Source: an uncultured Acidobacteriota bacterium (GTDB taxonomy: Bacteria; Acidobacteriota; Thermoanaerobaculia; Gp7-AA8). Taken from it: 64,000 nucleotides of DNA. Positions 1 to 64,000 of the stretch are shown one piece after another. Both the position numbers and the translations under genes were made by a program. The DNA lies in NCBI GenBank assembly GCA_937870635.1, contig CALMZP010000031.1:1-64000 (forward strand). Reading direction: 5' to 3'. The notes under the pieces were generated by a model, which did no database searches, had not been told where the DNA came from, and saw only the letters and a program-made list of their open reading frames with translations. Position 1 is the stretch's first letter. The number at the start of each line of letters is the position of its first letter.

Positions 1-765
1 TTCAACGGCGAGCCACTGGCGCAGATCGAAACGTCCACCGGCGCGATCCACTACTACTTCAACGACCACCTCGGCGCTCCCATCCTCCAGACCGATGCAG
101 CCGGCGCTGTCGTGTGGCGTGTGGAGCGCGATCCGTACGGCGAGCGGTACGCGACGCGTGCAGGTGGCGATCGTCACCAGCCGCTCGGGTTACCGGGGCA
201 GGAGTACGACCCGACGTCCGATCGGCAGTACAACATCTTCAGGTGGTATCGGGCGAGTTGGGCGCGGTACACCCAGGCGGATCCCATTGGAGACCGACTC
301 ACTCGGATTTCCATCGATCTTCTGCGAGTGGCGCCCGCGGTCGCTCAGCCGTCCTTGACGAGATCCACACGCCTGCAGACTTACGCCTATGCTGACGACA
401 CGCCGGTCACACGTATCGATCCGCTAGGGTTGGCAACGCAGAAGATTGGCTGCGACGGTGTTCCAGACGCATGTGAGAACAGTGTTCGAAAGGAATGTTG
501 TCGTTGCCACGACGCCTGCTTCTTTAACTTCAATTGCAGTGCGACAACCGATTGGGCTGCAACTGCGCAATATCTCGCTGCGCCGGTTGGTCCACCATCG
601 CCGTGCACGCAGTGCAACATTCAAGCGTTAGGCTGCTTCGCGTTTAGCGCTACGCCGGCGGGCGGATTAATGGGGGTACTGTCGCATCGAACAGTCGCCA
701 GGCTGTTGCCTTGCCCGTGGCCGATTCAATCGAACACGTGGGGCGCTAATCCTTGGAAACTGTGA
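1..765 (+). CDS. RHS repeat-associated core protein, C-terminal end (5' truncated by window)
   Basis: Open from the first base, so the N-terminal bulk of the protein lies upstream of the window. The reading starts in YD/RHS repeat sequence (YYFNDHLGAP, DPYGERY), continues through the RHS core with a QYNIFRWY segment, and reaches the diagnostic YAYADDTPVTRIDPLGL end of the core at about position 430, after which RHS toxins carry a variable tip. The segment between QADPIG and YAYADD is longer than usual. The tip here is about 110 residues and Cys-rich, with ECCRCHDAC near 500-530 and a second Cys cluster CTQCNIQALGC near 607-640. The CC-x-x-HD-x-C pattern resembles phospholipase A2 active sites, where His-Asp is the catalytic pair; that is an inference. 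RHS proteins are normally exported and used against neighbouring cells. The next gene overlaps its stop codon. Confidence 0.85.
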   Translation, partial: FNGEPLAQIETSTGAIHYYFNDHLGAPILQTDAAGAVVWRVERDPYGERYATRAGGDRHQPLGLPGQEYDPTSDRQYNIFRWYRASWARYTQADPIGDRLTRISIDLLRVAPAVAQPSLTRSTRLQTYAYADDTPVTRIDPLGLATQKIGCDGVPDACENSVRKECCRCHDACFFNFNCSATTDWAATAQYLAAPVGPPSPCTQCNIQALGCFAFSATPAGGLMGVLSHRTVARLLPCPWPIQSNTWGANPWKL

Positions 766-1187
766 CGAGCAAAGTGCGCAACCTTAGTTCCATTCTCGCT
801 TCCGTGATTCTTGGAGCGGCCGCGATTGTCACGCCTGCATTTGAGTACAGCGTACGAGAGGACGAAAAAGGAGCCTTCGGGGGGTTGGTATACCGAGCGG
901 TTGAGGGTTTTCAGCCGATGATTGTCGTCCCACTCCTGATTCTTGCGGGGTACTTGTCCAGCCGGATCGCACGCATTCATCCTCTCGTCATCGGAGCGTG
1001 CTCGATCGCGGTTCTTCCGATGTGGTCTGTGCTCGATATCGTTCTGGGCGATCCGTCCACGGAGCGACATAATCTTTTGCCAATTGAGTGGCTCTTCTAC
1101 CTTGTCTTGGGACTAGCAGCGTCAGGCGGCGCAGCACTCGAGAGGCGTCGCAAAGTGCGAACTGACACTGCCGCTGCTTCCAAATGA
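762..1187 (+). CDS. Small polytopic membrane protein, candidate immunity partner of the RHS toxin
   Basis: About 141 residues with four hydrophobic segments (near residues 8-28, 47-64, 69-90 and 107-127) and a basic C-terminus (ERRRKVRT). I chose GTG at 762, which gives a GTGA four-base overlap with the RHS stop codon and hence translational coupling; TTG at 753 in the same frame is an alternative. I do not recognise the family. Its position directly after a polymorphic toxin tip is the usual place for an immunity gene, and a membrane immunity protein would fit a toxin acting on lipid, but this is context-based inference only. Confidence 0.6.
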   Translation: MTSKVRNLSSILASVILGAAAIVTPAFEYSVREDEKGAFGGLVYRAVEGFQPMIVVPLLILAGYLSSRIARIHPLVIGACSIAVLPMWSVLDIVLGDPSTERHNLLPIEWLFYLVLGLAASGGAALERRRKVRTDTAAASK

Positions 1188-1801
1188 TCCCACCCGCCCT
1201 CGCCGCCGTCGCGCCCGTTGCGTCGCCCGCGAAGCGGAGTGCGACCGTGCGTGCGGGCAACGGCCGCGCCGGCGGCTTCACGCCCGGCCAGTGGCGTGGC
1301 TCATCGAGGTTGCGCGTTCCACCCGCGCAACCCTTCCGCCTGATCGGTTCATCGCCGGTGGGGCGGCCTAATCGCGCGCTTGCGGCCGACACGGCACCGC
1401 GTCGAAGTCGTCGTGAGGTCGAGAGCAGCGCGCGCGGTGCCGCGCCCGTGACGCGAGCATTAGGCCGACTCGTTCCGTCGCGGCCTCACGGTCCACCGCC
1501 CTGTCCCGCGCGAACTACGAGCCTGCCGGCGCTGCCACCGCCCAACCCCCGCGCCGGCGGCCCGCTGCTGGACGAGGCCACCGCCCACCCCGGCGCGGTT
1601 GCACGTGCGGTCGTCGCAATGCCGCACGTCACTTCGTCGGCGCCGCAGCGCGGCGAATCGCGCCGATCGTCGACGGCGTCAAGGCCTCCGCCGCCCATCC
1701 GCCTTGACCCCGTCGCCGATCGACGCGTGGAAGGTGCTGTAGCGACGCCGACGGAGCGACGTGCTCCCCCTCTGGAGCTGGCTCGTTCCTCCGCCCAGCC
1801 T
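1188..1801. other. Gene-poor GC-rich stretch containing a large imperfect palindrome
   Basis: No reading frame here looks like a protein: the longest ones are arginine- and proline-rich without domains. The stretch contains a 104-bp imperfect palindrome (listed separately) and a short hairpin near 1309-1331. It separates the RHS end from the XRE regulator gene and may be the scar of cassette-type or other mobile DNA. Confidence 0.5.
1364..1467. repeat. Two-step imperfect palindrome, attC-like geometry
   Basis: Outer arms CGGCCTAAT (1364-1372) and ATTAGGCCG (1459-1467) are exact complements, and inner arms CGGCACCGCG (1392-1401) and CGCGGTGCCG (1433-1442) are exact complements, with unpaired stretches between. 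Length and two-arm geometry recall integron attC sites, but the expected AAC/GTT core triplets are AAT/ATT here and no integrase is visible. Confidence 0.45.
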
Positions 1802-1833
1802 TTCACATTGTGTATGTACGTAGTGTATATACA
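1802..1833 (+). promoter_or_regulatory. Candidate promoter and operator of the XRE gene
   Basis: TTCACA (1802-1807) and TGTATA (1824-1829) form a plausible -35/-10 pair with a 16-bp spacer. Two direct repeats, TGTATGTAC (1811-1819) and TGTATATAC (1824-1832), 13 bp apart, overlap it, and the second is part of the palindrome TGTATATACA. In otherwise very GC-rich DNA this looks like an autoregulatory operator for the gene starting at 1842. Confidence 0.45.
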
Positions 1834-1841
1834 GAGTTACC

Positions 1842-2318
1842 ATGGAACCGGAACCCGCAGAAGCGTTCAAGCTGTATCGCGAATACCTCGGCCTCTCACA
1901 GACGGCGCTGGCCACCGAGATGGGTGTCACGACCACCTCGATCTCTCGTTGGGAGACGGGGGCCGTCCCACTCTCGGAACACTCCCAGGCGATGATGCAT
2001 GTGAAGGCATTGGTCGAAAAGAAGCTCCAGGCCGATATCCGAAAGTGCTTTGGTGAGTTGAAGCCAGAGTTGACGATCGGTGAGTTCGAGGGGTTGTTCG
2101 GCCTTCCTTCGCCGTCATTCCGTCAGGGACGGGACAAGAAGGTCTACATCGGCCACATCCAGATCCTTGAGCACCACGACCACACGATCCACTACAGCCT
2201 CAGCGATGGGCGGTGGCTCGCCATCGGTGAAGACGGGATCGGCCGTGAGCTGACACCGGCGCTGATGAAGAGCTTCCGGCATCAGACACGACCGTCGCGG
2301 AAAACGAAAAAGCGCTAA
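1842..2318 (+). CDS. XRE-family helix-turn-helix regulator with a novel C-terminal domain
   Basis: 158 residues. Residues about 8-50 form a lambda repressor-like HTH: LGLSQTALATEMGVTTTSIS then RWETG, the standard XRE signature with the recognition helix at TTTSISRWE. Residues about 95-150 form a separate unrecognised domain rich in His and Asp (GHIQILEHHDHTIHYSLSD), possibly a ligand- or metal-sensing part. The C-terminal tail is strongly basic (RPSRKTKKR). The gene has its own AT-rich promoter region with repeated operator-like sites and points toward the opposite operon ending at 2335, leaving only a 16-bp gap. Confidence 0.8.
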   Translation: MEPEPAEAFKLYREYLGLSQTALATEMGVTTTSISRWETGAVPLSEHSQAMMHVKALVEKKLQADIRKCFGELKPELTIGEFEGLFGLPSPSFRQGRDKKVYIGHIQILEHHDHTIHYSLSDGRWLAIGEDGIGRELTPALMKSFRHQTRPSRKTKKR

Positions 2319-2334
2319 CTTTTTCGCCGGATCA

Positions 2335-2703
2335 TCAACCGAGGAGCTTTCGAAAATCCGAAAGCGCCTGGCGCCACGGCCGGATCCACGACCCGTCGTT
2401 GCGCGGCTCTTCGAGGAGAACGTCGCGATCTTCGAGAGTCCGCCAATGCTGTTCGGCCTGTTGCAGCATCGCGCGCACGTCGGCGTGTCCGCGCGTGATA
2501 CGCCGTTCCATGTCGGCGAACCAGCACATGTAGTGGCGCCAGCTCAGGGCGAGCCACGGCTCGCCCTGGCCGCGGTCAAGGAGATTAGGCCGGCGTGGTT
2601 CTCGCTGTTCGTTCGTCTCACCACCCGGCCAGGCTCGAAACATTGGAAGGCCGTTGGGCCACTTACGCGCCAGGACAATTACTTGCCCGGATGAAGCGGC
2701 CAT
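2335..2703 (-). CDS. Hypothetical protein, last gene of the VWFA/nucleotidyltransferase operon
   Basis: About 122 residues, rich in Trp and Arg (SWRHYMCWFADMERR, WIRPWRQAL), with mostly helical character and no recognised domain. It overlaps the preceding small gene by 25 bp, so translation is probably coupled. I see no signal peptide or membrane segment. Overlap with three upstream genes on the same strand is the main evidence that it is real. Confidence 0.6.
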   Translation of the reverse strand: MAASSGQVIVLARKWPNGLPMFRAWPGGETNEQREPRRPNLLDRGQGEPWLALSWRHYMCWFADMERRITRGHADVRAMLQQAEQHWRTLEDRDVLLEEPRNDGSWIRPWRQALSDFRKLLG

Positions 2704-2876
2704 AGCCGCTCCCGCTCAGACAGCGGCCGGCGGCGGCGGATCATCTCCAGTTCGATCCTCTGAAGCGCGATGACCTGCTTCACTTTCTCGGGTAGGCTCA
2801 TCTCGCGCCGGGTCTGACGGAGCTTCTCCTTACCTTCTCGCAAGCGGTCCAGCGTGTTTTCAGTCCCCATCGTCAT
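2679..2876 (-). CDS. Small charged helical protein
   Basis: About 65 residues from ATG at 2876 (another ATG at 2870 and an earlier one at 2897 are in frame). It overlaps the nucleotidyltransferase end at 2860 and the next gene at 2679-2703. The sequence is almost entirely charged helix (LDRLREGKEKLRQTRREM, IELEMIRRRRPLSERER). Unknown family; the size and position beside a nucleotidyltransferase resemble two-gene toxin-antitoxin arrangements, but no specific family is recognised. Confidence 0.6.
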   Translation of the reverse strand: MTMGTENTLDRLREGKEKLRQTRREMSLPEKVKQVIALQRIELEMIRRRRPLSERERLWPLHPGK

Positions 2877-3384
2877 AACGCGGTAGTTTGAGGCCATACC
2901 GCCCCAGCACCCGACTCAGCAACTCACGGTCCACCTTGTCAGATTCCAGAAGCATCGCCACGCGCGCCAGCCTTTTCGCTGATCTGGCGCTCTTTTCCAG
3001 AAACATCCCGATCAGATACTCGGGGCGCATGACCCGCGTCGTTTCGGTGTCGTACGGTAGATCAACCGCAGTTACGATCGCCTCCTCGGTCAACGCGTCG
3101 TGCGCCGGGAGAACCTGAACGGGGATGCCCGCGATCTCGATGTGCTCGGATCTGACTTCATATCCATGTCGAGCGGCCCATTCGTAGATCGGCGTCATGG
3201 TCATGATCAGCTCGTTCGACCCGAAGAGGACGAATACATCGAGATCGTAGGTAGGCACGGCTTCGGCCCAGAAGCTCAAGGCCATCGCACCTCCGATGGC
3301 GTAGTTCGACACGATCCCCTCGTTCTTCAGATCACGGATGGCGGCAAGAGCTTCGGCGAAGTTGTCCATTTGTCGTGCAGTCAC
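2860..3384 (-). CDS. Nucleotidyltransferase-fold protein (AbiEii/DUF6036-like)
   Basis: About 174 residues. The N-terminal YAIGGAMALSFWAE plus TYDLDVFVLF is the typical layout of minimal nucleotidyltransferases in which a GG motif is followed by the metal-binding D-x-D (DLD). A helical C-terminal half follows (LESDKVDRELLSRVL). GTG at 3384 gives a GTGA overlap with the stop of the VWFA gene; ATG at 3369 is the alternative. Members of this fold include the AbiEii toxin and several nucleic-acid modifying enzymes, so the target cannot be stated. It is part of a four-gene overlapping operon. Confidence 0.75.
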   Translation of the reverse strand: MTARQMDNFAEALAAIRDLKNEGIVSNYAIGGAMALSFWAEAVPTYDLDVFVLFGSNELIMTMTPIYEWAARHGYEVRSEHIEIAGIPVQVLPAHDALTEEAIVTAVDLPYDTETTRVMRPEYLIGMFLEKSARSAKRLARVAMLLESDKVDRELLSRVLGRYGLKLPRYDDGD

Positions 3385-4994
3385 CGAGCCGTGATCGTCG
3401 TCCTCCCGAACGCCGTCGTCCCGCCGTAGTGATCGACGACCCCGATCGAGAGGATGTTCTCGCCGGGGCGCAGCGTCAGCGTTCCGCCGAACGTGAGCGG
3501 CTCCTTGCGGAACGCCGCTTCCTCGGCCGCCGCAATCTCGATCTTCTGCGGCTGGCGGAAAACCGTGGAGAGCGCCCCCTGCGGGCTTCCCACGGCCACG
3601 TACACCGTGTATCCGCCGGTGCGCATCGTGCCATTCGGTAAGAGCGTGAGGTTGTCCGCCGGGATCGTGACTTCGAAGGGGATCTTGAAATTGCCGCCGG
3701 CTTTCTCGAGATTGCCCGTGGCGATCTGCATCTTCCACGGCGACGCGGCGGCCGGAACGTAGAGATTCGCGATCACGCGATCCGTCATCTGCTCGTCCGC
3801 CGACTTGAGCGCGCGGGTTTCCCGTGTGCGGGTTTTCAAGTCCTTGTTCTTCGTGCGTACCACGACCGCCTTGTGGCCGCCCGTCGTTTCGCGCGGCCGG
3901 TATCCCAGCGAGTAATAGGCCTCCGTCTCCGCTCCGATCGAGGCGAGCGTCGCATCGAAATCCGCCGGGCGCTTGAAGGTTGCGCCGCCCGTCATCGAGC
4001 TCAAGGTCTCGTACGAGTCGAACGTGTTTACCTGGTTCAAGAAGGTGGCACCGAGGTCGTCGACGGCGTTCTTGTTGCCGGCGGTGTTGACGTCGGGTGA
4101 GATCGTCGCGCCGATCGTGTAGAGCGTCACGCCATGCGCGTTCGCCGCGAGAGCGACCTTCTCCAGAAACTCCAGCTGCTCGTCATCCTGATCGGGGCGC
4201 CGCGTCGGCGCGTCGAAGCCGCCCATGAACGGAGTGAAGAGATGGTTGGCCCACTGGTAGATCTCGACGCCGGGGCTCTTCGGCAGCCGCGCCCCCGCCA
4301 GCACGAGCACCTTTCTTCCCTCCGCTCCGGCAACGGTCATCATCGTCAGCTCCATGGCGTTGAGGAGCTGGCGCGAGTGCAGCGCTGTGGCCATCATCTC
4401 GCCGCGCGCGGTGTTGATGCAGTCCTCGTAGGCGTGCGCGACGGGAACCTGCCCGGTGCGGGCGCGCTCCAGCGCGCGGTTGCAGTGCTGCTGCACGCGC
4501 GCGAGATCGGTGGCCACGGCCGCCGGTGCGCCGAGCTTGTCCGTTTCAACGAGCGCTTTCCTGAGCGCGGTTTTGTCGTTCGTGGAGCGGGAGAGGACTT
4601 TCAGCGAGCGGTTCCAGGCTACGACGGACGCGAAATCTTCCGGACGCAACTCCTGATCGACGAACCTGCGGATCGCGTTCGTGAGGAGCTTGCGGTTGGT
4701 CGGATGGAGCGACTCGTTGTCGAGGAAGAAGATGAAATGGCGCGGCGGGGCGGGAGCGACGGCCGCATCGGCCGCGACCGAGGCGCCTTCGCGGACTTCG
4801 TAAAAATTGGTGATCGTCTGCGGTTTGTTCTCCTCGAAAATCTCGAAATCGTCCTTCGTCAGTCCGATGACGCGCTTGCCCTCGGCGTCGGTGACGATCA
4901 CCTCGACGCTGACGACGCGCACTTCGATCGTCTCGGTGACCTGCTGGGCGAAGAGGGCGGGGGCGAGGAGGGCGAGGGCCAGAAACTCCAGCAT
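3381..4994 (-). CDS. VWFA-related acidobacterial-type exported protein
   Basis: 537 residues beginning with a signal peptide (LEFLALALLAPALFA, cleavage near residue 17). The region VSVEVIVTDAEGKRVIGLT then KDDFEIFEENKPQTITNF is characteristic of the VWFA-related family that is greatly expanded in Acidobacteriota. A VWA domain follows with HFIFFLDNES in the place of the metal-site motif DxSxS, so the MIDAS-like site is altered (DNES). The C-terminal third looks like an all-beta domain. The family is exported and of unknown function. It is the first gene of the operon running down to 2335; the next gene overlaps it by four bases. Confidence 0.9.
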   Translation of the reverse strand: MLEFLALALLAPALFAQQVTETIEVRVVSVEVIVTDAEGKRVIGLTKDDFEIFEENKPQTITNFYEVREGASVAADAAVAPAPPRHFIFFLDNESLHPTNRKLLTNAIRRFVDQELRPEDFASVVAWNRSLKVLSRSTNDKTALRKALVETDKLGAPAAVATDLARVQQHCNRALERARTGQVPVAHAYEDCINTARGEMMATALHSRQLLNAMELTMMTVAGAEGRKVLVLAGARLPKSPGVEIYQWANHLFTPFMGGFDAPTRRPDQDDEQLEFLEKVALAANAHGVTLYTIGATISPDVNTAGNKNAVDDLGATFLNQVNTFDSYETLSSMTGGATFKRPADFDATLASIGAETEAYYSLGYRPRETTGGHKAVVVRTKNKDLKTRTRETRALKSADEQMTDRVIANLYVPAAASPWKMQIATGNLEKAGGNFKIPFEVTIPADNLTLLPNGTMRTGGYTVYVAVGSPQGALSTVFRQPQKIEIAAAEEAAFRKEPLTFGGTLTLRPGENILSIGVVDHYGGTTAFGRTTITAR

Positions 4995-5018
4995 GTGGAG
5001 ATTGTAAGGGGACGCCGT

Positions 5019-6212
5019 TCACCGCAGAGACGCAGAGGACGCAGAGGGACGCAGAGAGAGTGCCGCGAGGAGGGCCAGGCCGGCGCCTACCCAGAACGCC
5101 GCCATCGCCGACACGTTCTGGTACAGAAGCCCGAAGATCGTCGATCCGACCAGCACGCCCATCCCGGTGACGAGGTAGTAGACGCCGAAGCCGCGGCCGC
5201 GCGCGTTCGCGGGAACGAGATCGCTGATCAGCGCCCGCTCCGCCCCTTCGCTGAGCGTGAAGGGAATCGCGTACAGCACGAACAGCGCAATGAATGCCGG
5301 GAGCGAGCGCGCAAATGGGAAGAGCGCGTAGATGACCGCGTAGCTGATCCATCCGGCGGCCAGCATCCGCTTGCGCCCGAAGCGATCGGAAAGTCCCCCG
5401 GCGTGCGTCGAGAAGAGCGACTTGATGACGTGGTGCGCTGCCCAAAGCAGCGGAAGCATCGCCACCGATACACCCGCGGCGTGCGCCTGCAGGATGAGGA
5501 ACGCGTCGCTCGAGTTGGCGAGCGCGAAGAGGGCGATGGCCGCCATGACCCGCCAGAAGGGGCGAGTGAGGGGGCCCGTGCTCGCCTCATGTGCAGAAAC
5601 GGCTCCGGCCCGGTGCTCGCGCACGCCAAAGAGAATCAGCACCACGCCGATGAGCCCCGGGATCACCGCGAGAAAAAACACGGTCCTCATCTCGAAGTGA
5701 AGGCCCGAGATGAGCAGCACGGCCAGCAGCGGACCGATGATCGCGCCGGTGTGATCGAGCGCCCGGTGAAATCCGAACGCCCGCCCCCGCTGCGTGACGT
5801 CGGTGACGTCGGCGATGAGAGCGTCGCGCGGCGCCGAACGGATGCCCTTGCCCGTCCGGTCGATGAGCCTCGCCGCGAGCACGGAGGTCCATCCCGTCGC
5901 GGCGCCGATCAGCGCGCGCGATGCCGCCGCCAGCGAGTAGCCGGCGATCACGAGCGGCTTGCGGCGCCCGACCTTGTCCGACCAGGTTCCGGCGAACAGT
6001 TTGAGGATCGAGGCGACCGCGTCGGCGGCGCCTTCGATGATCCCCACCATGACCGGCGTCGCCCCGAGCGTCGCCGTCAGAAAAACCGGCAGGAGAGGAT
6101 AGATCATCTCGCTCGCCGCGTCATTGAGCAGCGACACGAGGCCGAGGATGATGACCTGCGGCGGAAGGCGCCCGTTCGTCGGTAGAATGTGCCGCTTCAA
6201 AGGAGACAGCAT
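5019..6212 (-). CDS. Major facilitator superfamily transporter
   Basis: About 397 residues with twelve hydrophobic segments. The N-terminal LNDAASEMIYPLLPVFL, followed by the loop GTWSDKVGRRKP between helices 2 and 3, and a second GGLSDRFGRKRM loop in the other half, identify an MFS transporter of the group related to drug/multidrug exporters. The substrate is unknown. ATG at 6212 (or TTG at 6200) is the only workable start: the conserved first helix begins about 15 residues later. That start codon overlaps the start codon of the divergent gene at 6211. The last residues SLRPSASSASLR are encoded by a copy of the CGCAGAG repeat (5022-5061). Confidence 0.85.
   Translation of the reverse strand: MLSPLKRHILPTNGRLPPQVIILGLVSLLNDAASEMIYPLLPVFLTATLGATPVMVGIIEGAADAVASILKLFAGTWSDKVGRRKPLVIAGYSLAAASRALIGAATGWTSVLAARLIDRTGKGIRSAPRDALIADVTDVTQRGRAFGFHRALDHTGAIIGPLLAVLLISGLHFEMRTVFFLAVIPGLIGVVLILFGVREHRAGAVSAHEASTGPLTRPFWRVMAAIALFALANSSDAFLILQAHAAGVSVAMLPLLWAAHHVIKSLFSTHAGGLSDRFGRKRMLAAGWISYAVIYALFPFARSLPAFIALFVLYAIPFTLSEGAERALISDLVPANARGRGFGVYYLVTGMGVLVGSTIFGLLYQNVSAMAAFWVGAGLALLAALSLRPSASSASLR
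5022..5061. repeat. CGCAGAG repeat, half copy at the end of the MFS gene
   Basis: Four CGCAGAG units separated by A, GA and GGA in succession, the same array found as the left arm of the full palindrome at 50061-50143. Here it lies inside the coding sequence and writes the last dozen residues and the stop region of the MFS transporter. Confidence 0.8.
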
Positions 6213-7098
6213 GCCAGAAATCAAGAAAGTCGGAGTCCTCGGTTGCGGCCTGATGGGGTCCGGCATCGCGCAGACCGCTGCGCAGGCAGGCTTCGATACG
6301 ATCGTCGTCGAAGTCGAGCAGAAGTTTCTCGACAAAGGCGTGGCCGGCATCGACAAGAGTCTGGTCAAGTTCGTGGAGAAGGGAAAGATGTCGCAGGCGG
6401 ACAAGGACGCCTGCATGAGCCGCATCAAGCCGTCGACCAGGCTCGCCGAGCTCGGCGACTGCGACATCGTCATCGAGGCCATCACCGAGAACGCACAGGT
6501 CAAGAAAGAGACCTATGCGGCCATCGACTCGATCGTGAAGAAGGATGCGATCTTCGCTTCGAACACGTCGTCGCTCACGATCACCGAGCTCTCGATGGCC
6601 ACCACGCGGCCGAAACAGTTCGTCGGCCTGCACTTCTTCAATCCCGTCCCGCTGATGAAGCTGGTCGAAGTGGTCCGCACGATCGTCACGAGCGACGACG
6701 CCTTCGATCGCGCGTACGCGTTCGCGAAGAAGCTCGGCAAGGAGCCGGTCGCCTGCCGCGACAACTCCGGCTTCATCGTCAACCGTCTGCTCGTGCCGTA
6801 CATCCTCGACGCCATCCGGGCCTTCGAAGAAGGCGTCGGCTCGATCGAGGACATCGACAAGGCGATGATGCTCGGCTGCGGCTATCCGATGGGTCCCTTC
6901 ACGCTCCTCGACTTCGTCGGCCTCGACACGACCTACTACATCACGCACGTCATGTTCGACGAGTATCGCGAGAAACGCTTCGCCGCCCCCGCGCTGCTGC
7001 GCAAGATGGTTCTGGCCGGAAGATTCGGCCGCAAGACCGGCGCGGGGTTTTATGACTACTCCGGCGAAAAGCCGGTGGCATTCGATCGAGCAAAGTAG
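6211..7098 (+). CDS. hbd: 3-hydroxybutyryl-CoA dehydrogenase
   Basis: 295 residues. KVGVLGCGLMGSGIAQTAAQ is the Rossmann NAD-binding motif of 3-hydroxyacyl-CoA dehydrogenases. The catalytic His-Glu pair lies in GLHFFNPVPLMKLVEVV, with the conserved NSGFIVNRLLVPY of the C-terminal domain and GPFTLLDFVGLD. It oxidises 3-hydroxybutyryl-CoA to acetoacetyl-CoA, or works in reverse, in short-chain fatty acid or amino acid breakdown. The start follows a good ribosome site AGGAG (6201-6205). The next gene is a crotonase, giving two consecutive beta-oxidation steps, with an ATTTTGG palindrome between them; a thiolase lies at 28182. Confidence 0.95.
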   Translation: MPEIKKVGVLGCGLMGSGIAQTAAQAGFDTIVVEVEQKFLDKGVAGIDKSLVKFVEKGKMSQADKDACMSRIKPSTRLAELGDCDIVIEAITENAQVKKETYAAIDSIVKKDAIFASNTSSLTITELSMATTRPKQFVGLHFFNPVPLMKLVEVVRTIVTSDDAFDRAYAFAKKLGKEPVACRDNSGFIVNRLLVPYILDAIRAFEEGVGSIEDIDKAMMLGCGYPMGPFTLLDFVGLDTTYYITHVMFDEYREKRFAAPALLRKMVLAGRFGRKTGAGFYDYSGEKPVAFDRAK

Positions 7099-7109
7099 CA
7101 ATCAGGTTT

Positions 7110-7189
7110 ATTTTGGATTTTGGATTTTGGATTTTGGATTTGGCCCTTGCGATCACGGTCAATCCAAAATCCAAAATCCAGAATCCAAC
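7110..7189. repeat. Heptamer palindrome, ATTTTGG family, copy 1
   Basis: Left arm of four to five ATTTTGG units (7110-7141), 19-base spacer, right arm of CCAAAAT units (7161-7189) with two point differences (CCAGAAT, CCAACAT). Lies between hbd and the crotonase gene and is expected to fold into a hairpin in the transcript. Confidence 0.95.
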
Positions 7190-7202
7190 ATCGAAAGGGC
7201 CC

Positions 7203-7979
7203 ATGGAAAACGTACGAACCGAAAATAGAGACGGCATCCTCTGGATCACGATCGACCGTCCGAAGGTTCTCAACGCTCTGAATGCGAAGACCGTCGAGGA
7301 GATCGCGGAAGCCTTCGCAGCGGCGAAGCGCGATGACTCGGTGCTTGCCGTCATCATCACCGGCGCGGGCGAGAAGGCTTTCGTCGCCGGCGCGGACATC
7401 AACGAGCTGGCGAAGATGACGCCGGTGGCCGGGAAGTTCGTCTCCGAGCAGGGGCAGAACGTGTTCCTGCAGATCGAGCGCTTCCCCAAGCCCGTCATCG
7501 CCGCGATCAACGGCTTCGCCCTCGGCGGCGGCTGCGAGCTGGCCCTGGCGTGTCACATTCGCATCGCCTCGGAGAAGGCGCAGATCGGATTGCCCGAGGT
7601 GACCCTGGGGATTATCCCCGGCTACGGCGGAACGCAGCGCATGGCGCGCCTCGTCGGGAAGGCGAAGGCATTCGAGCTCATCTGCACCGGCGACCGCATC
7701 GGCGCGGCCGACGCGGAGAAGATCGGTCTCGTGAACCGCGTCGTTCCGGCCGATGAGCTTCTGTCTGTAGCCGAAGAGCTGGCGAAGAAGATCGCATCAC
7801 GCTCGCCGGTCGCCGTCCGCGCCGCCATGGAAGCGATCAACCACGGCGCCGACATGCCGTTCGAGGAGGGACAGCTCCTCGAGGCCACCCTTTTCGGCCT
7901 TCTCTGTGCCACCGAGGACATGAAAGAGGGGATGGCGGCGTTTCTGGAGAAGAGGCCCGCGAAGTTCCCGGGCAGGTGA
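7203..7979 (+). CDS. Enoyl-CoA hydratase (crotonase family)
   Basis: 258 residues from ATG at 7203; the longer frame to 7113 only reads through the palindrome. AFVAGADINELAKM and the oxyanion segment NGFALGGGCELALACHIRIA are crotonase signatures; E in PEVTLGIIPGYGGTQRM is the second catalytic Glu and E in GGGCELAL the first, so both glutamates needed for hydration are present. Hydrates crotonyl-CoA to 3-hydroxybutyryl-CoA, feeding the dehydrogenase encoded just upstream. 258 residues is standard for the family. Confidence 0.93.
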   Translation: MENVRTENRDGILWITIDRPKVLNALNAKTVEEIAEAFAAAKRDDSVLAVIITGAGEKAFVAGADINELAKMTPVAGKFVSEQGQNVFLQIERFPKPVIAAINGFALGGGCELALACHIRIASEKAQIGLPEVTLGIIPGYGGTQRMARLVGKAKAFELICTGDRIGAADAEKIGLVNRVVPADELLSVAEELAKKIASRSPVAVRAAMEAINHGADMPFEEGQLLEATLFGLLCATEDMKEGMAAFLEKRPAKFPGR

Positions 7980-7998
7980 CGCGTTAACCGTTAACGCC
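7980..7998. repeat. Minimal GGTTAAC palindrome
   Basis: GCGTTAACCGTTAACGC is a near-perfect palindrome made from two units of the GGTTAAC heptamer family that forms long arrays elsewhere in the window (18404, 44960, 46630). It starts right after the crotonase stop codon. Confidence 0.6.
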
Positions 7999-8006
7999 AA
8001 ACGAAA

Positions 8007-9263
8007 ATGTCCGAAAACCTCGAAGATCTCATTTACGACTGGAACGTGGCCGTCGAACAGGCCCCTCGTCCCGGCGGGAAGCGGATCGAGTTCGACGACG
8101 AGACCCTTCGCGACGGTCTCCAGTCGCCCTCGGTGACCGATCCGTCGCTCGAGGAGAAGATCCGCATCCTTCATTACATGGATGCGATCGGGATCGACAA
8201 CGCCGACATCGGACTCCCTGGCGCGGGGCCGCACGTGCAGAAGACCGTGGAGGCGCTGGCGCGGGAGATCGTCGAGAAGAAACTGAAGGTCTATCCGTCG
8301 GCCGCGGGGCGCACGCACGAGCATGACATTCGGCCGATCATCGACATTTCGCAGCGGGTCGGCATCGCCATCGAGGCGGATCTCTTCATCGGCTCGTCGC
8401 CGATCCGCCAGTTCACCGAGGAGTGGGATCTCGACTGGATCATCGAGCAGTCGGCGAAGGCGGTGCGCTTCGCCGTGAGCAACGGCATCCCGGTCATGTA
8501 CGTGACCGAGGACACGACGCGGGCCAAGCCGGAGGACGTGGAGAAGCTGTATGTCGCGGCGATCGAAGCGGGCGCGTCGCGGATCTGCATCGCCGATACG
8601 GTGGGTCATGCGACACCCTGGGGCGTGCGCAACGTCGTCCACTTCGTCCGGAAGATCGCCGATCGCGAGAACCCGAACGTGAAAGTCGACTGGCACGGTC
8701 ACCAGGATCGTGGCCTCGGCGTGATCAACTCGATCGCGGCCATCGAAGCGGGCGCGGATCGCGTGCACGGATCGGCCGGCGGGATCGGGGAGCGTGTCGG
8801 CAACACTCCCATCGATCTATTGATGGTGAATCTGAAGCTGATGGGCTGGATCGACAACGATCTCTCCAGCCTCGGTGAATACGTGCGGTTCGTGTCGAAG
8901 GCGGTTCACGTCCCGCTGCCGGATCAGTACCCCGTTTTCGGGAAGGATGCGTTCCGGACGGGGACAGGCGTGCACGCGGCGGCCATCATCAAAGCACGGA
9001 AGAAGGGAAGTGAATGGCTCGCGGACCGCGTTTACTCGGGGGTACCCGCGGGAATGTTCGGTCTCCAGCAGATCATCGAGGTCGGCCCGATGTGCGGGCT
9101 GTCCAACGTGGTGTACTGGCTGGCCGCGCACGGATATCCGCAGGAAGAGCCGCTGGCGAAGGAGATTTTCCAGCTGGCGAAATCGACGAATCGCGTGTTG
9201 ACGGATGAAGAGCTGCACTCCTGCGCTATGAGGTGGCAGGAAGCCCGAGTGGCGGAACGGTAG
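8007..9263 (+). CDS. 2-isopropylmalate/homocitrate synthase-family protein (DRE-TIM metallolyase)
   Basis: 418 residues. FDDETLRDGLQSPSV is the DRE-TIM signature (Arg-Asp for catalysis and metal binding), VDWHGHQDRGLGVIN carries the His-x-His metal ligands, and GIGERVGNTPIDLLM matches the isopropylmalate synthase signature. It therefore condenses acetyl-CoA with a 2-oxo acid, most likely in leucine or a related pathway. It lacks the C-terminal LeuA regulatory domain (usual enzyme about 510 residues), so it would not be leucine-inhibited in the usual way; a homocitrate or citramalate role cannot be excluded. Its last seven codons overlap the 5' end of tRNA-Leu(CAA). Confidence 0.75.
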   Translation: MSENLEDLIYDWNVAVEQAPRPGGKRIEFDDETLRDGLQSPSVTDPSLEEKIRILHYMDAIGIDNADIGLPGAGPHVQKTVEALAREIVEKKLKVYPSAAGRTHEHDIRPIIDISQRVGIAIEADLFIGSSPIRQFTEEWDLDWIIEQSAKAVRFAVSNGIPVMYVTEDTTRAKPEDVEKLYVAAIEAGASRICIADTVGHATPWGVRNVVHFVRKIADRENPNVKVDWHGHQDRGLGVINSIAAIEAGADRVHGSAGGIGERVGNTPIDLLMVNLKLMGWIDNDLSSLGEYVRFVSKAVHVPLPDQYPVFGKDAFRTGTGVHAAAIIKARKKGSEWLADRVYSGVPAGMFGLQQIIEVGPMCGLSNVVYWLAAHGYPQEEPLAKEIFQLAKSTNRVLTDEELHSCAMRWQEARVAER

Positions 9264-9328
9264 ACGCGGAGGTCTCAAAAACCTCTTGTCGCAAGGCAGT
9301 GCCGGTTCGAGTCCGGCCTCGGGCACCA
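9243..9328 (+). tRNA. tRNA-Leu (anticodon CAA)
   Basis: 86 bases folding as a class II tRNA: acceptor GCCCGAG pairs with CTCGGGC (9318-9324), discriminator A and encoded CCA at 9326-9328. Anticodon stem GAGGT/ACCTC encloses loop CTCAAAA with anticodon CAA at 9276-9278. The long variable arm TTGTCGCAAGGC is typical of tRNA-Leu, and the T arm GCCGGTTCGAGTCCGGC is intact. The first 21 bases overlap the end of the LeuA-like gene. Confidence 0.97.
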
Positions 9329-9351
9329 ATGTAAAATCACAGACACCTACT

Positions 9352-11811
9352 ATGCGCCGTACTCTCCTGCTCCTCGTCGTGCTGTCGCTTACCTCCGGCA
9401 ACCTTTTCGCGGCGTGGGATCGGTCCGCCGATCTCGAGAGCGAGCGGATCGGCCGGTCGCGCCACTACATTTACAGCCCGCCGCGGGTGTTGACGGCCGC
9501 TGAGCAGGGGAGGCTGGCCGCCGGCGGAGTGGAGATCACCTCGGCGCTGAGCAACGGGCGCTACCTGGTTCGTGTGGCTCCCGGCGTCGCCGTCGACGCG
9601 TCGTTCGAGCGGCTGACAGGGGAGAAGAAGATCCATCAGGCGGCGCTGAGGGGCATCGCCAAGGGGCGCGCTTTTGCGCGGGTGAACGTCCTTTTCCACG
9701 ACGGCGTGGGCTTCGAGGCGGCGAAGGATGTTATCGCCGCGGCCGGCGGGGCGATGGAAGATCCGCTGCAGCTCGGCTTCCATGTGCCGTCACGCATCGC
9801 GGCACGGATTCCGTCGATGTCGCTTCTCACGTTTGCGGGCGATGAGCGAATCCTCATGGTTCAAGGGCCGGCCAGACTGAAGGCGGCTCTCGACAACGCC
9901 ACGACGGCACGGCTGTCGGGTGTCGATGTGATTCAGCAGACGCCGTACGGGCTCACCGGAGAGGGTGTGACTCTGTCGTTCTTCGAGTTCGCGCCGGCCG
10001 ACTCCACTCACGTGGAATTCGGGGGACGGCTGACGACGCATCTCACCGGCACGGAGACCGGCGATGTCGAGCACGCGACGCATGTCGCCGGGACGATGAT
10101 CGCCGCCGGATCCAATGCACCGGCGAAGGGGATGGCGCCTTTGGCCACGCTGCACGAGTTCTCGGCCCGCGGCGATTCGATGTTCAGCCGCAAAGAAGCC
10201 CTTCCGACGTTCGGCGCTGTGTCCGACAACAACTCGTGGGGCTACGTCCTCGGCTGGTGCACCGCGCCCAGCTGCGAGGGATGGGTCTGGGATGACACGG
10301 AGGAGTACTACGGCGCGTACGACGTGACGTATACGGCGCCGATCGACCGCATCTCGCGCTCGACGAACGTCCTGTTCGTCCATTCGGCGGGCAACGACGC
10401 GGAGAAGCGCGGCCCGATGGCCGTTCCGAACGCTCACCGGCACACCGACGATGCCGGGGATCTGATCACCGGGACGTTCTGCTATTCGCAGAACGGCAGC
10501 GGCACCGATTGTCCTGCGCCGACGTGCACAGCCGGCGTTGCTCCCGGCGGTTTCGCGTACTGCGAGACGAAGAGACATCCGGAGATCATCGCCGAGCTTC
10601 CTGCGCCTTACGGATCGGTCGGCCTCACCGCGTCGGCGAAGAACATCATCGCGGTCGGCGCGGTCGATACCGGCGGAAACATCGCCAGCTTCAGCTCTCG
10701 CGGGCCCGCGAGGGACGGACGCGTGAAGCCTGACCTCGTTGCGCGCGGTGTCTCGGTCTTCTCCACGCGGCCCAACGGGCTTTACGGGAACAAGAACGGG
10801 ACGTCGATGTCCTCCCCCGCGGTGACCGGCATGTCGGCGCTGCTCACGCAGCAATGGCGGCGGACCTACGCCGGCGCGAATCCGACGCCGGCAGTTGTGA
10901 AGACTCTCTTCATCGCCGGTGCGCAGGACCTGGGCCGGCCGGGGCCTGACTACACATACGGGTTCGGGCTGGCGAACGCGAAGAACTCGGTGGATCTGAT
11001 CATCGCCGACGGCGGCGTGGGGCGGCGTGTGAAGCGTGGGGCGATTGCGACGGGGGCCTCGTTCGAGACGCCGCTGACAGTGGGCGCAACGCAGAACCTT
11101 CGCGTGGTCCTCGGCTGGAGCGACCCGGAGGTCATCATCTTCCCGCAGGATGGTCTGGCGGCAGCGACGCTGGTCAACGACCTCGACGTGAAGCTCGTCA
11201 CGCCGGCTGGCGAGACGATCCTGCCGTACATCCTCGACCGCGCACAGCCGGCGCAGGACGCGACGCGCGGCGTGAACACGATCGACAACACCGAGGTGAT
11301 CGAGATCGCCAACGCCGCGTCCGGGACGTACCGAGTGATCGTGACCGGTACGAGAATCACCGCGCAGTCGCCGCAGGCATTCGTGATGGTGGCGAACGCG
11401 GAGCTGGAAGCGGAAGCGCCGCCGTGCACGGAAATCGGCGAGCCGAACGGGAGTGAAACGACGGCTTTGTCGTTACCGCGGCTGACCCCTGTCGCTGGAA
11501 AGACCTGTGAAGCGGGCGACGTCGACTTCTTCCGTTTCGGGGTGAACAAAAGCGGAACGATCTCCGTGCAGGTCGAGGCGAGCGATACGCAACTGCGCGC
11601 CATTCTCACGAGCACAGTCACTTCACCGGCGATCGTGGAGATCCCAGCCGGGCAGACCCGCACGCTGTCGGTGCCGTACAACTCCGCCGGTGCGACAGAG
11701 TTCTTCCTGCGCATCGAAGCTACCGGTCCGATCGGCGTGACCGGCGCGTACACGGTGACGGCCGATTACCCGTTCGAGGCGGGGTCGAGGCGGCGCGCGG
11801 TCCGGAGATGA
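9352..11811 (+). CDS. Exported S8 (subtilisin-like) peptidase, KP-43-like layout
   Basis: 819 residues from ATG 9352 (the longer frame starts inside the tRNA). Signal peptide RTLLLLVVLSLTSGNLFA. Residues about 40-175 look like a prodomain; the catalytic domain follows with EHATHVAGTMIA (active His), HSAGNDAEKRGP (oxyanion Asn) and NGTSMSSPAVTGMSALL (active Ser). The position of the catalytic Asp reads FFEFAPADSTHVEF, that is Glu where DTG is expected. LVNDLDVKLVTPAGE and SGTYRVIVTG mark a C-terminal beta domain, and residues about 700-810 resemble a bacterial pre-peptidase (PPC) domain. Probably secreted; ends in basic RRRAVRR. Confidence 0.9.
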   Translation: MRRTLLLLVVLSLTSGNLFAAWDRSADLESERIGRSRHYIYSPPRVLTAAEQGRLAAGGVEITSALSNGRYLVRVAPGVAVDASFERLTGEKKIHQAALRGIAKGRAFARVNVLFHDGVGFEAAKDVIAAAGGAMEDPLQLGFHVPSRIAARIPSMSLLTFAGDERILMVQGPARLKAALDNATTARLSGVDVIQQTPYGLTGEGVTLSFFEFAPADSTHVEFGGRLTTHLTGTETGDVEHATHVAGTMIAAGSNAPAKGMAPLATLHEFSARGDSMFSRKEALPTFGAVSDNNSWGYVLGWCTAPSCEGWVWDDTEEYYGAYDVTYTAPIDRISRSTNVLFVHSAGNDAEKRGPMAVPNAHRHTDDAGDLITGTFCYSQNGSGTDCPAPTCTAGVAPGGFAYCETKRHPEIIAELPAPYGSVGLTASAKNIIAVGAVDTGGNIASFSSRGPARDGRVKPDLVARGVSVFSTRPNGLYGNKNGTSMSSPAVTGMSALLTQQWRRTYAGANPTPAVVKTLFIAGAQDLGRPGPDYTYGFGLANAKNSVDLIIADGGVGRRVKRGAIATGASFETPLTVGATQNLRVVLGWSDPEVIIFPQDGLAAATLVNDLDVKLVTPAGETILPYILDRAQPAQDATRGVNTIDNTEVIEIANAASGTYRVIVTGTRITAQSPQAFVMVANAELEAEAPPCTEIGEPNGSETTALSLPRLTPVAGKTCEAGDVDFFRFGVNKSGTISVQVEASDTQLRAILTSTVTSPAIVEIPAGQTRTLSVPYNSAGATEFFLRIEATGPIGVTGAYTVTADYPFEAGSRRRAVRR

Positions 11812-11815
11812 TTCG

Positions 11816-11883
11816 ATTTTGGATTTTGGATTTTGGATTGCGAAACCCGGCCAATCCAAAATCCAAAATCCAAAATCCAAAAT
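11816..11883. repeat. Heptamer palindrome, ATTTTGG family, copy 2
   Basis: Left arm ATTTTGG x3 plus ATT (11816-11839), 13-base spacer, right arm AAT plus four CCAAAAT units (11853-11883). It begins four bases after the subtilase stop codon and ends 18 bases before the GTG start of the next gene. Confidence 0.95.
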
Positions 11884-11901
11884 GCTTTTAGAATCCCCGC
11901 C

Positions 11902-12666
11902 GTGGCTTACAACACGCTTCTCACGGAAGAATCCGACGGGGTCCTCTCCGTCACCCTCAACCGCCCCGACGTCCACAACGCATTCAACGACGAGTTGATC
12001 GGCGAGGCCATCGAGCTCTTCTCGGGCATCGGAAAGGATGTTCGCGCCGTCGTCCTGCGCGGCTCTGGGCCCAACTTCTGCGCCGGCGCCGATCTGAACT
12101 GGATGTCGCGGATGGTTTCCTACACGCGCGAGGAGAACATCCGCGACTCGTCGAAGCTGGCGAAGATGTACGCGGTGGTCAATGAATGTCCGGCGCCGGT
12201 GATCGGGCGGATTCAAGGGGCGGCCATCGGCGGTGGCGTCGGACTGGTAGCAGTCTGTGACATCGCCATCTGCGCACCGGCCGGCAGGTTCGGGCTTTCG
12301 GAAGTGAAGCTGGGGATTCTCCCCGCTGTCATTTCTCCGTACGTCATCGGCAAGATCGGTGCGTCGCACGCGCGGGCGCTGTTCCTGACGGGTGAGCGCT
12401 TCGACGCGGAGCGCGCTCTGCGCATCGGGCTCGTGCATCGCGTCGCCGAGGATCTCGATGCCGCGGTCGCCGAGACCATCGACCAGTTGAAAACCTCCGG
12501 GCCCGAAGCAGTCCGTGCATGCAAGAAGCTCATCGCACACGTTGCCTCGCACGATCTGGCCGAGGCGATTCCGTACACGATCGACGCAATTGCCACGCGG
12601 AGAGTGTCGGAAGAGGGGCAGCAGGGGATGAAAGCTTTTCTGGGAAAGAAGAAAGCCCCGTGGTAA
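11902..12666 (+). CDS. liuC: Crotonase-family hydratase, methylglutaconyl-CoA hydratase-like
   Basis: 254 residues from GTG 11902; upstream frame is repeat-encoded. NRPDVHNAFNDELI, NFCAGADLNWMSRM and IQGAAIGGGVGLVAVCD place it in the crotonase family; AGADLNWM is characteristic of methylglutaconyl-CoA hydratases of leucine breakdown. The hydratase Glu pair differs from the enoyl-CoA hydratase at 7203 (GGGVGL in place of GGGCEL), as expected for this group. The next gene is a biotin carboxylase similar to the methylcrotonyl-CoA carboxylase alpha chain, the step before it in leucine degradation, which supports the assignment. Specific substrate remains an inference. Confidence 0.8.
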   Translation: MAYNTLLTEESDGVLSVTLNRPDVHNAFNDELIGEAIELFSGIGKDVRAVVLRGSGPNFCAGADLNWMSRMVSYTREENIRDSSKLAKMYAVVNECPAPVIGRIQGAAIGGGVGLVAVCDIAICAPAGRFGLSEVKLGILPAVISPYVIGKIGASHARALFLTGERFDAERALRIGLVHRVAEDLDAAVAETIDQLKTSGPEAVRACKKLIAHVASHDLAEAIPYTIDAIATRRVSEEGQQGMKAFLGKKKAPW

Positions 12667-12669
12667 AGG

Positions 12670-12732
12670 ATTTTGGATTTGCGATTTTGGATTTTGGATT
12701 GAATCCAAAATCCAAAATCCAAAATCCAAAAT
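12670..12732. repeat. Heptamer palindrome, ATTTTGG family, copy 3, ending in a start codon
   Basis: Left arm 12670-12700 with one degenerate unit (ATTTGCG), right arm CCAAAAT x4 ending at 12732. The final AT of the element plus the next G forms the ATG start codon of the downstream biotin carboxylase. Confidence 0.95.
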
Positions 12733-14179
12733 GAGAAAGCTACTGGTCGCCAACCGCGGAGAAATTGCCGTCCGCATCGCCCGCTCCTGCCGCGAGATGG
12801 GCATCGCCTCCGTGTTCGCTTACGACGAGCGCGATGACTCGCGCTTCGTCCGGCGCTTCTTCGACAGCATCGTTCCCGTCGCCAGCTATCTCGATGTCGG
12901 CGCGGTGATCGACGCGGCGCGCAAGTCGGGCGCGGATGCCATTCATCCCGGATATGGATTCCTCTCGGAGCGCGCTGCGCTTGCCGCGGCTTGCGAGGAT
13001 GCGGGCATCGTCTTCATCGGTCCGAAGTCGAAGTCGATCGCCGCCATGGGATCCAAATCCGAATCGCGTCAGCTCATGACACGCCTCGGCGTTCCCGTGG
13101 TGCCAGGTTACGACGGTGAAGACCAGAGCGATGCCACGTTGACTGCTGAGGCGAAGAAGATCGGTCTTCCGCTCCTGGTCAAGGCGTCGGCCGGCGGCGG
13201 CGGCAAGGGGATGAAGATCGTGCGCGACCCCGCGGAGCTGCAGCGGGCGCTCGAATCGGCTCGCCGCGAGGCCATGAAGGCCTTCGGCGACGACCGCCTG
13301 CTCCTCGAGCGCTACATCGAGGAGCCGCGCCATGTCGAAGTGCAGGTGTTCGGCGATTCGCGGGGAGAGATCGTCCATCTCTTCGAGCGCGACTGTTCGC
13401 TGCAGCGCCGTCACCAGAAGGTCGTCGAAGAATCTCCCGCGCCGAATTATCCGGAAACGCTGCGGGAGAAGATGACGAAGGCGGCCGTCGCCGCGGCGAG
13501 GGGCGTCGACTATCAGAACGCGGGCACCGTCGAATTCATCGTGACACCCGATGGCGAGTTTTACTTCCTGGAGATGAACACGCGGCTGCAGGTCGAGCAT
13601 CCGGTCACCGAGCTCGTCACCGGTGTCGACCTCGTCCGCGCGCAGATCGATGTCGCATCCGGGAAGCCGTTGCCGTGGAAACAATCGGATCTTCGTCAGC
13701 GCGGCCACGCCATCGAGGTCCGCGTCTACGCGGAGGACCCCGCCGACCGCTTCCTGCCGCAGAGCGGCCGCATCGCCGTCTATCGCGAGCCATCGGGTCC
13801 GGGCGTCCGTGTTGATTCGGGCGTGATGGAGGGAACCGAGGTCGGGGTGAACTTCGATCCGATGCTGGCCAAGCTGGTCTGCTGCGCGGAATCGCGCGAC
13901 GCCGCCATCGACCGCATGGACCGCGCCCTCCGCGACTTCATCGTCCTCGGCCTCAACAACAACATCTCCTGGCTGCGCCGTGTCGTGACGCACGAAGAGT
14001 TCCGCGCCGGCAAAGTGAGCACGAGGTTCCTCGCCGAGCACGAGAACGCTCTCATGGCCACGACGCCGGAGATCGTGCCGCTCATCGCCGCCGCGCTGGC
14101 TTCGACACCGCGAACGGTGAAATCCGAGCCAGCCGGCGTCACCTGTGTGTGGGACGCTCTCGGCCCGTGGGGGCGATAA
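12731..14179 (+). CDS. Biotin carboxylase subunit (acyl-CoA carboxylase)
   Basis: 482 residues. RKLLVANRGEIAVRIARSC is the N-terminal signature; ASAGGGGKGMKIV is the ATP-grasp glycine-rich loop; FLEMNTRLQVEHPVTEL carries catalytic Glu and Arg; HAIEVRVYAEDP is the C-terminal lid. Carboxylates biotin on a partner carrier protein. There is no biotinyl (BCCP) domain, which methylcrotonyl-CoA carboxylase alpha chains usually have, so the carrier must be encoded elsewhere. Context next to a methylglutaconyl-CoA hydratase suggests leucine degradation; a role in fatty acid synthesis as AccC is the alternative. Its ATG is formed by the edge of an ATTTTGG palindrome and has no Shine-Dalgarno sequence. 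Confidence 0.88.
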   Translation: MRKLLVANRGEIAVRIARSCREMGIASVFAYDERDDSRFVRRFFDSIVPVASYLDVGAVIDAARKSGADAIHPGYGFLSERAALAAACEDAGIVFIGPKSKSIAAMGSKSESRQLMTRLGVPVVPGYDGEDQSDATLTAEAKKIGLPLLVKASAGGGGKGMKIVRDPAELQRALESARREAMKAFGDDRLLLERYIEEPRHVEVQVFGDSRGEIVHLFERDCSLQRRHQKVVEESPAPNYPETLREKMTKAAVAAARGVDYQNAGTVEFIVTPDGEFYFLEMNTRLQVEHPVTELVTGVDLVRAQIDVASGKPLPWKQSDLRQRGHAIEVRVYAEDPADRFLPQSGRIAVYREPSGPGVRVDSGVMEGTEVGVNFDPMLAKLVCCAESRDAAIDRMDRALRDFIVLGLNNNISWLRRVVTHEEFRAGKVSTRFLAEHENALMATTPEIVPLIAAALASTPRTVKSEPAGVTCVWDALGPWGR

Positions 14180-14233
14180 ATTTTGGATTTTGGATTTTGG
14201 ATTCGCAAAATCCAAAATCCAAAATCCAAAATC
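14180..14233. repeat. Heptamer palindrome, ATTTTGG family, copy 4
   Basis: Near-perfect hairpin with a three-base loop, filling the gap between the convergent biotin carboxylase and permease genes. It starts at the base following the stop codon and ends four bases before the opposite stop, so it could act as a bidirectional transcription end. Confidence 0.95.
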
Positions 14234-14236
14234 AAC

Positions 14237-15052
14237 TCAACTCTTCCCCAGCGACTCCGGCGCAACGACCCGCCCCGTCACGCCGCAGAGAATCAAGAGG
14301 GTGACCACATACGGTGTCGCCAGCAGCAGGTGATAGGGCAGCGGCGTCGCGGCGGCCTGCAGCGCGTACTGCAACGCCGCGGCGATTCCGAACACCGCGC
14401 TGCCGATGACGGCGCCCTTCACCCTCCACCGGCCGAAGATGACGACCGCCAGCGCGATGTATCCGCGGCCGGCGCTCATGTTCTCGGCGAAGCCGTTCGA
14501 GAGCGCGAGGGCGAGGTGGGCGCCGCCGATCCCGACGAGCACCGACTCGATGCCCAGCGCCAGCCAGCGATGGGCCGCGGCCGAATGGCCCGCGGAGCGC
14601 AGTGCGTCCGGGTTCTCACCGGCGGCGCGCAGGCGCAGTCCCGTGGTCGTACGCCAGAGCAGGAGCGCGAGGAGCAGGGGCGAGACGATCCACGCGAACG
14701 GCGCGATGACGTTGCTCTGCATCGCGGAGGCAGCGGTTGATCCGATTTCGCGATAGATGAACGCCGTCAGTCCCAGGGCGAGGAGATTCAGCGCGGTCCC
14801 GGTGACGATCTGATCGGCGCGGAACACGATCGCGAAGACCCCGAAGATCGCCGCCACGGCCACGGCTCCGGCGACGCCACCGAGAAGCGTTCCCGTGACC
14901 GATGCCGTGAATGCGGCGGCGAGGAGCATTCCTTCGACGCCGAGGTTGATCATGCCGCTGCGCTGGACGACGAGCTCGCCCTGAACGGCCAGCAGTAACG
15001 GAACGGACGCGACCAGTGCGAGCGGCACGGAGGCGGCGACGAGCTCAAGCAT
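14237..15052 (-). CDS. ABC transporter permease, nucleoside/simple sugar type
   Basis: 271 residues, eight or so membrane segments. AVQGELVVQRSGMINLGVEGML is the conserved start of the second permease of BMP-type (nucleoside) importers, related to RbsC/YufQ. The start at 15052 overlaps the stop of the first permease (15045) by eight bases, so the two are coupled. Together with the ATPase and lipoprotein encoded upstream it forms a complete importer, probably for nucleosides or purines. Confidence 0.88.
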   Translation of the reverse strand: MLELVAASVPLALVASVPLLLAVQGELVVQRSGMINLGVEGMLLAAAFTASVTGTLLGGVAGAVAVAAIFGVFAIVFRADQIVTGTALNLLALGLTAFIYREIGSTAASAMQSNVIAPFAWIVSPLLLALLLWRTTTGLRLRAAGENPDALRSAGHSAAAHRWLALGIESVLVGIGGAHLALALSNGFAENMSAGRGYIALAVVIFGRWRVKGAVIGSAVFGIAAALQYALQAAATPLPYHLLLATPYVVTLLILCGVTGRVVAPESLGKS

Positions 15053-16022
15053 CGGCGGGTTTCCTCGACGTGAGCAACGCGCCGGCCGCAACGACCGCCA
15101 GGATCACCACGGCCTGCCCGAAGGTCGCGATCGCGGCCGAGATGCCTGACGTGCGCTGGAGCTCGCCGGCGCCGGTGACGAACGCTCCGAAGAAGAGAGC
15201 GGAAGCAATGCTTCCGAGAGGATGCAGTCCGGCCAGCAGTGCCACGGCGATACCCGAGTAGCCGTAACCGACGGCCAGGCGTTCGAACAACCGATGCGTG
15301 ACGCCGAGAAGCTCGACGCCGCCGGCCACGCCGGCGATCGCGCCGGAGATGGCCATCGCCCTCGCGATCTGCGCCGGCACGTTGATGCCGGCGTGACGTG
15401 CAGCGGACGGATTGAGCCCCGTCGCGCGAAGACGCAGCCCCTCCGTCGTCCGGTAGAGCAGCCACCAGGCAGCAATGGCGGTCGCGATGGAGATCAGCGA
15501 TCCCGCATGGATTTCGGCGAGCTGCGGCAGCGCACTCGCTGCGGGGTCGGACTGTGGATAGCGCGCGCTAGTCTCGCGCAAGGGACCGTTCACGACCCAT
15601 CCGAGGATGTGGACGGCAATGAAGTTGAGGAGGATGGTGGTGAGAACTTCCGGAGCGTTGCGCCACAGACGCATCGCCGTTGCGATCGACGACCAGACCG
15701 CGCCCGCCACTGCCGCGGCAAGCATCGACGCGATCGTTCCGTATGGAGACCCCATCCACGCGGCGATTGCCCCGACGATGAACTGCCCTTCCGCGCCGAT
15801 GTTCCAGACGCCAGCGCGAAAGGCGATGACGACGCAGAGCCCCGTGAGCAGGAGAGGGATCGACTTGAGAATCGTGCCGCGGATGGCGAGGGGTGATCCC
15901 AGCGCCCCGTCGAACAGAACGCCCACCACATCAGCGGGTGAGTGGCCCGCCAGCGCTGCCGCCATCGCGAGCACCGCGATCGCCAGCGCCGCGGCTCCGA
16001 TTCCGATCAACAGACGTGTCAT
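15045..16022 (-). CDS. ABC transporter permease, nucleoside/simple sugar type
   Basis: 325 residues from ATG 16022, which overlaps the ATPase stop codon (ATGA, 16019-16022). FRAGVWNIGAEGQFIVGAIAAW is the hallmark of the first permease of this importer family (YufP-like). About nine hydrophobic helices. Partner of the permease encoded at 14237-15052. Confidence 0.9.
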   Translation of the reverse strand: MTRLLIGIGAAALAIAVLAMAAALAGHSPADVVGVLFDGALGSPLAIRGTILKSIPLLLTGLCVVIAFRAGVWNIGAEGQFIVGAIAAWMGSPYGTIASMLAAAVAGAVWSSIATAMRLWRNAPEVLTTILLNFIAVHILGWVVNGPLRETSARYPQSDPAASALPQLAEIHAGSLISIATAIAAWWLLYRTTEGLRLRATGLNPSAARHAGINVPAQIARAMAISGAIAGVAGGVELLGVTHRLFERLAVGYGYSGIAVALLAGLHPLGSIASALFFGAFVTGAGELQRTSGISAAIATFGQAVVILAVVAAGALLTSRKPADA

Positions 16023-17338
16023 GAAATGCCGGCCATCAGCCGTCCTGCTCTCTCCGCCGCAGTTGCCGGCGTCAGCGGCTCGCTGAGTTTGCCGCGGTAA
16101 ATCACGTGCAGGACATCCGCGAGCGCGAATGCCTCGTCGAGATCGGACGTGATGAGCAGAAGGCCTGCGCCGGCCGCGACGGCTTTGCGCAGCTCTTCGT
16201 GCACGAAGCGCGTGGCCTCGATGTCGAGCCCGCGCGTCGGCTCCGCGGCGACGATGACTTCGGGGCGCCGGTCGAGCTCCCGCGCGAGGACGATTTTCTG
16301 CTGATTGCCGCCGGAAAGGTCGCCGGCGCGCTGGCGCGGTCCCGTGGCGCGGATCCGGTAGAGATCGATGAGACTCTTCGCACGGGCGGCCCCGGCTCTC
16401 TTCGACCATCGGCGCTCGCCGAGGGCGAGGTTTTCGGCGATCGACATCTCGGCGACGATGGCGTCGCGCGTGCGATCTTCGGGGATGAATCCGATGCGCG
16501 TTTCCCGACGTGTCGCCCGCAGTCTTTCAATGAGATCGGTCTGTCCGTTCCCGGCGACCCCCACGATCGCGACGATCTCGTTGCGATGCAGGGCGAGGGA
16601 GTCGACTTGGAGAAGGGGGGTGGAACGCTCGGTCGATCTCGCGGGGGAACCCGCGGGCGAGGTCGCCCGCGCTCCAGTCACCATCGCATCGGCGATGGTT
16701 TCCGCGGTGGTCTCGGCGCGCGGTGTGTCCGCGACGATCTTTCCCCGCTGCATCACCACGACGCGCTGCGCGATCTCGAGGACCTCCGGCACCTTGTGAC
16801 TGATGAATACGACCGCCGTGCCGCGCCGGGTCCGGTCGCGGATGACGCCGAATAGCTCCGCACTCTCCATCGGCGTGAGCACGGACGTCGGCTCGTCGAG
16901 GATGAGCAGGGTCGGATCGACGGCGATGGCCTTGATCAGCTCCAGCTTCGATTTCTCTCCGACTGAGAGCTCTCCCGCGCGCCGCGATACGTCGCCGAGG
17001 GCGATCCCGGAACGCTGGACGGTCGCTTCGGCGTCGCGCTCGATCGAGCCGAGAGAGAGGAAGCGGAACGCCGTGCGGTCGATGAGCGCGAGGTTTTCGG
17101 CGATCGTCATCTCCGGGACGATCGCGAAGTGCTGGTGGACCATTCCGATCCGTTCGGGTCTTGTGATCGCGCCGCCATCAGCTCGCAGCTCTTCGGCGAC
17201 GATCCGCATCAGCGTCGTCTTGCCGGCCCCGTTCTCACCGACCAGACCGACGATCTGTCCCGGCGCAATGGAGAGCGACACGTCGTCGACGGCCAAGGTT
17301 TGGCCGAAGCGTTTGGTGATGTGTGAAAGCTGGAGCAT
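16019..17338 (-). CDS. ABC transporter ATP-binding protein with two nucleotide-binding domains
   Basis: 439 residues. The first domain has Walker A GLVGENGAGKTTLMRIV, a signature region LSVGEKSKLELIKA and Walker B LLILDEPTSVL. The second domain has a degenerate Walker A (GVAGNGQTDLIE), LSGGNQQKIVLAREL and AAEPTRGLDIEA, exactly as in the sugar/nucleoside importer ATPases (about 500 residues; this one is short). The ATG at 17338 sits on the edge of an ATTTTGG palindrome. Between the two domains, residues near 220-231 (GARATSPAGSPA) are written by a GC-rich repeat also found in intergenic DNA and in the helicase gene at 50849-52990. Confidence 0.9.
   Translation of the reverse strand: MLQLSHITKRFGQTLAVDDVSLSIAPGQIVGLVGENGAGKTTLMRIVAEELRADGGAITRPERIGMVHQHFAIVPEMTIAENLALIDRTAFRFLSLGSIERDAEATVQRSGIALGDVSRRAGELSVGEKSKLELIKAIAVDPTLLILDEPTSVLTPMESAELFGVIRDRTRRGTAVVFISHKVPEVLEIAQRVVVMQRGKIVADTPRAETTAETIADAMVTGARATSPAGSPARSTERSTPLLQVDSLALHRNEIVAIVGVAGNGQTDLIERLRATRRETRIGFIPEDRTRDAIVAEMSIAENLALGERRWSKRAGAARAKSLIDLYRIRATGPRQRAGDLSGGNQQKIVLARELDRRPEVIVAAEPTRGLDIEATRFVHEELRKAVAAGAGLLLITSDLDEAFALADVLHVIYRGKLSEPLTPATAAERAGRLMAGIS
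16641..16676. repeat. GC-rich palindrome of the GGAGCGCGGGCGACC family, in frame in the ABC ATPase gene
   Basis: CCGCGGGCGAGGTCGCCC followed by GCGCTCCA (16651-16676), preceded by the partial mirror GCGGGGGAACCCGCG. The same core appears at 20407, 36649, 51066 and, as a variant, 63561. Here it is translated in the linker between the two nucleotide-binding domains. Confidence 0.8.
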
Positions 17339-17393
17339 TTTGGATTTTGGATTTTGGATTCGAATCCAAAATCCAAAATCCAAAATCCAAAAT
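17337..17393. repeat. Heptamer palindrome, ATTTTGG family, copy 5, inside the importer operon
   Basis: Left arm 17337-17360, two-base spacer, right arm 17363-17393. On the minus strand the arm ends with CCAAAAT followed by G, giving the ATG of the ABC ATPase. It lies between the lipoprotein gene and the ATPase gene and could reduce transcription downstream of the binding protein. Confidence 0.95.
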
Positions 17394-17398
17394 GATTC

Positions 17399-18385
17399 TC
17401 AAAATCCTCTGGGCACCGCGATCGTGCCGGCGCGAATCGCCTTCTCCACACGCTCCACCTCCGCCACGGTTTCGGGCGACACGGTCGGCTTCAGGCGCTC
17501 GTTCCACACGAGCGCGACGATGCCTTCCTGCATGCCGAGGTATTGGACTCCGGGCTCGAAGGTCTTCGTGCGGACGAGGTTGGCCATGTGCACGAAGGCG
17601 CGGGGGACGTCGAGGACCGCGGATGCCACGATCACGTCGGGCGCGAGACCGCTCTGATCCTTGTTCGATCCGAAGCAGCGGATCTTTCGTTCGCTGCACG
17701 CCTGGAAGACGCCGCGCCCCGCTTCGTTCGCCTGATGAAAAATGAAGTCGGCTCCCGCGTTGGCCAGGGAGAGCGTGGCGAGCTTCGCCGCGCCGACGTC
17801 GTCGAAGTTGCCGGTGAACACCTCCCGCACGTCGAACTTCGGATCGACTGACTGGGCACCCGCTTTGAACGCGGTGAAGGTGGATTCGATCGAGGGGAGG
17901 CGGATGCCGCCGATCACTCCCGCTTTTCCCGTCTTCGATTCGCGGGCGGCGATGATGCCGCAGAGATAGGTGGCCTTCTCGAGCTCGAAGACCATCGGCG
18001 AGACGTTCGGCGCGACCGATGTTCCGGAAGTCGTGATGAAGACAGTCTTCGGATAGAGCTTGCCGGCGGCCAGCGCCGCGTCCTGAAACTCGAAGCCATG
18101 CCCGAAAGCGAGATCGAATCCTCGTGCGCCGAAGGAGCGGAAGCCTTCATCGAACTCGGCCGGCGTTTTCGCTTCCTGATGCGCGACTTCGGCCCCCATT
18201 TCGTTCCTGATCCGCTGGAGGCCTTCCCAGGCGATCGCGTTCCAACCACCGTCGTTGATCGACCCCGGTGTCAGAAGCCCGACTTTCAGCGTGGGAGAGC
18301 TGGTGGAAGAGGGGGGCGCCGGCGCCTCATCACGGCCGCACGCGACAAGGGACACAAGCGTCAACACGGCTGCTGCGTGTCTCAT
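17399..18385 (-). CDS. BMP-family substrate-binding lipoprotein
   Basis: 328 residues. Signal peptide with lipobox LVAC (Cys at about residue 16), followed by a flexible Ser/Pro stretch. LKVGLLTPGSINDGGWNAIA is the N-terminal signature of the BMP (basic membrane protein / PnrA) family of nucleoside-binding proteins. FDLAFGHGFEFQDAAL and FHQANEAGRGVFQACSERK are other family blocks. It would capture nucleosides in the periplasm for the permeases and ATPase encoded by the following genes (14237-17338), the usual gene order of such operons. Confidence 0.92.
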   Translation of the reverse strand: MRHAAAVLTLVSLVACGRDEAPAPPSSTSSPTLKVGLLTPGSINDGGWNAIAWEGLQRIRNEMGAEVAHQEAKTPAEFDEGFRSFGARGFDLAFGHGFEFQDAALAAGKLYPKTVFITTSGTSVAPNVSPMVFELEKATYLCGIIAARESKTGKAGVIGGIRLPSIESTFTAFKAGAQSVDPKFDVREVFTGNFDDVGAAKLATLSLANAGADFIFHQANEAGRGVFQACSERKIRCFGSNKDQSGLAPDVIVASAVLDVPRAFVHMANLVRTKTFEPGVQYLGMQEGIVALVWNERLKPTVSPETVAEVERVEKAIRAGTIAVPRGF

Positions 18386-18403
18386 ATGCGGCGGGATTCT
18401 AGT

Positions 18404-18454
18404 CGTTAACCGTTAACGGTTAACGGTTAACGGTTAACGGTAACGGTTAACGGT
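18404..18454. repeat. GGTTAAC heptamer array
   Basis: About seven units of GGTTAAC/GTTAACC with one unit missing a base (GGTAACG). Because GTTAAC is itself a palindrome every unit is self-complementary. It lies between the divergent lipoprotein gene and the small acidic protein gene. Confidence 0.9.
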
Positions 18455-18502
18455 CTACGGACAGATGTGATACACCGTCGCCGACAAGTGAGGAGGTCAG
18501 TC

Positions 18503-18697
18503 ATGGATGAGATCGAACGCGACGATGGCGATGACTACGAGGACGATGAGCACATCGAACAGATGATCATCGACAACGGAATTCTGCTTCACAGCCTGGC
18601 AGCTCTGCTTGTCCGGAAAGGCATTCTCAAGCAGGAAGAGATCGACGGCGAAATGGATCGGCTCTACGAAGAGATGGAGAACTTCGACCAGCAGTGA
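18503..18697 (+). CDS. Small acidic protein, unknown function
   Basis: 64 residues from ATG 18503, preceded by a strong ribosome site AGGAGGT (18491-18497). Very acidic (ERDDGDDYEDDEHIEQM). The segment LLVRKGILKQEEIDGEMDRL resembles short helical modules found at the ends of several unrelated proteins. No signal peptide or membrane segment. The strong ribosome site and regular helical pattern argue for a real gene; function unknown. Confidence 0.75.
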   Translation: MDEIERDDGDDYEDDEHIEQMIIDNGILLHSLAALLVRKGILKQEEIDGEMDRLYEEMENFDQQ

Positions 18698-18790
18698 AAC
18701 GCCTCTTCCTTTCGGGAATAGCGGTCGGTTAAACCTGTTTGCGCCTTAGACATAGCACGTCAGCCAAGACTCTCGAACAGGAAGGCTTTC

Positions 18791-20389
18791 ATGAACTGGA
18801 AAACTCGGATTTTCGTCGCTTGCTTCGCAGCAGCGATTGTCGCCGGCAGCGCTTCCGCGCAGCTTTCGGCGCAGTACCGCGACTGGGCCAACGGGCCCGC
18901 CAAATGGATCATGACCGCGGACGAGACCGCGAAGTGGAAGCAGGTCCGGAACGACAGCGACGCCAAGGCGTTTGTCGATCTGTTCTGGGCACGCCGCGAC
19001 CCTTCACCGGGCACTCCCGCCAACGAATTCCGCGATGAGTTCGACCGCCGCGTCGCCACCGCCGACGCCCAGTTCGGACAGGCCCGCAAGAAGGGCTCGA
19101 TGACCGATCGCGGGCGCATCTTCATCGTCCTCGGCGCGCCGTACACCGTGCAGCGCATGAACCCCGAAGGACAGGGAACGGTGCAGGCGCCGTCTCTCGG
19201 CGAGGCGCGCGATACCATTCAGAACTACAGCCCCCGCCAGATCTGGACCTGGGAACAGGCCCGCACCAACATCGACCTCGGCCAGCCGAAAGCCGAGATC
19301 GTGTTCGTCGACCAGTACGCGAGCAACGACTGGACTCTCGAACGCCAGGCGCGCACCCCGGTCGACGATCTGCTGAAGCGCGCCGTCGCCAGCAACATCA
19401 AGGAACCGAACCTGACATCGGCGCCCGACTACTCGGCGCAGACCGCGCAGGCCAAGCCCGTGCGGCAGCAGGCGCCGGCAGCGCCAGCCGCCCCTGCCAC
19501 CACCGGTCTGACGACGCAGTCCCTCGTCGCCGCCGTCACCGAGCTCAAAGCGGCGAAGGCCAATCCATACAAACCTCTCAGTATCGCCTACGCCGAGATG
19601 CTCACGCCCAACGGTGAGTTCTTCGTGCCGGTGCAGCTCTACATCCCGAAGGACGCCAACCTCACCGCCGAAGCCGTCACGACTTTCTTCGGAGTGATCG
19701 AAGACAACGCCGGCAACCAGGTCCTCACCTTCGAAGAGCCCGCGAAGCTGTCCGCGACGAAGGGCGACCTCTATTTCGACAAGTCGCTCAACATCAAGCC
19801 TGGCACCTATCGCGCGACGCTTGGCCTCGCCGGCGCCGACGGCAAGCCGGTGATCATGACCAGCACGCAGATGGAGATCAAAGATCTTCCGACGACCGCG
19901 TCGGGCGTCTCACGCCTCGTCCTCGCCAGCGACATTCATCAGACCGAAGAGGCCGCGCTCATGGGCGCGCCGTTCGCGTTCGGTCGCGTGAAGATCGTGC
20001 CGAAGGGCGACAACACCTTCAGCAACCGCGACGAGATCAACTACTTCCTCGAGATCGTCAACCCGACGCTGGACGAGGGAACGAACCTGCCGAAGCTTCA
20101 GGTCAAGATCGACCTGCAGGCCGCGCCGGGGAAGGACGGGAAGCCGGGTCGCAAGATCTCCGCACCTCCCGCCGATGTCACCGCGCTTCCGCTCACCGGC
20201 GCTCCGGGACCGGGCCAGTACGCGCTCATGGCGGGCATCCCGCTGGGAGAGATGAAGAACCCCCTCGCACCCGGCGACTACACGTTCCGTGTGACCGTGT
20301 ACGACCAGGTGGGCAACAAGAACTGGACCGCCGAGCAGAAGCTCAAGCTCGTTGCGGCGCCCGCTCCTCCGCCGGCTGCTTCGAAATAG
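18791..20389 (+). CDS. GWxTD domain exported protein
   Basis: 532 residues. Signal peptide ending ASAQ near residue 24. WANGPAKWIMTADETAKWK and [20 protein letters not shown] are the GWxTD domain blocks (here KWIMTADE), a domain of unknown function common in Acidobacteriota and related phyla. GRIFIVLGAP follows. A Pro/Ala-rich linker near residues 215-240 (APAAPAAPAT) leads to a C-terminal half that looks like Ig-like beta sheet. A ribosome site AGGAAGG precedes the ATG. The next gene is a paralogue. Confidence 0.9.
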   Translation: MNWKTRIFVACFAAAIVAGSASAQLSAQYRDWANGPAKWIMTADETAKWKQVRNDSDAKAFVDLFWARRDPSPGTPANEFRDEFDRRVATADAQFGQARKKGSMTDRGRIFIVLGAPYTVQRMNPEGQGTVQAPSLGEARDTIQNYSPRQIWTWEQARTNIDLGQPKAEIVFVDQYASNDWTLERQARTPVDDLLKRAVASNIKEPNLTSAPDYSAQTAQAKPVRQQAPAAPAAPATTGLTTQSLVAAVTELKAAKANPYKPLSIAYAEMLTPNGEFFVPVQLYIPKDANLTAEAVTTFFGVIEDNAGNQVLTFEEPAKLSATKGDLYFDKSLNIKPGTYRATLGLAGADGKPVIMTSTQMEIKDLPTTASGVSRLVLASDIHQTEEAALMGAPFAFGRVKIVPKGDNTFSNRDEINYFLEIVNPTLDEGTNLPKLQVKIDLQAAPGKDGKPGRKISAPPADVTALPLTGAPGPGQYALMAGIPLGEMKNPLAPGDYTFRVTVYDQVGNKNWTAEQKLKLVAAPAPPPAASK

Positions 20390-20406
20390 CAGTTTTTCCA
20401 CGCTTC

Positions 20407-20435
20407 GGGGGGCGGGCGGGGTCGCCCGCCCTCCA
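20407..20435. repeat. GC-rich palindrome between the GWxTD genes
   Basis: GGGCGGGCGGGGTCGCCC with GCCCTCCAG, a variant of the GC-rich palindrome family at 16641, 36649, 51066 and 63561, placed between the stop of the first GWxTD gene and the start of the second. Confidence 0.6.
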
Positions 20436-20453
20436 GGGCGTATCCTTTCTCCC

Positions 20454-21644
20454 ATGCGCTCCCTTTCCCTTTCCTTCCTCGTGCTTCTGTCGGCGGCAGC
20501 TCTCGTTGCTCAGACGGAAGCCGCTCTCGATTTCCCCAAAGGCCCGGCGCAATGGATCATGACCGCCGAGGAGCGGAACGCGTGGAAACGCGTGAAGTCG
20601 GAAGAGGAAGCGGCGGAGGTGGTCGCGCTCTTCTGGGCTCGCCGCGACCCGACTCCGAATACGTTCGCCAACGAGTTCCGCGACGAGTTCAACCAGCGCG
20701 TGAAGTTCGCCGACGCCCGCTTCAAGGAGGGCAACCGCCGTGGCTCGCTCACCGAGCGAGGCCGCGTCGGTGTCACCCTCGGATTTCCGAAGTCGATGTC
20801 GACGGATCTGGAGAAGCGGACCAGCCAGTACGCCAGCAATATGGAGGGCGCCGATCCCACCGGCGGGCGTGCTCTCGCCGCGCGTGAAGAGTGGATCTAC
20901 ACCTATGAAGAATCGATCAAGTTCGGGCTGCCGAAGATCGAGGTGGTGTTCCTCCACGACGGGCACATGGGCCGGGTGCGCCGCGATACGCAGCGCAACG
21001 ATTTCATCAGCGCCATCCCGGCGGCCACGAAGCTCTACATCCGGAATCCGGAGCTGACGGCCGTGCCTGAGTGGGCTCGTGCCGGGGCCCTTCAATACGA
21101 GCCCCTTCAGGCTGCGTCGACTCCGGCTCCGGCCGAGGATCGACCTTCGACCTTCGACCTTCGACCTTCGGAGGCGAGTGTCGCCAGTGCTCCGGAAACA
21201 ACTCCGAAGGTGGAAGGTCGAGGGTCGAAGGTCGAATCCGCCCCGAAACCGAAAGCCGCGAGCGTCGGCAAGCTCACTCTGGTCAGGGACGCGTTTTCCC
21301 TCGAGCCCGAAAACGGCAAAGACCCCTTCGCCGGGCTGGCCAACGTCCCTGAGTTCCGTCGCAGCGAGGAGCTGGGGTGGGTCCTCGAGTACTGCACGGG
21401 GAGTCTGGATCGAACGCTGTCAGAGGTTCAGGTGACGCTGAAGATCAGCGGCATGGTGAACAACGAGAAGGTCAATTTCAATGCGCCCGCCGAAGACGTC
21501 GTGCCTGATGCGATCAGGGTTTCGCCGGGGTGCTATCTCGTCCGCGGCGGTGTGCCGCTGATGGACATGGATCCCGCCAGCTACACGATGTTCGTGAAGA
21601 TCGGGAGCTACAATCTCACAAAGGACTTCCGGGTCATCGAGTGA
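20454..21644 (+). CDS. GWxTD domain exported protein, paralogue with an in-frame palindrome
   Basis: 396 residues from ATG 20454. Signal peptide [17 protein letters not shown]. The GWxTD blocks [15 protein letters not shown] and [18 protein letters not shown] align well with the preceding protein, as does [10 protein letters not shown]. Residues about 230-262 ([13 protein letters not shown] ... [10 protein letters not shown]) are encoded by a CTTCGAC heptamer palindrome in frame between the GWxTD domain and the C-terminal beta domain. Its stop codon overlaps the start of ribBA if GTG 21641 is used. Confidence 0.88.
21141..21237. repeat. CTTCGAC heptamer palindrome inside a coding sequence
   Basis: Left arm of CGACCTT units (21141-21170), 36-base spacer, right arm of AAGGTCG units with two substitutions (21207-21237). 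The element and its spacer are read through in frame by the GWxTD gene. Same architecture as the intergenic ATTTTGG elements, different unit. Confidence 0.9.
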
Positions 21645-22849
21645 ACATGCCGTTCGCAACCATCGAAGAAGCAGCCGAGCTGTATCGCAATGGCGAGCTC
21701 GTGATCATCGTCGACGACGAGGATCGCGAGAACGAAGGTGACCTCTGCCTGGCCGCGGACATGGTCACGCCGAAGGCCATCAACTTCATGGCGCGGTACG
21801 GACGCGGCCTGATCTGCCTCGCGCTGACGGAGGATCGGTGCCGCGAGCTGGATCTTCCATTGATGGTGGAGAACAACACCTCGCCTTACGGAACCGCTTT
21901 CACGGTCTCGATCGAAGCCCGAGGCCGTGTCACCACCGGCATTTCCGCGCATGACCGTGCGGAGACGGTGCGCGTCGCGATCGATCCGAAGTCGCGGCCG
22001 GCGGATCTGACGCGTCCGGGCCATGTTTTCCCGCTGCGCGCGCGCAAGGGTGGCGTTCTGAAGCGCGCCGGTCAGACCGAAGCGTCGGTCGATCTCGCTG
22101 CGATCGCTGGCATGACGCCGGCCGCCGTCATCTGCGAGATCATGAACGAGGACGGAACGATGGCGCGGATGCCCGATCTGCGTGAGTTCGCCGTCCAGCA
22201 CGGCCTCAAGATCATCACCGTCGCCGACATCATCAAGTACAGGATGCAGACCGAGAAGCACGTGCACTGCATCGCGTCTCCGGTCCTTCCCACCGAGTAC
22301 GGCGAGTTCCGCGTCCATGGCTACAGGAGCGACATCACCGGCGAGGAGCACGTCGCTCTCGTGAAGGGCGAGATCGGTGAAGACGACGACGTTCTCGTGC
22401 GCGTTCACTCCTCGTGCCTCACGGGCGATGTCTTCCACTCCAGCCGCTGCGACTGTGGCGAGCAGCTCGAGACGGCGTTCGAGCTGATCTCGAAGGAAGG
22501 GAAGGGCGTCATCCTCTATCTGCTGCAGGAGGGCCGCGGCATCGGCCTGTTCAACAAGTTGAAAGCGTACGAGCTGCAGGATGGGGGAGACGACACGATC
22601 GAAGCGAACGCGAAGCTCGGGTTCGCGCCCGACATCCGCGAATACGGAACCGGCTCCCAGATCCTCCGCGACCTCGGCGTCCGGAAGATCAGGCTCATGA
22701 CGAACAATCCTGCAAAGTACGTCGCGATCGAAGGCTTCGGCCTGAAGATCGTCGAGCGCGTCCCGCTGGAGATCGCCCCCTCCTCCACGACTCGAAAATA
22801 TCTCGAAGCGAAGAAGAAGAAGCTGGGGCATATTCTGGAGCTTGTTTGA
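21641..22849 (+). CDS. ribBA: Riboflavin biosynthesis bifunctional protein RibBA
   Basis: 402 residues. The N-terminal domain is 3,4-dihydroxy-2-butanone 4-phosphate synthase ([37 protein letters not shown]); the C-terminal domain is GTP cyclohydrolase II with its zinc ligands in [18 protein letters not shown] and [13 protein letters not shown]. These are the two entry reactions of riboflavin synthesis, from ribulose 5-phosphate and from GTP. GTG 21641 overlaps the previous stop as GTGA; ATG 21647 is an equally possible start. No FMN riboswitch is visible upstream, and the gene is cut off from other rib genes. Confidence 0.96.
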
Positions 22850-22932
22850 TTTTGGATTTTAGATTTTGGATTTTGGATTGGGACTTCCAATCCAATCGAA
22901 AATCCAAAATCCAAAATCCAAAATCCAAAATC
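22849..22932. repeat. Heptamer palindrome, ATTTTGG family, copy 6
   Basis: Begins with the last base of the ribBA stop codon. Left arm contains ATTTTAG as a variant unit; right arm CGAAAAT then CCAAAAT x4. Ends a few bases before the next ATG. Confidence 0.95.
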
Positions 22933-22937
22933 GAATT

Positions 22938-23639
22938 ATGACCGCACACACCGGCCCCATCCTGGAGGGCAAAGGTTCCACTGACTACGAACGGTACGTC
23001 CGCGTTCCCGAGCTGCTCGAGCTGCAGAAGCCGAAGGACAAGCTCGTGAATCCGGACGAGGCGCTTTTCCAGACGACCCATCAGGCGGCTGAGCTGTGGA
23101 TGCACCACGTCGACTGGGAGGTCGGACGGGCTGCCGGCCTGATGATGGACGATCCGGAGGGGGCGGCCGACCTGCTGCACCGCTGCCGGCTGATCATCGA
23201 CGTGCTGCGCGAGCAGATCATCGTGCTCGAGACGATGGCGCCGGTGGCCTATCACGAGTTCCGGACCCAGTCGCTGGGGCGGGGGAGCGGGCAGGAATCG
23301 CCGGGATTCAAGAAGTTACTCGAGGCGGGGAAGCGCCTTTGGGAGCCGTTCCAGGCGCTGCTGGCGGCCCGCAAACTCACAGCTCTCGAGATTGAACGTG
23401 ATCCACGTCGCAACCGTGAGTGTTTTCGTCTCGTGCAGGCGATGCTCGATTACGACGAAGCTTTCCTGAAATGGCGGTATACACACATGCGCCTGGCATT
23501 CCGGATCATCGGATCGAAGGTGCTCTCGCTCAAAGGGGTGCCTGCGGCGCAGCTGGAGGCGGGGTCTCGCGAGCCTTTGTTCCCGGAACTGTGGGAAACG
23601 ATCAGCACGCTCACGAGCGAATTCAAGCCCACTTATTGA
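22938..23639 (+). CDS. Tryptophan 2,3-dioxygenase family protein
   Basis: 233 residues from ATG 22938. LFQTTHQAAELWMHHVDWEV matches the distal His region of tryptophan 2,3-dioxygenases; YHEFRTQSLGRGSGQES matches the substrate Arg block; FLKWRYTHMRLAFRIIGSK matches the block with the proximal haem His; FPELWETIS is the C-terminal block. The family converts tryptophan to N-formylkynurenine. It is shorter than usual (about 280), and the GTGGSSG loop that covers the active site is absent, so the substrate may differ. No other kynurenine pathway gene is nearby. Confidence 0.75.
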   Translation: MTAHTGPILEGKGSTDYERYVRVPELLELQKPKDKLVNPDEALFQTTHQAAELWMHHVDWEVGRAAGLMMDDPEGAADLLHRCRLIIDVLREQIIVLETMAPVAYHEFRTQSLGRGSGQESPGFKKLLEAGKRLWEPFQALLAARKLTALEIERDPRRNRECFRLVQAMLDYDEAFLKWRYTHMRLAFRIIGSKVLSLKGVPAAQLEAGSREPLFPELWETISTLTSEFKPTY

Positions 23640-23748
23640 CGGACGTCGCGCACGGGGAAGGGTCCGTGGCGGGCACGACCGTCACGTAAAGTTTTTAGCA
23701 GTGAGATTTTTTTGTCTAACGCTTGAGGTTTCAGGAAGAAGCAATTGC

Positions 23749-23777
23749 TTGACGCTGAAAAAAGCCATCTGTATATT
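23749..23777 (+). promoter_or_regulatory. Strong sigma70-type promoter of the TonB operon
   Basis: TTGACG (23749-23754), exact 17-bp spacer, TATATT (23772-23777), in an AT-rich patch of an otherwise GC-rich genome. The likely transcription start is near 23784, giving an 80-base leader before the TPR lipoprotein gene. Confidence 0.8.
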
Positions 23778-23866
23778 CGCGGGCCATTGCCTGAAGCGGG
23801 CCGGCGGAATGCCTGACAGCGTCCTGCGAATCCGTCTGCGATCACAATCTGGGAGTTCCTAAGTAC

Positions 23867-24694
23867 ATGAAAACGAAGTTGTGCCTTTTCGCGGCACTCA
23901 CTCTTTCCGCTTCGCTCCTCGCGGGGTGTCAGAAGGTCAACGCTCGGATGGAGATTCGAGAAGGGAACGATGCGTACCAGCGCGAGGACTACAAAGCCGC
24001 GCTGACGCATTACACCAAGGCGCGTCAGATCGACGGGAAGAGCTTCCCCGACCTCGATCGGATGATCGGCTACTCCCGGATCGGCCTCTACATCCCCGAA
24101 GACACCTCGCCGGCGAACGAACAGAACGCCGACGCCGCGGTTGCCGAGCTTCGGAAGTACCTGCGCAAACGGCCCGATGACGAGATCGCCCGCGAAGCGC
24201 TCATCAACCTCTACCTCAACGCCAACCGCACCACCGACGCGATCAACTTCTTCCGCGAGTACCTCCAGAGAAACCCCGCCGACCTCGCCGCCGTTCGCTC
24301 GGTGGCGCAGCTCTATGCGAAGCAGGGCAACTTCAACGAGGCTCTGAACTGGTACGAGAAGATCACCCTTCTCGACTCGAAGAACCCCGAAGCGTTCTAC
24401 ATCTTCGGCGTCGTCTGCTATGAGAAGGTCGCCAAGAATCCGCCGGCCGACATGGCCGAGCGCATGGCCATCATCGAGAAGGGGAAAGCCGCGCTGCAGC
24501 GGTCGATCAGCCTCAAGCCCGACTATTTCGAATCGATGGCGTACCTGAACCTGTTGTTCAGGCAGCAGGCGCTCGTCGAGACCGATCCGGTCAAGCAGCA
24601 GGCTCTGATCGCCCAGGCTGATGCAATCCGCAATCAGGCTGTGGAGATCATCAAACAGAGGAAGGCTGCTCAGAAGGCCCAGAAGAGCAGCTAA
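23867..24694 (+). CDS. TPR-repeat lipoprotein heading the TonB operon
   Basis: 275 residues. Signal peptide with lipobox LLAGC (Cys about residue 20). At least four tetratricopeptide-like helical pairs follow (EGNDAYQREDYKAALTHYTK; ELRKYLRKRPDDEIAREAL; EYLQRNPADLAAVRSVAQL; LYAKQGNFNEALNWYEKI), then a further pair and an Ala/Lys-rich C-terminal helix. TPR lipoproteins act as protein-protein adaptors at the envelope. As first gene after the promoter and directly before tonB it probably works with the TonB complex. Confidence 0.88.
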   Translation: MKTKLCLFAALTLSASLLAGCQKVNARMEIREGNDAYQREDYKAALTHYTKARQIDGKSFPDLDRMIGYSRIGLYIPEDTSPANEQNADAAVAELRKYLRKRPDDEIAREALINLYLNANRTTDAINFFREYLQRNPADLAAVRSVAQLYAKQGNFNEALNWYEKITLLDSKNPEAFYIFGVVCYEKVAKNPPADMAERMAIIEKGKAALQRSISLKPDYFESMAYLNLLFRQQALVETDPVKQQALIAQADAIRNQAVEIIKQRKAAQKAQKSS

Positions 24695-24710
24695 CGGATC
24701 ACACACAGCC

Positions 24711-25451
24711 ATGTTCGAAACAACAGTCGTCGAATCGCGCAAACAGAAGTTCGGACTTCAGAAGTACATGACGCTCCCGGTGTCGATTGCCCTGCACGCG
24801 ATCGTCATCGCCGGTGCGATCTTCGGCGCCGTCTGGAACGTCGAGTTCCCCGAGAACTCTCCGGCGCAGGTCGCCCAGTACTCCGTCGCTTCCGCTCCTC
24901 CTCCGCCCCCGCCGCCGCCCCCGCCGCCGCCCAAAGCGTCCACGGTCAAGCCGACCGAGGTGCGTCCGGTAGACATTCCGAAGGACATCGCCAATCTGGC
25001 ACCCACTCAGGTTCCCGATCAGGTCAAGCCCGTCGAAGTCGAGGGTGGAGTGGAAGGCGTCGAGGGTGGCGTCGAGGGTGGTGTCGAAGGCGGTGTCGTC
25101 GGCGGTGTGATCGGCGGCGTCGTCGGCGGTGTGATCACCGACAACAAGCCGGTCGAGCAGGCGCCGCTGCGCGTCGGGGGTGACGTCAAGGCTCCCGTCG
25201 TCATCAGCCGCGTCGAGCCGACCTATCCGGAAGTGGCCCGCAAGGCCCGCATCTCCGGCATCGTGATCGTCGAGTGCATCATCGACAAGAACGGAAACGT
25301 CACGAACGTGCAGGTCCTCAAGCCGCTGCCGTTCGGTCTCGATCAGGCTGCAGCAGACGCGGTCCGGCGCTGGAAGTTCCGCCCCGGCACGCTCAACGGT
25401 CAGCCCGTCGACGTCATTTTCAATCTCACCGTCAACTTCAAACTGAATTAA
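24711..25451 (+). CDS. tonB: TonB energy-transducing protein with Gly-Val repeat linker
   Basis: 246 residues. A cytoplasmic N-terminus is followed by one membrane helix (PVSIALHAIVIAGAIFGAVW), a polyproline run near residues 63-75, then a linker of repeated GGV units (EGGVEGG, GVVGGVIGGVVGGVI, residues about 104-142), and a C-terminal TonB domain (YPEVARKARISGIVIVECII; RRWKFRPGTLNGQPVDV). It transmits proton motive force from ExbB/ExbD to outer membrane receptors. The Gly-Val linker is unusual compared with the standard Pro-Glu/Pro-Lys linker. Confidence 0.93.
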   Translation: MFETTVVESRKQKFGLQKYMTLPVSIALHAIVIAGAIFGAVWNVEFPENSPAQVAQYSVASAPPPPPPPPPPPPKASTVKPTEVRPVDIPKDIANLAPTQVPDQVKPVEVEGGVEGVEGGVEGGVEGGVVGGVIGGVVGGVITDNKPVEQAPLRVGGDVKAPVVISRVEPTYPEVARKARISGIVIVECIIDKNGNVTNVQVLKPLPFGLDQAAADAVRRWKFRPGTLNGQPVDVIFNLTVNFKLN

Positions 25452-25500
25452 AGGACGCGGTCAGCGGCAGGCCGCTGGTCGTCTAGGAGGGAACTTAGTC

Positions 25501-26193
25501 ATGGATATGTCAGTCGGCCATCTCTGGAACGAGATGGGTTTTGTCGGAAAAGCGGTCGTCGTCGTCATGGCGATCATGTCGATCTACTCGCTCTGGGTCA
25601 TGGTCGAGCGCTACATCGTCTACACCCAGGCCAAAAACCAGTCGCTCAAGCTCCTCGGAGCGCTCTCGAACCTGCTCACCAAGGGTGACTACGCGCAGGC
25701 CATCGAGGTGACCAAGAAATACAAGAGCAGCCACCTGGCCAAGGTCATCGCGGCCGGCCTCCTCGAGTTCGAAGCGTCGCGCCGCGACAAGCGCACGGTC
25801 GATCCCGAGCTCGCCGTCGAAGCGGCCCGTCAGGGCATGGACCGCACGGCCATGATCACCGTCGCCGAGCTGAAGGAGAACCTCGGCGTTCTCGCCACGA
25901 TCGGCGCCACGGCTCCGTTCGTCGGTCTCTTCGGAACGGTCATGGGCATCATCCGCGCCTTCCAGGGCATGGCTACCTCGGGCGGCGGTATCGCCTCCGT
26001 TTCGGCCGGTATCGCAGAAGCTCTCCTCACCACCGCCGGCGGCCTCCTCGTGGCCATTCCCGCGGTGTGGGCATACAACTACTTCCAGAACCGTGTCGAC
26101 CGCTTCACCGTCGAGATGTCCAATTCCGGCTCTGAGATGGCGATCTATTTCATGAAGGAAGCGGGTGTCGGCAATGAAAAGGCCGTCGGCTAA
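25501..26193 (+). CDS. exbB: ExbB/TolQ-type proton channel protein
   Basis: 230 residues with three membrane helices. Typical MotA/TolQ/ExbB region: LGVLATIGATAPFVGLFGTV followed by MGIIRAFQGMA and AEALLTTAGGLLVAIPAVWAYNYF. Preceded by a good ribosome site (TAGGAGGGAA). Forms the inner membrane motor with the two ExbD proteins encoded next. Confidence 0.95.
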   Translation: MDMSVGHLWNEMGFVGKAVVVVMAIMSIYSLWVMVERYIVYTQAKNQSLKLLGALSNLLTKGDYAQAIEVTKKYKSSHLAKVIAAGLLEFEASRRDKRTVDPELAVEAARQGMDRTAMITVAELKENLGVLATIGATAPFVGLFGTVMGIIRAFQGMATSGGGIASVSAGIAEALLTTAGGLLVAIPAVWAYNYFQNRVDRFTVEMSNSGSEMAIYFMKEAGVGNEKAVG

Positions 26194-26617
26194 CTCACTC
26201 GGCAAACTCAGCAAGGGTGCCTTGACGTCGGACATCAACGTCACGCCCCTCGTCGACGTCTGCCTGGTGCTTCTGATCATCTTCATGGTCGTCACGCCCA
26301 TGCTGCAGAAAGGCGTGCCGGTCAACCTGCCGGTGACAGACGAGCCCGAGGCGACTCCCGACACTGAGAAGCAGCTCCAGATCTCGGTCAAGGCGGACAA
26401 CAGCGTTTACATCGGACCGAACGTGGTCCGCCGTGAACAGGTCCAATCCGCTCTGCAGGAAATTCACGATCGAACTCCGGACCGCGAAGTCGCGGTCAAG
26501 GGCGACCGTCTGACGAAGTACGGCGAGGTCCTCGATGTGCTGAAGGCCTGCCGTGAAGTCGGATTCAACGACGTCGGCCTGATCACACAGCCCAAGAAGT
26601 CCGGAGAGGGAACTTAA
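26174..26617 (+). CDS. exbD: ExbD/TolR-type protein
   Basis: 147 residues from ATG 26174, overlapping exbB by 20 bases (GTG 26165 is an alternative). One membrane helix with the conserved proton-carrying Asp: SDINVTPLVDVCLVLLIIFM. A periplasmic TolR-like domain follows (VYIGPNVVRREQVQSAL ... VAVKGDRLTKYGEVLDVLKA). Confidence 0.95.
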   Translation: MKRPSANSLGKLSKGALTSDINVTPLVDVCLVLLIIFMVVTPMLQKGVPVNLPVTDEPEATPDTEKQLQISVKADNSVYIGPNVVRREQVQSALQEIHDRTPDREVAVKGDRLTKYGEVLDVLKACREVGFNDVGLITQPKKSGEGT

Positions 26618-26621
26618 GCCC

Positions 26622-27041
26622 ATGCAAGTAGGTGGCAGCGGCACAATGCGGTCGGACATCAACGTCACCCCCCTGGTTGACGTTGTTCTGGTCCTTCTGA
26701 TCATCTTCATGGTTATCACCCCCGTCGTGCAGATGGGATATCTGGTCCGCGTTCCTCCCAAGGCGCCCGCGAATGTCCCTCCGTCCGCGGTCCAGGACCA
26801 GATCATCATCCGCCTCCAGTCGGCCGACCGGGTGTTCATCAACAAGGAAGAAATGGCTCTGGCTTCGTTCCCGACCCGGATCCGCGAGATCCTTCGCGGC
26901 AACACGAGCAAGATGGTGTTCTTCTCCGGTGCGCGCGACGTCGACTACGAGACCACGATGAAGTTCCTCGATCTCGCCCGCGCGAGCGGCGCGAAGAACA
27001 TCGGCATCATCGTCGAAGACCCGGGCGCGCCGACGCCGTAA
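26622..27041 (+). CDS. exbD: ExbD/TolR-type protein, second copy
   Basis: 139 residues. SDINVTPLVDVVLVLLIIFM is almost identical to the previous protein, but the periplasmic domain differs (VFINKEEMALASFPTRIREI; GARDVDYETTMKFLDLARAS). Two ExbD paralogues per operon are common in Acidobacteriota, Bacteroidota and relatives and suggest a mixed complex. Last gene before the terminator. Confidence 0.95.
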   Translation: MQVGGSGTMRSDINVTPLVDVVLVLLIIFMVITPVVQMGYLVRVPPKAPANVPPSAVQDQIIIRLQSADRVFINKEEMALASFPTRIREILRGNTSKMVFFSGARDVDYETTMKFLDLARASGAKNIGIIVEDPGAPTP

Positions 27042-27064
27042 CACGCAACGGAATCGATCATTCA

Positions 27065-27097
27065 GCCTTCCCTCCCTCGCGGGGGGAAGGCTTTTTT
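27065..27097 (+). terminator. Rho-independent terminator of the TonB operon
   Basis: GCCTTCCCTCCC pairs with GGGGGGAAGGC around a short loop, followed by six T (27092-27097). It ends the five-gene TPR-tonB-exbB-exbD-exbD operon. Confidence 0.92.
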
Positions 27098-27122
27098 GTT
27101 GGAGTGCGGCAGAAAAATGCCT

Positions 27123-27340
27123 GTGCTGAGTGCTGAGTGCTTGGTGCTTGGTGCTTAGTGCTTGGTGCTGGGGGAATCGCGATTCACGTCATCCTGAGAG
27201 CCGGCGAAGCGCGGGCGTTGGACCTCAGGTTGGGCATCTGGAGGCCCTTCGGCGTAATCGCGCCTCAGGGTGACGTGGGCACCAAGCACCAAGCACCGAG
27301 CACCGAGCACCAGGCACCAGGCACGGAGCACCCAGCACCC
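27123..27340. repeat. Composite palindrome: GTGCTTG heptamers around a GTCATCCTGAG element
   Basis: Left arm GTGCTGA/GTGCTTG/GTGCTTA units (27123-27171), central palindromic element from ACGTCATCCTGAG (27186) to CGCCTCAGGGTGACGT (27261-27276), right arm CACCAAG/CACCGAG/CACCAGG units (27278-27340). The outer arms are complementary across about 200 bp. Confidence 0.9.
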
Positions 27341-27359
27341 ATGTACCCTGTCCCGATCG

Positions 27360-28172
27360 ATGGACCCCGGACCCTTCCGCCGCGCACTCGTCTTTGCCGA
27401 CCGGATCATTGCTCCGCTCGTCATTTTCGGATTCGCTTACGTCGGCACGATGATCCTGCTGGCGCCCAGGTTCCCGGGCTGGTTTCAGTGGACGGCACTC
27501 GTCAGCGCGACGGTCGCGACCATCGCTTCGCTCGTGTGGGAGCGCGGCCGCTGGAACATCGGCCTCGTCACCTCGCCGGGGCGTGCGACTGGGGACGCCG
27601 TACTGGGCCTGGCGTTTGCCGTGGTCCTCATCGGCATTGCCGACCTTCTGATCCTCCTCACGACGAAGATGCGCCACGGTTTCGAGATGCGGTTTCCCGT
27701 GGCGGAGACGTTTGCCGTGTTTCTGCCAGCCGTCGTGCACGAAGAGCTGCTCTTTCGCGGCTATACGTTCCAGAAGCTGTGGCGATGGCGGCCGTGGCTG
27801 GCGATCATCGGCGTCTCGGTGGTTTTCGCCGCGCTGCATGCCGCCAACGCGTCCGTCACCCCCGTCGGCCTTCTGAACGTGTTTCTGGGCGGAGTGGTGC
27901 TGTCGCTCGCGTACGCCGTCTACCAGCGCCTGTGGTTTCCGATCGGGCTGCACCTCGGCTGGAACATGATGTCCGGCCCTTTTCTGGGATACGAGGTGAG
28001 CGGATATCCTCCGGCGGAGTCGATCCTCACTGTCGGGGGCGGTGGTCACCCGCTGCTGACAGGAGGGGCATTCGGGATCGAGGGCTCCCTCTGGATGACA
28101 GTCGTCGAAATGGCATCCATCGCCGTCCTCCTGCGGTGGCGCTGGAATTCAACATTCACCATTCAACATTGA
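27360..28172 (+). CDS. CPBP-family intramembrane metalloprotease
   Basis: 270 residues with about eight hydrophobic helices. VVHEELLFRGYTFQKLW carries the EExxxR motif (paired Glu plus Arg), VVFAALHAANAS the first His, and IGLHLGWNMMSG the second His motif HxxxN, all required in the CPBP (Rce1/CAAX-like) family. Substrates of bacterial members are mostly unknown. The C-terminal NSTFTIQH is encoded by an ATTCAAC heptamer array rather than by family sequence. Start ATG 27360 follows a composite repeat. Confidence 0.88.
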   Translation: MDPGPFRRALVFADRIIAPLVIFGFAYVGTMILLAPRFPGWFQWTALVSATVATIASLVWERGRWNIGLVTSPGRATGDAVLGLAFAVVLIGIADLLILLTTKMRHGFEMRFPVAETFAVFLPAVVHEELLFRGYTFQKLWRWRPWLAIIGVSVVFAALHAANASVTPVGLLNVFLGGVVLSLAYAVYQRLWFPIGLHLGWNMMSGPFLGYEVSGYPPAESILTVGGGGHPLLTGGAFGIEGSLWMTVVEMASIAVLLRWRWNSTFTIQH

Positions 28173-28181
28173 ACGTTCACC
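28147..28181. repeat. ATTCAAC heptamer array bridging CPBP stop and thiolase start
   Basis: Five consecutive heptamers: ATTCAAC, ATTCACC, ATTCAAC, ATTGAAC, GTTCACC, then ATG of the thiolase immediately. The first four encode the C-terminus and stop of the CPBP protein; the last touches the thiolase start codon. GTTCACC is the complement of the GGTGAAC unit at 57673. Confidence 0.85.
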
Positions 28182-29360
28182 ATGAAAGAAATCGTCATCG
28201 TTGACGGAGCACGCACCCCGATGGCCGAGTACAACGGCCACTTCACGGACATCAGCGCGATCGACCTCGGCGCCATCGCAGCGAAGGAAGCTCTCTCTCG
28301 CAGCGGCTTCGCCGGAGATGAGATCGATCACGTCATCGTTGGGAATGCGCTGCAGACGTCGGGCGACGCCATCTACGGCGCGCGCCACGTCGGCCTGAAG
28401 GCAGGCGTTCCGAACCAGATTCCCGCGCTGACCGTGAACCGCCTCTGCGGATCGGGCATCCAGTCGATCATCAACGCCGCCGAGCAGATCCAGCTCGATG
28501 AGGCGAAGGCGGTGCTCGCGGGCGGAATGGAAAACATGTCGCAGGCACCGCACGTCATCCGCGGCGCCCGCAAGGGATTCAAGCTGGGGCAGGGGACGAT
28601 CGAAGATTCGCTCATGGTCGCTCTGCTCGATACGTACTGCGGCCTCTACATGGCCCAGACCGCTGAGAACCTCGCGCGCAAGTACGAGATCTCCCGCGAG
28701 GATCAGGATCGTTTCGCTCTTCGCAGCCAGCAGTGCGCCGGCGATGCGGTGAAGGGCGGGCGCCTGCAGGAAGAGATCGTGGGCGTGCCCGTCGGCCGGA
28801 AAGGCGAGATGGTCACCGCGGACGACCACATGCGCCCCGATGCCACGATGGAGGGACTCGCCAAGTTGAAGCCGGCGTTCTCCAAGGACGGCTTCGTGAC
28901 GGCCGGAAACGCCAGCGGCATCGTCGACGGTGCTGCGATGGTCGTCGTGAGCTCCGCCGGGAAGGCGAAGGAGAAAGGGAAGAAGCCTCTTGGCCGGATC
29001 GTGTCGTGGGGCGTCGCCGGCTGCGATCCCGACATCATGGGCATCGGACCGGTCCCGGCGACGAAAATCGCGCTCAAGCGCGCCGGGATGAAACTCGACG
29101 ACATCGATCTCATCGAGATCAACGAAGCATTCGCCGGCCAGATCCTCGCGGTCGCGAAAGAGCTCGGCATCGACGAAAAGAAGCTGAACGTCAACGGGGG
29201 AGCAATCGCCCTCGGCCATCCGCTCGCGGCCTCGGGCACGCGGCTCGTGCTCACCCTTCTCTACGAGATGCGCCGCCGCAAGGCGCGCTACGGCCTGGCC
29301 TCGGCCTGCATCGGTGGGGGACAGGGGATTGCGATGATCGTGGAGAACACCGCGTCGTGA
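28182..29360 (+). CDS. Acetyl-CoA acetyltransferase (thiolase)
   Basis: 392 residues. Active Cys in LTVNRLCGSGIQSI (about residue 88), VLAGGMENMSQAP, NEAFAGQILA with the catalytic His region, VNGGAIALGHPLAASGTR with His, and SACIGGGQGIAMI with the second Cys. All thiolase catalytic residues are present. Together with hbd (6211) and the crotonase (7203) it completes a beta-oxidation or acetoacetyl-CoA forming route. No Shine-Dalgarno is visible because a heptamer array abuts the ATG. The next gene overlaps as GTGA. Confidence 0.95.
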   Translation: MKEIVIVDGARTPMAEYNGHFTDISAIDLGAIAAKEALSRSGFAGDEIDHVIVGNALQTSGDAIYGARHVGLKAGVPNQIPALTVNRLCGSGIQSIINAAEQIQLDEAKAVLAGGMENMSQAPHVIRGARKGFKLGQGTIEDSLMVALLDTYCGLYMAQTAENLARKYEISREDQDRFALRSQQCAGDAVKGGRLQEEIVGVPVGRKGEMVTADDHMRPDATMEGLAKLKPAFSKDGFVTAGNASGIVDGAAMVVVSSAGKAKEKGKKPLGRIVSWGVAGCDPDIMGIGPVPATKIALKRAGMKLDDIDLIEINEAFAGQILAVAKELGIDEKKLNVNGGAIALGHPLAASGTRLVLTLLYEMRRRKARYGLASACIGGGQGIAMIVENTAS

Positions 29361-29701
29361 ACCGGAGAGCTCTCCTCGCGCTCGCTCTCGTCGTCGCCGT
29401 GCCGCTGGCCGCCGCGACCGAGAAACGGCTGGACAAGCGTGCAAAGGTCACCTCGCTGCAGTCCGAGCGCAAGGTCACGATCGACGTGAAGGACGCTGAG
29501 GTACGCGTCATTCTCAAGGACCTTCAGAAGCAGTGCGGGGTGAGGAATCTCATGATCGATCCCGAGGTGCAGGGCAAGGGGACGTTCCTCTTCAGGGGCG
29601 TGCCGTGCCCGCAGGCCTGGAACACCGTGCTGCGCTCGCTCGGTCTCGACTCCCGGATTTATACGAACTCGGTCGTGACCGTCGGATCCCGAAACGACTG
29701 A
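29357..29701 (+). CDS. Small exported STN-domain-like protein
   Basis: 114 residues from GTG 29357 (GTGA overlap with thiolase). Signal peptide RALLALALVVAVPLAAA. The mature part KVTIDVKDAEVRVILKDLQK, followed by FLFRGVPCPQAWNTVLRSLG, matches a secretin/TonB short N-terminal (STN or secretin N1-like) domain: a beta-alpha-beta fold in which the amyloid-like SQ or DV segment is followed by helix and sheet. It stands alone, without the secretin or receptor barrel. Function unknown; perhaps an adaptor for a TonB receptor or secretin. Confidence 0.7.
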   Translation: MNRRALLALALVVAVPLAAATEKRLDKRAKVTSLQSERKVTIDVKDAEVRVILKDLQKQCGVRNLMIDPEVQGKGTFLFRGVPCPQAWNTVLRSLGLDSRIYTNSVVTVGSRND

Positions 29702-30390
29702 TGGACCGCCGGAAGATCTCGAAGATCATGATGGGCGTGCTGCTGGTGGCAGCAATCGCCGTCATTTATCTCTCGCCGGTGCGCGATCACCTGAACCGCG
29801 ATGAGATCCGCGGTTTCGTCGAGCAGTTGCGCGGGCTGTGGTACGGTCCGATCGCTTTCATCGGCATCTTTGCGGTGGCCTGCATCTTCGCCGTGCCCGC
29901 GAGCATCTTCGTCCTCGCATCGGGTCTCATCTGGGGGTGGCAGCTCGGCGGCACCTGGTCGGTGATTGGCGGCCTGCTGGGGGCGACGGCATCCTTCTTC
30001 GCGGGGCGATTTCTCGGGGAAGGGCTCCTGCATCGTTTCGGGAGGGTCGGGAAGATGGTCGCCAGGCAGGTCGATCACGCCGGCTTCAAGTCGCTTCTGA
30101 TCCTCAGGTTCATCCCCGGGCTGCCGTTCGCGGCCCTCAACTACGGGGCGGGTGTCTGCGGGGTGCGGCTGGGTGATTTTGTCCTGGCGACCGTCCTGGG
30201 CTCCGCGCCGTCGATCTACGTCTTCGCCTACTGTGCCGACGCGTTGTTCAACGGCACGATGAGCGAGGGGGACGCGGTCGTGAACCTGCTGATCGTCTGC
30301 GTGCTGATGCTGGCCATCGTGTTGATTCCGGGGCTCTTGAAGCGACGGTTGCGCCCCACTCCCGACCCTGAGGCCGACCCCGAATCCTGA
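29701..30390 (+). CDS. TVP38/TMEM64 (VTT domain) membrane protein
   Basis: 229 residues, five to six hydrophobic segments. FAVPASIFVLASGLIWGW and the block GATASFFAGRFLGEGLLHRF plus LRFIPGLPFAALNYGAG are typical of the VTT (DedA-related) family. These proteins are implicated in lipid scrambling or transport at the membrane. The ATG shares its A with the stop codon of the preceding gene. A Pro/Asp-rich tail ends the protein. Confidence 0.85.
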   Translation: MDRRKISKIMMGVLLVAAIAVIYLSPVRDHLNRDEIRGFVEQLRGLWYGPIAFIGIFAVACIFAVPASIFVLASGLIWGWQLGGTWSVIGGLLGATASFFAGRFLGEGLLHRFGRVGKMVARQVDHAGFKSLLILRFIPGLPFAALNYGAGVCGVRLGDFVLATVLGSAPSIYVFAYCADALFNGTMSEGDAVVNLLIVCVLMLAIVLIPGLLKRRLRPTPDPEADPES

Positions 30391-30441
30391 GTCTCCCGTG
30401 TTATATTGATTGACCCCGCCGGGGTTGGGCGGGGACCGGTC

Positions 30442-31473
30442 ATGATCGAGATTCAGATTCATCCGAGCGATATCCGTCGCAAGGTGCGATACTTTTTTCT
30501 CGACCGCCGCCGAGTGGTCGTGGGAATCGTTCTGCTGACGGTGATTCTCGCGGGGTTGATCGGGTCGATGACCGCGGCGCCCACCGTCATCCGCCGCGTG
30601 TACAAGAACAACTATCTCTCCTCGATGAAACAGGAGCGAGAGATCCAGCGCGAGCGTCTGCGCGAGAACGTGGTGCAGATGTCGTCGCTCGACCGCAGCC
30701 TGGAGACGCAGCGCATCCGCGTCGAGAAGCTCCTCACCGTCTACGGTCTCGACCGCAGCCTCGGGCAGGGTGGTTTGTCGACGCGTCCGATGCGCGCCAG
30801 TGTGACGGCGGAGCATCTCGGAGATGCGCGCCTGCGCGAGATCTCGCTCAAGAACGCGATGCAGCGCCTCCAGGAGCAGCTCAACCTGCTCGCCGATTAC
30901 GAGCGGGCGAACGCGGAGATCGTGCGGCATACGCCGTCGATTCTTCCCGTCCCGTCCGATCAGTTCGTTCTCACATCGCCGTTCGGCAATCGCATCTCGC
31001 CGTTCACACGCTCGTCCGACTTCCACAAAGGTCTCGATCTCTCAGCGCCGCGCGGCACGCCGATCTTCGCGGCCGCGGACGGCGTTGTGACGTTCGCGGG
31101 TCGCTATCCGATCAAGCAGAGTGTCAACTGGTGGCGTTTCGGTAACGTCGTGGTCGTCAATCACGCCGACCGGTTCATCACCATCTACGCGCACTGCGAC
31201 ACGACGAACGTGCGGCAGGGTGAGCGCGTCCGTCAGGGACAGACGATCGCCACTGTCGGGTCGACCGGCTGGAGCACGAACGCACACCTGCATTACGAAG
31301 TGCGCAGCGATCTCGAGAACCCCGGCACGTACACTCCGATCGATCCCCGCATCTACATCCTCAACCATCAGTGGAACAATGAAGCGTCGCTGTTGATCCA
31401 GGCGCGCGCTTCGAAGGATTACAAGAACTTCGATCCGCTTCCATCGGCTTTCATCGGGCGCAGGAGGGTGTGA
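30442..31473 (+). CDS. M23-family peptidoglycan peptidase
   Basis: 343 residues from ATG 30442. One N-terminal membrane helix (VVVGIVLLTVILAGLIGSM), a long coiled coil (residues about 70-175, rich in Arg/Glu/Leu) and a C-terminal LytM domain: TSPFGNRISPFTRSSDFHKG, LDLSAPRGTPIFAAADG, NHADRFITIYAHCD, NAHLHYEV. The zinc ligands His (FHKGLD Asp) and His (HLH) are present. It probably cleaves or binds peptidoglycan cross-links. The neighbouring bactofilin-like gene follows by three bases, an arrangement known from other bacteria where the pair controls cell shape. Confidence 0.92.
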   Translation: MIEIQIHPSDIRRKVRYFFLDRRRVVVGIVLLTVILAGLIGSMTAAPTVIRRVYKNNYLSSMKQEREIQRERLRENVVQMSSLDRSLETQRIRVEKLLTVYGLDRSLGQGGLSTRPMRASVTAEHLGDARLREISLKNAMQRLQEQLNLLADYERANAEIVRHTPSILPVPSDQFVLTSPFGNRISPFTRSSDFHKGLDLSAPRGTPIFAAADGVVTFAGRYPIKQSVNWWRFGNVVVVNHADRFITIYAHCDTTNVRQGERVRQGQTIATVGSTGWSTNAHLHYEVRSDLENPGTYTPIDPRIYILNHQWNNEASLLIQARASKDYKNFDPLPSAFIGRRRV

Positions 31474-31476
31474 GAA

Positions 31477-32199
31477 ATGACGACGGCCGCCACGGATTCC
31501 GCCAATTTCCCCACGATGATCATTCCTCGTGGGACCGAGATCAAGCTGAACCAGCACGGTCAGCTCTCGATCAAGACCCCCGGTAATCTCGTCATCCAGA
31601 ACTCGGGCAACTACTCCGAGATCGAATCGACCAACGGGTCGATCCGCATCGAGGAGAACGTGACCGTCGAGGCCGTGAGCGTCAAGGCCGGGCAGGCGTG
31701 CTTCATCCAGGGCACGCTGACCGCGTGGAAGGTTCACGCCAAGAAAATCACGCTCGAAGACCGCGCCAAGGCCTTCATCATGCTGCAGGAGTCCGAACAT
31801 CTCGAGCTCTCACGCTCGGCGCGTCTCGTCGGCAATTTCGCGAACGAGAAAGAGCTCTACCTGATGATGGGCAAGTTCACCCCGCAGTTGAAGGAGCTGC
31901 CGGCCTCGGTCGACATGGGGACGCACGCCCCGATCGCCGAGCCGCGCCGCGCCGTGCAGATCCCGGAGACGGACCACCTCCGCATGGCCCAGACGCTCCT
32001 GGAGCGGGAGATCACCCGGCCGGATGTCAGCCCTCAGGAAGCCGAAGCGCTCCGCGAGGTCCTCTATGCCCTCCGCGAGCGCAACCTCCAGCGCGTGAAC
32101 ATGGTGTACCGCGACGCGTTCCGTGAGCTCCGCGCCCCGTCCGAGAGCCTGCGGAAAGCGTACGAACATCTCGACGCGCACTTCGCGGCCGCCCGGTAA
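31477..32199 (+). CDS. Bactofilin-like beta-helical protein
   Basis: 240 residues. Residues about 22-115 show a repeated short beta-strand pattern (GNLVIQNSGNYSEIESTNGS, IRIEENVTVEAVSVKAGQA, KKITLEDRAKAFIMLQ, HLELSRSARLVGNF) like bactofilin-type polymer-forming proteins, although the match is weak. The C-terminal part (residues 155-240) is predicted helical and may be a coiled coil or effector part. It follows the M23 peptidase gene with a three-base gap, the usual partner of bactofilins. I would call it a bactofilin homologue only with caution. Confidence 0.6.
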   Translation: MTTAATDSANFPTMIIPRGTEIKLNQHGQLSIKTPGNLVIQNSGNYSEIESTNGSIRIEENVTVEAVSVKAGQACFIQGTLTAWKVHAKKITLEDRAKAFIMLQESEHLELSRSARLVGNFANEKELYLMMGKFTPQLKELPASVDMGTHAPIAEPRRAVQIPETDHLRMAQTLLEREITRPDVSPQEAEALREVLYALRERNLQRVNMVYRDAFRELRAPSESLRKAYEHLDAHFAAAR

Positions 32200-32200
32200 C

Positions 32201-32305
32201 TGTCATGGTGTCAGGTCTGGAAAGAGGACATTTCTTCCAGAACTGATGTGCTCAGCACATCAGTTCTGGAAGAAATGTCCTCTTTCCAGACCTGACACCA
32301 TGACA
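32201..32305. repeat. Perfect 105-bp palindrome
   Basis: Two 52-base arms (TGTCATGGTGTCAGGTCTGG at the outer edge, AACTGATGTGCT at the centre) are exact complements around a single C. It starts two bases after the bactofilin-like stop and ends five bases before the opposite rhomboid stop. GGTGTCAGGTCTGG resembles motifs flanking REP-associated tyrosine transposases; such a transposase is not in this window. Confidence 0.98.
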
Positions 32306-32310
32306 CTCCT

Positions 32311-33021
32311 CTAGCGCCAGTCGGCGTAGTCGCGGGGAGTGGCCACGGCTCGCCGCGCGGAGCGACGGCCGCCCATCAGCACGATGAGGATCATTCCCGC
32401 CACGAATCCGCCGATGTGCGCGAAGTAGGCCACCCCTCCCATGTCCTGCGCATCGGGAACGCCCAGCGATCCGACACCGCTGAACAGCTGCAGCACGAAC
32501 CAGAGTCCCAGGATGATGATCGCCGGCACCTGCCTGATGGTGATGAACATGAAGATGGGGATGAGCGTCGTCACCTGCGCGTGCGGAAAGAGGATCAGGT
32601 AGCCGCCGAGAACGCCTGCAATCGCGCCGGAAGCGCCGATGGCCGGGATCGTCGAGCCGGGGCTGGCGAATGCGTGCGCCAGCGTCGCCACGACGCCGCA
32701 GAGCAGATAGAACAGGAGATAGCGAAAGTGGCCGAGGCGGTCCTCGATGTTGTCGCCGAAGATCCAGAGGTAGAGCATGTTGCTGCCGATGTGCATGAGG
32801 CCACCGTGCAGGAACATGGAAAAGAACGTCGCGAAGATGTCGTACCGCCAATGGCCCGGTACCCAGAATTTTGCGGGGATGAAAGCCAGCGTGAAGAGCG
32901 CCCGCTGAAGGTCCTGGCCGAGGGACAGCTCCCAGAGAAAGGCGAGGATGTTGAGCGCGATCAGTGCGTAAGTGACAAACGGAAACGTCCGCCGCGGGTT
33001 GTGATCTGTCAGTGGAAGCAT
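32311..33021 (-). CDS. Rhomboid-family intramembrane serine protease
   Basis: 236 residues from ATG 33021, six membrane helices. HGGLMHIGSNMLYLWIFG (the HxxxN block), GASGAIAGVLGGYL with the catalytic Ser in GxSG, and YFAHIGGFVAGMI with the catalytic His are all present. Cleaves membrane helices within the bilayer. The Arg-rich tail (RRSARRAVATPRDYADWR) is cytoplasmic. Confidence 0.95.
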   Translation of the reverse strand: MLPLTDHNPRRTFPFVTYALIALNILAFLWELSLGQDLQRALFTLAFIPAKFWVPGHWRYDIFATFFSMFLHGGLMHIGSNMLYLWIFGDNIEDRLGHFRYLLFYLLCGVVATLAHAFASPGSTIPAIGASGAIAGVLGGYLILFPHAQVTTLIPIFMFITIRQVPAIIILGLWFVLQLFSGVGSLGVPDAQDMGGVAYFAHIGGFVAGMILIVLMGGRRSARRAVATPRDYADWR

Positions 33022-33028
33022 TTTGTTC

Positions 33029-33871
33029 TCAGCGCAGCACGCGGGCCGCGGCAACGGGATCGATGATGTCAATAAACGTGCCGGTCGCCAACTCGAACCC
33101 TGCAATCGCTGACCTGCGCGGAACGACCGATACGTAAAAATGAGCTGTGTTCTCGCGCGGAAAGTTCATGAATAGAACGTTGTAGGCCGGCCCCACCGTT
33201 CGTGTCCGGGCAACGGCGTGCTGCAGCAGGAGGGCGATGCTGTGCCGCTGCGCAGGCGTCGTCAGTGACATCTCGTTGGAGTGCGCGAGGGGAACGATCC
33301 ATTGCTCATACGCGTGACCGGGGGCGTTCGGCGTCAGACGAACGGCGTCGGCCGTCTCTTCGAGGACGAGTCCCTCGTCACGGTGCCGGGCAATCGTCCG
33401 GCAAAGCGGGCACTGCGCGGCCTCGCGAAAGGCCGCCGCCTCGCGCGCGGCGCGCGGCGGGACATACGGCAGGGGCATGGCCTGGGTGTGGATGTGGTCG
33501 ATCGATGCGCCGGCGCGCCGCCCTTCGTTCGAGAACATCGCCACCCATGACCCGTGCGAATGCTTTTCATAGCGGCGGATGTAGGTCTCGATCGCTTCGG
33601 CAGCGTGACCGATCCCGTCGAACGTCGCCCCATGTTCCGGTGATTCGACGATGACCTCGTGCCCCTCGACGGCCGGATACTTGTTCGGGAACACGCGGAT
33701 CCGCCAGGGGTCGCCGACCCGCTCGATCTCGGGCGGGGTCATCTCCTCGTGACCCGCGCAGAACGGACACGACTCGGCCTCACCGTCCCCGAAGGCATTC
33801 GGACGGCCGGCGCGCTCCGGCGCAAACACGATTGGATCGCCCGTGATGATGTGGCGCCGGAACGAGGGCAT
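33029..33871 (-). CDS. Galactose-1-phosphate uridylyltransferase family protein
   Basis: 280 residues. The active site HIHTQAMPLPYVP is the HxHxQ motif in which the middle His takes the UMP; CPFCAGHEEMTP and the second CPLCRTI are zinc-binding Cys pairs; RVFPNKYPAVEGHEVIVESP and NEGRRAGASIDH are GalT blocks. 280 residues is shorter than E. coli GalT (348), so relaxed or ADP-sugar substrate specificity is possible. It shares one base with the stop codon of the CDP-alcohol transferase gene. Confidence 0.85.
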   Translation of the reverse strand: MPSFRRHIITGDPIVFAPERAGRPNAFGDGEAESCPFCAGHEEMTPPEIERVGDPWRIRVFPNKYPAVEGHEVIVESPEHGATFDGIGHAAEAIETYIRRYEKHSHGSWVAMFSNEGRRAGASIDHIHTQAMPLPYVPPRAAREAAAFREAAQCPLCRTIARHRDEGLVLEETADAVRLTPNAPGHAYEQWIVPLAHSNEMSLTTPAQRHSIALLLQHAVARTRTVGPAYNVLFMNFPRENTAHFYVSVVPRRSAIAGFELATGTFIDIIDPVAAARVLR

Positions 33872-34488
33872 CAGCGCGAACGCTCCAGCCGCGCGGCCAG
33901 AATGAATCGCTGCACGATCGCCAGTACCGCCGTGGCGATCATCACGACCGTGAGCCACTCCGGAATCGATAGTGCTGCGAGGCGGACGCCGAGCCAGCCA
34001 TTCGACGCGAGAATGTAGGAGATGATCGGGTAAACAACGAGCGCCAGAACGAACTCTCCGCGGCCGACGCCTTCATAGTTGCGCTCGTGCCACGTCGCCT
34101 CGATCTGCGTTCCGACGTAGCCATTCAGCATCACCGCGAAGACGCCGGCTGCGACCAGGAAGGGATGGACGCCGCTGCCCATCATCCATCCCCAGGCCAC
34201 GGCGGTGTCGCTGATGCGATCGGCGACGTGATCGATGAAATCACCGAGCTTCGAGCTCTTGCCCTGCACGCGCGCGACGATGCCGTCGAAGGCGTCCGCC
34301 AGACCTCCGACGGTGACCACTGCGACCGCGATCAGGAAGAGGACCGGCCTTCGTCCGCCGCCGGCCAACGCCGCCGCGGCCGCGAGGTTCAGGATCAGCG
34401 CGATGACGGTGATGGCGTTAGGGGAGAGAGGACACGCACGCGCAGGCGCGTCGAACCATCGAGCCAGGCGCTCCCGCCACGGATGCAT
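33871..34488 (-). CDS. CDP-alcohol phosphatidyltransferase family protein
   Basis: 205 residues, several membrane helices. DAFDGIVARVQGKSSKLGD followed by FIDHVAD is the CDP-alcohol signature (DxxDGxxARxxxxxxxxGxxxDxxxD), with all Asp residues present. Transfers a phosphatidyl or similar group from CDP-alcohol to an acceptor alcohol, making a phospholipid precursor. The specific head group cannot be told. Confidence 0.9.
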   Translation of the reverse strand: MHPWRERLARWFDAPARACPLSPNAITVIALILNLAAAAALAGGGRRPVLFLIAVAVVTVGGLADAFDGIVARVQGKSSKLGDFIDHVADRISDTAVAWGWMMGSGVHPFLVAAGVFAVMLNGYVGTQIEATWHERNYEGVGRGEFVLALVVYPIISYILASNGWLGVRLAALSIPEWLTVVMIATAVLAIVQRFILAARLERSR

Positions 34489-34514
34489 GGTTCAAGGATA
34501 GTGCGAATGCCGCC

Positions 34515-35351
34515 TCAGTAAATGATCACTTCGTCGCCAACCTTGGCCATGGCGTAGAGCTCGGCGATGTCCTCGTTCCTCAGGCGCACGCAGCCGTGCG
34601 AGACGCTCTGGCCGAGCTGCTTCACGGCCTGCGTGCCATGAAGCGCGTATCCGTCGCCGAGGTTCAGGCGGTGGGTGCCCAGGACGTCGGGGAACTGGCG
34701 GGCGCGCGTGCCGACCGGCGGGATGATGACCGCGCCGCCGCGCACGATGAGACTGCCCGGCTCCGCCGTCGATCCGCCCATGAAGACGTTGTTCCCCGAA
34801 GCACAGACGTCCGCGATGCACTGGCCGCGGTTGAGCCGCACGACTTCCAATCCGTTCTTCTGGGCCTCTTCGATGTAATGCCAGTCGGGAGGCACCCACT
34901 GCGGATTTTCTTCCTTCGATTTCACGCGGAAGCGTCCGATCGGAGTGCGGAAGATCATCGTGCGGCCCTGAGCCTGAAGCGTCGAGTTGCTGCCCGTCGA
35001 ACAGATCGCTTCGAAGACGAGCTGACCGTTGCGCCGGGCGTAAACCTTGTTTTCCTGGGTGGAGACCGTGATCACGAAATCGCTGTCGTGCATCTCCTCG
35101 ATCGCCCGGTCGGACGAGGAGACTTCCGACTGCAGTTGAGACAGCTGCGTCTCGGCCTGCGACATCGATTTCTGCACGTCGTCGATCTGCTTCTGGACGC
35201 GCTCGGCGATCATCTGATCGATGATCCTCACCCGGCGCAACCGCGAGGCATCCGTCACCGTGATCGCCTCGGCCGCCACCGCGTATCCGAGAATTCCGAT
35301 TCCCAGCACCAGCAGGGCCCACGAGCCCAGCAATCCGACCCACCTTGGCAT
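34515..35351 (-). CDS. L,D-transpeptidase (YkuD domain), active form
   Basis: 278 residues. N-terminal membrane anchor (LLGSWALLVLGIGILGYA), coiled coil (residues 45-85), then a YkuD domain: DFVITVSTQENKVYARRNGQ, PIGRFRV, YALHGTQ and SVSHGCVRLRNEDI. His and the nucleophile Cys of HGTQ...SHGC are present. Forms 3-3 peptidoglycan cross-links or attaches lipoproteins to the wall. It follows a degenerate relative (35360-36088) with an eight-base gap, so both are made from one transcript. Confidence 0.93.
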   Translation of the reverse strand: MPRWVGLLGSWALLVLGIGILGYAVAAEAITVTDASRLRRVRIIDQMIAERVQKQIDDVQKSMSQAETQLSQLQSEVSSSDRAIEEMHDSDFVITVSTQENKVYARRNGQLVFEAICSTGSNSTLQAQGRTMIFRTPIGRFRVKSKEENPQWVPPDWHYIEEAQKNGLEVVRLNRGQCIADVCASGNNVFMGGSTAEPGSLIVRGGAVIIPPVGTRARQFPDVLGTHRLNLGDGYALHGTQAVKQLGQSVSHGCVRLRNEDIAELYAMAKVGDEVIIY

Positions 35352-35359
35352 TTCTTCTC

Positions 35360-36088
35360 CTAGAAGATGTAAACCTGTGTCTGATCCTTGTGAATGCGCG
35401 GCCAGATGGCACGCAGGTCTGCCTCCGATGCCATGAACGAGCCGGGCTTCGCCCCTTTCAGGGGGCTGCTCTCGCTCGGAGGCGAATGAATGACGTAACC
35501 GTTCGGCAGGAAGATCACGTACTTCCCGAGCCCGCCTTCGATGACTTCAGCCTCTGCGGGCACCGGCTGTTTGTTCATGGCGTAAGCCCACTCCGGCACC
35601 TTCCAGTTGTGGTCCACGACCTTGCCTTCGATCTTGAACGCACCCTTGACCGGTACGAAGGTCCAGGTTTTTCCTTCCGGACCCTGGATGGTCGTCTGCT
35701 GCCCGAGGGTGATGTCCCCCTCGCGAAGGACCTGGTCGCCGTAGTAGAAGCGGAGCTTCTTCGCAGTCGTATCTACCGCGAGATAAAAGTTCTCGGATTT
35801 GAGGCTCTGAACGAACTTCATCCGGCCGTCGAGCTCACGGGCGAGTTCCTGCTGGCTGAGGTTCATCTTGGCCAGCTCCTCTTTCATCGCCTTGACGTCG
35901 GTCGTCGTGCGCTGTTCCTGCGTCAGGACGTCGGCATAGCGCACTTCGACACGCTCGCGATGAAAACGGGCGAAGAGCATCCCTGCGAGGCCCAGGGCCA
36001 GCAGAAGCAGGTTGAGCCACAGCGGAGGGCGGGGAAAGCTCCTCCGGTCGCCTGACTCAGGCCGTTGTGTCTTTCTCCGCTCGGGCAT
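35360..36088 (-). CDS. L,D-transpeptidase-like protein lacking the catalytic Cys
   Basis: 242 residues from ATG 36088 with ribosome site GGGAGGTCAG. Same layout as the next protein: membrane helix (LWLNLLLLALGLAGMLFA), coiled coil (residues 50-95), YkuD-like domain (NFYLAVDTTAKKLRFYYGDQ; GAFKIEGK; PNGYVIHSPPSES). Where the SHGCVR motif should be, the sequence reads KPGSFMASEADLRAI, so the nucleophilic Cys and its neighbours are lost, while the His region is partly kept. Probably a regulatory or scaffolding pseudoenzyme partner of the active transpeptidase encoded downstream. Confidence 0.82.
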   Translation of the reverse strand: MPERRKTQRPESGDRRSFPRPPLWLNLLLLALGLAGMLFARFHRERVEVRYADVLTQEQRTTTDVKAMKEELAKMNLSQQELARELDGRMKFVQSLKSENFYLAVDTTAKKLRFYYGDQVLREGDITLGQQTTIQGPEGKTWTFVPVKGAFKIEGKVVDHNWKVPEWAYAMNKQPVPAEAEVIEGGLGKYVIFLPNGYVIHSPPSESSPLKGAKPGSFMASEADLRAIWPRIHKDQTQVYIF

Positions 36089-36244
36089 CCTCTGACCTCC
36101 CTTAGGCGAGCGCCGTGCCAACGTGAGCTCGCCTGAACGCCATCTTCCAGATGGGAATACACGATTGTTGTCCCTGATGGAACCAGGGCCTGCACTTGGA
36201 ATAAGGTGTCCGTCAGGTTGACTTTGACTCGTTAGGAGATTCGA

Positions 36245-36580
36245 ATGGCAGAAACATCCACCTCAGTACAGCAAGTGACCGACGGCGATTTCGAAAAGGC
36301 CGTCCTGCAGAGCGGAAAGCCGGCCCTTGTCGATTTCTGGGCACCCTGGTGCGGTCCCTGCCGGATCATCGGCCCGATCGTCGAGGAGCTCGCCCCGTCC
36401 TATCAGGGACGCGCCGTCATCGCGAAAATGAACGTCGACGACAATCCGATGGTCGCGCAGCGTTTCGGGATCACCTCGATCCCCACGCTGATGATGTTCA
36501 AGGATGGCAAGCTCGTTGACCGTGCCGTCGGCGCCATGCCGAAGGCCGAGCTGCAGAAGTTCATCGACCGGAACCTGTAA
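36245..36580 (+). CDS. trxA: Thioredoxin
   Basis: 111 residues. ALVDFWAPWCGPCRIIGPIV carries the WCGPC redox motif, and SIPTLMMFKDGK the cis-Pro. General cytosolic disulfide reductase. A good ribosome site TTAGGAG precedes the ATG. It is followed by a hairpin terminator, so it appears monocistronic. Confidence 0.97.
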   Translation: MAETSTSVQQVTDGDFEKAVLQSGKPALVDFWAPWCGPCRIIGPIVEELAPSYQGRAVIAKMNVDDNPMVAQRFGITSIPTLMMFKDGKLVDRAVGAMPKAELQKFIDRNL

Positions 36581-36601
36581 GAAGAACGATACGTGTGACT
36601 G

Positions 36602-36631
36602 ACGAACGCCGGCTCTCGAGCCGGCGTTCGT
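36602..36631 (+). terminator. Hairpin terminator after trxA
   Basis: ACGAACGCCGGCTC and GAGCCGGCGTTCGT are exact complements with a two-base loop. Only a short T-rich stretch (AGTTT) follows, so it may be weak. Confidence 0.65.
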
Positions 36632-36648
36632 AGTTTACGGGTAACTCA

Positions 36649-36727
36649 GTGGAGCGCGGGCGACCTCGCCTGCCGCTGCCTGTCTCCATTCGCCCCCGCC
36701 CCGCGGGCGAGGTCGCCCGCGCTCCAC
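36649..36727. repeat. GC-rich palindrome, full copy (GTGGAGCGCGGGCGACC)
   Basis: Left arm GTGGAGCGCGGGCGACCTCG (36649-36668), spacer, right arm CGAGGTCGCCC then GCGCTCCAC (to 36727). Complete version of the element whose halves lie within the ABC ATPase and helicase genes. Confidence 0.9.
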
Positions 36728-37587
36728 TCACGGCTCCAGTGCCCGGCTTCCCGTTGACAGCGACTCGACACCGTTACTCCGCACCACGAACGTATCCTCG
36801 ATCCGTACGCCGATCTCCCGGTCGGGAAAGTACAGCCCCGGCTCGATCGTCAGGACATCGCCTTCTTCGATGCGATCCGTGTTCGCGGGACTGAGGGAAA
36901 AGGATGGTTTCTCATGAATCTCGAGTCCAACCCCGTGACCGAGCGAGTGGACGTATCCCTCGCTGGTGACGGGATGAGAGCGTGTCGTCGGGTAACCCTT
37001 CGCTTCGAAGAAATCGCAGACGAGACCCTGTGAGACCGCCGCGGCACCCCCCGGGCGCATCGCATCGCGAGCGAGCATGTATGCGGCCAGGACATCCGCG
37101 TGAATCCGGCGCAGCTCGTCCGGGACCGGGCCGACGCAGAAGGTGCGAGTGAGATCGAAGAAATACCCTGTCGTGCGATCCGCCGGGAAAATGTCGATCA
37201 CGATGGGAACCGAAGGACGGATCAGCTGACCGGCATCGCCGCGCGAATGGGGAATCCCCGCATCGCGGCCGTGCGAAACGATAGTCTCGTGATCCTCGAT
37301 CATTCCCCGGCGCGCGATCTCCCAGGATTTCGGGCGCTGCGGAGGATCTCGTCGTATCCGAACTCGTGGATTCCACGCACGGGCACGCCCGTGGCGGCGG
37401 CCTCCTCGCGCTCCATCGGATAGGCGACCAGAAAAGGGTCGCGCTGCGCCACCTTGACGACGTATCCTCGCGTGACTTTGGCACCGCGGGTGAGCCAGCG
37501 GAAAGAGGCGTGCATCGCCTCGTGCATCGGCACGATCAGAGCGCTGATGCCGCGCGATTCCATGAGCGGGTCGAGGTCACGAAACAT
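36728..37587 (-). pseudogene. M24 (Xaa-Pro) peptidase, split and internally shortened
   Basis: Two overlapping pieces. The N-terminal piece (37300-37587, 95 residues) is a prolidase N-terminal domain start (LIVPMHEAMHASFRWLTRGA) ending at a stop. The C-terminal piece (36728-37303, 191 residues) holds the catalytic core with all metal ligands: IDIFPADRTTGYFFDLTRTF (two Asp), SLGHGVGLEIHEKPS (His), LTIEPGLYFP (Glu) and VRIEDTFVV (Glu). ATG of the second overlaps the stop of the first as ATGA. Relative to family members the helical stretch preceding DHETIVSHGRDAG is missing about 100 residues, so an internal deletion plus frameshift is likely. The C-terminal piece could still fold. Confidence 0.65.
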
Positions 37588-37644
37588 GGACGCGGCGCAT
37601 TTTACCGACCCACGGGCACCGGTTTCGCTTCGAAAGATCCATCC

Positions 37645-38340
37645 ATGAACCTGAAGGTGATGACGTACAACATTCAGGGTCATGCGGCGTCCCGCCGCCC
37701 GGATCACGTCCCGAAGCTCGCCCAGGTGATCGCGGCGGCGTCGCCGGACGTCGTCGGTCTGCAGGAAGTCCACTGCCGGACCAGGGCGTTCGCAGGCAAC
37801 CAGGGTGAACAGCTCGCCGAGCTGACCGGCCTGACGCTGGTTTTCGGAAAGAGCTGCGCGATGGACGGTGGTGACTACGGCAATGCCGTCCTGACCCGCG
37901 GCAAGGTCGTCCAGTCGCACACGCACGCCCTCCCCGGCTCAGGCGAGCCACGGTCCCTGCTGCAGGCCGACATCGAGCTGAACGGCGGTGCGTTCACTTT
38001 CTTCGTCACGCATCTGGCCGCGTGGGGGAGGCTCCTGCGCGTGGCGCGTCTGCATCAGATCGCGGAACTGGGTGATATCACCGCGCGCGCTGCACTTCCG
38101 CACGTTCTCGTCGGCGATTTCAACGTCGCGCCGGCGGCCGAGGAGATGAAGGTCCTCCTCTCGCACCGTCACCTGCAGATGTGTGGCGAGCAGCGGGAGC
38201 CGACGTTTCCAATGACTCGCCAGCGCCTCGATTACGTATTCTGTGATCCTCGCTGGGAGTTCATCAGCAGCGATGTGATCCGGCGCGGCCCGTCCGATCA
38301 CTGGCCGATTCTGACGGAGATGCGCCTGCGCGCAGACTGA
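37645..38340 (+). CDS. Endonuclease/exonuclease/phosphatase (EEP) family hydrolase
   Basis: 231 residues. VMTYNIQGHAASRRPDHVPK (Asn), PDVVGLQEVH (catalytic Glu), HVLVGDFNVAP (Asp-x-Asn), RLDYVFCD and GPSDHWPI (Asp-His) are the motifs of the EEP fold. Substrate may be DNA, a phospholipid or a phosphorylated metabolite; the family does not decide. The cardiolipin synthase-like gene starts two bases after its stop codon, which hints at a lipid link. Confidence 0.9.
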   Translation: MNLKVMTYNIQGHAASRRPDHVPKLAQVIAAASPDVVGLQEVHCRTRAFAGNQGEQLAELTGLTLVFGKSCAMDGGDYGNAVLTRGKVVQSHTHALPGSGEPRSLLQADIELNGGAFTFFVTHLAAWGRLLRVARLHQIAELGDITARAALPHVLVGDFNVAPAAEEMKVLLSHRHLQMCGEQREPTFPMTRQRLDYVFCDPRWEFISSDVIRRGPSDHWPILTEMRLRAD

Positions 38341-38341
38341 C

Positions 38342-39613
38342 ATGAAAATCGCCGTACCGGTATGGCTGGTCGTTCTCACCATCCTCGTCATCATCGCGCT
38401 GGTCTTGATCGTCTGGTCCGTCAAGCGGCGGCGCCGGCCGAAGTTCAAGGTCGAGCATTTCGGCGACACCTCCGCCCTCATGCAGTCGATCAGCGGTTTC
38501 ACGCAGGGGACGGTCGTGACCGGGAATCGGATCGAGCTCGTCCAGAACGGGAAATTCTTCGAGGCGTTGTTTGCCGCGATCGCCGGGGCGCGGGAATCGG
38601 TGAGCATCGAGACCTTCCTCTCGAAAGAGGGGAAAGTCACCTCCGACCTCGCTGACCTCCTGGCCAGAAAGTCGCGTGAAGGCGTCGACGTGAGACTGAT
38701 GCTCGACGGCTCCGGCGGGCGGAAGTTCGGCAAGAAGGCGCTGAAGATGATTGCCGACGCCGGCTGTACCGTGCAGAAGTATCACCCGATCAAGCTCTCG
38801 AATCTCGGCCGGATCAACAACCGTACGCACCGCAAGATCGCGGTCATCGATGGACGAACAGGCTTCATCGGAGGGCACTGCTTCGTCGACAACTGGCTCG
38901 GCGATGCGCAGGACAAGAAACACTTCCGCGACATCTCGGCGCGCGTCGAAGGCCCGGTCGTTGCCCAGCTCCAGGCCGCGTTTCTCGACAACTGGATGGA
39001 GGAGTGCGGAGAGGCGGCCGCAGGCGAAGCGCTTTTCCCGGTCCTAGAAGACGCCGGGGCCAGTCCGGCCCATGTCGTCTACGTATCGCCGACCGGAAAT
39101 CCCTCCACGATCAAGCTGCTCCACTACGCCGCCATTCACGCCGCGCGGACGCGGCTCCTGATCCAGAATCCGTATTTTCTGCCGGATCCCGATGCCCGCG
39201 ACGCGCTCGTCGACGCGGTGAAACGCGGCGTCGAAGTGAAAATCATGCTTCCGGCAGCCTCGGCTTCCGACTCGCCCATCGTTCAGCACGCCAGTCACCA
39301 TCACTACGGCACCCTGCTCGAGGGTGGCGTGAGGATCTTCGAGTATCAGCGCACCCTCCTTCACCAGAAAGTGCTGACCGTCGACGGCAAATGGGCGTCG
39401 ATCGGCTCCTCCAATTTCGACGACCGTTCATTTGAGATCAACGATGAGGTCGCCCTGGTGGTCTACGACGAAGCTGTCGCCGGAGAGCTGGAGCGCGTTT
39501 TCGAATCCGATCTCCGGGAGTGCCAGGAACAGAGCCTCGATTCGTGGAAACGCCGCGCGGTTCTCCACAAGCTCCGCGATGGAACGGCCTTCCTCTTCAA
39601 CGAACAGTTGTAG
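38342..39613 (+). CDS. Cardiolipin synthase-like phospholipase D protein
   Basis: 423 residues. One N-terminal membrane helix (LVVLTILVIIALVLIVW). Two HxK motifs: NRTHRKIAVIDGRTGFIGG and LLHQKVLTVDGKWASIGSSN, each followed by the expected Gly-Ser/Asp-Gly spacing, so both halves of the phospholipase D active site are intact. Probably joins two phosphatidylglycerols into cardiolipin or performs a related exchange at the inner membrane. Confidence 0.9.
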   Translation: MKIAVPVWLVVLTILVIIALVLIVWSVKRRRRPKFKVEHFGDTSALMQSISGFTQGTVVTGNRIELVQNGKFFEALFAAIAGARESVSIETFLSKEGKVTSDLADLLARKSREGVDVRLMLDGSGGRKFGKKALKMIADAGCTVQKYHPIKLSNLGRINNRTHRKIAVIDGRTGFIGGHCFVDNWLGDAQDKKHFRDISARVEGPVVAQLQAAFLDNWMEECGEAAAGEALFPVLEDAGASPAHVVYVSPTGNPSTIKLLHYAAIHAARTRLLIQNPYFLPDPDARDALVDAVKRGVEVKIMLPAASASDSPIVQHASHHHYGTLLEGGVRIFEYQRTLLHQKVLTVDGKWASIGSSNFDDRSFEINDEVALVVYDEAVAGELERVFESDLRECQEQSLDSWKRRAVLHKLRDGTAFLFNEQL

Positions 39614-39648
39614 CGTTGGGAGTAGACTCGGCATTCTCAGGAGGACGC

Positions 39649-39987
39649 ATGCCCAGCTACTACATGTCCGAAGATCTCGCGCGCTTCGGCGAGATCGCCA
39701 AGACCAATCCGAAACTCTTCGATCTTTTCTCCAGGTGGTATGCCGCAACCATGGAGAAGGGCGCCCTCGACGAGAGGACGAAGAAACTGATCGCGCTCGC
39801 CGTCGCTTTTGCCATCCAGGAGCCCTACTGCATCGACTCCTACGCCTCCGCGTGCACCGACTCGGGTATCAGCCCCGAGGAGATGGCGGAAGCGGTGAAC
39901 GTGGCCGCCGTGATCCGGGGCGGAGGAAGCATCGCGCACTGGGTGCAGGCCTGCAACACGGTCGAGCGCAAAGAGGTCGCCGTCTGA
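39649..39987 (+). CDS. AhpD-like carboxymuconolactone decarboxylase-family protein
   Basis: 112 residues; ribosome site AGGAGG (39639-39644). LIALAVAFAIQEPYCIDSYA then SACTDSGISPEEMAEAV, and the AAVIRGGGSIAHW block, are the AhpD/CMD fold with Cys at YCIDS and a second Cys nine residues on. Members of this subgroup are encoded beside radical SAM enzymes in many genomes and are thought to act as peroxidase-like or redox partners. Here it starts a tightly packed cluster: the FAD enzyme gene shares its last base. Confidence 0.88.
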   Translation: MPSYYMSEDLARFGEIAKTNPKLFDLFSRWYAATMEKGALDERTKKLIALAVAFAIQEPYCIDSYASACTDSGISPEEMAEAVNVAAVIRGGGSIAHWVQACNTVERKEVAV

Positions 39988-41147
39988 TGCCGCGGCGGAT
40001 CGTCGTCATTGGCGGCGGTCCGATCGGAATCGCGGCAGCCATCAGCGCTGCCGACCGCGGTTTCGACGTGACTCTGCTCGAAGAGGGTGAAGTGGGACAG
40101 TCGCTCCGCTCGTGGGGAGCGACGCGATTTTTCACGCCGCTCTCGATGAACGTCTCTCCGCGAATGCTCGAGCTTCTCGGGTCCGAGGCTCCGCCAGCCG
40201 ACGCGTTGCTCACCGGGAGGGAGATGGCCGATCGTGTGCTGGCCCCACTGGCAGGGCGCCAGCCATTGAAGGGGAAAGTGCACACGAGGACGCGCGTCCT
40301 GGCGATTGGCCGCCGCGGGCTGATGCGGTCCGACTACGCCGGCCACCCCCTCCGCGCCGAACGCCCGTTCCGCCTGATCGTGGAGAACGGTACGGAGCAG
40401 AGGCTCGAAGCGGATGCCATCCTCGACGCCACCGGCGGTTACGTCGTGCCGAATCCTGTTGGATCCGGCGGCCTTCCCGCACGAGGCGAAAGCCGCCTCG
40501 GGCACCGCCTCATCCGCACGCTGGGCGAGCTCGATGATCGTCGTTCCGAGCTGCGCGGCAAACGCGTGCTTCTCGTCGGCGATGGTCACTCCGCAGCGAA
40601 CGCGGTCCTTGTCCTGGCTTCGCTGGCCGTGGAAGACCGCTCCACGCGCGTGATCTGGGCCGTGCGATCGCTCAAGCGGCGCCCCTGCGAGGAGATCGCG
40701 AACGATCCGCTGGCGGAGCGCGAGCGCGTCGTGGCGCAGGCCAACGCCCTCGCCGAGAATCCGCCCCCTTTTCTGGTCGTGGAGCGGCGCGCGGCGATCG
40801 ATTCGTTCACCCAGAGCGAAGACGGCATCACCGTAACCCTCGGTCCGGATCGCTCCGTCGTCTGCGACTTCATCTGCGGGTTTACCGGATTCAGGCCGAG
40901 CCACGCCATTCAATCGGAGCTGACGCTCGACATCTCGCCGGTGACCGAAGGCGGCGCGCGCCTCTATCGTGCCGTGTCGAACGTGACCGATTGCCTGAGC
41001 GTTCCCCAGGTAACGCCGCGCGACCTCGAAAGCGGAGAGCCGAACTACTGGTTCGTCGGTTCGCGGGGATACGGCCGCGCGCGGACGTTCCTGCTGCAGA
41101 CGGGTCTCGCCCAGGTCGAGACGATTCTCGAGTCGATCCGGCCATGA
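39987..41147 (+). CDS. FAD/NAD(P)-dependent oxidoreductase of unknown substrate
   Basis: 386 residues. VVIGGGPIGIAAAISAADRG is the FAD-binding Rossmann motif, ILDATGGYVVPNP the mid-domain ATG motif, and GKRVLLVGDGHSAANAVLVL a second nucleotide-binding motif for NAD(P)H, giving the two-dinucleotide fold of flavin monooxygenases and thioredoxin reductase relatives. FICGFTGFRPSH closes the FAD site. No CxxC is present, so it is not a thioredoxin reductase. ATG overlaps the previous stop (TGATG) and the radical SAM ATG overlaps its stop (ATGA), so the three proteins are co-produced. Confidence 0.85.
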   Translation: MPRRIVVIGGGPIGIAAAISAADRGFDVTLLEEGEVGQSLRSWGATRFFTPLSMNVSPRMLELLGSEAPPADALLTGREMADRVLAPLAGRQPLKGKVHTRTRVLAIGRRGLMRSDYAGHPLRAERPFRLIVENGTEQRLEADAILDATGGYVVPNPVGSGGLPARGESRLGHRLIRTLGELDDRRSELRGKRVLLVGDGHSAANAVLVLASLAVEDRSTRVIWAVRSLKRRPCEEIANDPLAERERVVAQANALAENPPPFLVVERRAAIDSFTQSEDGITVTLGPDRSVVCDFICGFTGFRPSHAIQSELTLDISPVTEGGARLYRAVSNVTDCLSVPQVTPRDLESGEPNYWFVGSRGYGRARTFLLQTGLAQVETILESIRP

Positions 41148-42007
41148 CCGAGGCGCCGCTGGTTTCTCTGGCATCACTCGATACGCTGTGGTTCCAGGTA
41201 TCGGGGACGTTGTGCAATATCGCCTGCACGCATTGCTTCATCTCCTGTTCACCTCAGAATCATTCGCACGAGATGATGACCCTCGCTGATGTCGAAGAAC
41301 GTCTGGACGAAGCGCGTGCGATCGGTGTGCGCGAGTACTACTTCACCGGCGGGGAACCTTTCATGAATCGCGACATGATCGCCATTCTCGAAAAGACGCT
41401 GCGGCAGGGCCCGGCGACGGTCCTCACGAACGGCATGCTTCTTCCGCCGGCGGTCTGCCGGAAGCTGAAGGAGCTGTTCGACGCGAGCGACTACTCCCTC
41501 GACATCCGCATCAGCATCGACGGTTTCGATCGCGCCTCGCACGACGCCATCCGCGGCCCTGGAGTCTGGGACCGGGTGATGACAGGCATTGCCAACCTCG
41601 TCGCTGCCGGGCTGAATCCGGTGATCACGGTGACCACTGCGGCGGAAGGCGTGGAGACCAGCGAAGGACGAATGCGTTTTCTCGAGCTGATGCGGACGTT
41701 CGGGATCGACAAGCCGCGCCTCAAGGTCCTGTCGCTCTTCCGCATCGGCGCCGAGGAGAAGAGAAGTCGTGCGTACGCCGACTGGGAACGGCTTTCCTCG
41801 GACATGCTCGAGACGGGCGACGCCGGTTCACTGCAGTGCGCATCGGGGCGGATGGTAACCAGCAGGGGCGTCTACGTCTGCCCGATTCTCATCGAGGAGG
41901 AAGGCGCACGGATGGGCGATCGTCTCGCCGATGCGCAGCGGCCATTTCCGCTGCGATACGGAGCCTGTCATACATGCTGGGTGGATGGGGTGACGTGCAC
42001 GACATGA
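41144..42007 (+). CDS. Radical SAM enzyme with extra C-terminal Cys residues
   Basis: 287 residues. LWFQVSGTLCNIACTHCFIS holds the CxxxCxxC iron-sulfur motif that cleaves S-adenosylmethionine; YYFTGGEPFMNRDM is the GGEP motif, and ISIDGFDRASHD the typical beta5/6 region. C-terminal Cys residues (LQCASGRM; YVCPILIEEEG; GACHTCWVDGVTC) could bind an auxiliary cluster in SPASM/twitch fashion. The radical reaction and substrate are unknown. Third gene of the AhpD-FAD-radical SAM cluster. Confidence 0.92.
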   Translation: MTEAPLVSLASLDTLWFQVSGTLCNIACTHCFISCSPQNHSHEMMTLADVEERLDEARAIGVREYYFTGGEPFMNRDMIAILEKTLRQGPATVLTNGMLLPPAVCRKLKELFDASDYSLDIRISIDGFDRASHDAIRGPGVWDRVMTGIANLVAAGLNPVITVTTAAEGVETSEGRMRFLELMRTFGIDKPRLKVLSLFRIGAEEKRSRAYADWERLSSDMLETGDAGSLQCASGRMVTSRGVYVCPILIEEEGARMGDRLADAQRPFPLRYGACHTCWVDGVTCTT

Positions 42008-42010
42008 AGC

Positions 42011-42189
42011 GTGACGAGTTACGAGTGACGAGTGGCGAGTGACGGGTGACTTCGGCACGTCACTCTGAGCCGCGTGAGACGGCGAAGGGCCTCAAACGGC
42101 GCGCTCTTCGCATCCTGAGATCCTTCGGCGTCTTCGCGCCTCAGGATGACGTGATTAGCGATGATGCCCGTCACTCGTCACCCGTCACT
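42011..42189. repeat. Composite palindrome: GTGACGA heptamers around a GTCA-CTGAG element
   Basis: Left arm GTGACGA/GTTACGA/GTGACGA/GTGGCGA/GTGACGG (42011-42050), central palindrome with AGACGGCGAAGGGCCTCAA and TTCGGCGTCTTCGCGCCTCA (42056-42153), right arm CCCGTCACTCGTCACCCGTCAC (42168-42189). It separates the radical SAM gene from the metallophosphoesterase gene. Confidence 0.9.
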
Positions 42190-42194
42190 GAAAC

Positions 42195-42974
42195 ATGAGA
42201 TTCGCGTTCATCGGCGGCATCTACTCGAATTACTGGGCGCTGCGAGCGACCCTCGACGACATCTCCCGGCGCGGTGTCGACGGCGTATGGTTCCTCGGCG
42301 ACCTCGGAGCGTTCGGACCTCATCCCGACCGCATCCCGGAGCTGTTGATCGAGCGCGGAATGCCGGGAATCCAGGGAAACTACGAGGAATCGCTCTCTTC
42401 GCGAGCGGAAGACTGTCATTGTGGATACACCGATCCGCGCGACAGCCACTACGCGCAAATTTCCTATGACTACACATTCGCGAACACCTCCGATGCGCAC
42501 AAGGACTGGATGGGGACGCTGCCGAGGGAGATCCGCTTCCAAGCGGGTGGGAAGCGGTTTCTGCTGGTGCATGGCTCTCCACGGCGGATCAATGAGTTCC
42601 TCTGGCGGTCGACGTCGCCGGATCCGTTTCTCGAGAGACTTTGCGTCGAGTCGGAAGCCGACGTGATCGTCTGCACGCACACGGGGCTGCATTGGCATCG
42701 CCCCCTGCCGGGCGGCCGGCACGTCGTGAATGCCGGAGTCATCGGCAGGCCGGCCAACGATGGCCGGACGAACGTCTGGTTCGCGGTCGTGGAAGTAAAC
42801 GGAGGCGCAGTCACGGCCGAGTTCGTTCCGGTCGAGTACGACCATCGCCGGCTGGCGGGGGAGATGCAGAAGGAGCGGCTGCCAGGCGAGTTCATCGAAA
42901 CGGTTCTGACCGGGTGGTGGACGACCTGTCTGGAGGTATTGCCGCCGAAGGAACGAGCCGCAGGGCGATTTTAG
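42195..42974 (+). CDS. Metallophosphoesterase-fold protein with a degenerate metal site
   Basis: 259 residues. The calcineurin-like fold is recognisable: WFLGDLGAFGPHPDRIPELL (GDxVGxGP block), IQGNYEESL (GNHE position, here GNYE), FLLVHGSPRRIN and VIVCTHTGLHWHRPL. At the N-terminus, where DxH supplies the first metal ligands (SDIHGN), the sequence is IGGIYSNYWAL, so both ligands are lost. ECxCGYTDPRD is a distinctive insertion. This is probably not a simple YfcE-type phosphodiesterase. It follows the radical SAM cluster, separated only by a repeat. The stop codon lies in the next ATTTTAG repeat unit. Confidence 0.82.
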   Translation: MRFAFIGGIYSNYWALRATLDDISRRGVDGVWFLGDLGAFGPHPDRIPELLIERGMPGIQGNYEESLSSRAEDCHCGYTDPRDSHYAQISYDYTFANTSDAHKDWMGTLPREIRFQAGGKRFLLVHGSPRRINEFLWRSTSPDPFLERLCVESEADVIVCTHTGLHWHRPLPGGRHVVNAGVIGRPANDGRTNVWFAVVEVNGGAVTAEFVPVEYDHRRLAGEMQKERLPGEFIETVLTGWWTTCLEVLPPKERAAGRF

Positions 42975-43042
42975 ATTTTGGTTTTCAGATTTTGGATTTG
43001 AGAATTTCATCAATCCAAAATCCAAAATCCAAAATCCAAAAT
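42968..43042. repeat. Heptamer palindrome, ATTTTGG family, copy 7 (degenerate left arm)
   Basis: Left arm ATTTTAG, ATTTTGG, TTTTCAG, ATTTTGG (42968-42999), right arm AAT plus CCAAAAT units to 43042. The first unit contains the TAG stop codon of the metallophosphoesterase gene. An ATG at the right edge (43041) is followed by 15 codons and a stop, so it does not start Kup. Confidence 0.9.
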
Positions 43043-43074
43043 GCTCTGTGGTACCTTGTCGCGGCCTCGGAGCG

Positions 43075-44958
43075 ATGGAATCACCTGAACAGCGCCAGAG
43101 TCGGCGTTATCTTCTGACACTCTCTCTTGGTGCGCTGGGTGTCGTGTTTGGAGACATCGGGACCAGCCCGCTCTACGCATTCAAAGAGTGCTTCATGGAG
43201 CATCACGGGCGGCAGCTGCTGCCGACGCCAGAGAACATCCTGGGTGTCCTGTCGCTGATCTTCTGGGCGCTCACGTTCATCATCTCGCTGGCCTACCTGC
43301 AGTTCGTGATGCGGGCGGACAACAAGGGCGAGGGCGGAATTCTCGCTCTGATGTCGCTCGCTCGTCCCCGGTCAGGCAAGAAGCGGCGCATCGTGCTGAT
43401 CAGCCTCGGTCTCTTTGGAGCCGCGCTCCTTTACGGAGACGGGATGATCACGCCTGCGATCACGGTCCTCTCGGCCGTCGAAGGTCTCGAAGTGGCTACG
43501 CCCATTTTCGGACCCTATGTCGTCTACATCTCGATCGTGATCATCGGCCTGCTCTTCGTCGTGCAGAAGTTCGGCACCGGGCGGGTGGGGAAGGTCTTCG
43601 GGCCGATCATGATCGTGTGGTTCATCACGATCGCCGCTCTCGGAATCTGGCACATTCTGCGCGAGCCGAGGGTTCTGGCGGCGATCCATCCGGCCTACGC
43701 GCGCGATTTTTTCATCGAAAACGGCGCCACGGGCTTTCTCGTGCTCGGCGCCGTCTTTCTCGTCGTGACCGGTGGCGAGGCGCTTTACGCCGACATGGGT
43801 CACTTCGGCGCGCGTCCGATCCGTCTGGCCTGGTACGTGTTCGTGTTCCCTGCGCTGCTCCTGAACTACTTCGGTCAGGGTGCGTTCCTTCTTCACACGC
43901 CCGCCGGCATTACCAACCCGTTCTATGAGATGGCGCCGAAGTGGGCACTCTATCCGCTCGTGGGGCTGGCCACGATTGCCGCATCGATCGCGTCACAGGC
44001 AGTGATCTCGGGGGCCTTCTCGATCACCCGGCAGGCCGTCCAGCTCGGATACCTGCCTCGCCTCCGCATCTGGCACACGTCCGCCCGCGAGATCGGGCAG
44101 ATTTACATCCCGTCGCTCAACTGGGGCCTGATGGTGGCGGCCATGGGGCTCGTCCTGACCTTCGGCAGTGCCTCGAACCTGGCAGCCGCATACGGTGTGG
44201 CCGTCACGGCTACGATGGCCATCACCACGACGCTTCTGGCCGTGGTGGCGCGCCAGAAGTGGCGGTGGACCGCACCGGCGCTCGCTCTGCTCATCATTCC
44301 GATGCTGACCGCGGATCTGTCGTTCTTCGGCGCGAATATCGTGAAAATCTGGGACGGCGGATGGTTCCCCCTGGTGATCGGCATTCTCGCATTCACGGTG
44401 ATGACGACGTGGTTCCGCGGACGGCGCATCCTCAACGCGCGTCTTGCCGAAAGCGCGATGACCATGGACATGTTCGTCGGCGAGCTCGCCGCGAACCGTA
44501 TTCATCGCGTCCGGGGGACGGCGATCTTCATGACCCGGGCGCACGAGGGCATCCCCACGACGCTTCTGCACAACATCAAGCACAACAAGGTCGTGCACGA
44601 GAAGGTCGTATTCCTCAGCGTCGACATCGAGGAAACCGCTCACCTCAACGACGAGGAACGTTTCGAGTGGAAGGAGCTGGGATACGGTGTGTACCGGCTC
44701 TTTCTTCGCTTCGGATTCATGGAGGAGCCGGACATCCCCGCGACGCTCACGCGGCTCCCCGGCCCGGTGGCGTTCAATCCGATGGTGACGAGCTACTTCC
44801 TCGGCCGCGAGACGCTCATTCCGACAAAGCATCCCGGCATGGCCATCTGGAGGGAGCATCTCTTCTCATGGATGATGCGCAACTCGAGCAGCGCATCGAC
44901 ATTCTTCTCCCTGCCCGCGAATCAGGTCATCGAGCTCGGGGCGCAGGTGGAGATTTAG
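43075..44958 (+). CDS. kup: Kup-type potassium uptake transporter
   Basis: 627 residues. LGALGVVFGDIGTSPLYAFK is the N-terminal KUP signature, ADNKGEGGILALMSLARP the second, followed by about twelve membrane helices and a hydrophilic C-terminal domain (residues 470-627) typical of K+/H+ symporters. ATG 43075 chosen; residues before the GALGV block are short as in E. coli Kup (622). Imports potassium independent of ATP. Followed by repeats, probably monocistronic. Confidence 0.95.
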   Translation: MESPEQRQSRRYLLTLSLGALGVVFGDIGTSPLYAFKECFMEHHGRQLLPTPENILGVLSLIFWALTFIISLAYLQFVMRADNKGEGGILALMSLARPRSGKKRRIVLISLGLFGAALLYGDGMITPAITVLSAVEGLEVATPIFGPYVVYISIVIIGLLFVVQKFGTGRVGKVFGPIMIVWFITIAALGIWHILREPRVLAAIHPAYARDFFIENGATGFLVLGAVFLVVTGGEALYADMGHFGARPIRLAWYVFVFPALLLNYFGQGAFLLHTPAGITNPFYEMAPKWALYPLVGLATIAASIASQAVISGAFSITRQAVQLGYLPRLRIWHTSAREIGQIYIPSLNWGLMVAAMGLVLTFGSASNLAAAYGVAVTATMAITTTLLAVVARQKWRWTAPALALLIIPMLTADLSFFGANIVKIWDGGWFPLVIGILAFTVMTTWFRGRRILNARLAESAMTMDMFVGELAANRIHRVRGTAIFMTRAHEGIPTTLLHNIKHNKVVHEKVVFLSVDIEETAHLNDEERFEWKELGYGVYRLFLRFGFMEEPDIPATLTRLPGPVAFNPMVTSYFLGRETLIPTKHPGMAIWREHLFSWMMRNSSSASTFFSLPANQVIELGAQVEI

Positions 44959-44959
44959 T

Positions 44960-44997
44960 CGTTAACCGTTAACCGTTAACCGTTAACCGTTAACCGT
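44960..44997. repeat. GTTAACC heptamer array (left half of a composite)
   Basis: Five GTTAACC units directly after the kup stop codon. The complementary GGTTAAC array lies at 46630-46731, on the other side of the IS element. Confidence 0.95.
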
Positions 44998-45027
44998 GAG
45001 CCGCTGATCGTGACCACGTCACCCTGA

Positions 45028-46528
45028 GAGGCTGTGCAGGTATCGATTTCTCGAGCGACACGATGACGAGCAGGGCCGATCGGTCGTAAGACCGCGATCG
45101 GCCAATCAGCCTCTTTGGCTTTGGCCAGGTCGCCGGATTCGATCTAAGGGCCTCGGTTCATCATACTTGTCAGGCGCGGGATGGGTTTCCATCGTCGCGC
45201 GATGGTTCTTGCCTAAGCGAGTGACCACTCACGCCGCATGTTGTTTGCTATGGCGAGCAACAACGCAACGGATCGAGCCTTGTTGATGCTTCGGACGAGG
45301 AACCGGGTCAGTCCATGCGCTCGAGCATGAGCGTTTGCGAGTTCTGCCGTTGCTCCTCGTTCCTTGTAGGCAGTTTTTGCATATTCGGTAGCCATTCGCG
45401 TTCGCCAATCAGCGACCGCTTCTGAGTCGGTAGGGCGCACCTCGGTGGCATCTCGTTCAAGAGCGCGCGGTGGACGAACAGGTGCGATGACGTGGGTGCC
45501 GCGTTCCGATAAAGAGTCGATGCCTGCTAGAGTCACGCACCCGCCATCCTCAAGCCATTCCATTGGATTCTTCCCGAAGCGTTTGTCGATCTGCTCGGCT
45601 AGAGGAACCGTCATTCGTTGATCGGTACCGTGGTTGTTGACCTCGACTGCAGCGACAACCTTCGATCGGGTGTCGGTCACGAAGTGGACATTCAGTGCCG
45701 GCCGAAAGCCTCCGTCGGCCATCTTCATCACTCGTGCCTCGGGATCGGTCGTTGAGCTTCGCGCTTCGCTCTTCTTCTTGCCGTTGTTCGACTTCTTCCG
45801 CTCCTCGATCTCGGGGAGTTCCGCTAATGCCTCTTCGATCCGCTGGGATCGATCACGCGCTGCTCGAAGTCGCGCCGCATCTCGCCTCCGAGTCCCTGCT
45901 GCCCCGTCACGCTCGAGTTCCTGTTTGAGGTCTTCCACTTGTTGCCGTGCAATCTCCCGGCATTCCTCGAGCCCACCCTTGGTGTGGAACGATCCCGATC
46001 CCGCCGATGCGCGTACCTTCATCCCGTCCTGGGCCACCCGTTCGAGCGTCACCAGATCTTTGTCCATGAGCACCGCAACCGTGTTTGTCAGTATCCGATC
46101 GAACTCTTTCTCCGACAAACTGCGGAAGTCCGAGAGCACGTGATAGCCAGGTGTGACGCCCCCGCAAATCCACTGGTATCGCCAGTCCGTCTCACACAGC
46201 CGCGCTATCTCTCGCGCCGAGCCAATCCCCTCGATCGTTCCGAATAGCCACAGCGCCATCAGGATCTTTGGATCGATCGCTGATCGGCCCGGCGAGCCCT
46301 CCACCGCTCGGATCTTCTCGTAGAAGTCCGACAAGTCGACCCGCTCTACAAACTCCCACACTGCTCGCACCGGGTCACCCTCCCGAACCATTCGATCCAG
46401 ATCCAAGGGCATCAGCCGCAGTTGCGTCCGGTTCGGGCTTAACACTCGCTTGTTGTCTTTCCGCATGGCTAATTATAGACTCTAATTAGGCATCTTAATA
46501 GTGAATGATTCAATTTCTGCACAGCCTC
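45028..46528. mobile_element. Complete insertion sequence, IS1182-like
   Basis: 1501 bp. Terminal inverted repeats GAGGCTGTGCAG (45028-45039) and CTGCACAGCCTC (46517-46528) are exact complements. The host sequence TGA is duplicated on both sides (45025-45027 and 46529-46531). The element carries one transposase gene on the minus strand, with 185 bp and 62 bp of end sequence. It lies within a GTCACCCTGAG-type palindrome; removing it and one TGA restores CCCTGAGCCGCGAAGACGG, which matches the sister copy at 42066 closely. The family name rests on the transposase. Confidence 0.95.
45213..46466 (-). CDS. DDE transposase, IS1182-family-like
   Basis: 417 residues. LDLDRMVREGDPVRAVWEFV and GRSAIDPKILMALWLFGTIE with GSAREIARLCETD are the N-terminal DNA-binding block of IS1182-type transposases. 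The DDE residues fit D in RVAQDGMKVRASAG, D in VHFVTDTRSKVVAAVE and E near YKERGATAELANAHAR, followed by the RSINKARSVALLLAIANNM block. An alanine/arginine coiled region with a KKSNNGKKKSEARSS linker lies between the first and second Asp. No frameshift or stop, so it may be active. Confidence 0.93.
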   Translation of the reverse strand: MRKDNKRVLSPNRTQLRLMPLDLDRMVREGDPVRAVWEFVERVDLSDFYEKIRAVEGSPGRSAIDPKILMALWLFGTIEGIGSAREIARLCETDWRYQWICGGVTPGYHVLSDFRSLSEKEFDRILTNTVAVLMDKDLVTLERVAQDGMKVRASAGSGSFHTKGGLEECREIARQQVEDLKQELERDGAAGTRRRDAARLRAARDRSQRIEEALAELPEIEERKKSNNGKKKSEARSSTTDPEARVMKMADGGFRPALNVHFVTDTRSKVVAAVEVNNHGTDQRMTVPLAEQIDKRFGKNPMEWLEDGGCVTLAGIDSLSERGTHVIAPVRPPRALERDATEVRPTDSEAVADWRTRMATEYAKTAYKERGATAELANAHARAHGLTRFLVRSINKARSVALLLAIANNMRREWSLA

Positions 46529-46614
46529 TGAGCCGCGAAGACGGCGAAGGGTCTCAAACTACGGTAATCGTATTCTGAGATCCTTCGGCGTCTTCGCGCC
46601 TCAGGATGATGTGG
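46529..46614. repeat. GTCATCCTGAG palindrome, right part, split by the IS
   Basis: The right part TGAGCCGCGAAGACGGCGAA ... CGTCTTCGCGCCTCAGGATG belongs with 45011-45027 (TGACCACGTCACCCTGA) on the other side of the IS. Together they make one copy of the central palindrome seen at 27186, 42056 and 53051. Confidence 0.9.
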
Positions 46615-46629
46615 GGTTACCCTCTTCGC

Positions 46630-46731
46630 GGTTAACGGTTAACGGTTAACGGTTAACGGTTAACGGTTAACGGTTAACGGTTAACGGTTAACGGTTCGCG
46701 GTCAACGGTTAACGGGTTATCGGTTATCGGT
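46630..46731. repeat. GGTTAAC heptamer array, longest copy
   Basis: About thirteen units, ten of them exact GGTTAAC; the distal end decays to GGTTCGC, GGTCAAC, GGTTATC. It reaches to within four bases of the aat stop codon and is the right arm of the composite whose left arm is at 44960-44997. Confidence 0.95.
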
Positions 46732-46734
46732 CAC

Positions 46735-47370
46735 CTAGAACAACGTGAGCTCTTTGCCTTGCGCCGCTTCCAGCATGTCCAGGAACCTCGTCCGCGTGAT
46801 CAGGCGAGCGCCGAGGGCTTCCATGTGCGGGGTCATGACCTGGCAGTCGAGCCACGTGGCGCCGCGCTCGCGGAGGTGATCGATCAGGTGCAGGAGGGCG
46901 AGCTTCGAGCCGTTGGGTTTGCGGTAGAACATGCTCTCGCCGGTGAACACGCCGCCTGAGTCGACCCCGTAAACGCCGCCCACGAGATCTTCTCCATCCC
47001 ACACTTCGACGCTGTGGGCATCGCCGGCGCGATGCAACGCCGTGTAGGCCTCGATGATCGCCGGCTCGATCCACGTACCGTCCTGGTCGGGTCGGGGAGC
47101 CTCGGCGCAGGCCGCGATCACTCTCGAGAACGCGCGGTCGATCGAGAACGTGAAAGGTGTCTTGCGGGCGATCTTCTGCAGGCTTCGGCCGACGTGCAGC
47201 TCATCGAAGATCAGAACCGCGCGGCGGCGCGGCGAGAACCACGGCATCGGCAGGTCGTCGTGTGGCCAGGGAAAGATGCCATGGCGATAGGCGTCGCGCA
47301 GCACTTTCACGCGCAGATCGTTGCCGAAGGCGACGATGTCGCCTCTGACGGTGCGAGGATCAGGGAACAT
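46735..47370 (-). CDS. aat: Leucyl/phenylalanyl-tRNA--protein transferase
   Basis: 211 residues from ATG 47370. FPWPHDDLPMPWFSPRRRAV, DGTWIEPAIIEAYTALHRAG, HSVEVWDGEDLVGGVYGVDS and GGVFTGESMFYRKPNGSK are the Aat family blocks. Adds Leu or Phe to proteins with N-terminal Lys/Arg, marking them for ClpS-ClpAP. It is encoded downstream of clpS and clpA, so the whole pathway is in one operon. The start codon is created by the edge of an ATTTTGG palindrome, without a Shine-Dalgarno sequence; upstream residues in the longer frame are repeat-derived. Confidence 0.95.
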   Translation of the reverse strand: MFPDPRTVRGDIVAFGNDLRVKVLRDAYRHGIFPWPHDDLPMPWFSPRRRAVLIFDELHVGRSLQKIARKTPFTFSIDRAFSRVIAACAEAPRPDQDGTWIEPAIIEAYTALHRAGDAHSVEVWDGEDLVGGVYGVDSGGVFTGESMFYRKPNGSKLALLHLIDHLRERGATWLDCQVMTPHMEALGARLITRTRFLDMLEAAQGKELTLF

Positions 47371-47443
47371 TTTGGATTTTGGATTTTGGATTTTGGATTT
47401 GGAAATTGGGCGGGCGGGAAATCCAAAATCCAAAATCCAAAAT

Positions 47444-47449
<6 letters not shown>
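47369..47449. repeat. Heptamer palindrome, ATTTTGG family, copy 8, linking clpA stop and aat start
   Basis: Left arm 47369-47401, 19-base spacer, right arm 47421-47449 including a CTAAAAT unit. On the minus strand ATTTTAG gives the TAG stop of clpA, and the last CCAAAAT plus G gives the ATG of aat. One element thus writes both ends. Confidence 0.95.
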
Positions 47450-49676
<2,227 letters not shown>

Positions 49677-49680
<4 letters not shown>

Positions 49681-50024
49681 GCTCTCTCCATCGTACAGAG
49701 AAGCGGATACTCCTGCTCCTGCGCCAGCTCGGTGGTCCGGGCCACCTTCATCTCCGCGATCTCGTACGTGTAAACACCAGCGACGCCGATCCCTTTCACG
49801 TGCACGTTCAGCATGACCTGGATGGCCTGCTGTTCCGGCATGTTGAACACCGACTGCAGGACCCAGACGACGAACTCCATGGTGGTGAAGTCGTCGTTGT
49901 GCAGGAGGACCTTGAAAAGGGGCGGTTCTTCGACCTTCTCCGCGCTTTCCGCGACGGCGGATTCTTCGAAACGTGAGTCAGGAGGAAGCATCGGTTGGAA
50001 AACGCCGGAAACGAGGCCAGACAT
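49677..50024 (-). CDS. clpS: ClpS adaptor
   Basis: About 115 residues (ATG 49991 is an alternative start). LFKVLLHNDDFTTMEFVVWV is the ClpS signature including the Asn-Asp-Asp that reads the free N-terminus, and MLNVHVKGIGVAGVYTYEIA the second half of the pocket. Delivers N-degron proteins to ClpAP. The stop overlaps the clpA TTG start. Confidence 0.95.
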
Positions 50025-50060
50025 TTCGAGTGGAGCGTTTCTCCGCGAACGGCGACGACC

Positions 50061-50143
50061 TTCACCGCAGAGACGCAGAGGACGCAGAGGGACGCAGAGA
50101 GCTTCCTGCCGTCTCTGCGTCCCTCTGCGTTCTCTGCGGTGAG
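50061..50143. repeat. CGCAGAG palindrome, full copy
   Basis: Left arm CCGCAGAG A CGCAGAG GA CGCAGAG GGA CGCAGAG (50065-50100), short spacer, right arm of CTCTGCG units (50112-50142). Spacing between units grows 8, 9, 10 bases. Half of it also ends the MFS gene at 5022-5061. Confidence 0.92.
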
Positions 50144-50171
50144 CGTCGTCTCCTCGGTCCCCGGCGTCTCT

Positions 50172-50852
50172 CTACACCGTGAAGCTGGCTCCGGCCGCGA
50201 TCTCCTCCGGCTCCTGACCGCGACGAAAGATGCGCGCGCCCCTTGTGCCGACGAGGCGCGTGGATCCGTTTTCGACCTTGATGGCACACCCTTCCCGGAT
50301 CGCCACCACCGGCGTCTCGTTCTCCTCCAGAAACTCCACGATCCGCTGCTCGCGCGTCTCGCCCATGTGCGTGGAGGATGGGTCGGTATCGAGATAGTGA
50401 GGATTGATCTGAAACGGAACGAAACCGAGGGCGTCGAAGGATGGCGGATAGACGATGGGCATGTCGTTGGTGGTCTTGATGGTGAGTCCAGCGATGTTGG
50501 AGCCGGCGCTCGCGCCCATGTAGGGCATGCCTGCACGCACGCGGCGCCCGATGGCTTCCATCGTCTTCGTCTCATAGAGGGCCTTGAGCAGCCGGAACGT
50601 GTTTCCGCCGCCGACGAACACCGCTTCGGCCCGATCGAGATCGGCGGGCCCGCGCACCTGCTGGACCTCGAATCCCATTCGCCCCAGTCGTTCCCGGACT
50701 TTCACGGCGTAGGCGTCGCGGTCGTGGATCGCGAACGGGACGAACGCGATGTGCTTCGCTCCGCCGAGGAACGAGCGGATTTCGGGTTCGGGCTGATCGA
50801 GGTAGCCATACCCGTGGACAGTCGAGCTGGAGATGAGGAGTAGGCGCATCAT
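50172..50852 (-). CDS. pepE: Peptidase E (dipeptidase E, S51 family)
   Basis: 226 residues. IAFVPFAIHDRDAYAVKVRE, AVFVGGGNTFRLLKALYE and YMGASAGSNIAGLTIKTTND, with the catalytic Ser in GASAGSN, and PFQINPHYLDTDP are PepE blocks. Cleaves Asp-X dipeptides in the cytoplasm. ATGATG at the start overlaps the helicase stop codon as ATGA, so it is translated from the helicase transcript. Confidence 0.93.
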   Translation of the reverse strand: MMRLLLISSSTVHGYGYLDQPEPEIRSFLGGAKHIAFVPFAIHDRDAYAVKVRERLGRMGFEVQQVRGPADLDRAEAVFVGGGNTFRLLKALYETKTMEAIGRRVRAGMPYMGASAGSNIAGLTIKTTNDMPIVYPPSFDALGFVPFQINPHYLDTDPSSTHMGETREQRIVEFLEENETPVVAIREGCAIKVENGSTRLVGTRGARIFRRGQEPEEIAAGASFTV

Positions 50853-52990
50853 TCAGATCCGATCACCCATTTTTCGAACGAGTCACCCGGCAATTCTCTG
50901 ATGAAACGTGATGGCTCCATCAGAATATCCATTCCACCCCTGTCTCGGGCCATGACCGGGTAGACGAGATACAGCTCCTGTTTCGCGCGCGTGATGGCGA
51001 CGTAAAAGAGGCGCCGTTCCTCTTCTTCACCAGGGATGACGATCTCACGAATCTCGCCATCGCTCAGTGGAGCGCGGGCGACCTCGCCCGCGTATTCCCC
51101 GGCACCACCACTCTCGGCCGAAGCGAGCAGCGGAACCTCGAACGCGGGATGAAGCTGCTTCGGCTCGAAACGGACGATGCCCCCGGGGACGCGAAGCGCG
51201 CGCGCGGACGGGAAGCGCCCCTCTGCGAGGCCGATCACGAAGACGATGCGCCACTCCAGCCCCTTCGCCTGGTGCACGGATGACAGGACGATCTTCTCGT
51301 CTTCCGGCCCGACGACCGCCACGTCTTCCCCGGCCAGTGGATTGGCGAGCGCGACCTCGTTGAGGAACTGGTCGACATCCTCATAGCGGAGCGCGTACTG
51401 CGACAGTTGTTCGAGATCGTCGAGCCGCGCCTGCGCATTCGCGAATTTCGCGCGCGCGTAGTCTGCGTAACCGCGCTCGACGATCACGCGGATCGACTCG
51501 GATGGATTGTGCTTCATCGATTCGTTGCCGATGACGCGGAGGATGTCCTTGAGGTTGTTGATGCTTTGCGCGACGCCTCGTCCCTGCGGGGGCGGCGAGG
51601 AGAGGAAGCGGTCGAGAGGATTCGGGCTCGCGGAGATGTGCGACCAGACCTCCGCGGCGGTCTTTTCGCCGACCTTCGGATAGAGCTTCAGCACGCGCTT
51701 CCAGGCCAGCTCATCGCGGGTGTTCGTCACGATCTTCAGATACGAGAGGACATCCTTGATGTGGGCCTGCTCGAAGAAGCGAACGCCCGACCGGATCTCG
51801 TACGGGATGAGCCGCCGCGTGAGCTCCATCTGCAGCTCCAGCGACTGATAGTGCGAGCGGTAGAGAACGGCGATGTCACCCAGCTTCTCGCCCTCGTCGC
51901 GCAGCTCCAGAATCCGCTGGGCGATGAACGTCGCCTGCTCGAACACATCGTCAACGCCGACGACCGCGGGATCGGGTCCGTCGCCGCGCACGGCGCGAAG
52001 CTCTTTCCGGAACTGGAAGCGGTTGTTCGCGATCGAGTGGTTCGCCAGTTCGAGGATCTGTCTGGTGGACCGGTAGTTCACCTCCAGCTTGTAGATCCGC
52101 GCGTCGGGGAACCGCAGAGGGAACGTGAGGATGTTCTCGAACGAGGCTCCGCGAAAGGAGTAGATGGACTGCGCATCGTCTCCGACGACCATCAGGTTGC
52201 GCCGGACCGACGCCATGCCGTCCACGATCTCCGCCTGAATGCGATTCGTGTCCTGGTATTCGTCAACCAGGATGTAGCGGAACTTTCTCTTGAGTCCTTT
52301 GGACAGCTCCGGGTGATCGTCGAGGATGAGTTTCCAGTTCACCAGCAGGTCGTCGAAGTCCATCGCGTTCGCATCGCGCTTCCGTTCCTTGTAGCGGCGG
52401 AACACGTTCACCATCTCGTCGCGGTACATGGCGAAGTGCGGGAAGTTCTGTTCGAGATGCAGTTCGAGCGGCGTGCGCGTGTTGATGACGAACGAGTAGA
52501 TGTCGAGGAGGACGTCGCCCTTCGGGAAACGTTTCTCCAGGGTCTTGATACCGAGGGAGGAGATGGCGCTCTCCATCATTTCCTTGGCGTCCTCGTCGTC
52601 GAGGATCGTGAAGTTCGAGCGGTAGCCGAGGGGCTCGGCGTAACGGCGGAGGAGGCGGTTGCCCATCGAGTGGAACGTGCCGCCCCATATGCGTCGTGTG
52701 TCGATGGTGACGAGCTCTTCTACACGGCTCAGCATCTCCCGCGAGGCCTTGTTGGTGAAGGTGAGGAGAAGGATCTCTGACGGGTCCACTCCGTCTTCGA
52801 TGAGGCGGGAGACGCGGTAGGTGAGGGCGCGGGTCTTGCCGCTCCCGGCGCCGGCGATCACGAGCATCGGCCCCTCACCGGCGTGCACGACCTCGAGCTG
52901 TTCGGAGTTGAGCTCCTCTTGGTATTTGACGCGGTACTGTTTTGCCGGCCTGGCCGGGGTCTTGAGGGTGTAACGACGAACCTTCGTCAT
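50849..52990 (-). CDS. UvrD/PcrA-type superfamily 1 DNA helicase
   Basis: 713 residues. LNSEQLEVVHAGEGPMLVIA with GAGSGKTRALTYRV (Walker A), TFTNKASREMLSRVEELV (Ia), ILVDEYQDTN (Walker B), VVGDDAQSIYSFRGA (III), KLEVNYRSTRQILELAN (IV), VHQAKGLEWRIVFVIGLAEG (V) and RRLFYVAITRAKQELYL (VI). All helicase motifs are intact; a 3'-5' DNA helicase in repair or replication restart. About 30 residues after motif V the segment EYAGEVARAPLSDGEIRE is an in-frame copy of the GC-rich repeat. Confidence 0.93.
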   Translation of the reverse strand: MTKVRRYTLKTPARPAKQYRVKYQEELNSEQLEVVHAGEGPMLVIAGAGSGKTRALTYRVSRLIEDGVDPSEILLLTFTNKASREMLSRVEELVTIDTRRIWGGTFHSMGNRLLRRYAEPLGYRSNFTILDDEDAKEMMESAISSLGIKTLEKRFPKGDVLLDIYSFVINTRTPLELHLEQNFPHFAMYRDEMVNVFRRYKERKRDANAMDFDDLLVNWKLILDDHPELSKGLKRKFRYILVDEYQDTNRIQAEIVDGMASVRRNLMVVGDDAQSIYSFRGASFENILTFPLRFPDARIYKLEVNYRSTRQILELANHSIANNRFQFRKELRAVRGDGPDPAVVGVDDVFEQATFIAQRILELRDEGEKLGDIAVLYRSHYQSLELQMELTRRLIPYEIRSGVRFFEQAHIKDVLSYLKIVTNTRDELAWKRVLKLYPKVGEKTAAEVWSHISASPNPLDRFLSSPPPQGRGVAQSINNLKDILRVIGNESMKHNPSESIRVIVERGYADYARAKFANAQARLDDLEQLSQYALRYEDVDQFLNEVALANPLAGEDVAVVGPEDEKIVLSSVHQAKGLEWRIVFVIGLAEGRFPSARALRVPGGIVRFEPKQLHPAFEVPLLASAESGGAGEYAGEVARAPLSDGEIREIVIPGEEEERRLFYVAITRAKQELYLVYPVMARDRGGMDILMEPSRFIRELPGDSFEKWVIGSE
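51066..51092. repeat. GC-rich palindrome half, in frame in the helicase gene
   Basis: AGTGGAGCGCGGGCGACCTC then GCCCGCG is identical to the left arm of the element at 36649-36727. It encodes AGEVARAPLS of the helicase, in a loop between motifs V and VI. Confidence 0.88.
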
Positions 52991-53018
52991 TGAGGCGAAG
53001 GTTATCAGTCAAACCCGG

Positions 53019-53172
53019 TGCTTCGTGCCTCGTGCTTGGTGCTGGGACCCACGTCATCCTGAGGCGCGAAGACGCCGAAGGACCTCAGAATGCGAAGATT
53101 GCGTCGACTGAGGCCCTTCGCTGTCTCCGCGGCTCAGGGTGACGTGAGCACCAAGCACCAAGCACTCAGCAC
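53019..53172. repeat. Composite palindrome: GTGCTTG heptamers around a GTCATCCTGAGG element
   Basis: Left arm GTGCTTC/GTGCCTC/GTGCTTG/GTGCTGG (53019-53046), central palindrome from CACGTCATCCTGAGGCGC (53050) to CGGCTCAGGGTGACGTGAG (53130-53147), right arm CACCAAG/CACCAAG/CACTCAG (53148-53172). Sister of the composite at 27123-27340. Confidence 0.9.
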
Positions 53173-53219
53173 TTCCCCGCGTGACACGGCCGCTCCACAG
53201 AATGTAGAGTCCTCCAACC

Positions 53220-54320
53220 ATGAGATCGACCGCTGCCCTCGGCGCCTTCGCGATTATGTTCACGACCATGTGCTCGTCTGCGCCGAAGCCGGACGCTGCA
53301 CCGGCCGCTTCCGCCGCGTACACGTCTCAGGCTGGTGAGATTCCGGTCGGAGTCATCCCCGCGGCCTACCTGAACGACACGCGGCGAAACCGGAGGCTCG
53401 ACCTGACGATCGAGTACCCCGCGCGCGCCGGCGCGTATCCAGTCATCGTCTTCTCCACCGGCTTCGGCCCGCCGAGCCGCACGTATGTCGGCCTGAGCTC
53501 CTATCTGGCGAGTCATGGTTATGTCGTGATGAAAGTCGGCCATCCCGAGACCCGTTCAGATGTGAACGAGCTCGCCGAGATCTGGAAGGGACAGACCGCC
53601 GAACATTGGAAGAACAGGGCGCGCGATCTGTCCTTCGTCATCGACTCCCTCGCCGCCCTGCAGCAGCAGTATCCGGAGCTGAGCGGAAAGGTGGACGCGA
53701 CGAAGGTCGGGATCAGCGGCCACTCGTACGGGGCGTTCAGCGCGATGCTTCTTTCCGGCGCGCGCACGTTCGCGGGCGCGACGCCGCAGTCGTACGCCGA
53801 CCCTCGCGTACGCGCAGCACTGGTCATGTCGCCGCAGGGTCCGGGCGAAACGCGCGGCCTGACGTCCGAGTCGTGGCGCGAGGTGAAGATCCCCATCCTG
53901 TACATGACAGGGTCCACCGATCGCGGATTGACGGACGAGGAGAACGAGGGCTGGCGCCGCCAGGCGTTCGAGCTCAGTCCCGCCGGCGACAAGTGGTTCG
54001 TGTCGATCGCGGGCGCCGGACACTACTCTTTCGTGGGGCGCCTCCCGCGGCTCGACGCGCCGCGCGACCAGACCGTCACGATGATGCCTGCAGATCCCCG
54101 CGACCCTGGCGACCCTCGCAATCGGAATGTGCCGCAGAACCGGACTTCGGTCCGTCCGCGGCCCGTCGACGCGGGTTTCTACAGCGACCGCCAGATTCTC
54201 AATGTCGTTCGCACGGTTTCGCTGGCGTTCTGGGATGCTTATCTGAAGAACGAGGCGGCGGGGCGCGAATACCTGTCGAAATTGTCCACTCGGACCGACA
54301 TGACGGTGGTTTCGAAATAG
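53220..54320 (+). CDS. Exported alpha/beta hydrolase (PAF acetylhydrolase/dienelactone hydrolase-like)
   Basis: 366 residues. N-terminal signal sequence with a possible lipobox (FTTMCSS, Cys about residue 18). TIEYPARAGAYPVIVFSTGF, KVGISGHSYGAFSAMLLSGA with the nucleophile Ser in GHSYG, and AGAGHYSFVGRL with His identify an alpha/beta hydrolase close to platelet-activating factor acetylhydrolase-like proteins. VRAALVMSPQGPGE and ILYMTGSTDRGLT supply further core strands. Probably a periplasmic ester hydrolase. Confidence 0.85.
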   Translation: MRSTAALGAFAIMFTTMCSSAPKPDAAPAASAAYTSQAGEIPVGVIPAAYLNDTRRNRRLDLTIEYPARAGAYPVIVFSTGFGPPSRTYVGLSSYLASHGYVVMKVGHPETRSDVNELAEIWKGQTAEHWKNRARDLSFVIDSLAALQQQYPELSGKVDATKVGISGHSYGAFSAMLLSGARTFAGATPQSYADPRVRAALVMSPQGPGETRGLTSESWREVKIPILYMTGSTDRGLTDEENEGWRRQAFELSPAGDKWFVSIAGAGHYSFVGRLPRLDAPRDQTVTMMPADPRDPGDPRNRNVPQNRTSVRPRPVDAGFYSDRQILNVVRTVSLAFWDAYLKNEAAGREYLSKLSTRTDMTVVSK

Positions 54321-54365
54321 TCCGAGTGACCCGGGTCACGCCCGCTCGCTCGCGCGGCACGCATC

Positions 54366-54626
54366 ATGAAACGTCGCGAGCGCATGTGGACGCACGTCAC
54401 GGCGCTTCCGACACCGCTCACAGCTGAAGGTCGCGCCCACCAGGTCGCGATCGAAGGACTGCAGCGCGGGGACGGCACCTGGGCGGGGCGGGTCGTGTTC
54501 ACCGACGGCGCCAGGGTGCGCCGCACCGGACAGGAGACGTCCCAGCCGAATCGCGAAGCCCTCGAGTACTGGGCCAGCGGTCTCGAGAAGGTTTATCTCG
54601 AGGGTGCGTTTCAACGTTCGCAGTGA
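54366..54626 (+). CDS. Hypothetical protein
   Basis: 86 residues. Mixed alpha/beta composition (EGLQRGDGTWAGRVVFTDGA, REALEYWASGLEKVYLEGAF). No recognised domain, signal or membrane segment. The reading frame has high GC third positions like real genes here, and its neighbour follows 22 bases later. Confidence 0.6.
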   Translation: MKRRERMWTHVTALPTPLTAEGRAHQVAIEGLQRGDGTWAGRVVFTDGARVRRTGQETSQPNREALEYWASGLEKVYLEGAFQRSQ

Positions 54627-54648
54627 ACACCAGAATCGGGGGTACAGG

Positions 54649-55008
54649 ATGATTTACCGCAATTCCAGCATGCCGCTCAGACTGCACTGGTGGCCCGATA
54701 CGAATCGGGAAGCGGGCTCGATCGCCCGCGACTTTCTCGTCGGTGAATACGAGCTGATGCGCTTCACGCGGAGCGGCGATGAAATTGCGCATGACCTCCG
54801 AGCCTTTCTCGACGCCAGCGAAGGTCTGCCGCTCGTCGTGCGCCGCGCCGCCAGCGGTGAGATCCTCATCTCCGTCGACCCGTGGGCGGAGTCGCTCCTC
54901 CTGACCGGGCGCACCGCCGACGTCCTCGCCGGCTACATCGATCAGAAAATCGTCCGCATGGAAGATCGTTTCGACATGACCGTCCGGCAGTCCGTCCGCG
55001 CGATGTGA
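54649..55008 (+). CDS. Hypothetical protein
   Basis: 119 residues. YELMRFTRSGDEIAHDLRAF, VRRAASGEILISVDPWAESL and LAGYIDQKIVRMEDRFDM show a compact mixed fold without recognised motifs. The SDR gene starts two bases after its stop codon, so they are probably co-transcribed. Function unknown. Confidence 0.65.
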   Translation: MIYRNSSMPLRLHWWPDTNREAGSIARDFLVGEYELMRFTRSGDEIAHDLRAFLDASEGLPLVVRRAASGEILISVDPWAESLLLTGRTADVLAGYIDQKIVRMEDRFDMTVRQSVRAM

Positions 55009-55009
55009 C

Positions 55010-55705
55010 ATGGACCTGAAGACTGCGCGCGTCCTCGTCACGGGCGGAAGTTCCGGAATCGGCCTGGATACGGCGCAGCAGCTGCGTGCACGCGGCGCGC
55101 AGGTTGCCATCTGCGGAAGGGATGCGGCCAGAGTGCGTCAGGCCGCCGATCCGATCGGCGCGCTCGGCATAGCGGCCGATGTGAGCGACGAAGCGGACGT
55201 CATCCGCCTCGTACGGACGGTCATCCACGCATTCGGCGGATACGACACGCTCGTCAACAACGCGGGATTCGGTTCGTTCGCGCCGCTCGTGGAAACCGAC
55301 CTGACCGAAATGCAGCGCGTCTTCGGCACGAATGTCTTCGGCGCGATGATGGTGGCGCGCGAATCCGCGCGGCACTTCATCAGCCAGTCGCGCGGCAACA
55401 TCGTCAATGTCGCCTCCACGGCCGGGCAGCGCGGATTCGCAGGCGGCACCGCTTATTCGGCCAGCAAGTTCGCCGTGTCGGCGATGACTGAATGCTGGCG
55501 CGCCGAGCTTCGCAAACACAACATCCGGGTGATGCAGATCAACCCCAGCGAGGTGCAGACGGCATTTTTCGCCGGGCGCGAGCGTCCGCAGAGCGATCGC
55601 AAGCTTCGATCGCGCGAAATCGCGCAGGCAATCCTCTCCATGCTGGAGCTGGATGACCGGGGGTTCGTCACCGAGATGTCGGTCTGGGCCACCAATCCGG
55701 ACTGA
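55010..55705 (+). CDS. Short-chain dehydrogenase/reductase
   Basis: 231 residues. RVLVTGGSSGIGLDTAQQLR is the TGxxxGIG cofactor motif, LVNNAGFGSFAPL the NNAG motif, and INV ASTAGQRGF with the YSASKFAVSAMTEC the Ser-Tyr-Lys triad. NAD(P)H-dependent oxidoreductase of unspecified substrate; resembles FabG/3-ketoacyl reductase-type SDRs. Confidence 0.92.
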   Translation: MDLKTARVLVTGGSSGIGLDTAQQLRARGAQVAICGRDAARVRQAADPIGALGIAADVSDEADVIRLVRTVIHAFGGYDTLVNNAGFGSFAPLVETDLTEMQRVFGTNVFGAMMVARESARHFISQSRGNIVNVASTAGQRGFAGGTAYSASKFAVSAMTECWRAELRKHNIRVMQINPSEVQTAFFAGRERPQSDRKLRSREIAQAILSMLELDDRGFVTEMSVWATNPD

Positions 55706-55844
55706 ACCCGGATGGAGGGGCGGCAGCTTGCTGCGCCCTTGCTGCGCCCCTGAGCCCGGCGGACGAACGGCAGCGGCAGCAAGCGGCGCACTCCGACGCC
55801 TCCCTCATTCGAGGGAGGGCCGACCGGAGTAGACTAGCTTGTCC

Positions 55845-57674
55845 ATGTCGGAAGAGAAGTGGTCGGAAACCGTTGCGTCGCTCGGTTCAGCGTCGCTGTC
55901 GGACACCGACTCGCCGGAGATCCTTCGACGCAAGCTCGGTGAATCGCGTCTCCTCGCCGAACAACTCAGCTTTCTCGGCAGCGCCGTACGGGTGGCCGGC
56001 CAGGGCATCGCCATTCTCACGCCGGCCGTGGAGACCATCGGACCGCGCATCGCGTTCGTGAACGACGGCTTCTGCTCGATGTACGGCGTCCGTCGCGAAG
56101 AGGTCATCGGACAGACGCCGGTGATCTTCGGCATCGTCGATCGGCATCAGGCCATCTTCGAAGACCTGCTCGACCACGTTTTCGACAATGAAACGTTCGA
56201 AGCCGAGGCGACGGCGAAGCGGAAGGACGGGACGGAATTCGAGCTCGATCTGCAGCTGATCCCCGTCGAGGACGGGGGGGAGCTCACTCACTGGGTGGCG
56301 TTCCTTCGCGACATCAGCGAAGCCAAGAACCAGGTGCAGCTGCTCCGGCACCAGGCGATGCACGACGGTCTGACCTCTCTGCCGAACCGGGTGATGCTTC
56401 TCGATCGATTCGAAAAGGCGATCGAGAAGGCCCGCCAGTCGAATTCGATGGTGGCGCTTCTCCTGATGGACCTCGATCGGTTCAAGGAAGTGAATGACAC
56501 GTTCGGCCACCACTTCGGCGACATCCTCCTCAAACAGGTCGCCTTCCGTCTTCAGAATCAGGTCCGTCTCGAGGACACCGTGGCACGGCTCGGCGGCGAT
56601 GAGTTCGCCGTGGTCGTGCCCGACCCAGCGGACACCGACACCGTCGCTGCCGCGGCGCGGCGAATCCTCAACAGCCTCGAGCAGCCGTTCGTCATCGAAG
56701 CACAGGTGCTCGAGGTGGGGGCGAGCATTGGAGTGGCGCTGTATCCCGTTCACGGGACCGACGCGCGAACGCTGCTGCGCCGTGCCGACGTGGCCATGTA
56801 TGCCGCGAAGCAGGGGCAGCTGGGCTACACCTTTCATCGCGACGAGTACGACTCGCGTACGCCCGATGATCTTTCCCTTGTCGTGGAGATGCGCGCTGCG
56901 CTCGAGCGCGACGAGTTCGAGCTGTATTACCAGCCGAAACTCCATCTCCGCAGCGGGCTCGTGACCCGCGTGGAAGTGCTGGTGCGCTGGAACCATCCGC
57001 AGCGCGGCCTGCTCGCTCCGGGAGCATTCATTCCGATCGCCGAGCGGACGGGTCTCATCAAGCCGCTGACAGACTGGATCTTCAACCGGGCACTCCAGCA
57101 GTGCCGCGCATGGCAGGACGCTCACGTGCCGATTCACATGGCCATCAACATCTCGGCGAAAAGCCTGCAGGAGCAGACGATCGCGGCGAAGATTCACTCG
57201 CTCCTGACGAAATGGGATGTCGATCCGCGCTTCCTCAAGATCGAGATCACCGAGAGCAGCATCATGGCCGACCCGGCTCATGCCCTCGCAGTCATGTCGC
57301 TACTGCAGTCGCTGGGGATCCGTCTGTCGATCGACGACTTCGGCACAGGCTACTCGTCGCTCACACATCTCCGGGAGCTTCCCGTCGACGAGATCAAGGT
57401 GGATAAGTCGTTCGTCACGCGCATGACGGCGAACCCGGCCGATGCGGCCATCGTCCGCACAGTGATCGACCTCGCGCACAATCTCGACAAACAGGTTTGT
57501 GCCGAGGGTGTGGAGGACGAGGTGACGTGGCGGGCGCTCGGCGAGATGGGCTGTGATCTCGCGCAGGGCTACTGGATCAGCCGGCCGGTCCCGGCCGACA
57601 AACTTCTCACGTGGCTGACGGAATCATCGTGGGGCCTGAATCTCTCGGGCGCCGGCTACCGCGCAGGGCGCTGA
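55845..57674 (+). CDS. PAS-GGDEF-EAL cyclic di-GMP protein
   Basis: 609 residues. PAS domain (residues about 55-165: FVNDGFCSMYGVRREEVIGQ; EDGGELTHWVAFLRDISEAK), GGDEF domain (HDGLTSLPNRVMLLDRFEKA; RLGGDEFAVVV, intact active site) and EAL domain (RVEVLVRWNHPQRGLLAPGA, where EAL is EVL; NISAKSL; IEITESS; LSIDDFGTGYSSL; VDEIKVDKSF; CAEGVED; CDLAQGYWIS). All residues needed for both c-di-GMP synthesis and breakdown are kept. No membrane segments, so cytosolic; the PAS domain senses the input. The stop codon lies in a GGTGAAC heptamer array. Confidence 0.95.
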   Translation: MSEEKWSETVASLGSASLSDTDSPEILRRKLGESRLLAEQLSFLGSAVRVAGQGIAILTPAVETIGPRIAFVNDGFCSMYGVRREEVIGQTPVIFGIVDRHQAIFEDLLDHVFDNETFEAEATAKRKDGTEFELDLQLIPVEDGGELTHWVAFLRDISEAKNQVQLLRHQAMHDGLTSLPNRVMLLDRFEKAIEKARQSNSMVALLLMDLDRFKEVNDTFGHHFGDILLKQVAFRLQNQVRLEDTVARLGGDEFAVVVPDPADTDTVAAAARRILNSLEQPFVIEAQVLEVGASIGVALYPVHGTDARTLLRRADVAMYAAKQGQLGYTFHRDEYDSRTPDDLSLVVEMRAALERDEFELYYQPKLHLRSGLVTRVEVLVRWNHPQRGLLAPGAFIPIAERTGLIKPLTDWIFNRALQQCRAWQDAHVPIHMAINISAKSLQEQTIAAKIHSLLTKWDVDPRFLKIEITESSIMADPAHALAVMSLLQSLGIRLSIDDFGTGYSSLTHLRELPVDEIKVDKSFVTRMTANPADAAIVRTVIDLAHNLDKQVCAEGVEDEVTWRALGEMGCDLAQGYWISRPVPADKLLTWLTESSWGLNLSGAGYRAGR

Positions 57675-57700
57675 ACGGTGAACGGTGAACGGTGAACGGT
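57673..57700. repeat. GGTGAAC heptamer array
   Basis: Four units of GAACGGT. The first supplies the final bases of the GGDEF-EAL stop codon, and the array is followed by TAATTAAC, reaching to within three bases of the stop of the opposite gene. Confidence 0.85.
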
Positions 57701-57703
57701 TAA

Positions 57704-58123
57704 TTAACGCTCCGGCCGGACCCTCACTACCGCCGAATCGCGTACCTTCCGTTCGATGCGGCGCAGCTCCGAGGTCATCGCTCTCCGGTCGCGCCAGGTG
57801 CGCGAGGTGTGGGCGATCTCCGTACCCGTCAGGATGAAGGGATCGGGCCAGCGCTGATCCTGGTGCCATGGCTGCGACCCATGCAGGGGGAGGAAGAAGG
57901 GGAGATAGCCGACTCGCCAGCGGATGTTTCGCGTCTTGAACTCGATCATGCCGAGGTCGTGGCGGAAAGCCGGCTCGACTTCCTCACGGTCAGGATTCTC
58001 CGCAAAGAGGCGAAGAAGCGTGTCGCGGGAGAAGTCGGGCGGTTCCTCCCGAAACTGTTGCTGCTGAGCGACAGCGTTTCCACTGAGCAGCAGCGCGAAG
58101 ATCATCAGGATTGCCGGTCGCAT
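57704..58123 (-). CDS. Hypothetical exported protein
   Basis: 139 residues with signal peptide PAILMIFALLLSGNAVAQ. The mature part is charged with two aromatic clusters (IRWRVGYLPFFLPLHGSQPW). No recognised domain. It lies with the next peptidase gene on the same strand but 215 bases away. Confidence 0.65.
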   Translation of the reverse strand: MRPAILMIFALLLSGNAVAQQQQFREEPPDFSRDTLLRLFAENPDREEVEPAFRHDLGMIEFKTRNIRWRVGYLPFFLPLHGSQPWHQDQRWPDPFILTGTEIAHTSRTWRDRRAMTSELRRIERKVRDSAVVRVRPER

Positions 58124-58338
58124 TTGGCCTCCCGAGCTTACGACGATTTCCTCTGCAGAATCGTTACAAAGCGACGAACCGCATCTGGCTCACCAGATAG
58201 CAGATGCTCTTCGCCGAGAGCCGACCAGACGTTGTAGAGGCACCCTTGTCCGGCGATGTGGACGTAGGCCAGATGCTTCGGCCCGCTTCCACCTTCGAGA
58301 CCCCCGCAGCACGAGCGCGACTGCAACGTGGAGCGCCG

Positions 58339-59346
58339 TCACTGCAGATGCCGCCCGAGGAAGTCCCACATTTCGCGGCGTGAGTCGCGGGCGAGCTTCG
58401 TATCGATGCGGTTGAAGATGTGCGCGCCGGGCGCGTTCTCGTAAATCTTGTACTCGAATTTCTTGCCCGCGGCTTTCAGGGCGTTGATGAGATGTTCGAC
58501 CTCGATGACTCGCACGTCCTCGTCGTTGGTGGTGGTGTGGATGAGGAGCGGCGTCTGCAGCTTGTGGGCGTGGTAGACGGGGGAGCGGCGGCGGTACTCG
58601 TCCAGGTTCTCCTGGGCACTGCCGCCGATGAACTCACTGAACGTTCGGCGATAGCCCTCGGACGAGTAGCCCATGCGCTGAACGAGATCGCTCACCGGGA
58701 CGCCCGCGTAAGCGACTTTGTAGTCGTTCGGCCAGTTGAAGATGTTCATGAGCGTGTGGAAGCCGCCGTGGCTCCACCCGAAGATTCCGACGCGATTCGC
58801 GTCGACGAACGGCAGCATCTCCACCGCCCAGTTCCGAGCATCATGAACGTCGTCCACCTCGGCCGCGCCGTAGTCGATCTGGTTGTAAATGTCGCTCCCA
58901 TGTCCGATGCTGCCGCGGTATTCGGGCGAGACGATCACGTAGCCACGGTCGAGTGCTTCGCGGAAGATGTGTGCGTAGGTCGAAGTCAGGCGCCCGTGCA
59001 CGCCGCCGTGCGCGAAGACGAGGAGCGGCGCTTTGCCTTTGATGTTCTTCGGCGAGAAGACGTACACCGGGATCACGAGCGGATTGCCTGCATTTGCGGA
59101 GGTCTTGCTCGCTTCACGCCGCGGCTTGCTCGAGGCGATGCGATACATCTGGATGTTCGCGACGTCACCGAGCTTGAAGTACCAGAGCGCGTCGTCGACG
59201 TGGCGCTCGACATCCTCTAAGGAACGGTCCATCGAAGTGTCATGACGGGCGAGGCCGCGGGCCGTCGCCGGCGCGTCGGTGCTCTGCGCGAGCGCGACTC
59301 CACAGGCGAGAACGGTGGTAAGGGAGGCGGTGATCAATCGCTTCAT
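58339..59346 (-). CDS. S9-type exported peptidase/esterase
   Basis: 335 residues. Signal peptide (KRLITASLTTVLACGVALAQ). LLVFAHGGVHGRLTSTYAHI, YVIVSPEYRGSIGHG, VGIFGWSHGGFHTLMNIFN with the active Ser in GWSHGG, NDEDVRVIEVEHL with Asp, and ENAPGAHIFN with His form the prolyl oligopeptidase-type triad. There is no beta-propeller domain, so it is a compact alpha/beta hydrolase, probably a periplasmic peptidase or esterase. Confidence 0.88.
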   Translation of the reverse strand: MKRLITASLTTVLACGVALAQSTDAPATARGLARHDTSMDRSLEDVERHVDDALWYFKLGDVANIQMYRIASSKPRREASKTSANAGNPLVIPVYVFSPKNIKGKAPLLVFAHGGVHGRLTSTYAHIFREALDRGYVIVSPEYRGSIGHGSDIYNQIDYGAAEVDDVHDARNWAVEMLPFVDANRVGIFGWSHGGFHTLMNIFNWPNDYKVAYAGVPVSDLVQRMGYSSEGYRRTFSEFIGGSAQENLDEYRRRSPVYHAHKLQTPLLIHTTTNDEDVRVIEVEHLINALKAAGKKFEYKIYENAPGAHIFNRIDTKLARDSRREMWDFLGRHLQ

Positions 59347-59364
59347 GCCGCGGATTCTACGCGT

Positions 59365-59667
59365 ATGATCCATGGCATGTACGTGATCATCTGGCGTTAC
59401 CGGGTGAAGCCCGAGCAGGCCGACGCGTTCGAGCGTCATTACGGAGCGGCCGGCAGCTGGGTCGAACTCTTCCGCCGTGGCACCGGTTACGTCGGTACGG
59501 ATCTTCTCCGCGATGAAGCCGGCTATGTCACGATCGATCGCTGGACGTCGAAGACCGATTACGAACGATTCCGCTCGGCACGAGAAGAGGAGTACGCCGC
59601 TCTCGACGAGAAGCTGGCCGAGCTCACGGAGGCCGAGGAGAAGCTCGGCGAGTATGAGAGCGTGTAG
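59365..59667 (+). CDS. Antibiotic biosynthesis monooxygenase (ABM) domain protein
   Basis: About 100 residues (ATG 59377 is an alternative start). YVIIWRYRVKPEQADAFERH, GTGYVGTDLLRDEAGYVTID, and RWTSKTDYERFRSAREEEYA match the dimeric ferredoxin-like ABM fold. Members act as monooxygenases or as simple quinol-handling proteins; specific role unknown. An ATTTTGG palindrome follows the stop codon. Confidence 0.85.
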   Translation: MIHGMYVIIWRYRVKPEQADAFERHYGAAGSWVELFRRGTGYVGTDLLRDEAGYVTIDRWTSKTDYERFRSAREEEYAALDEKLAELTEAEEKLGEYESV

Positions 59668-59670
59668 GCG

Positions 59671-59732
59671 ATTTTGGATTTTGGATTTTAGATTTTGGAT
59701 TTCCCGCTTTCCAAAATCCAAAATCCAAAATC
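59671..59732. repeat. Heptamer palindrome, ATTTTGG family, copy 9
   Basis: Left arm 59671-59701 (one ATTTTAG unit), spacer TTCCCGCTT, right arm CCAAAAT x3 to 59732. It lies between convergent genes and its end overlaps the PFK stop codon (59731-59733). Confidence 0.93.
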
Positions 59733-60891
59733 AGTGCAGGAACATCGGCACGCCCATGACGTTGGCGATGTTCGGCCGATACCGCCGTTCGTCGTAGAAG
59801 TTCGCCACGTCGACGCGCTTCTTCGCAGTTCCACCGAGCTCAACGGGCACCGCGGCATATCGTCCATCGACGACGGCGACCATCTTTCCCGTCTCGCCGC
59901 GCCGGACCAGATCTGCGGCGAGGCTGCCGTAGTTGTTTGCCACCAGCTGATCGAGTGAATCGGGTGCGCCGGATCGCATCAGGTAGGCCAGGCGCTGATA
60001 AATAGTCTTCTCGCCTGTGCGTTTCTCGAAGAATTCACTGATCACTTCGCCGATGCCGCCAAGGCGGCGGTTGTCGTAAGCGTCGGCCTCGCCACGCTCG
60101 ATGATGGATCCGCCGACGACCGTTGCCCCTTCCGACACCGCTACCACGGCGTAGTTGCTCGGATTGTCGCGGCGGTCCTTGGCCAGCAGGTCGTACAGTT
60201 TCTCGCACTCGAAGGGGACCTCGGCAATGATCGCCCGGTCGACACCTCCGAGATAGGAAGCGAGCAGACACGTTTCGCCTGAGTGCCGCCCGAAGAGCTC
60301 GACGACGAGGAAGCGCTCGTGCGAGCCGGCGCCCGTACGGAGGTCGTTGATGAACATGACCGAGCGCGTGACCGCGGTGGAGAAGCCGAGGCAGTAGTCA
60401 GTTCCGAAGACGTCGTTATCCATGGTCTTCGGAATGGCCACGAGCGGGACGCCTTCTTCGTGCAGGCGGCGGGCGAACGAGAGCGTCCCGTCGCCGCCGA
60501 GAGCGACGATGGCGTCGAGTTTGAGGAAGCTGATGGTGCGGAGCGCCGCGGCGGTGAGGTCGAAGCGGCCGCGCTCGTCGGCCGCTCCCTTCTGGCTCTC
60601 GAGGTGCCTGGGAATCGCTTCCGGTTTCGTGATCGAGGGATTGAGCCGGGAAGTGTGAAGGATCGTGCCGCCGCTGCGATCGATCGCCCGGGTGTTCTGC
60701 CGGTTCAGGGGCATCATCCAGGCCGAGTTCTCTTCGTTCGGCTCGGGGATGATGTTGAGCAGCGATGCCCAGCCGCGGCGCAGGCCGACGATCTCGTGAC
60801 CTTCGTCGGCGAGACGCCAGACAAAGGCCTTGATCGCGGCGTTCAATCCGGGGACGTCGCCACCGCCTGTGAGAATGCCGATCCGTTTCAT
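59731..60891 (-). CDS. pfkA: 6-phosphofructokinase
   Basis: 386 residues. RIGILTGGGDVPGLNAAIKA is the nucleotide-phosphate loop; DAIVALGGDGTLSFARRLHE has Gly at the position that separates ATP (Gly) from pyrophosphate (Asp) enzymes; AIPKTMDNDV has Lys where bacterial ATP enzymes have Gly (PGTIDND). AVTRSVMFINDLRTGAGSHE and VVELFGRHSG are the fructose 6-phosphate blocks. Phosphorylates fructose 6-phosphate; the Gly/Lys combination is known from ATP-using enzymes of a separate lineage. The ATG overlaps the tdh stop (ATGA). Confidence 0.95.
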   Translation of the reverse strand: MKRIGILTGGGDVPGLNAAIKAFVWRLADEGHEIVGLRRGWASLLNIIPEPNEENSAWMMPLNRQNTRAIDRSGGTILHTSRLNPSITKPEAIPRHLESQKGAADERGRFDLTAAALRTISFLKLDAIVALGGDGTLSFARRLHEEGVPLVAIPKTMDNDVFGTDYCLGFSTAVTRSVMFINDLRTGAGSHERFLVVELFGRHSGETCLLASYLGGVDRAIIAEVPFECEKLYDLLAKDRRDNPSNYAVVAVSEGATVVGGSIIERGEADAYDNRRLGGIGEVISEFFEKRTGEKTIYQRLAYLMRSGAPDSLDQLVANNYGSLAADLVRRGETGKMVAVVDGRYAAVPVELGGTAKKRVDVANFYDERRYRPNIANVMGVPMFLH

Positions 60892-62000
60892 CGCCGGAGC
60901 CGCGCCTGCGCGTTCTTCTCCCCCTCGGGGAAGAAGACCACTTTTAGCGCTTCATGACGATCAAAACGTGACATACCTTCGTGAAATTCATCGAGGGAGT
61001 CGAACGTGGCCTGAACGACCCATTCGACGTCCAGTCCCGACTGGAGCAGTGCCAGCATCCGCTGCCAGGTGCTGTACATGCGGCGGCCGATGATGCCCTG
61101 CAGCGTCACTCCCTTGAAGATCACGTTGCGCGTGTAGTCGTCGATCGTGACTGAATGGCCGGCCGGCAATCCGAGGAGGGAGAGAAAACCGCCCATGCGG
61201 ACGATCTCCAGCCCGAAGTTGATGGCATTGCTCGAACCGGACATCTCCAGGACGACATCGACGCCGACACCTTCAGTGATGGTCTGGATGGCGGCCTTGA
61301 CGTCTTTGGGGTCGGTCGTGCGGACGTTGAAAGCGTGGAGGTTCCCGAAGTTGCGGTTGGCAGCCCAGCGTCGGGCCGCCTCGAGAGCCTGATCGCTGAT
61401 ATCTGTGACGACCACCGTACTGGCGCCGCTGTGTTCGCAGATCGCGGCTGCCATCGCGCCGATCGGGCCGAAGCCGGTGATGGCGACGCTCTTGCCCGCC
61501 AGATCGACGACCTGCGTGCAGTGCACGGCGTTTCCCAGGGCATCGAGGAACGCGCCGACGCGCAGCGGGACGTAGGCGCCGAGCTTGATCACGTTCGATG
61601 CCGGAACCTTCACAAACTCGGCAAACGCACCGTCCTCATGAAGGCCGTAGATCTTCGTCTTGTTGCAGATGTGGCCATTGCCGGAACGGCATTGCGGGCA
61701 TTCGCCGCAGACGACATGCATCTCCGCTGCGACGTAATCGCCTTTCTGCAGGCCGTCGCGGTGAGCCCGCTCGCCGAATTCCTCGATGAAGCCGCAGAAC
61801 TCGTGACCGTAAATGCGCGGCGGCTTGACCGAGTCGTGAATTGACGGATCCCACTTGTAGATGTGTTTGTCGGTGCCGCAGATGGCGGTGGCGCCCACGC
61901 GGATCAGGATCTCGTCAGCGGAGGGTTTCGGGATCGGATAGTCGCGAATGGAGGTTCCGGATTCACCAGCGGCCGGAGCGGATTTGACGACGGCTTTCAT
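60888..62000 (-). CDS. tdh: L-threonine 3-dehydrogenase-like zinc alcohol dehydrogenase
   Basis: 370 residues from ATG 62000. ATAICGTDKHIYKWDPSIHD and RIYGHEFCGFIEEFGERAH are the Tdh N-terminal blocks, CGECPQCRSGNGHICNKT the structural zinc site, VAITGFGPIGAMAAAICEHS the NAD-binding motif, and VLEMSGSSNAINFGLEIVRM with FKGVTLQGIIGRRMYSTW the C-terminal blocks. Oxidises threonine to 2-amino-3-oxobutyrate. The active site Cys (CGTD) and zinc ligands are intact. Its stop overlaps the PFK start, an unusual coupling of amino acid catabolism to glycolysis. Confidence 0.9.
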   Translation of the reverse strand: MKAVVKSAPAAGESGTSIRDYPIPKPSADEILIRVGATAICGTDKHIYKWDPSIHDSVKPPRIYGHEFCGFIEEFGERAHRDGLQKGDYVAAEMHVVCGECPQCRSGNGHICNKTKIYGLHEDGAFAEFVKVPASNVIKLGAYVPLRVGAFLDALGNAVHCTQVVDLAGKSVAITGFGPIGAMAAAICEHSGASTVVVTDISDQALEAARRWAANRNFGNLHAFNVRTTDPKDVKAAIQTITEGVGVDVVLEMSGSSNAINFGLEIVRMGGFLSLLGLPAGHSVTIDDYTRNVIFKGVTLQGIIGRRMYSTWQRMLALLQSGLDVEWVVQATFDSLDEFHEGMSRFDRHEALKVVFFPEGEKNAQARLRR

Positions 62001-62035
62001 GGCAGAAGAGCGCTCGCGCTCGGGCGCGGAATCTA

Positions 62036-62968
62036 TCACAGGGGTTGCGATGCGATCCGCCGCCTCACCGATCGCCGGATGAAACGAAGCGCGGCGTCCA
62101 CCCACTCTTCGGTTCGCGGCGCCTTCTCCAGAGGAATCTCGCGCGTGTTGCGGGGCAGCCCGGTCGCGAACTGATTGATCGTCCACACCAGCGAATCGCG
62201 GTCCCGGACGTAGAGATCCTTGTGCATGCCGTCATTGACGATGTGGATGGCTTTCTTCTCGGCCACGCAGTGATCGTGAAGCTCGTGCGCCATCCAGGCG
62301 GGCGCGACCTCATCGTCGGCGCCGTGGATCACGAGCAGGGGAACCGTCAGGCGTTTGACGACCGACCGGGTGTTGAACAGGTTGCCCGCGAGGAGGTGCA
62401 TCGGGATCGTCGGAAAGAGCACACGGGTGATGTCGGGAAGACTGGTGAACGTCGACTGCAGAATGAGTCCGTCGAACGGGTGACGCTTGATGACCTGTGC
62501 CGCCACCGCGCCGCCGAGAGAGAAGCCGTAAAGGATGGACGGAACGTTCTTGGGGCGGATCTTGTGATGGAACCGCGCGGCGGTGATGCCGTCTGAGACG
62601 ACGCCATGGATCGAAGCCGTTCCCGTGCTCTTGCCGAACCCCCGGTAATCGAAGAACAGCACGTTGATCCCCGCGTCGAGGAGGTGCGGGATGATGTCCG
62701 CGCTCACCGTGAGATTTCCGGTGTTGCCGTGGCAGAAGAGCGCCGAGGCGATCGGCTTCTTCGCCCGGCAGTACCACCCATAGAGCTCCTCGCCGTCCGG
62801 TGTCTCGAACCACTGTTCTTCGACGGCGCCACGCTGGATCCCATAGTCGGCCGGATTCCACGACTTGACCGGCTCCGGCGACGGCAGGAAGAGCTGCGTG
62901 TGCCGATAGACACGCCGCGCGATTTCCGCCGCGGTGAGCAGCGCGCCGCCCACCGCGATGAGCGGCAT
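62036..62968 (-). CDS. Membrane-anchored alpha/beta hydrolase (Bem46/ABHD13-like)
   Basis: 310 residues from ATG 62968 (GTG 63019 would add a basic stretch RRRKSRKRKERD before the helix). N-terminal hydrophobic segment (PLIAVGGALLTAAEIARR), then SALFCHGNTGNLTVSADIIP, LFFDYRGFGKSTGTASIHGV, SILYGFSLGGAVAAQVIKRH with Ser in GFSLGG, LLVIHGADDEVAPAWMAH with Asp, and IVNDGMHKDLYVRDR with His. Catalytic triad complete. Probably an inner-membrane serine hydrolase. Confidence 0.85.
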   Translation of the reverse strand: MPLIAVGGALLTAAEIARRVYRHTQLFLPSPEPVKSWNPADYGIQRGAVEEQWFETPDGEELYGWYCRAKKPIASALFCHGNTGNLTVSADIIPHLLDAGINVLFFDYRGFGKSTGTASIHGVVSDGITAARFHHKIRPKNVPSILYGFSLGGAVAAQVIKRHPFDGLILQSTFTSLPDITRVLFPTIPMHLLAGNLFNTRSVVKRLTVPLLVIHGADDEVAPAWMAHELHDHCVAEKKAIHIVNDGMHKDLYVRDRDSLVWTINQFATGLPRNTREIPLEKAPRTEEWVDAALRFIRRSVRRRIASQPL

Positions 62969-63056
62969 GACCAGATCGCGTTCCTTGCGTTTACGGCTCT
63001 TGCGGCGACGAGTGGCCACTTGTTGATACTTTAACCGACCGGGCCAAGGGGTGTGA

Positions 63057-63124
63057 ATTTTGGATTTTGGATTTTGGATTTTGGATTCACGCCGATCCAA
63101 AATCCAAAATCCAAAATCCAAAAT
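63057..63124. repeat. Heptamer palindrome, ATTTTGG family, copy 10
   Basis: Left arm ATTTTGG x4 plus ATT (63057-63087), short spacer, right arm CCAAAAT x4 to 63124, between the divergent hydrolase and thioesterase genes. Any promoters for both genes must lie in or next to the element. Confidence 0.95.
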
Positions 63125-63146
63125 GCATCTATGGTGAAATCCACCC

Positions 63147-63560
63147 ATGAGAACCGTCGAGAGCCGCGTCCGCGTCCGCTACAAAGAGACCGACCAGATG
63201 GGCATCGCCCATCACTCCAACTACATCGTCTGGTTCGAGATCGGCCGGACGGATCTCTGCCGCGCGACGGGTTTCTCCTACTCGATGATCGAGGAGCGTG
63301 GGTTCATCCTCGTCGTGACCGAAGTGGTCTGCCGCTTCCGTGTTCCTTATCGCTACGACGACGAGGTGGTGATCAAAACCTCGGTTGGCGAAGCGGCCAG
63401 CCGTTCGATGAAATTCGCCTACGAGCTGCGCGACGCCTCGGGCGAGACCCTGCACGCCGCCGGCTCGAGCAGCCACCTCTGGCTGGACAAGGAGACCAGG
63501 CGCCCGGTGCGCGCGGACGAAGAAGTGATGCGCGCCTTCGCGCCCTTCCTGGCAGGGTAG
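63147..63560 (+). CDS. Acyl-CoA thioesterase, YbgC/4-hydroxybenzoyl-CoA type
   Basis: 137 residues. RVRYKETDQMGIAHHSNYIV with YIVWFEIGRTDL is the hotdog-fold signature with the active Asp in ETDQMG; FRVPYRYDDEVVIKTSVGEA follows. Hydrolyses acyl-CoA thioesters in the cytosol. In several genomes these lie near Tol-Pal genes; here not. Confidence 0.92.
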   Translation: MRTVESRVRVRYKETDQMGIAHHSNYIVWFEIGRTDLCRATGFSYSMIEERGFILVVTEVVCRFRVPYRYDDEVVIKTSVGEAASRSMKFAYELRDASGETLHAAGSSSHLWLDKETRRPVRADEEVMRAFAPFLAG

Positions 63561-63635
63561 GTGGAGCCGCGGGCGATCCCGCCCGCGGGTGAATGAGGGA
63601 ACCGCAGAAGCGGGCGGGATCGCCCGCGGCTCCAC
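63561..63635. repeat. GC-rich palindrome variant
   Basis: GTGGAGCCGCGGGCGATCCC ... GGGATCGCCCGCGGCTCCAC, a sister of the element at 36649-36727 with CGATCCC in place of CGACCTC. It lies between the convergent thioesterase and YHS genes. Confidence 0.9.
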
Positions 63636-63645
63636 TCGGTGCGCC

Positions 63646-64000
63646 TTACAGATTCGTAAACCGGCCCGTCAGGTACTGCTGCGGGCTGGCTGCGAAGGCC
63701 GACTTGTTCGCCTCGGACGAGAAGTAGTAGATCCGTCCCTTGTACTCGAAGGTCGGCGTCGTCGCTCTCATCGAGATCTTGCTGCCGTCGACCGGGTCCA
63801 TGGCGATCGCGGGGGAGAAGGGGAGCGAGGCCCGCAGCTTCTCGTCCTCCGGCGAGAGGACGATCGGCGTGGGCGTCTCCCACGGCTGGACCTTCGGCTT
63901 CGGCGGCGGCGCCTCGTCGGACAGCATCGGCGGAGGGTCGATTACCTTCGGCCGCGGGTCCACGGACTCGATGGTCTGCATTTGGGAGACCTGCGGCCCG
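63646..64000 (-). CDS. YHS-domain protein, probably continuing beyond the window
   Basis: At least 111 residues. The C-terminal AMDPVDGSKISMRATTPTFEYKGRIYYF matches a YHS metal-binding domain (DPVDG as a variant of DPVCG, without the Cys), with PQQYLTGRF. Before it is a Pro-rich stretch (VIDPPPMLSDEAPPPKPKVQ). The frame is open through the right edge (GPQVSQ before the Met at 63981), so the true start may lie outside. Confidence 0.75.
   Translation of the reverse strand, partial: GPQVSQMQTIESVDPRPKVIDPPPMLSDEAPPPKPKVQPWETPTPIVLSPEDEKLRASLPFSPAIAMDPVDGSKISMRATTPTFEYKGRIYYFSSEANKSAFAASPQQYLTGRFTNL

Follow-up and report, generated by a model that had tools for sequence, protein, structure and literature searches.

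Repeats of seven nucleotides are known in bacteria and have been little studied. Direct repeats of the heptamer TAACTGA occur in Beggiatoaceae, Cyanobacteria and some Bacteroidetes (MacGregor, 2015, PMC4679880). Hundreds of these units per genome lie between genes, and many stand immediately upstream of start codons that have no Shine-Dalgarno (SD) sequence (PMC4679880). In Xanthomonas, arrays of the heptamer GGGAATC are found in the gaps between genes, contain many inverted pairs, lie near stop codons or overlap them, and are rare between divergent genes (Rehm et al., 2015, PMC4692102). The cyanobacterial heptanucleotide STRR of Calothrix (cited in PMC4692102) are, by their description there, also tandem repeats with several 7-nt units per genome. 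The enterobacterial REP/BIME elements, in turn, are dispersed intergenic palindromes, a share of which is located within 15 nt of stop codons (PMC12306157). The arrays analyzed here resemble each of these systems, in the case of the STRR by description only, and they have the properties of bacterial intergenic heptamer repeats (PMC4692102, PMC4679880), being tandem repeats of 7 nt, present in many copies and located between genes. The genes that follow such arrays have to be translated, and in this respect termination-reinitiation is well documented at overlapping genes, where an SD sequence is not always needed (PMC6728339).

The window, i.e. the whole stretch of 64,000 nucleotides that was analyzed, belongs to a 4.52 Mb draft genome in 171 contigs, which is Thermoanaerobaculia-like (Acidobacteriota) and comes from a soil-bacterium lineage. 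From this genome, 1.62 Mb was read in stretches, and the genes in this sample were called by a simple method based on codon usage, which gives approximate, predicted start positions. The window contains 67 copies of ATTTTGG, where 3 would be expected, and these form 10 arrays, in which the 7-nt unit is repeated a few times and, after a short loop, the same unit follows inverted (CCAAAAT). The whole genome contains 856 matches to ATTTTGGATTTTGG, and the reversed control gave 0. The 1.62 Mb sample holds 94 arrays with a median length of about 70 bp, and 90 of the 94 are strict palindromes composed of a left arm and an inverted right arm. Four of the 94, along with 9 of 170 arrays built from other units, fall inside called genes, which places the arrays between genes; open reading frames running through them (..DFGFWIL..) are likely spurious. 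Period 7 stands far above periods 4-13 in the genome itself and in the loci of its family, and does not do so in loci from outside the class. The ten arrays of the window, to which no strand is assigned, are the following.

7110-7177, palindromic array, 11 nt past a stop and 25 nt ahead of a start
11816-11883, palindromic array, 4 nt past a stop TGA; the ATG at its right edge is out of frame with the conserved gene
12670-12732, palindromic array between an enoyl-CoA-hydratase-like gene (stop TAA ending at 12666) and the biotin carboxylase gene
14180-14232, palindromic array in a convergent gap, immediately following the stop TAA of biotin carboxylase, with the opposite stop at 4 nt
17337-17393, palindromic array between two minus-strand genes, for a lipoprotein (stop TGA 5 nt off) and for the ABC ATPase
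22849-22931, palindromic array that supplies, with its first A, the last letter of the preceding gene's stop TGA; the next start is 6 nt away
42975-43042, palindromic array immediately 3' of a TAG made by an ATTTTAG unit
47369-47443, palindromic array between a clpA-like gene and aat, both on the minus strand; an outside unit ATTTTAG (47444-47450) gives the stop TAG
59671-59731, palindromic array that separates convergent genes and ends with a letter of the minus-strand gene's stop TGA
63057-63124, palindromic array between divergent genes

At three of these arrays a start codon is formed by the array edge. As a sequence-only reading of the window had stated, the ATGs at 12731 (plus strand), 17338 and 47370 (both minus strand) consist of the AT that ends the last CCAAAAT unit and of the G that follows it, and direct reading also confirms that no SD site precedes them, the upstream DNA containing only CCAAAAT units.

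12731-12733, plus strand, ATG start codon of biotin carboxylase, its AT common with the last CCAAAAT unit; the sole in-frame start, with an N-terminus that aligns with relatives
17336-17338, minus strand, ATG start codon of the ABC ATPase, its AT common with the array
47368-47370, minus strand, ATG start codon of aat, its AT common with the array; many relatives start two codons further upstream

The same reading held that each ATG is the only start matching the conserved N-terminus. This is correct for biotin carboxylase, but the frames of the ABC ATPase and aat are open upstream as far as a TTG inside the array (at 17383 and 47433, respectively), the use of which would add unconserved, array-coded residues. 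The statement that the proteins begin normally is likewise only nearly right, since aat starts with MFPDP here and with an MSRFPDP-like sequence, two codons longer, in many relatives. All three shared starts are real; to speak of three, however, is an understatement, for they are part of a small set of cases that recur within a repeat spread over the whole genome. In the 1.62 Mb sample, a predicted start is formed at CCAAAAT|G in 10 of 86 start-facing edges, and G stands next to the array at 25/86 start-facing vs 6/87 stop-facing edges (P = 1.4e-4). About 15 edges are flush with a start, and 10-11 of them end in CCAAA|ATG, one phase of seven (binomial P about 4e-7, with starts taken from a crude home-made gene caller and the phase picked after inspection of the data). 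The sharing of start codons is beyond chance, yet it is the tail of a larger pattern, which is centered on gene ends.

This larger pattern is visible in the distances to the neighboring genes. For the 86 arrays with a gene on either side, these are co-directional in 57 cases, convergent in 14 and divergent in 15. Seven stop-facing edges in the 1.62 Mb overlap the stop codon, 10 lie at 0 nt and 16 at 4 nt from it, the median being 4 nt. Start-facing edges are looser, with a median of 20 nt in co-directional gaps, apart from the sharp peak of 10 at CCAAAAT|G, and in convergent gaps the array is tight to the stops on both sides. Just 0-15 nt of other non-coding DNA are left by 14 of the 57 co-directional arrays, while gaps of 0-15 nt account for about 1% of all non-coding bases in co-directional gaps. 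This excess of tight junctions results either from insertion aimed at gene boundaries or from loss of the original gap. The upstream stop stands in an ATGA context at 6/19 tight junctions, compared with 54/608 (P = 0.006). A target-site duplication at ATGA overlaps was considered and rejected: the enrichment fits insertion into overlapping gene pairs, but cheR and cheB do not overlap in relatives, which makes the enrichment a hint only. A Y1 transposase was also considered as the mover of the arrays; the genome has three matches to Y1 transposase-like genes (PF01797), and no link between them and the arrays was made.

ATTTTGG is one of many units. About 170 further period-7 arrays in the 1.62 Mb are built from other heptamers (AACCGTT, AACATTC, AAGGTCG, AAGGTCC, ACCCTGG, AAGCACC and more), and in this single genome a dozen or more different heptamers, mostly in palindromic form, stand at gene ends. 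These arrays show the same preference for stops, 69/174 lying within 10 nt of a stop vs 11/134 within 10 nt of a start (P = 1e-10). Three of them share a start codon, at CTTCAT|G, ACCGT|G and GTCCAA|TG, to which they lend AT, GT or A. The rate of such sharing is higher for ATTTTGG arrays (10/86 vs 3/134, P = 0.006), and the ATTTTGG/CCAAAAT unit offers an AT at a place suited to it.

Several arrays of other units were noted in the window. A palindromic CGACCTT/AAGGTCG array at 21140-21236 lies inside ORF 20352-21644 and is apparently translated. Two AACCGTT arms (44960-44997 and 46629-46731), in the gap between the convergent kup-like and aat genes, flank a transposase-like ORF (45213-46466), an arrangement that resembles an array with an insertion sequence in its loop. 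The arms of an AAGCACT/AAGCACC palindrome are found ahead of a gene at 27123-27169 and 27279-27341, the right arm ending in ..CAGCACCC|ATG. More period-7 arms are located at 18404-18454, 28147-28174, 42014-42050, 53147-53173 and 57672-57700 (AACCGTT, AACATTC, ACGAGTG, AAGCACC, AACGGTG).

The closest named relatives, identified via aat, are metagenome-assembled Thermoanaerobaculia and other Acidobacteria, some of them labelled gp7. ATTTTGG arrays are absent from all 17 family genomes searched, and in the relatives' loci 7 nt still stands out as the tandem period, with different units. Five junctions were compared, those of biotin carboxylase, the ABC ATPase, aat, cheB and ftsY, and there the relatives often have another palindrome at the same position, with arms such as GGCAGAT/ATCTGCC, ACTGAGT/ACTCAGT, TCATCCC, GATGAAC, CCTCAGT and GTGCCGC. 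In a scripted count, palindromic short-unit arrays occur within 170 nt upstream of 14/74 orthologues vs 9/169 control starts (P = 0.0016, an optimistic value because related genomes are treated as independent); the controls are other starts in the same loci and include tightly packed genes with little room. The cheB ATG of relative G002 is flush with ..CCTCAGTC, and the biotin carboxylase ATG of G008 is flush with ..GAGCAACC. In G007 and G009 (L192, L196), the sole in-frame aat starts found near the conserved N-terminus fall within a heptamer array, part of which may be translated. Some relatives (L291, L315) carry palindromic units of 8 nt rather than 7 nt (e.g. GGCTCAGA) before the same genes.

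Relatives that have no array at the ABC ATPase junction show tiny gaps or overlaps there, e.g. TTCTGATGCTG in G011, where stop and start overlap. At the aat junction, the clpA-like protein ends in DELTLAGF* here, with the TAG taken from the ATTTTAG unit, vs DELTLQY* or DELRLAY* in relatives, and aat is two codons shorter than in many relatives, the missing codons being those between the start and F. By this comparison, the array has apparently replaced the ends of both genes. The clpA-like gene itself (47444-49680, minus strand) is split into two overlapping frames (47444-48427 and 48268-49680), which reflects a frameshift or an assembly error.

Starts that lack an SD sequence are ordinary in this genome, where even a 4-nt SD is present in only 28-44% of genes. 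Among genes with a long upstream gap, 28% have an SD-like 4-mer at the right spacing (control 13%), and among operon-like genes 44% do (control 12%). In the sample of the genome, a TANNNT box peaks 6-9 nt upstream of the starts of genes with long gaps. This box is a published mark of leaderless genes (PMC3160421), and its position would point to widespread leaderless transcription in the acidobacterial lineage of this genome. The RNA of the three junctions is predicted to form hairpins of -45.2 kcal/mol (12640-12760, biotin carboxylase; z -5.35), -43.1 kcal/mol (ABC ATPase; z -6.38) and -46.5 kcal/mol (aat; z -5.92), and in all three the AU of the AUG lies within the predicted stem.

These data bear on the proposal, also made in the sequence-only reading, that initiation is directed in another way, by the A-rich right arm, which would make the repeat a functional 5' leader. 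Such an SD-independent signal, e.g. a site for ribosomal protein S1 or a cold-shock protein, would agree with the preference for the CCAAA|ATG phase, with the enrichment of G past start-facing edges and with the higher rate at which ATTTTGG shares starts, and it has a precedent in the role proposed for the TAACTGA heptamers of Beggiatoaceae (PMC4679880). However, the arm is predicted to be paired, and because the AU of the AUG is buried in the stem, free loading of ribosomes on it is argued against. Moreover, A is not favored at -1 to -3 of the genome's other ATG starts, other heptamers also share start codons, and arrays of unrelated letters are flush with the ATG of the same genes in relatives. 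The majority of arrays stay clear of any start and hug stops, with 76/86 start-facing edges forming no start and many arrays lying between convergent genes, so that we consider an initiation signal unlikely. Leaderless genes, transcribed from the ATG by a promoter inside the array, are very improbable. Leaderless starts do look common in the genome, and the outer-unit variant CTAAAAT creates a TAAAAT box ahead of a few other genes, but the three starts follow tightly behind a co-directional gene and are preceded by CAAAAT at 5 nt spacing; an in-array promoter was rejected for them because no TANNNT is present at the right spacing.

The hairpin might instead act as a bridge, looping itself out and keeping the upstream stop and any SD-like stretch beside the start, by which coupling would be preserved. 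In the predicted folds, stop and AUG do lie at opposite feet of one hairpin, the stop close to the 5' foot and the AUG at the 3' foot, and the junctions are tight on both sides. A looped-out SD was rejected, however, since tight junctions show no enrichment of SD-like 4-mers ahead of the left arm (9/16 vs 17/41, P = 0.38); mirrored changes between the arms, the mark of selected pairing, are not significant, and the AU of the AUG is in the stem, all of which leaves the bridge improbable. The arrays may also be REP-like elements of 3' ends, i.e. hairpins behind the stop that protect or terminate transcripts or stall ribosomes, their proximity to starts being a by-product of narrow gaps. The tight edges are those facing stops, on both sides in convergent gaps, and ribosome stalling has been reported for REP sequences that lie within 15 nt of a stop (PMC12306157). 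On the other hand, 15/86 arrays lie between divergent genes, where there is no stop, and no U-run follows the hairpin in the sequences read, for which reason the arrays are not standard intrinsic terminators. A function at 3' ends is thus a possibility that we view with some doubt, and it is compatible with the explanation of the start codons that we prefer.

That explanation, to which we assign a probability of roughly 0.7, is a dispersed repeat with fast turnover that is tolerated at stop-start junctions, the genes behind it being translated without an SD, probably by coupling. It is supported because the stop-facing edges mostly overlap the stop or adjoin it (≤4 nt), because about 170 arrays of other heptamers have the same stop bias and three of them share starts, and because unrelated arrays, some flush with the ATG, precede the same genes in relatives. 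Further support comes from the clpA and aat ends, both of which differ from those of relatives at the array, and from the commonness of SD-less starts together with the tight or overlapping ABC ATPase junctions of array-free relatives. The other alternative of the sequence-only reading, a tolerated insertion of the element beside a G, agrees with the stop-hugging placement, the other units and the relatives; the insertion itself we infer, and arrival by replacement would serve as well. Lineage-specific palindromic 7-nt arrays are dispersed between genes, chiefly just past stop codons, and where the stop-start junction is very narrow, the far edge of the array abuts the next start codon. An array ending in AT beside a G then has letters in common with that codon. 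The array would be tolerated if the downstream gene is, as is most likely, translated without an SD and coupled to the upstream gene, with ribosomes that reach the upstream stop opening the hairpin or restarting at its 3' foot. Coupled translation across a hairpin of 57-75 nt would be the simplest reading. Tolerance does not fully explain the phase preference and the higher start-sharing rate of ATTTTGG, which still speak for a role of this unit; both would require that survivors were selected or that AT is a preferred target. It is quite unlikely that the element is indifferent to its letters, with the family retaining palindromes of period 7 at certain stop-start junctions as the unit turns over between genera. 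If this were true, period and hairpin, not sequence, would do the job, e.g. that of keeping stop and start together for coupling.

Compared with the known systems, the arrays do not belong to the TAACTGA repeats, the unit being ATTTTGG/CCAAAAT and the arrays inverted; TAACTGA forms direct repeats of one unit that mostly face starts, whereas inverted arms, many units and a tighter fit to stops are found here. The Xanthomonas arrays are built from one G-rich unit with quadruplex potential, whereas in this genome A+T-rich and G+C-rich units occur side by side, the arrays are nearly always inverted, and the unit turns over between genera. With REP elements they have in common that they are dispersed intergenic palindromes able to form hairpins (90/94 palindromic, predicted folds with z from -5 to -6), but REP is a conserved non-tandem hairpin and the arms here are tandem 7-mers. 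Termination-reinitiation is the likely mode of translation of the downstream genes, with the difference that a hairpin of 57-75 nt parts stop and start. No description of arrays of this kind in Acidobacteria was found in the open-access literature searched. Nor did we find there a system that combines many units per genome, a nearly constant palindromic form and a change of unit between genera while the same junctions stay occupied. The comparison also carries a warning, namely that a repeat adjoining a start codon that has no SD does not necessarily signal initiation. It makes two questions about heptamer repeats, why seven and what spreads them, directly testable here.
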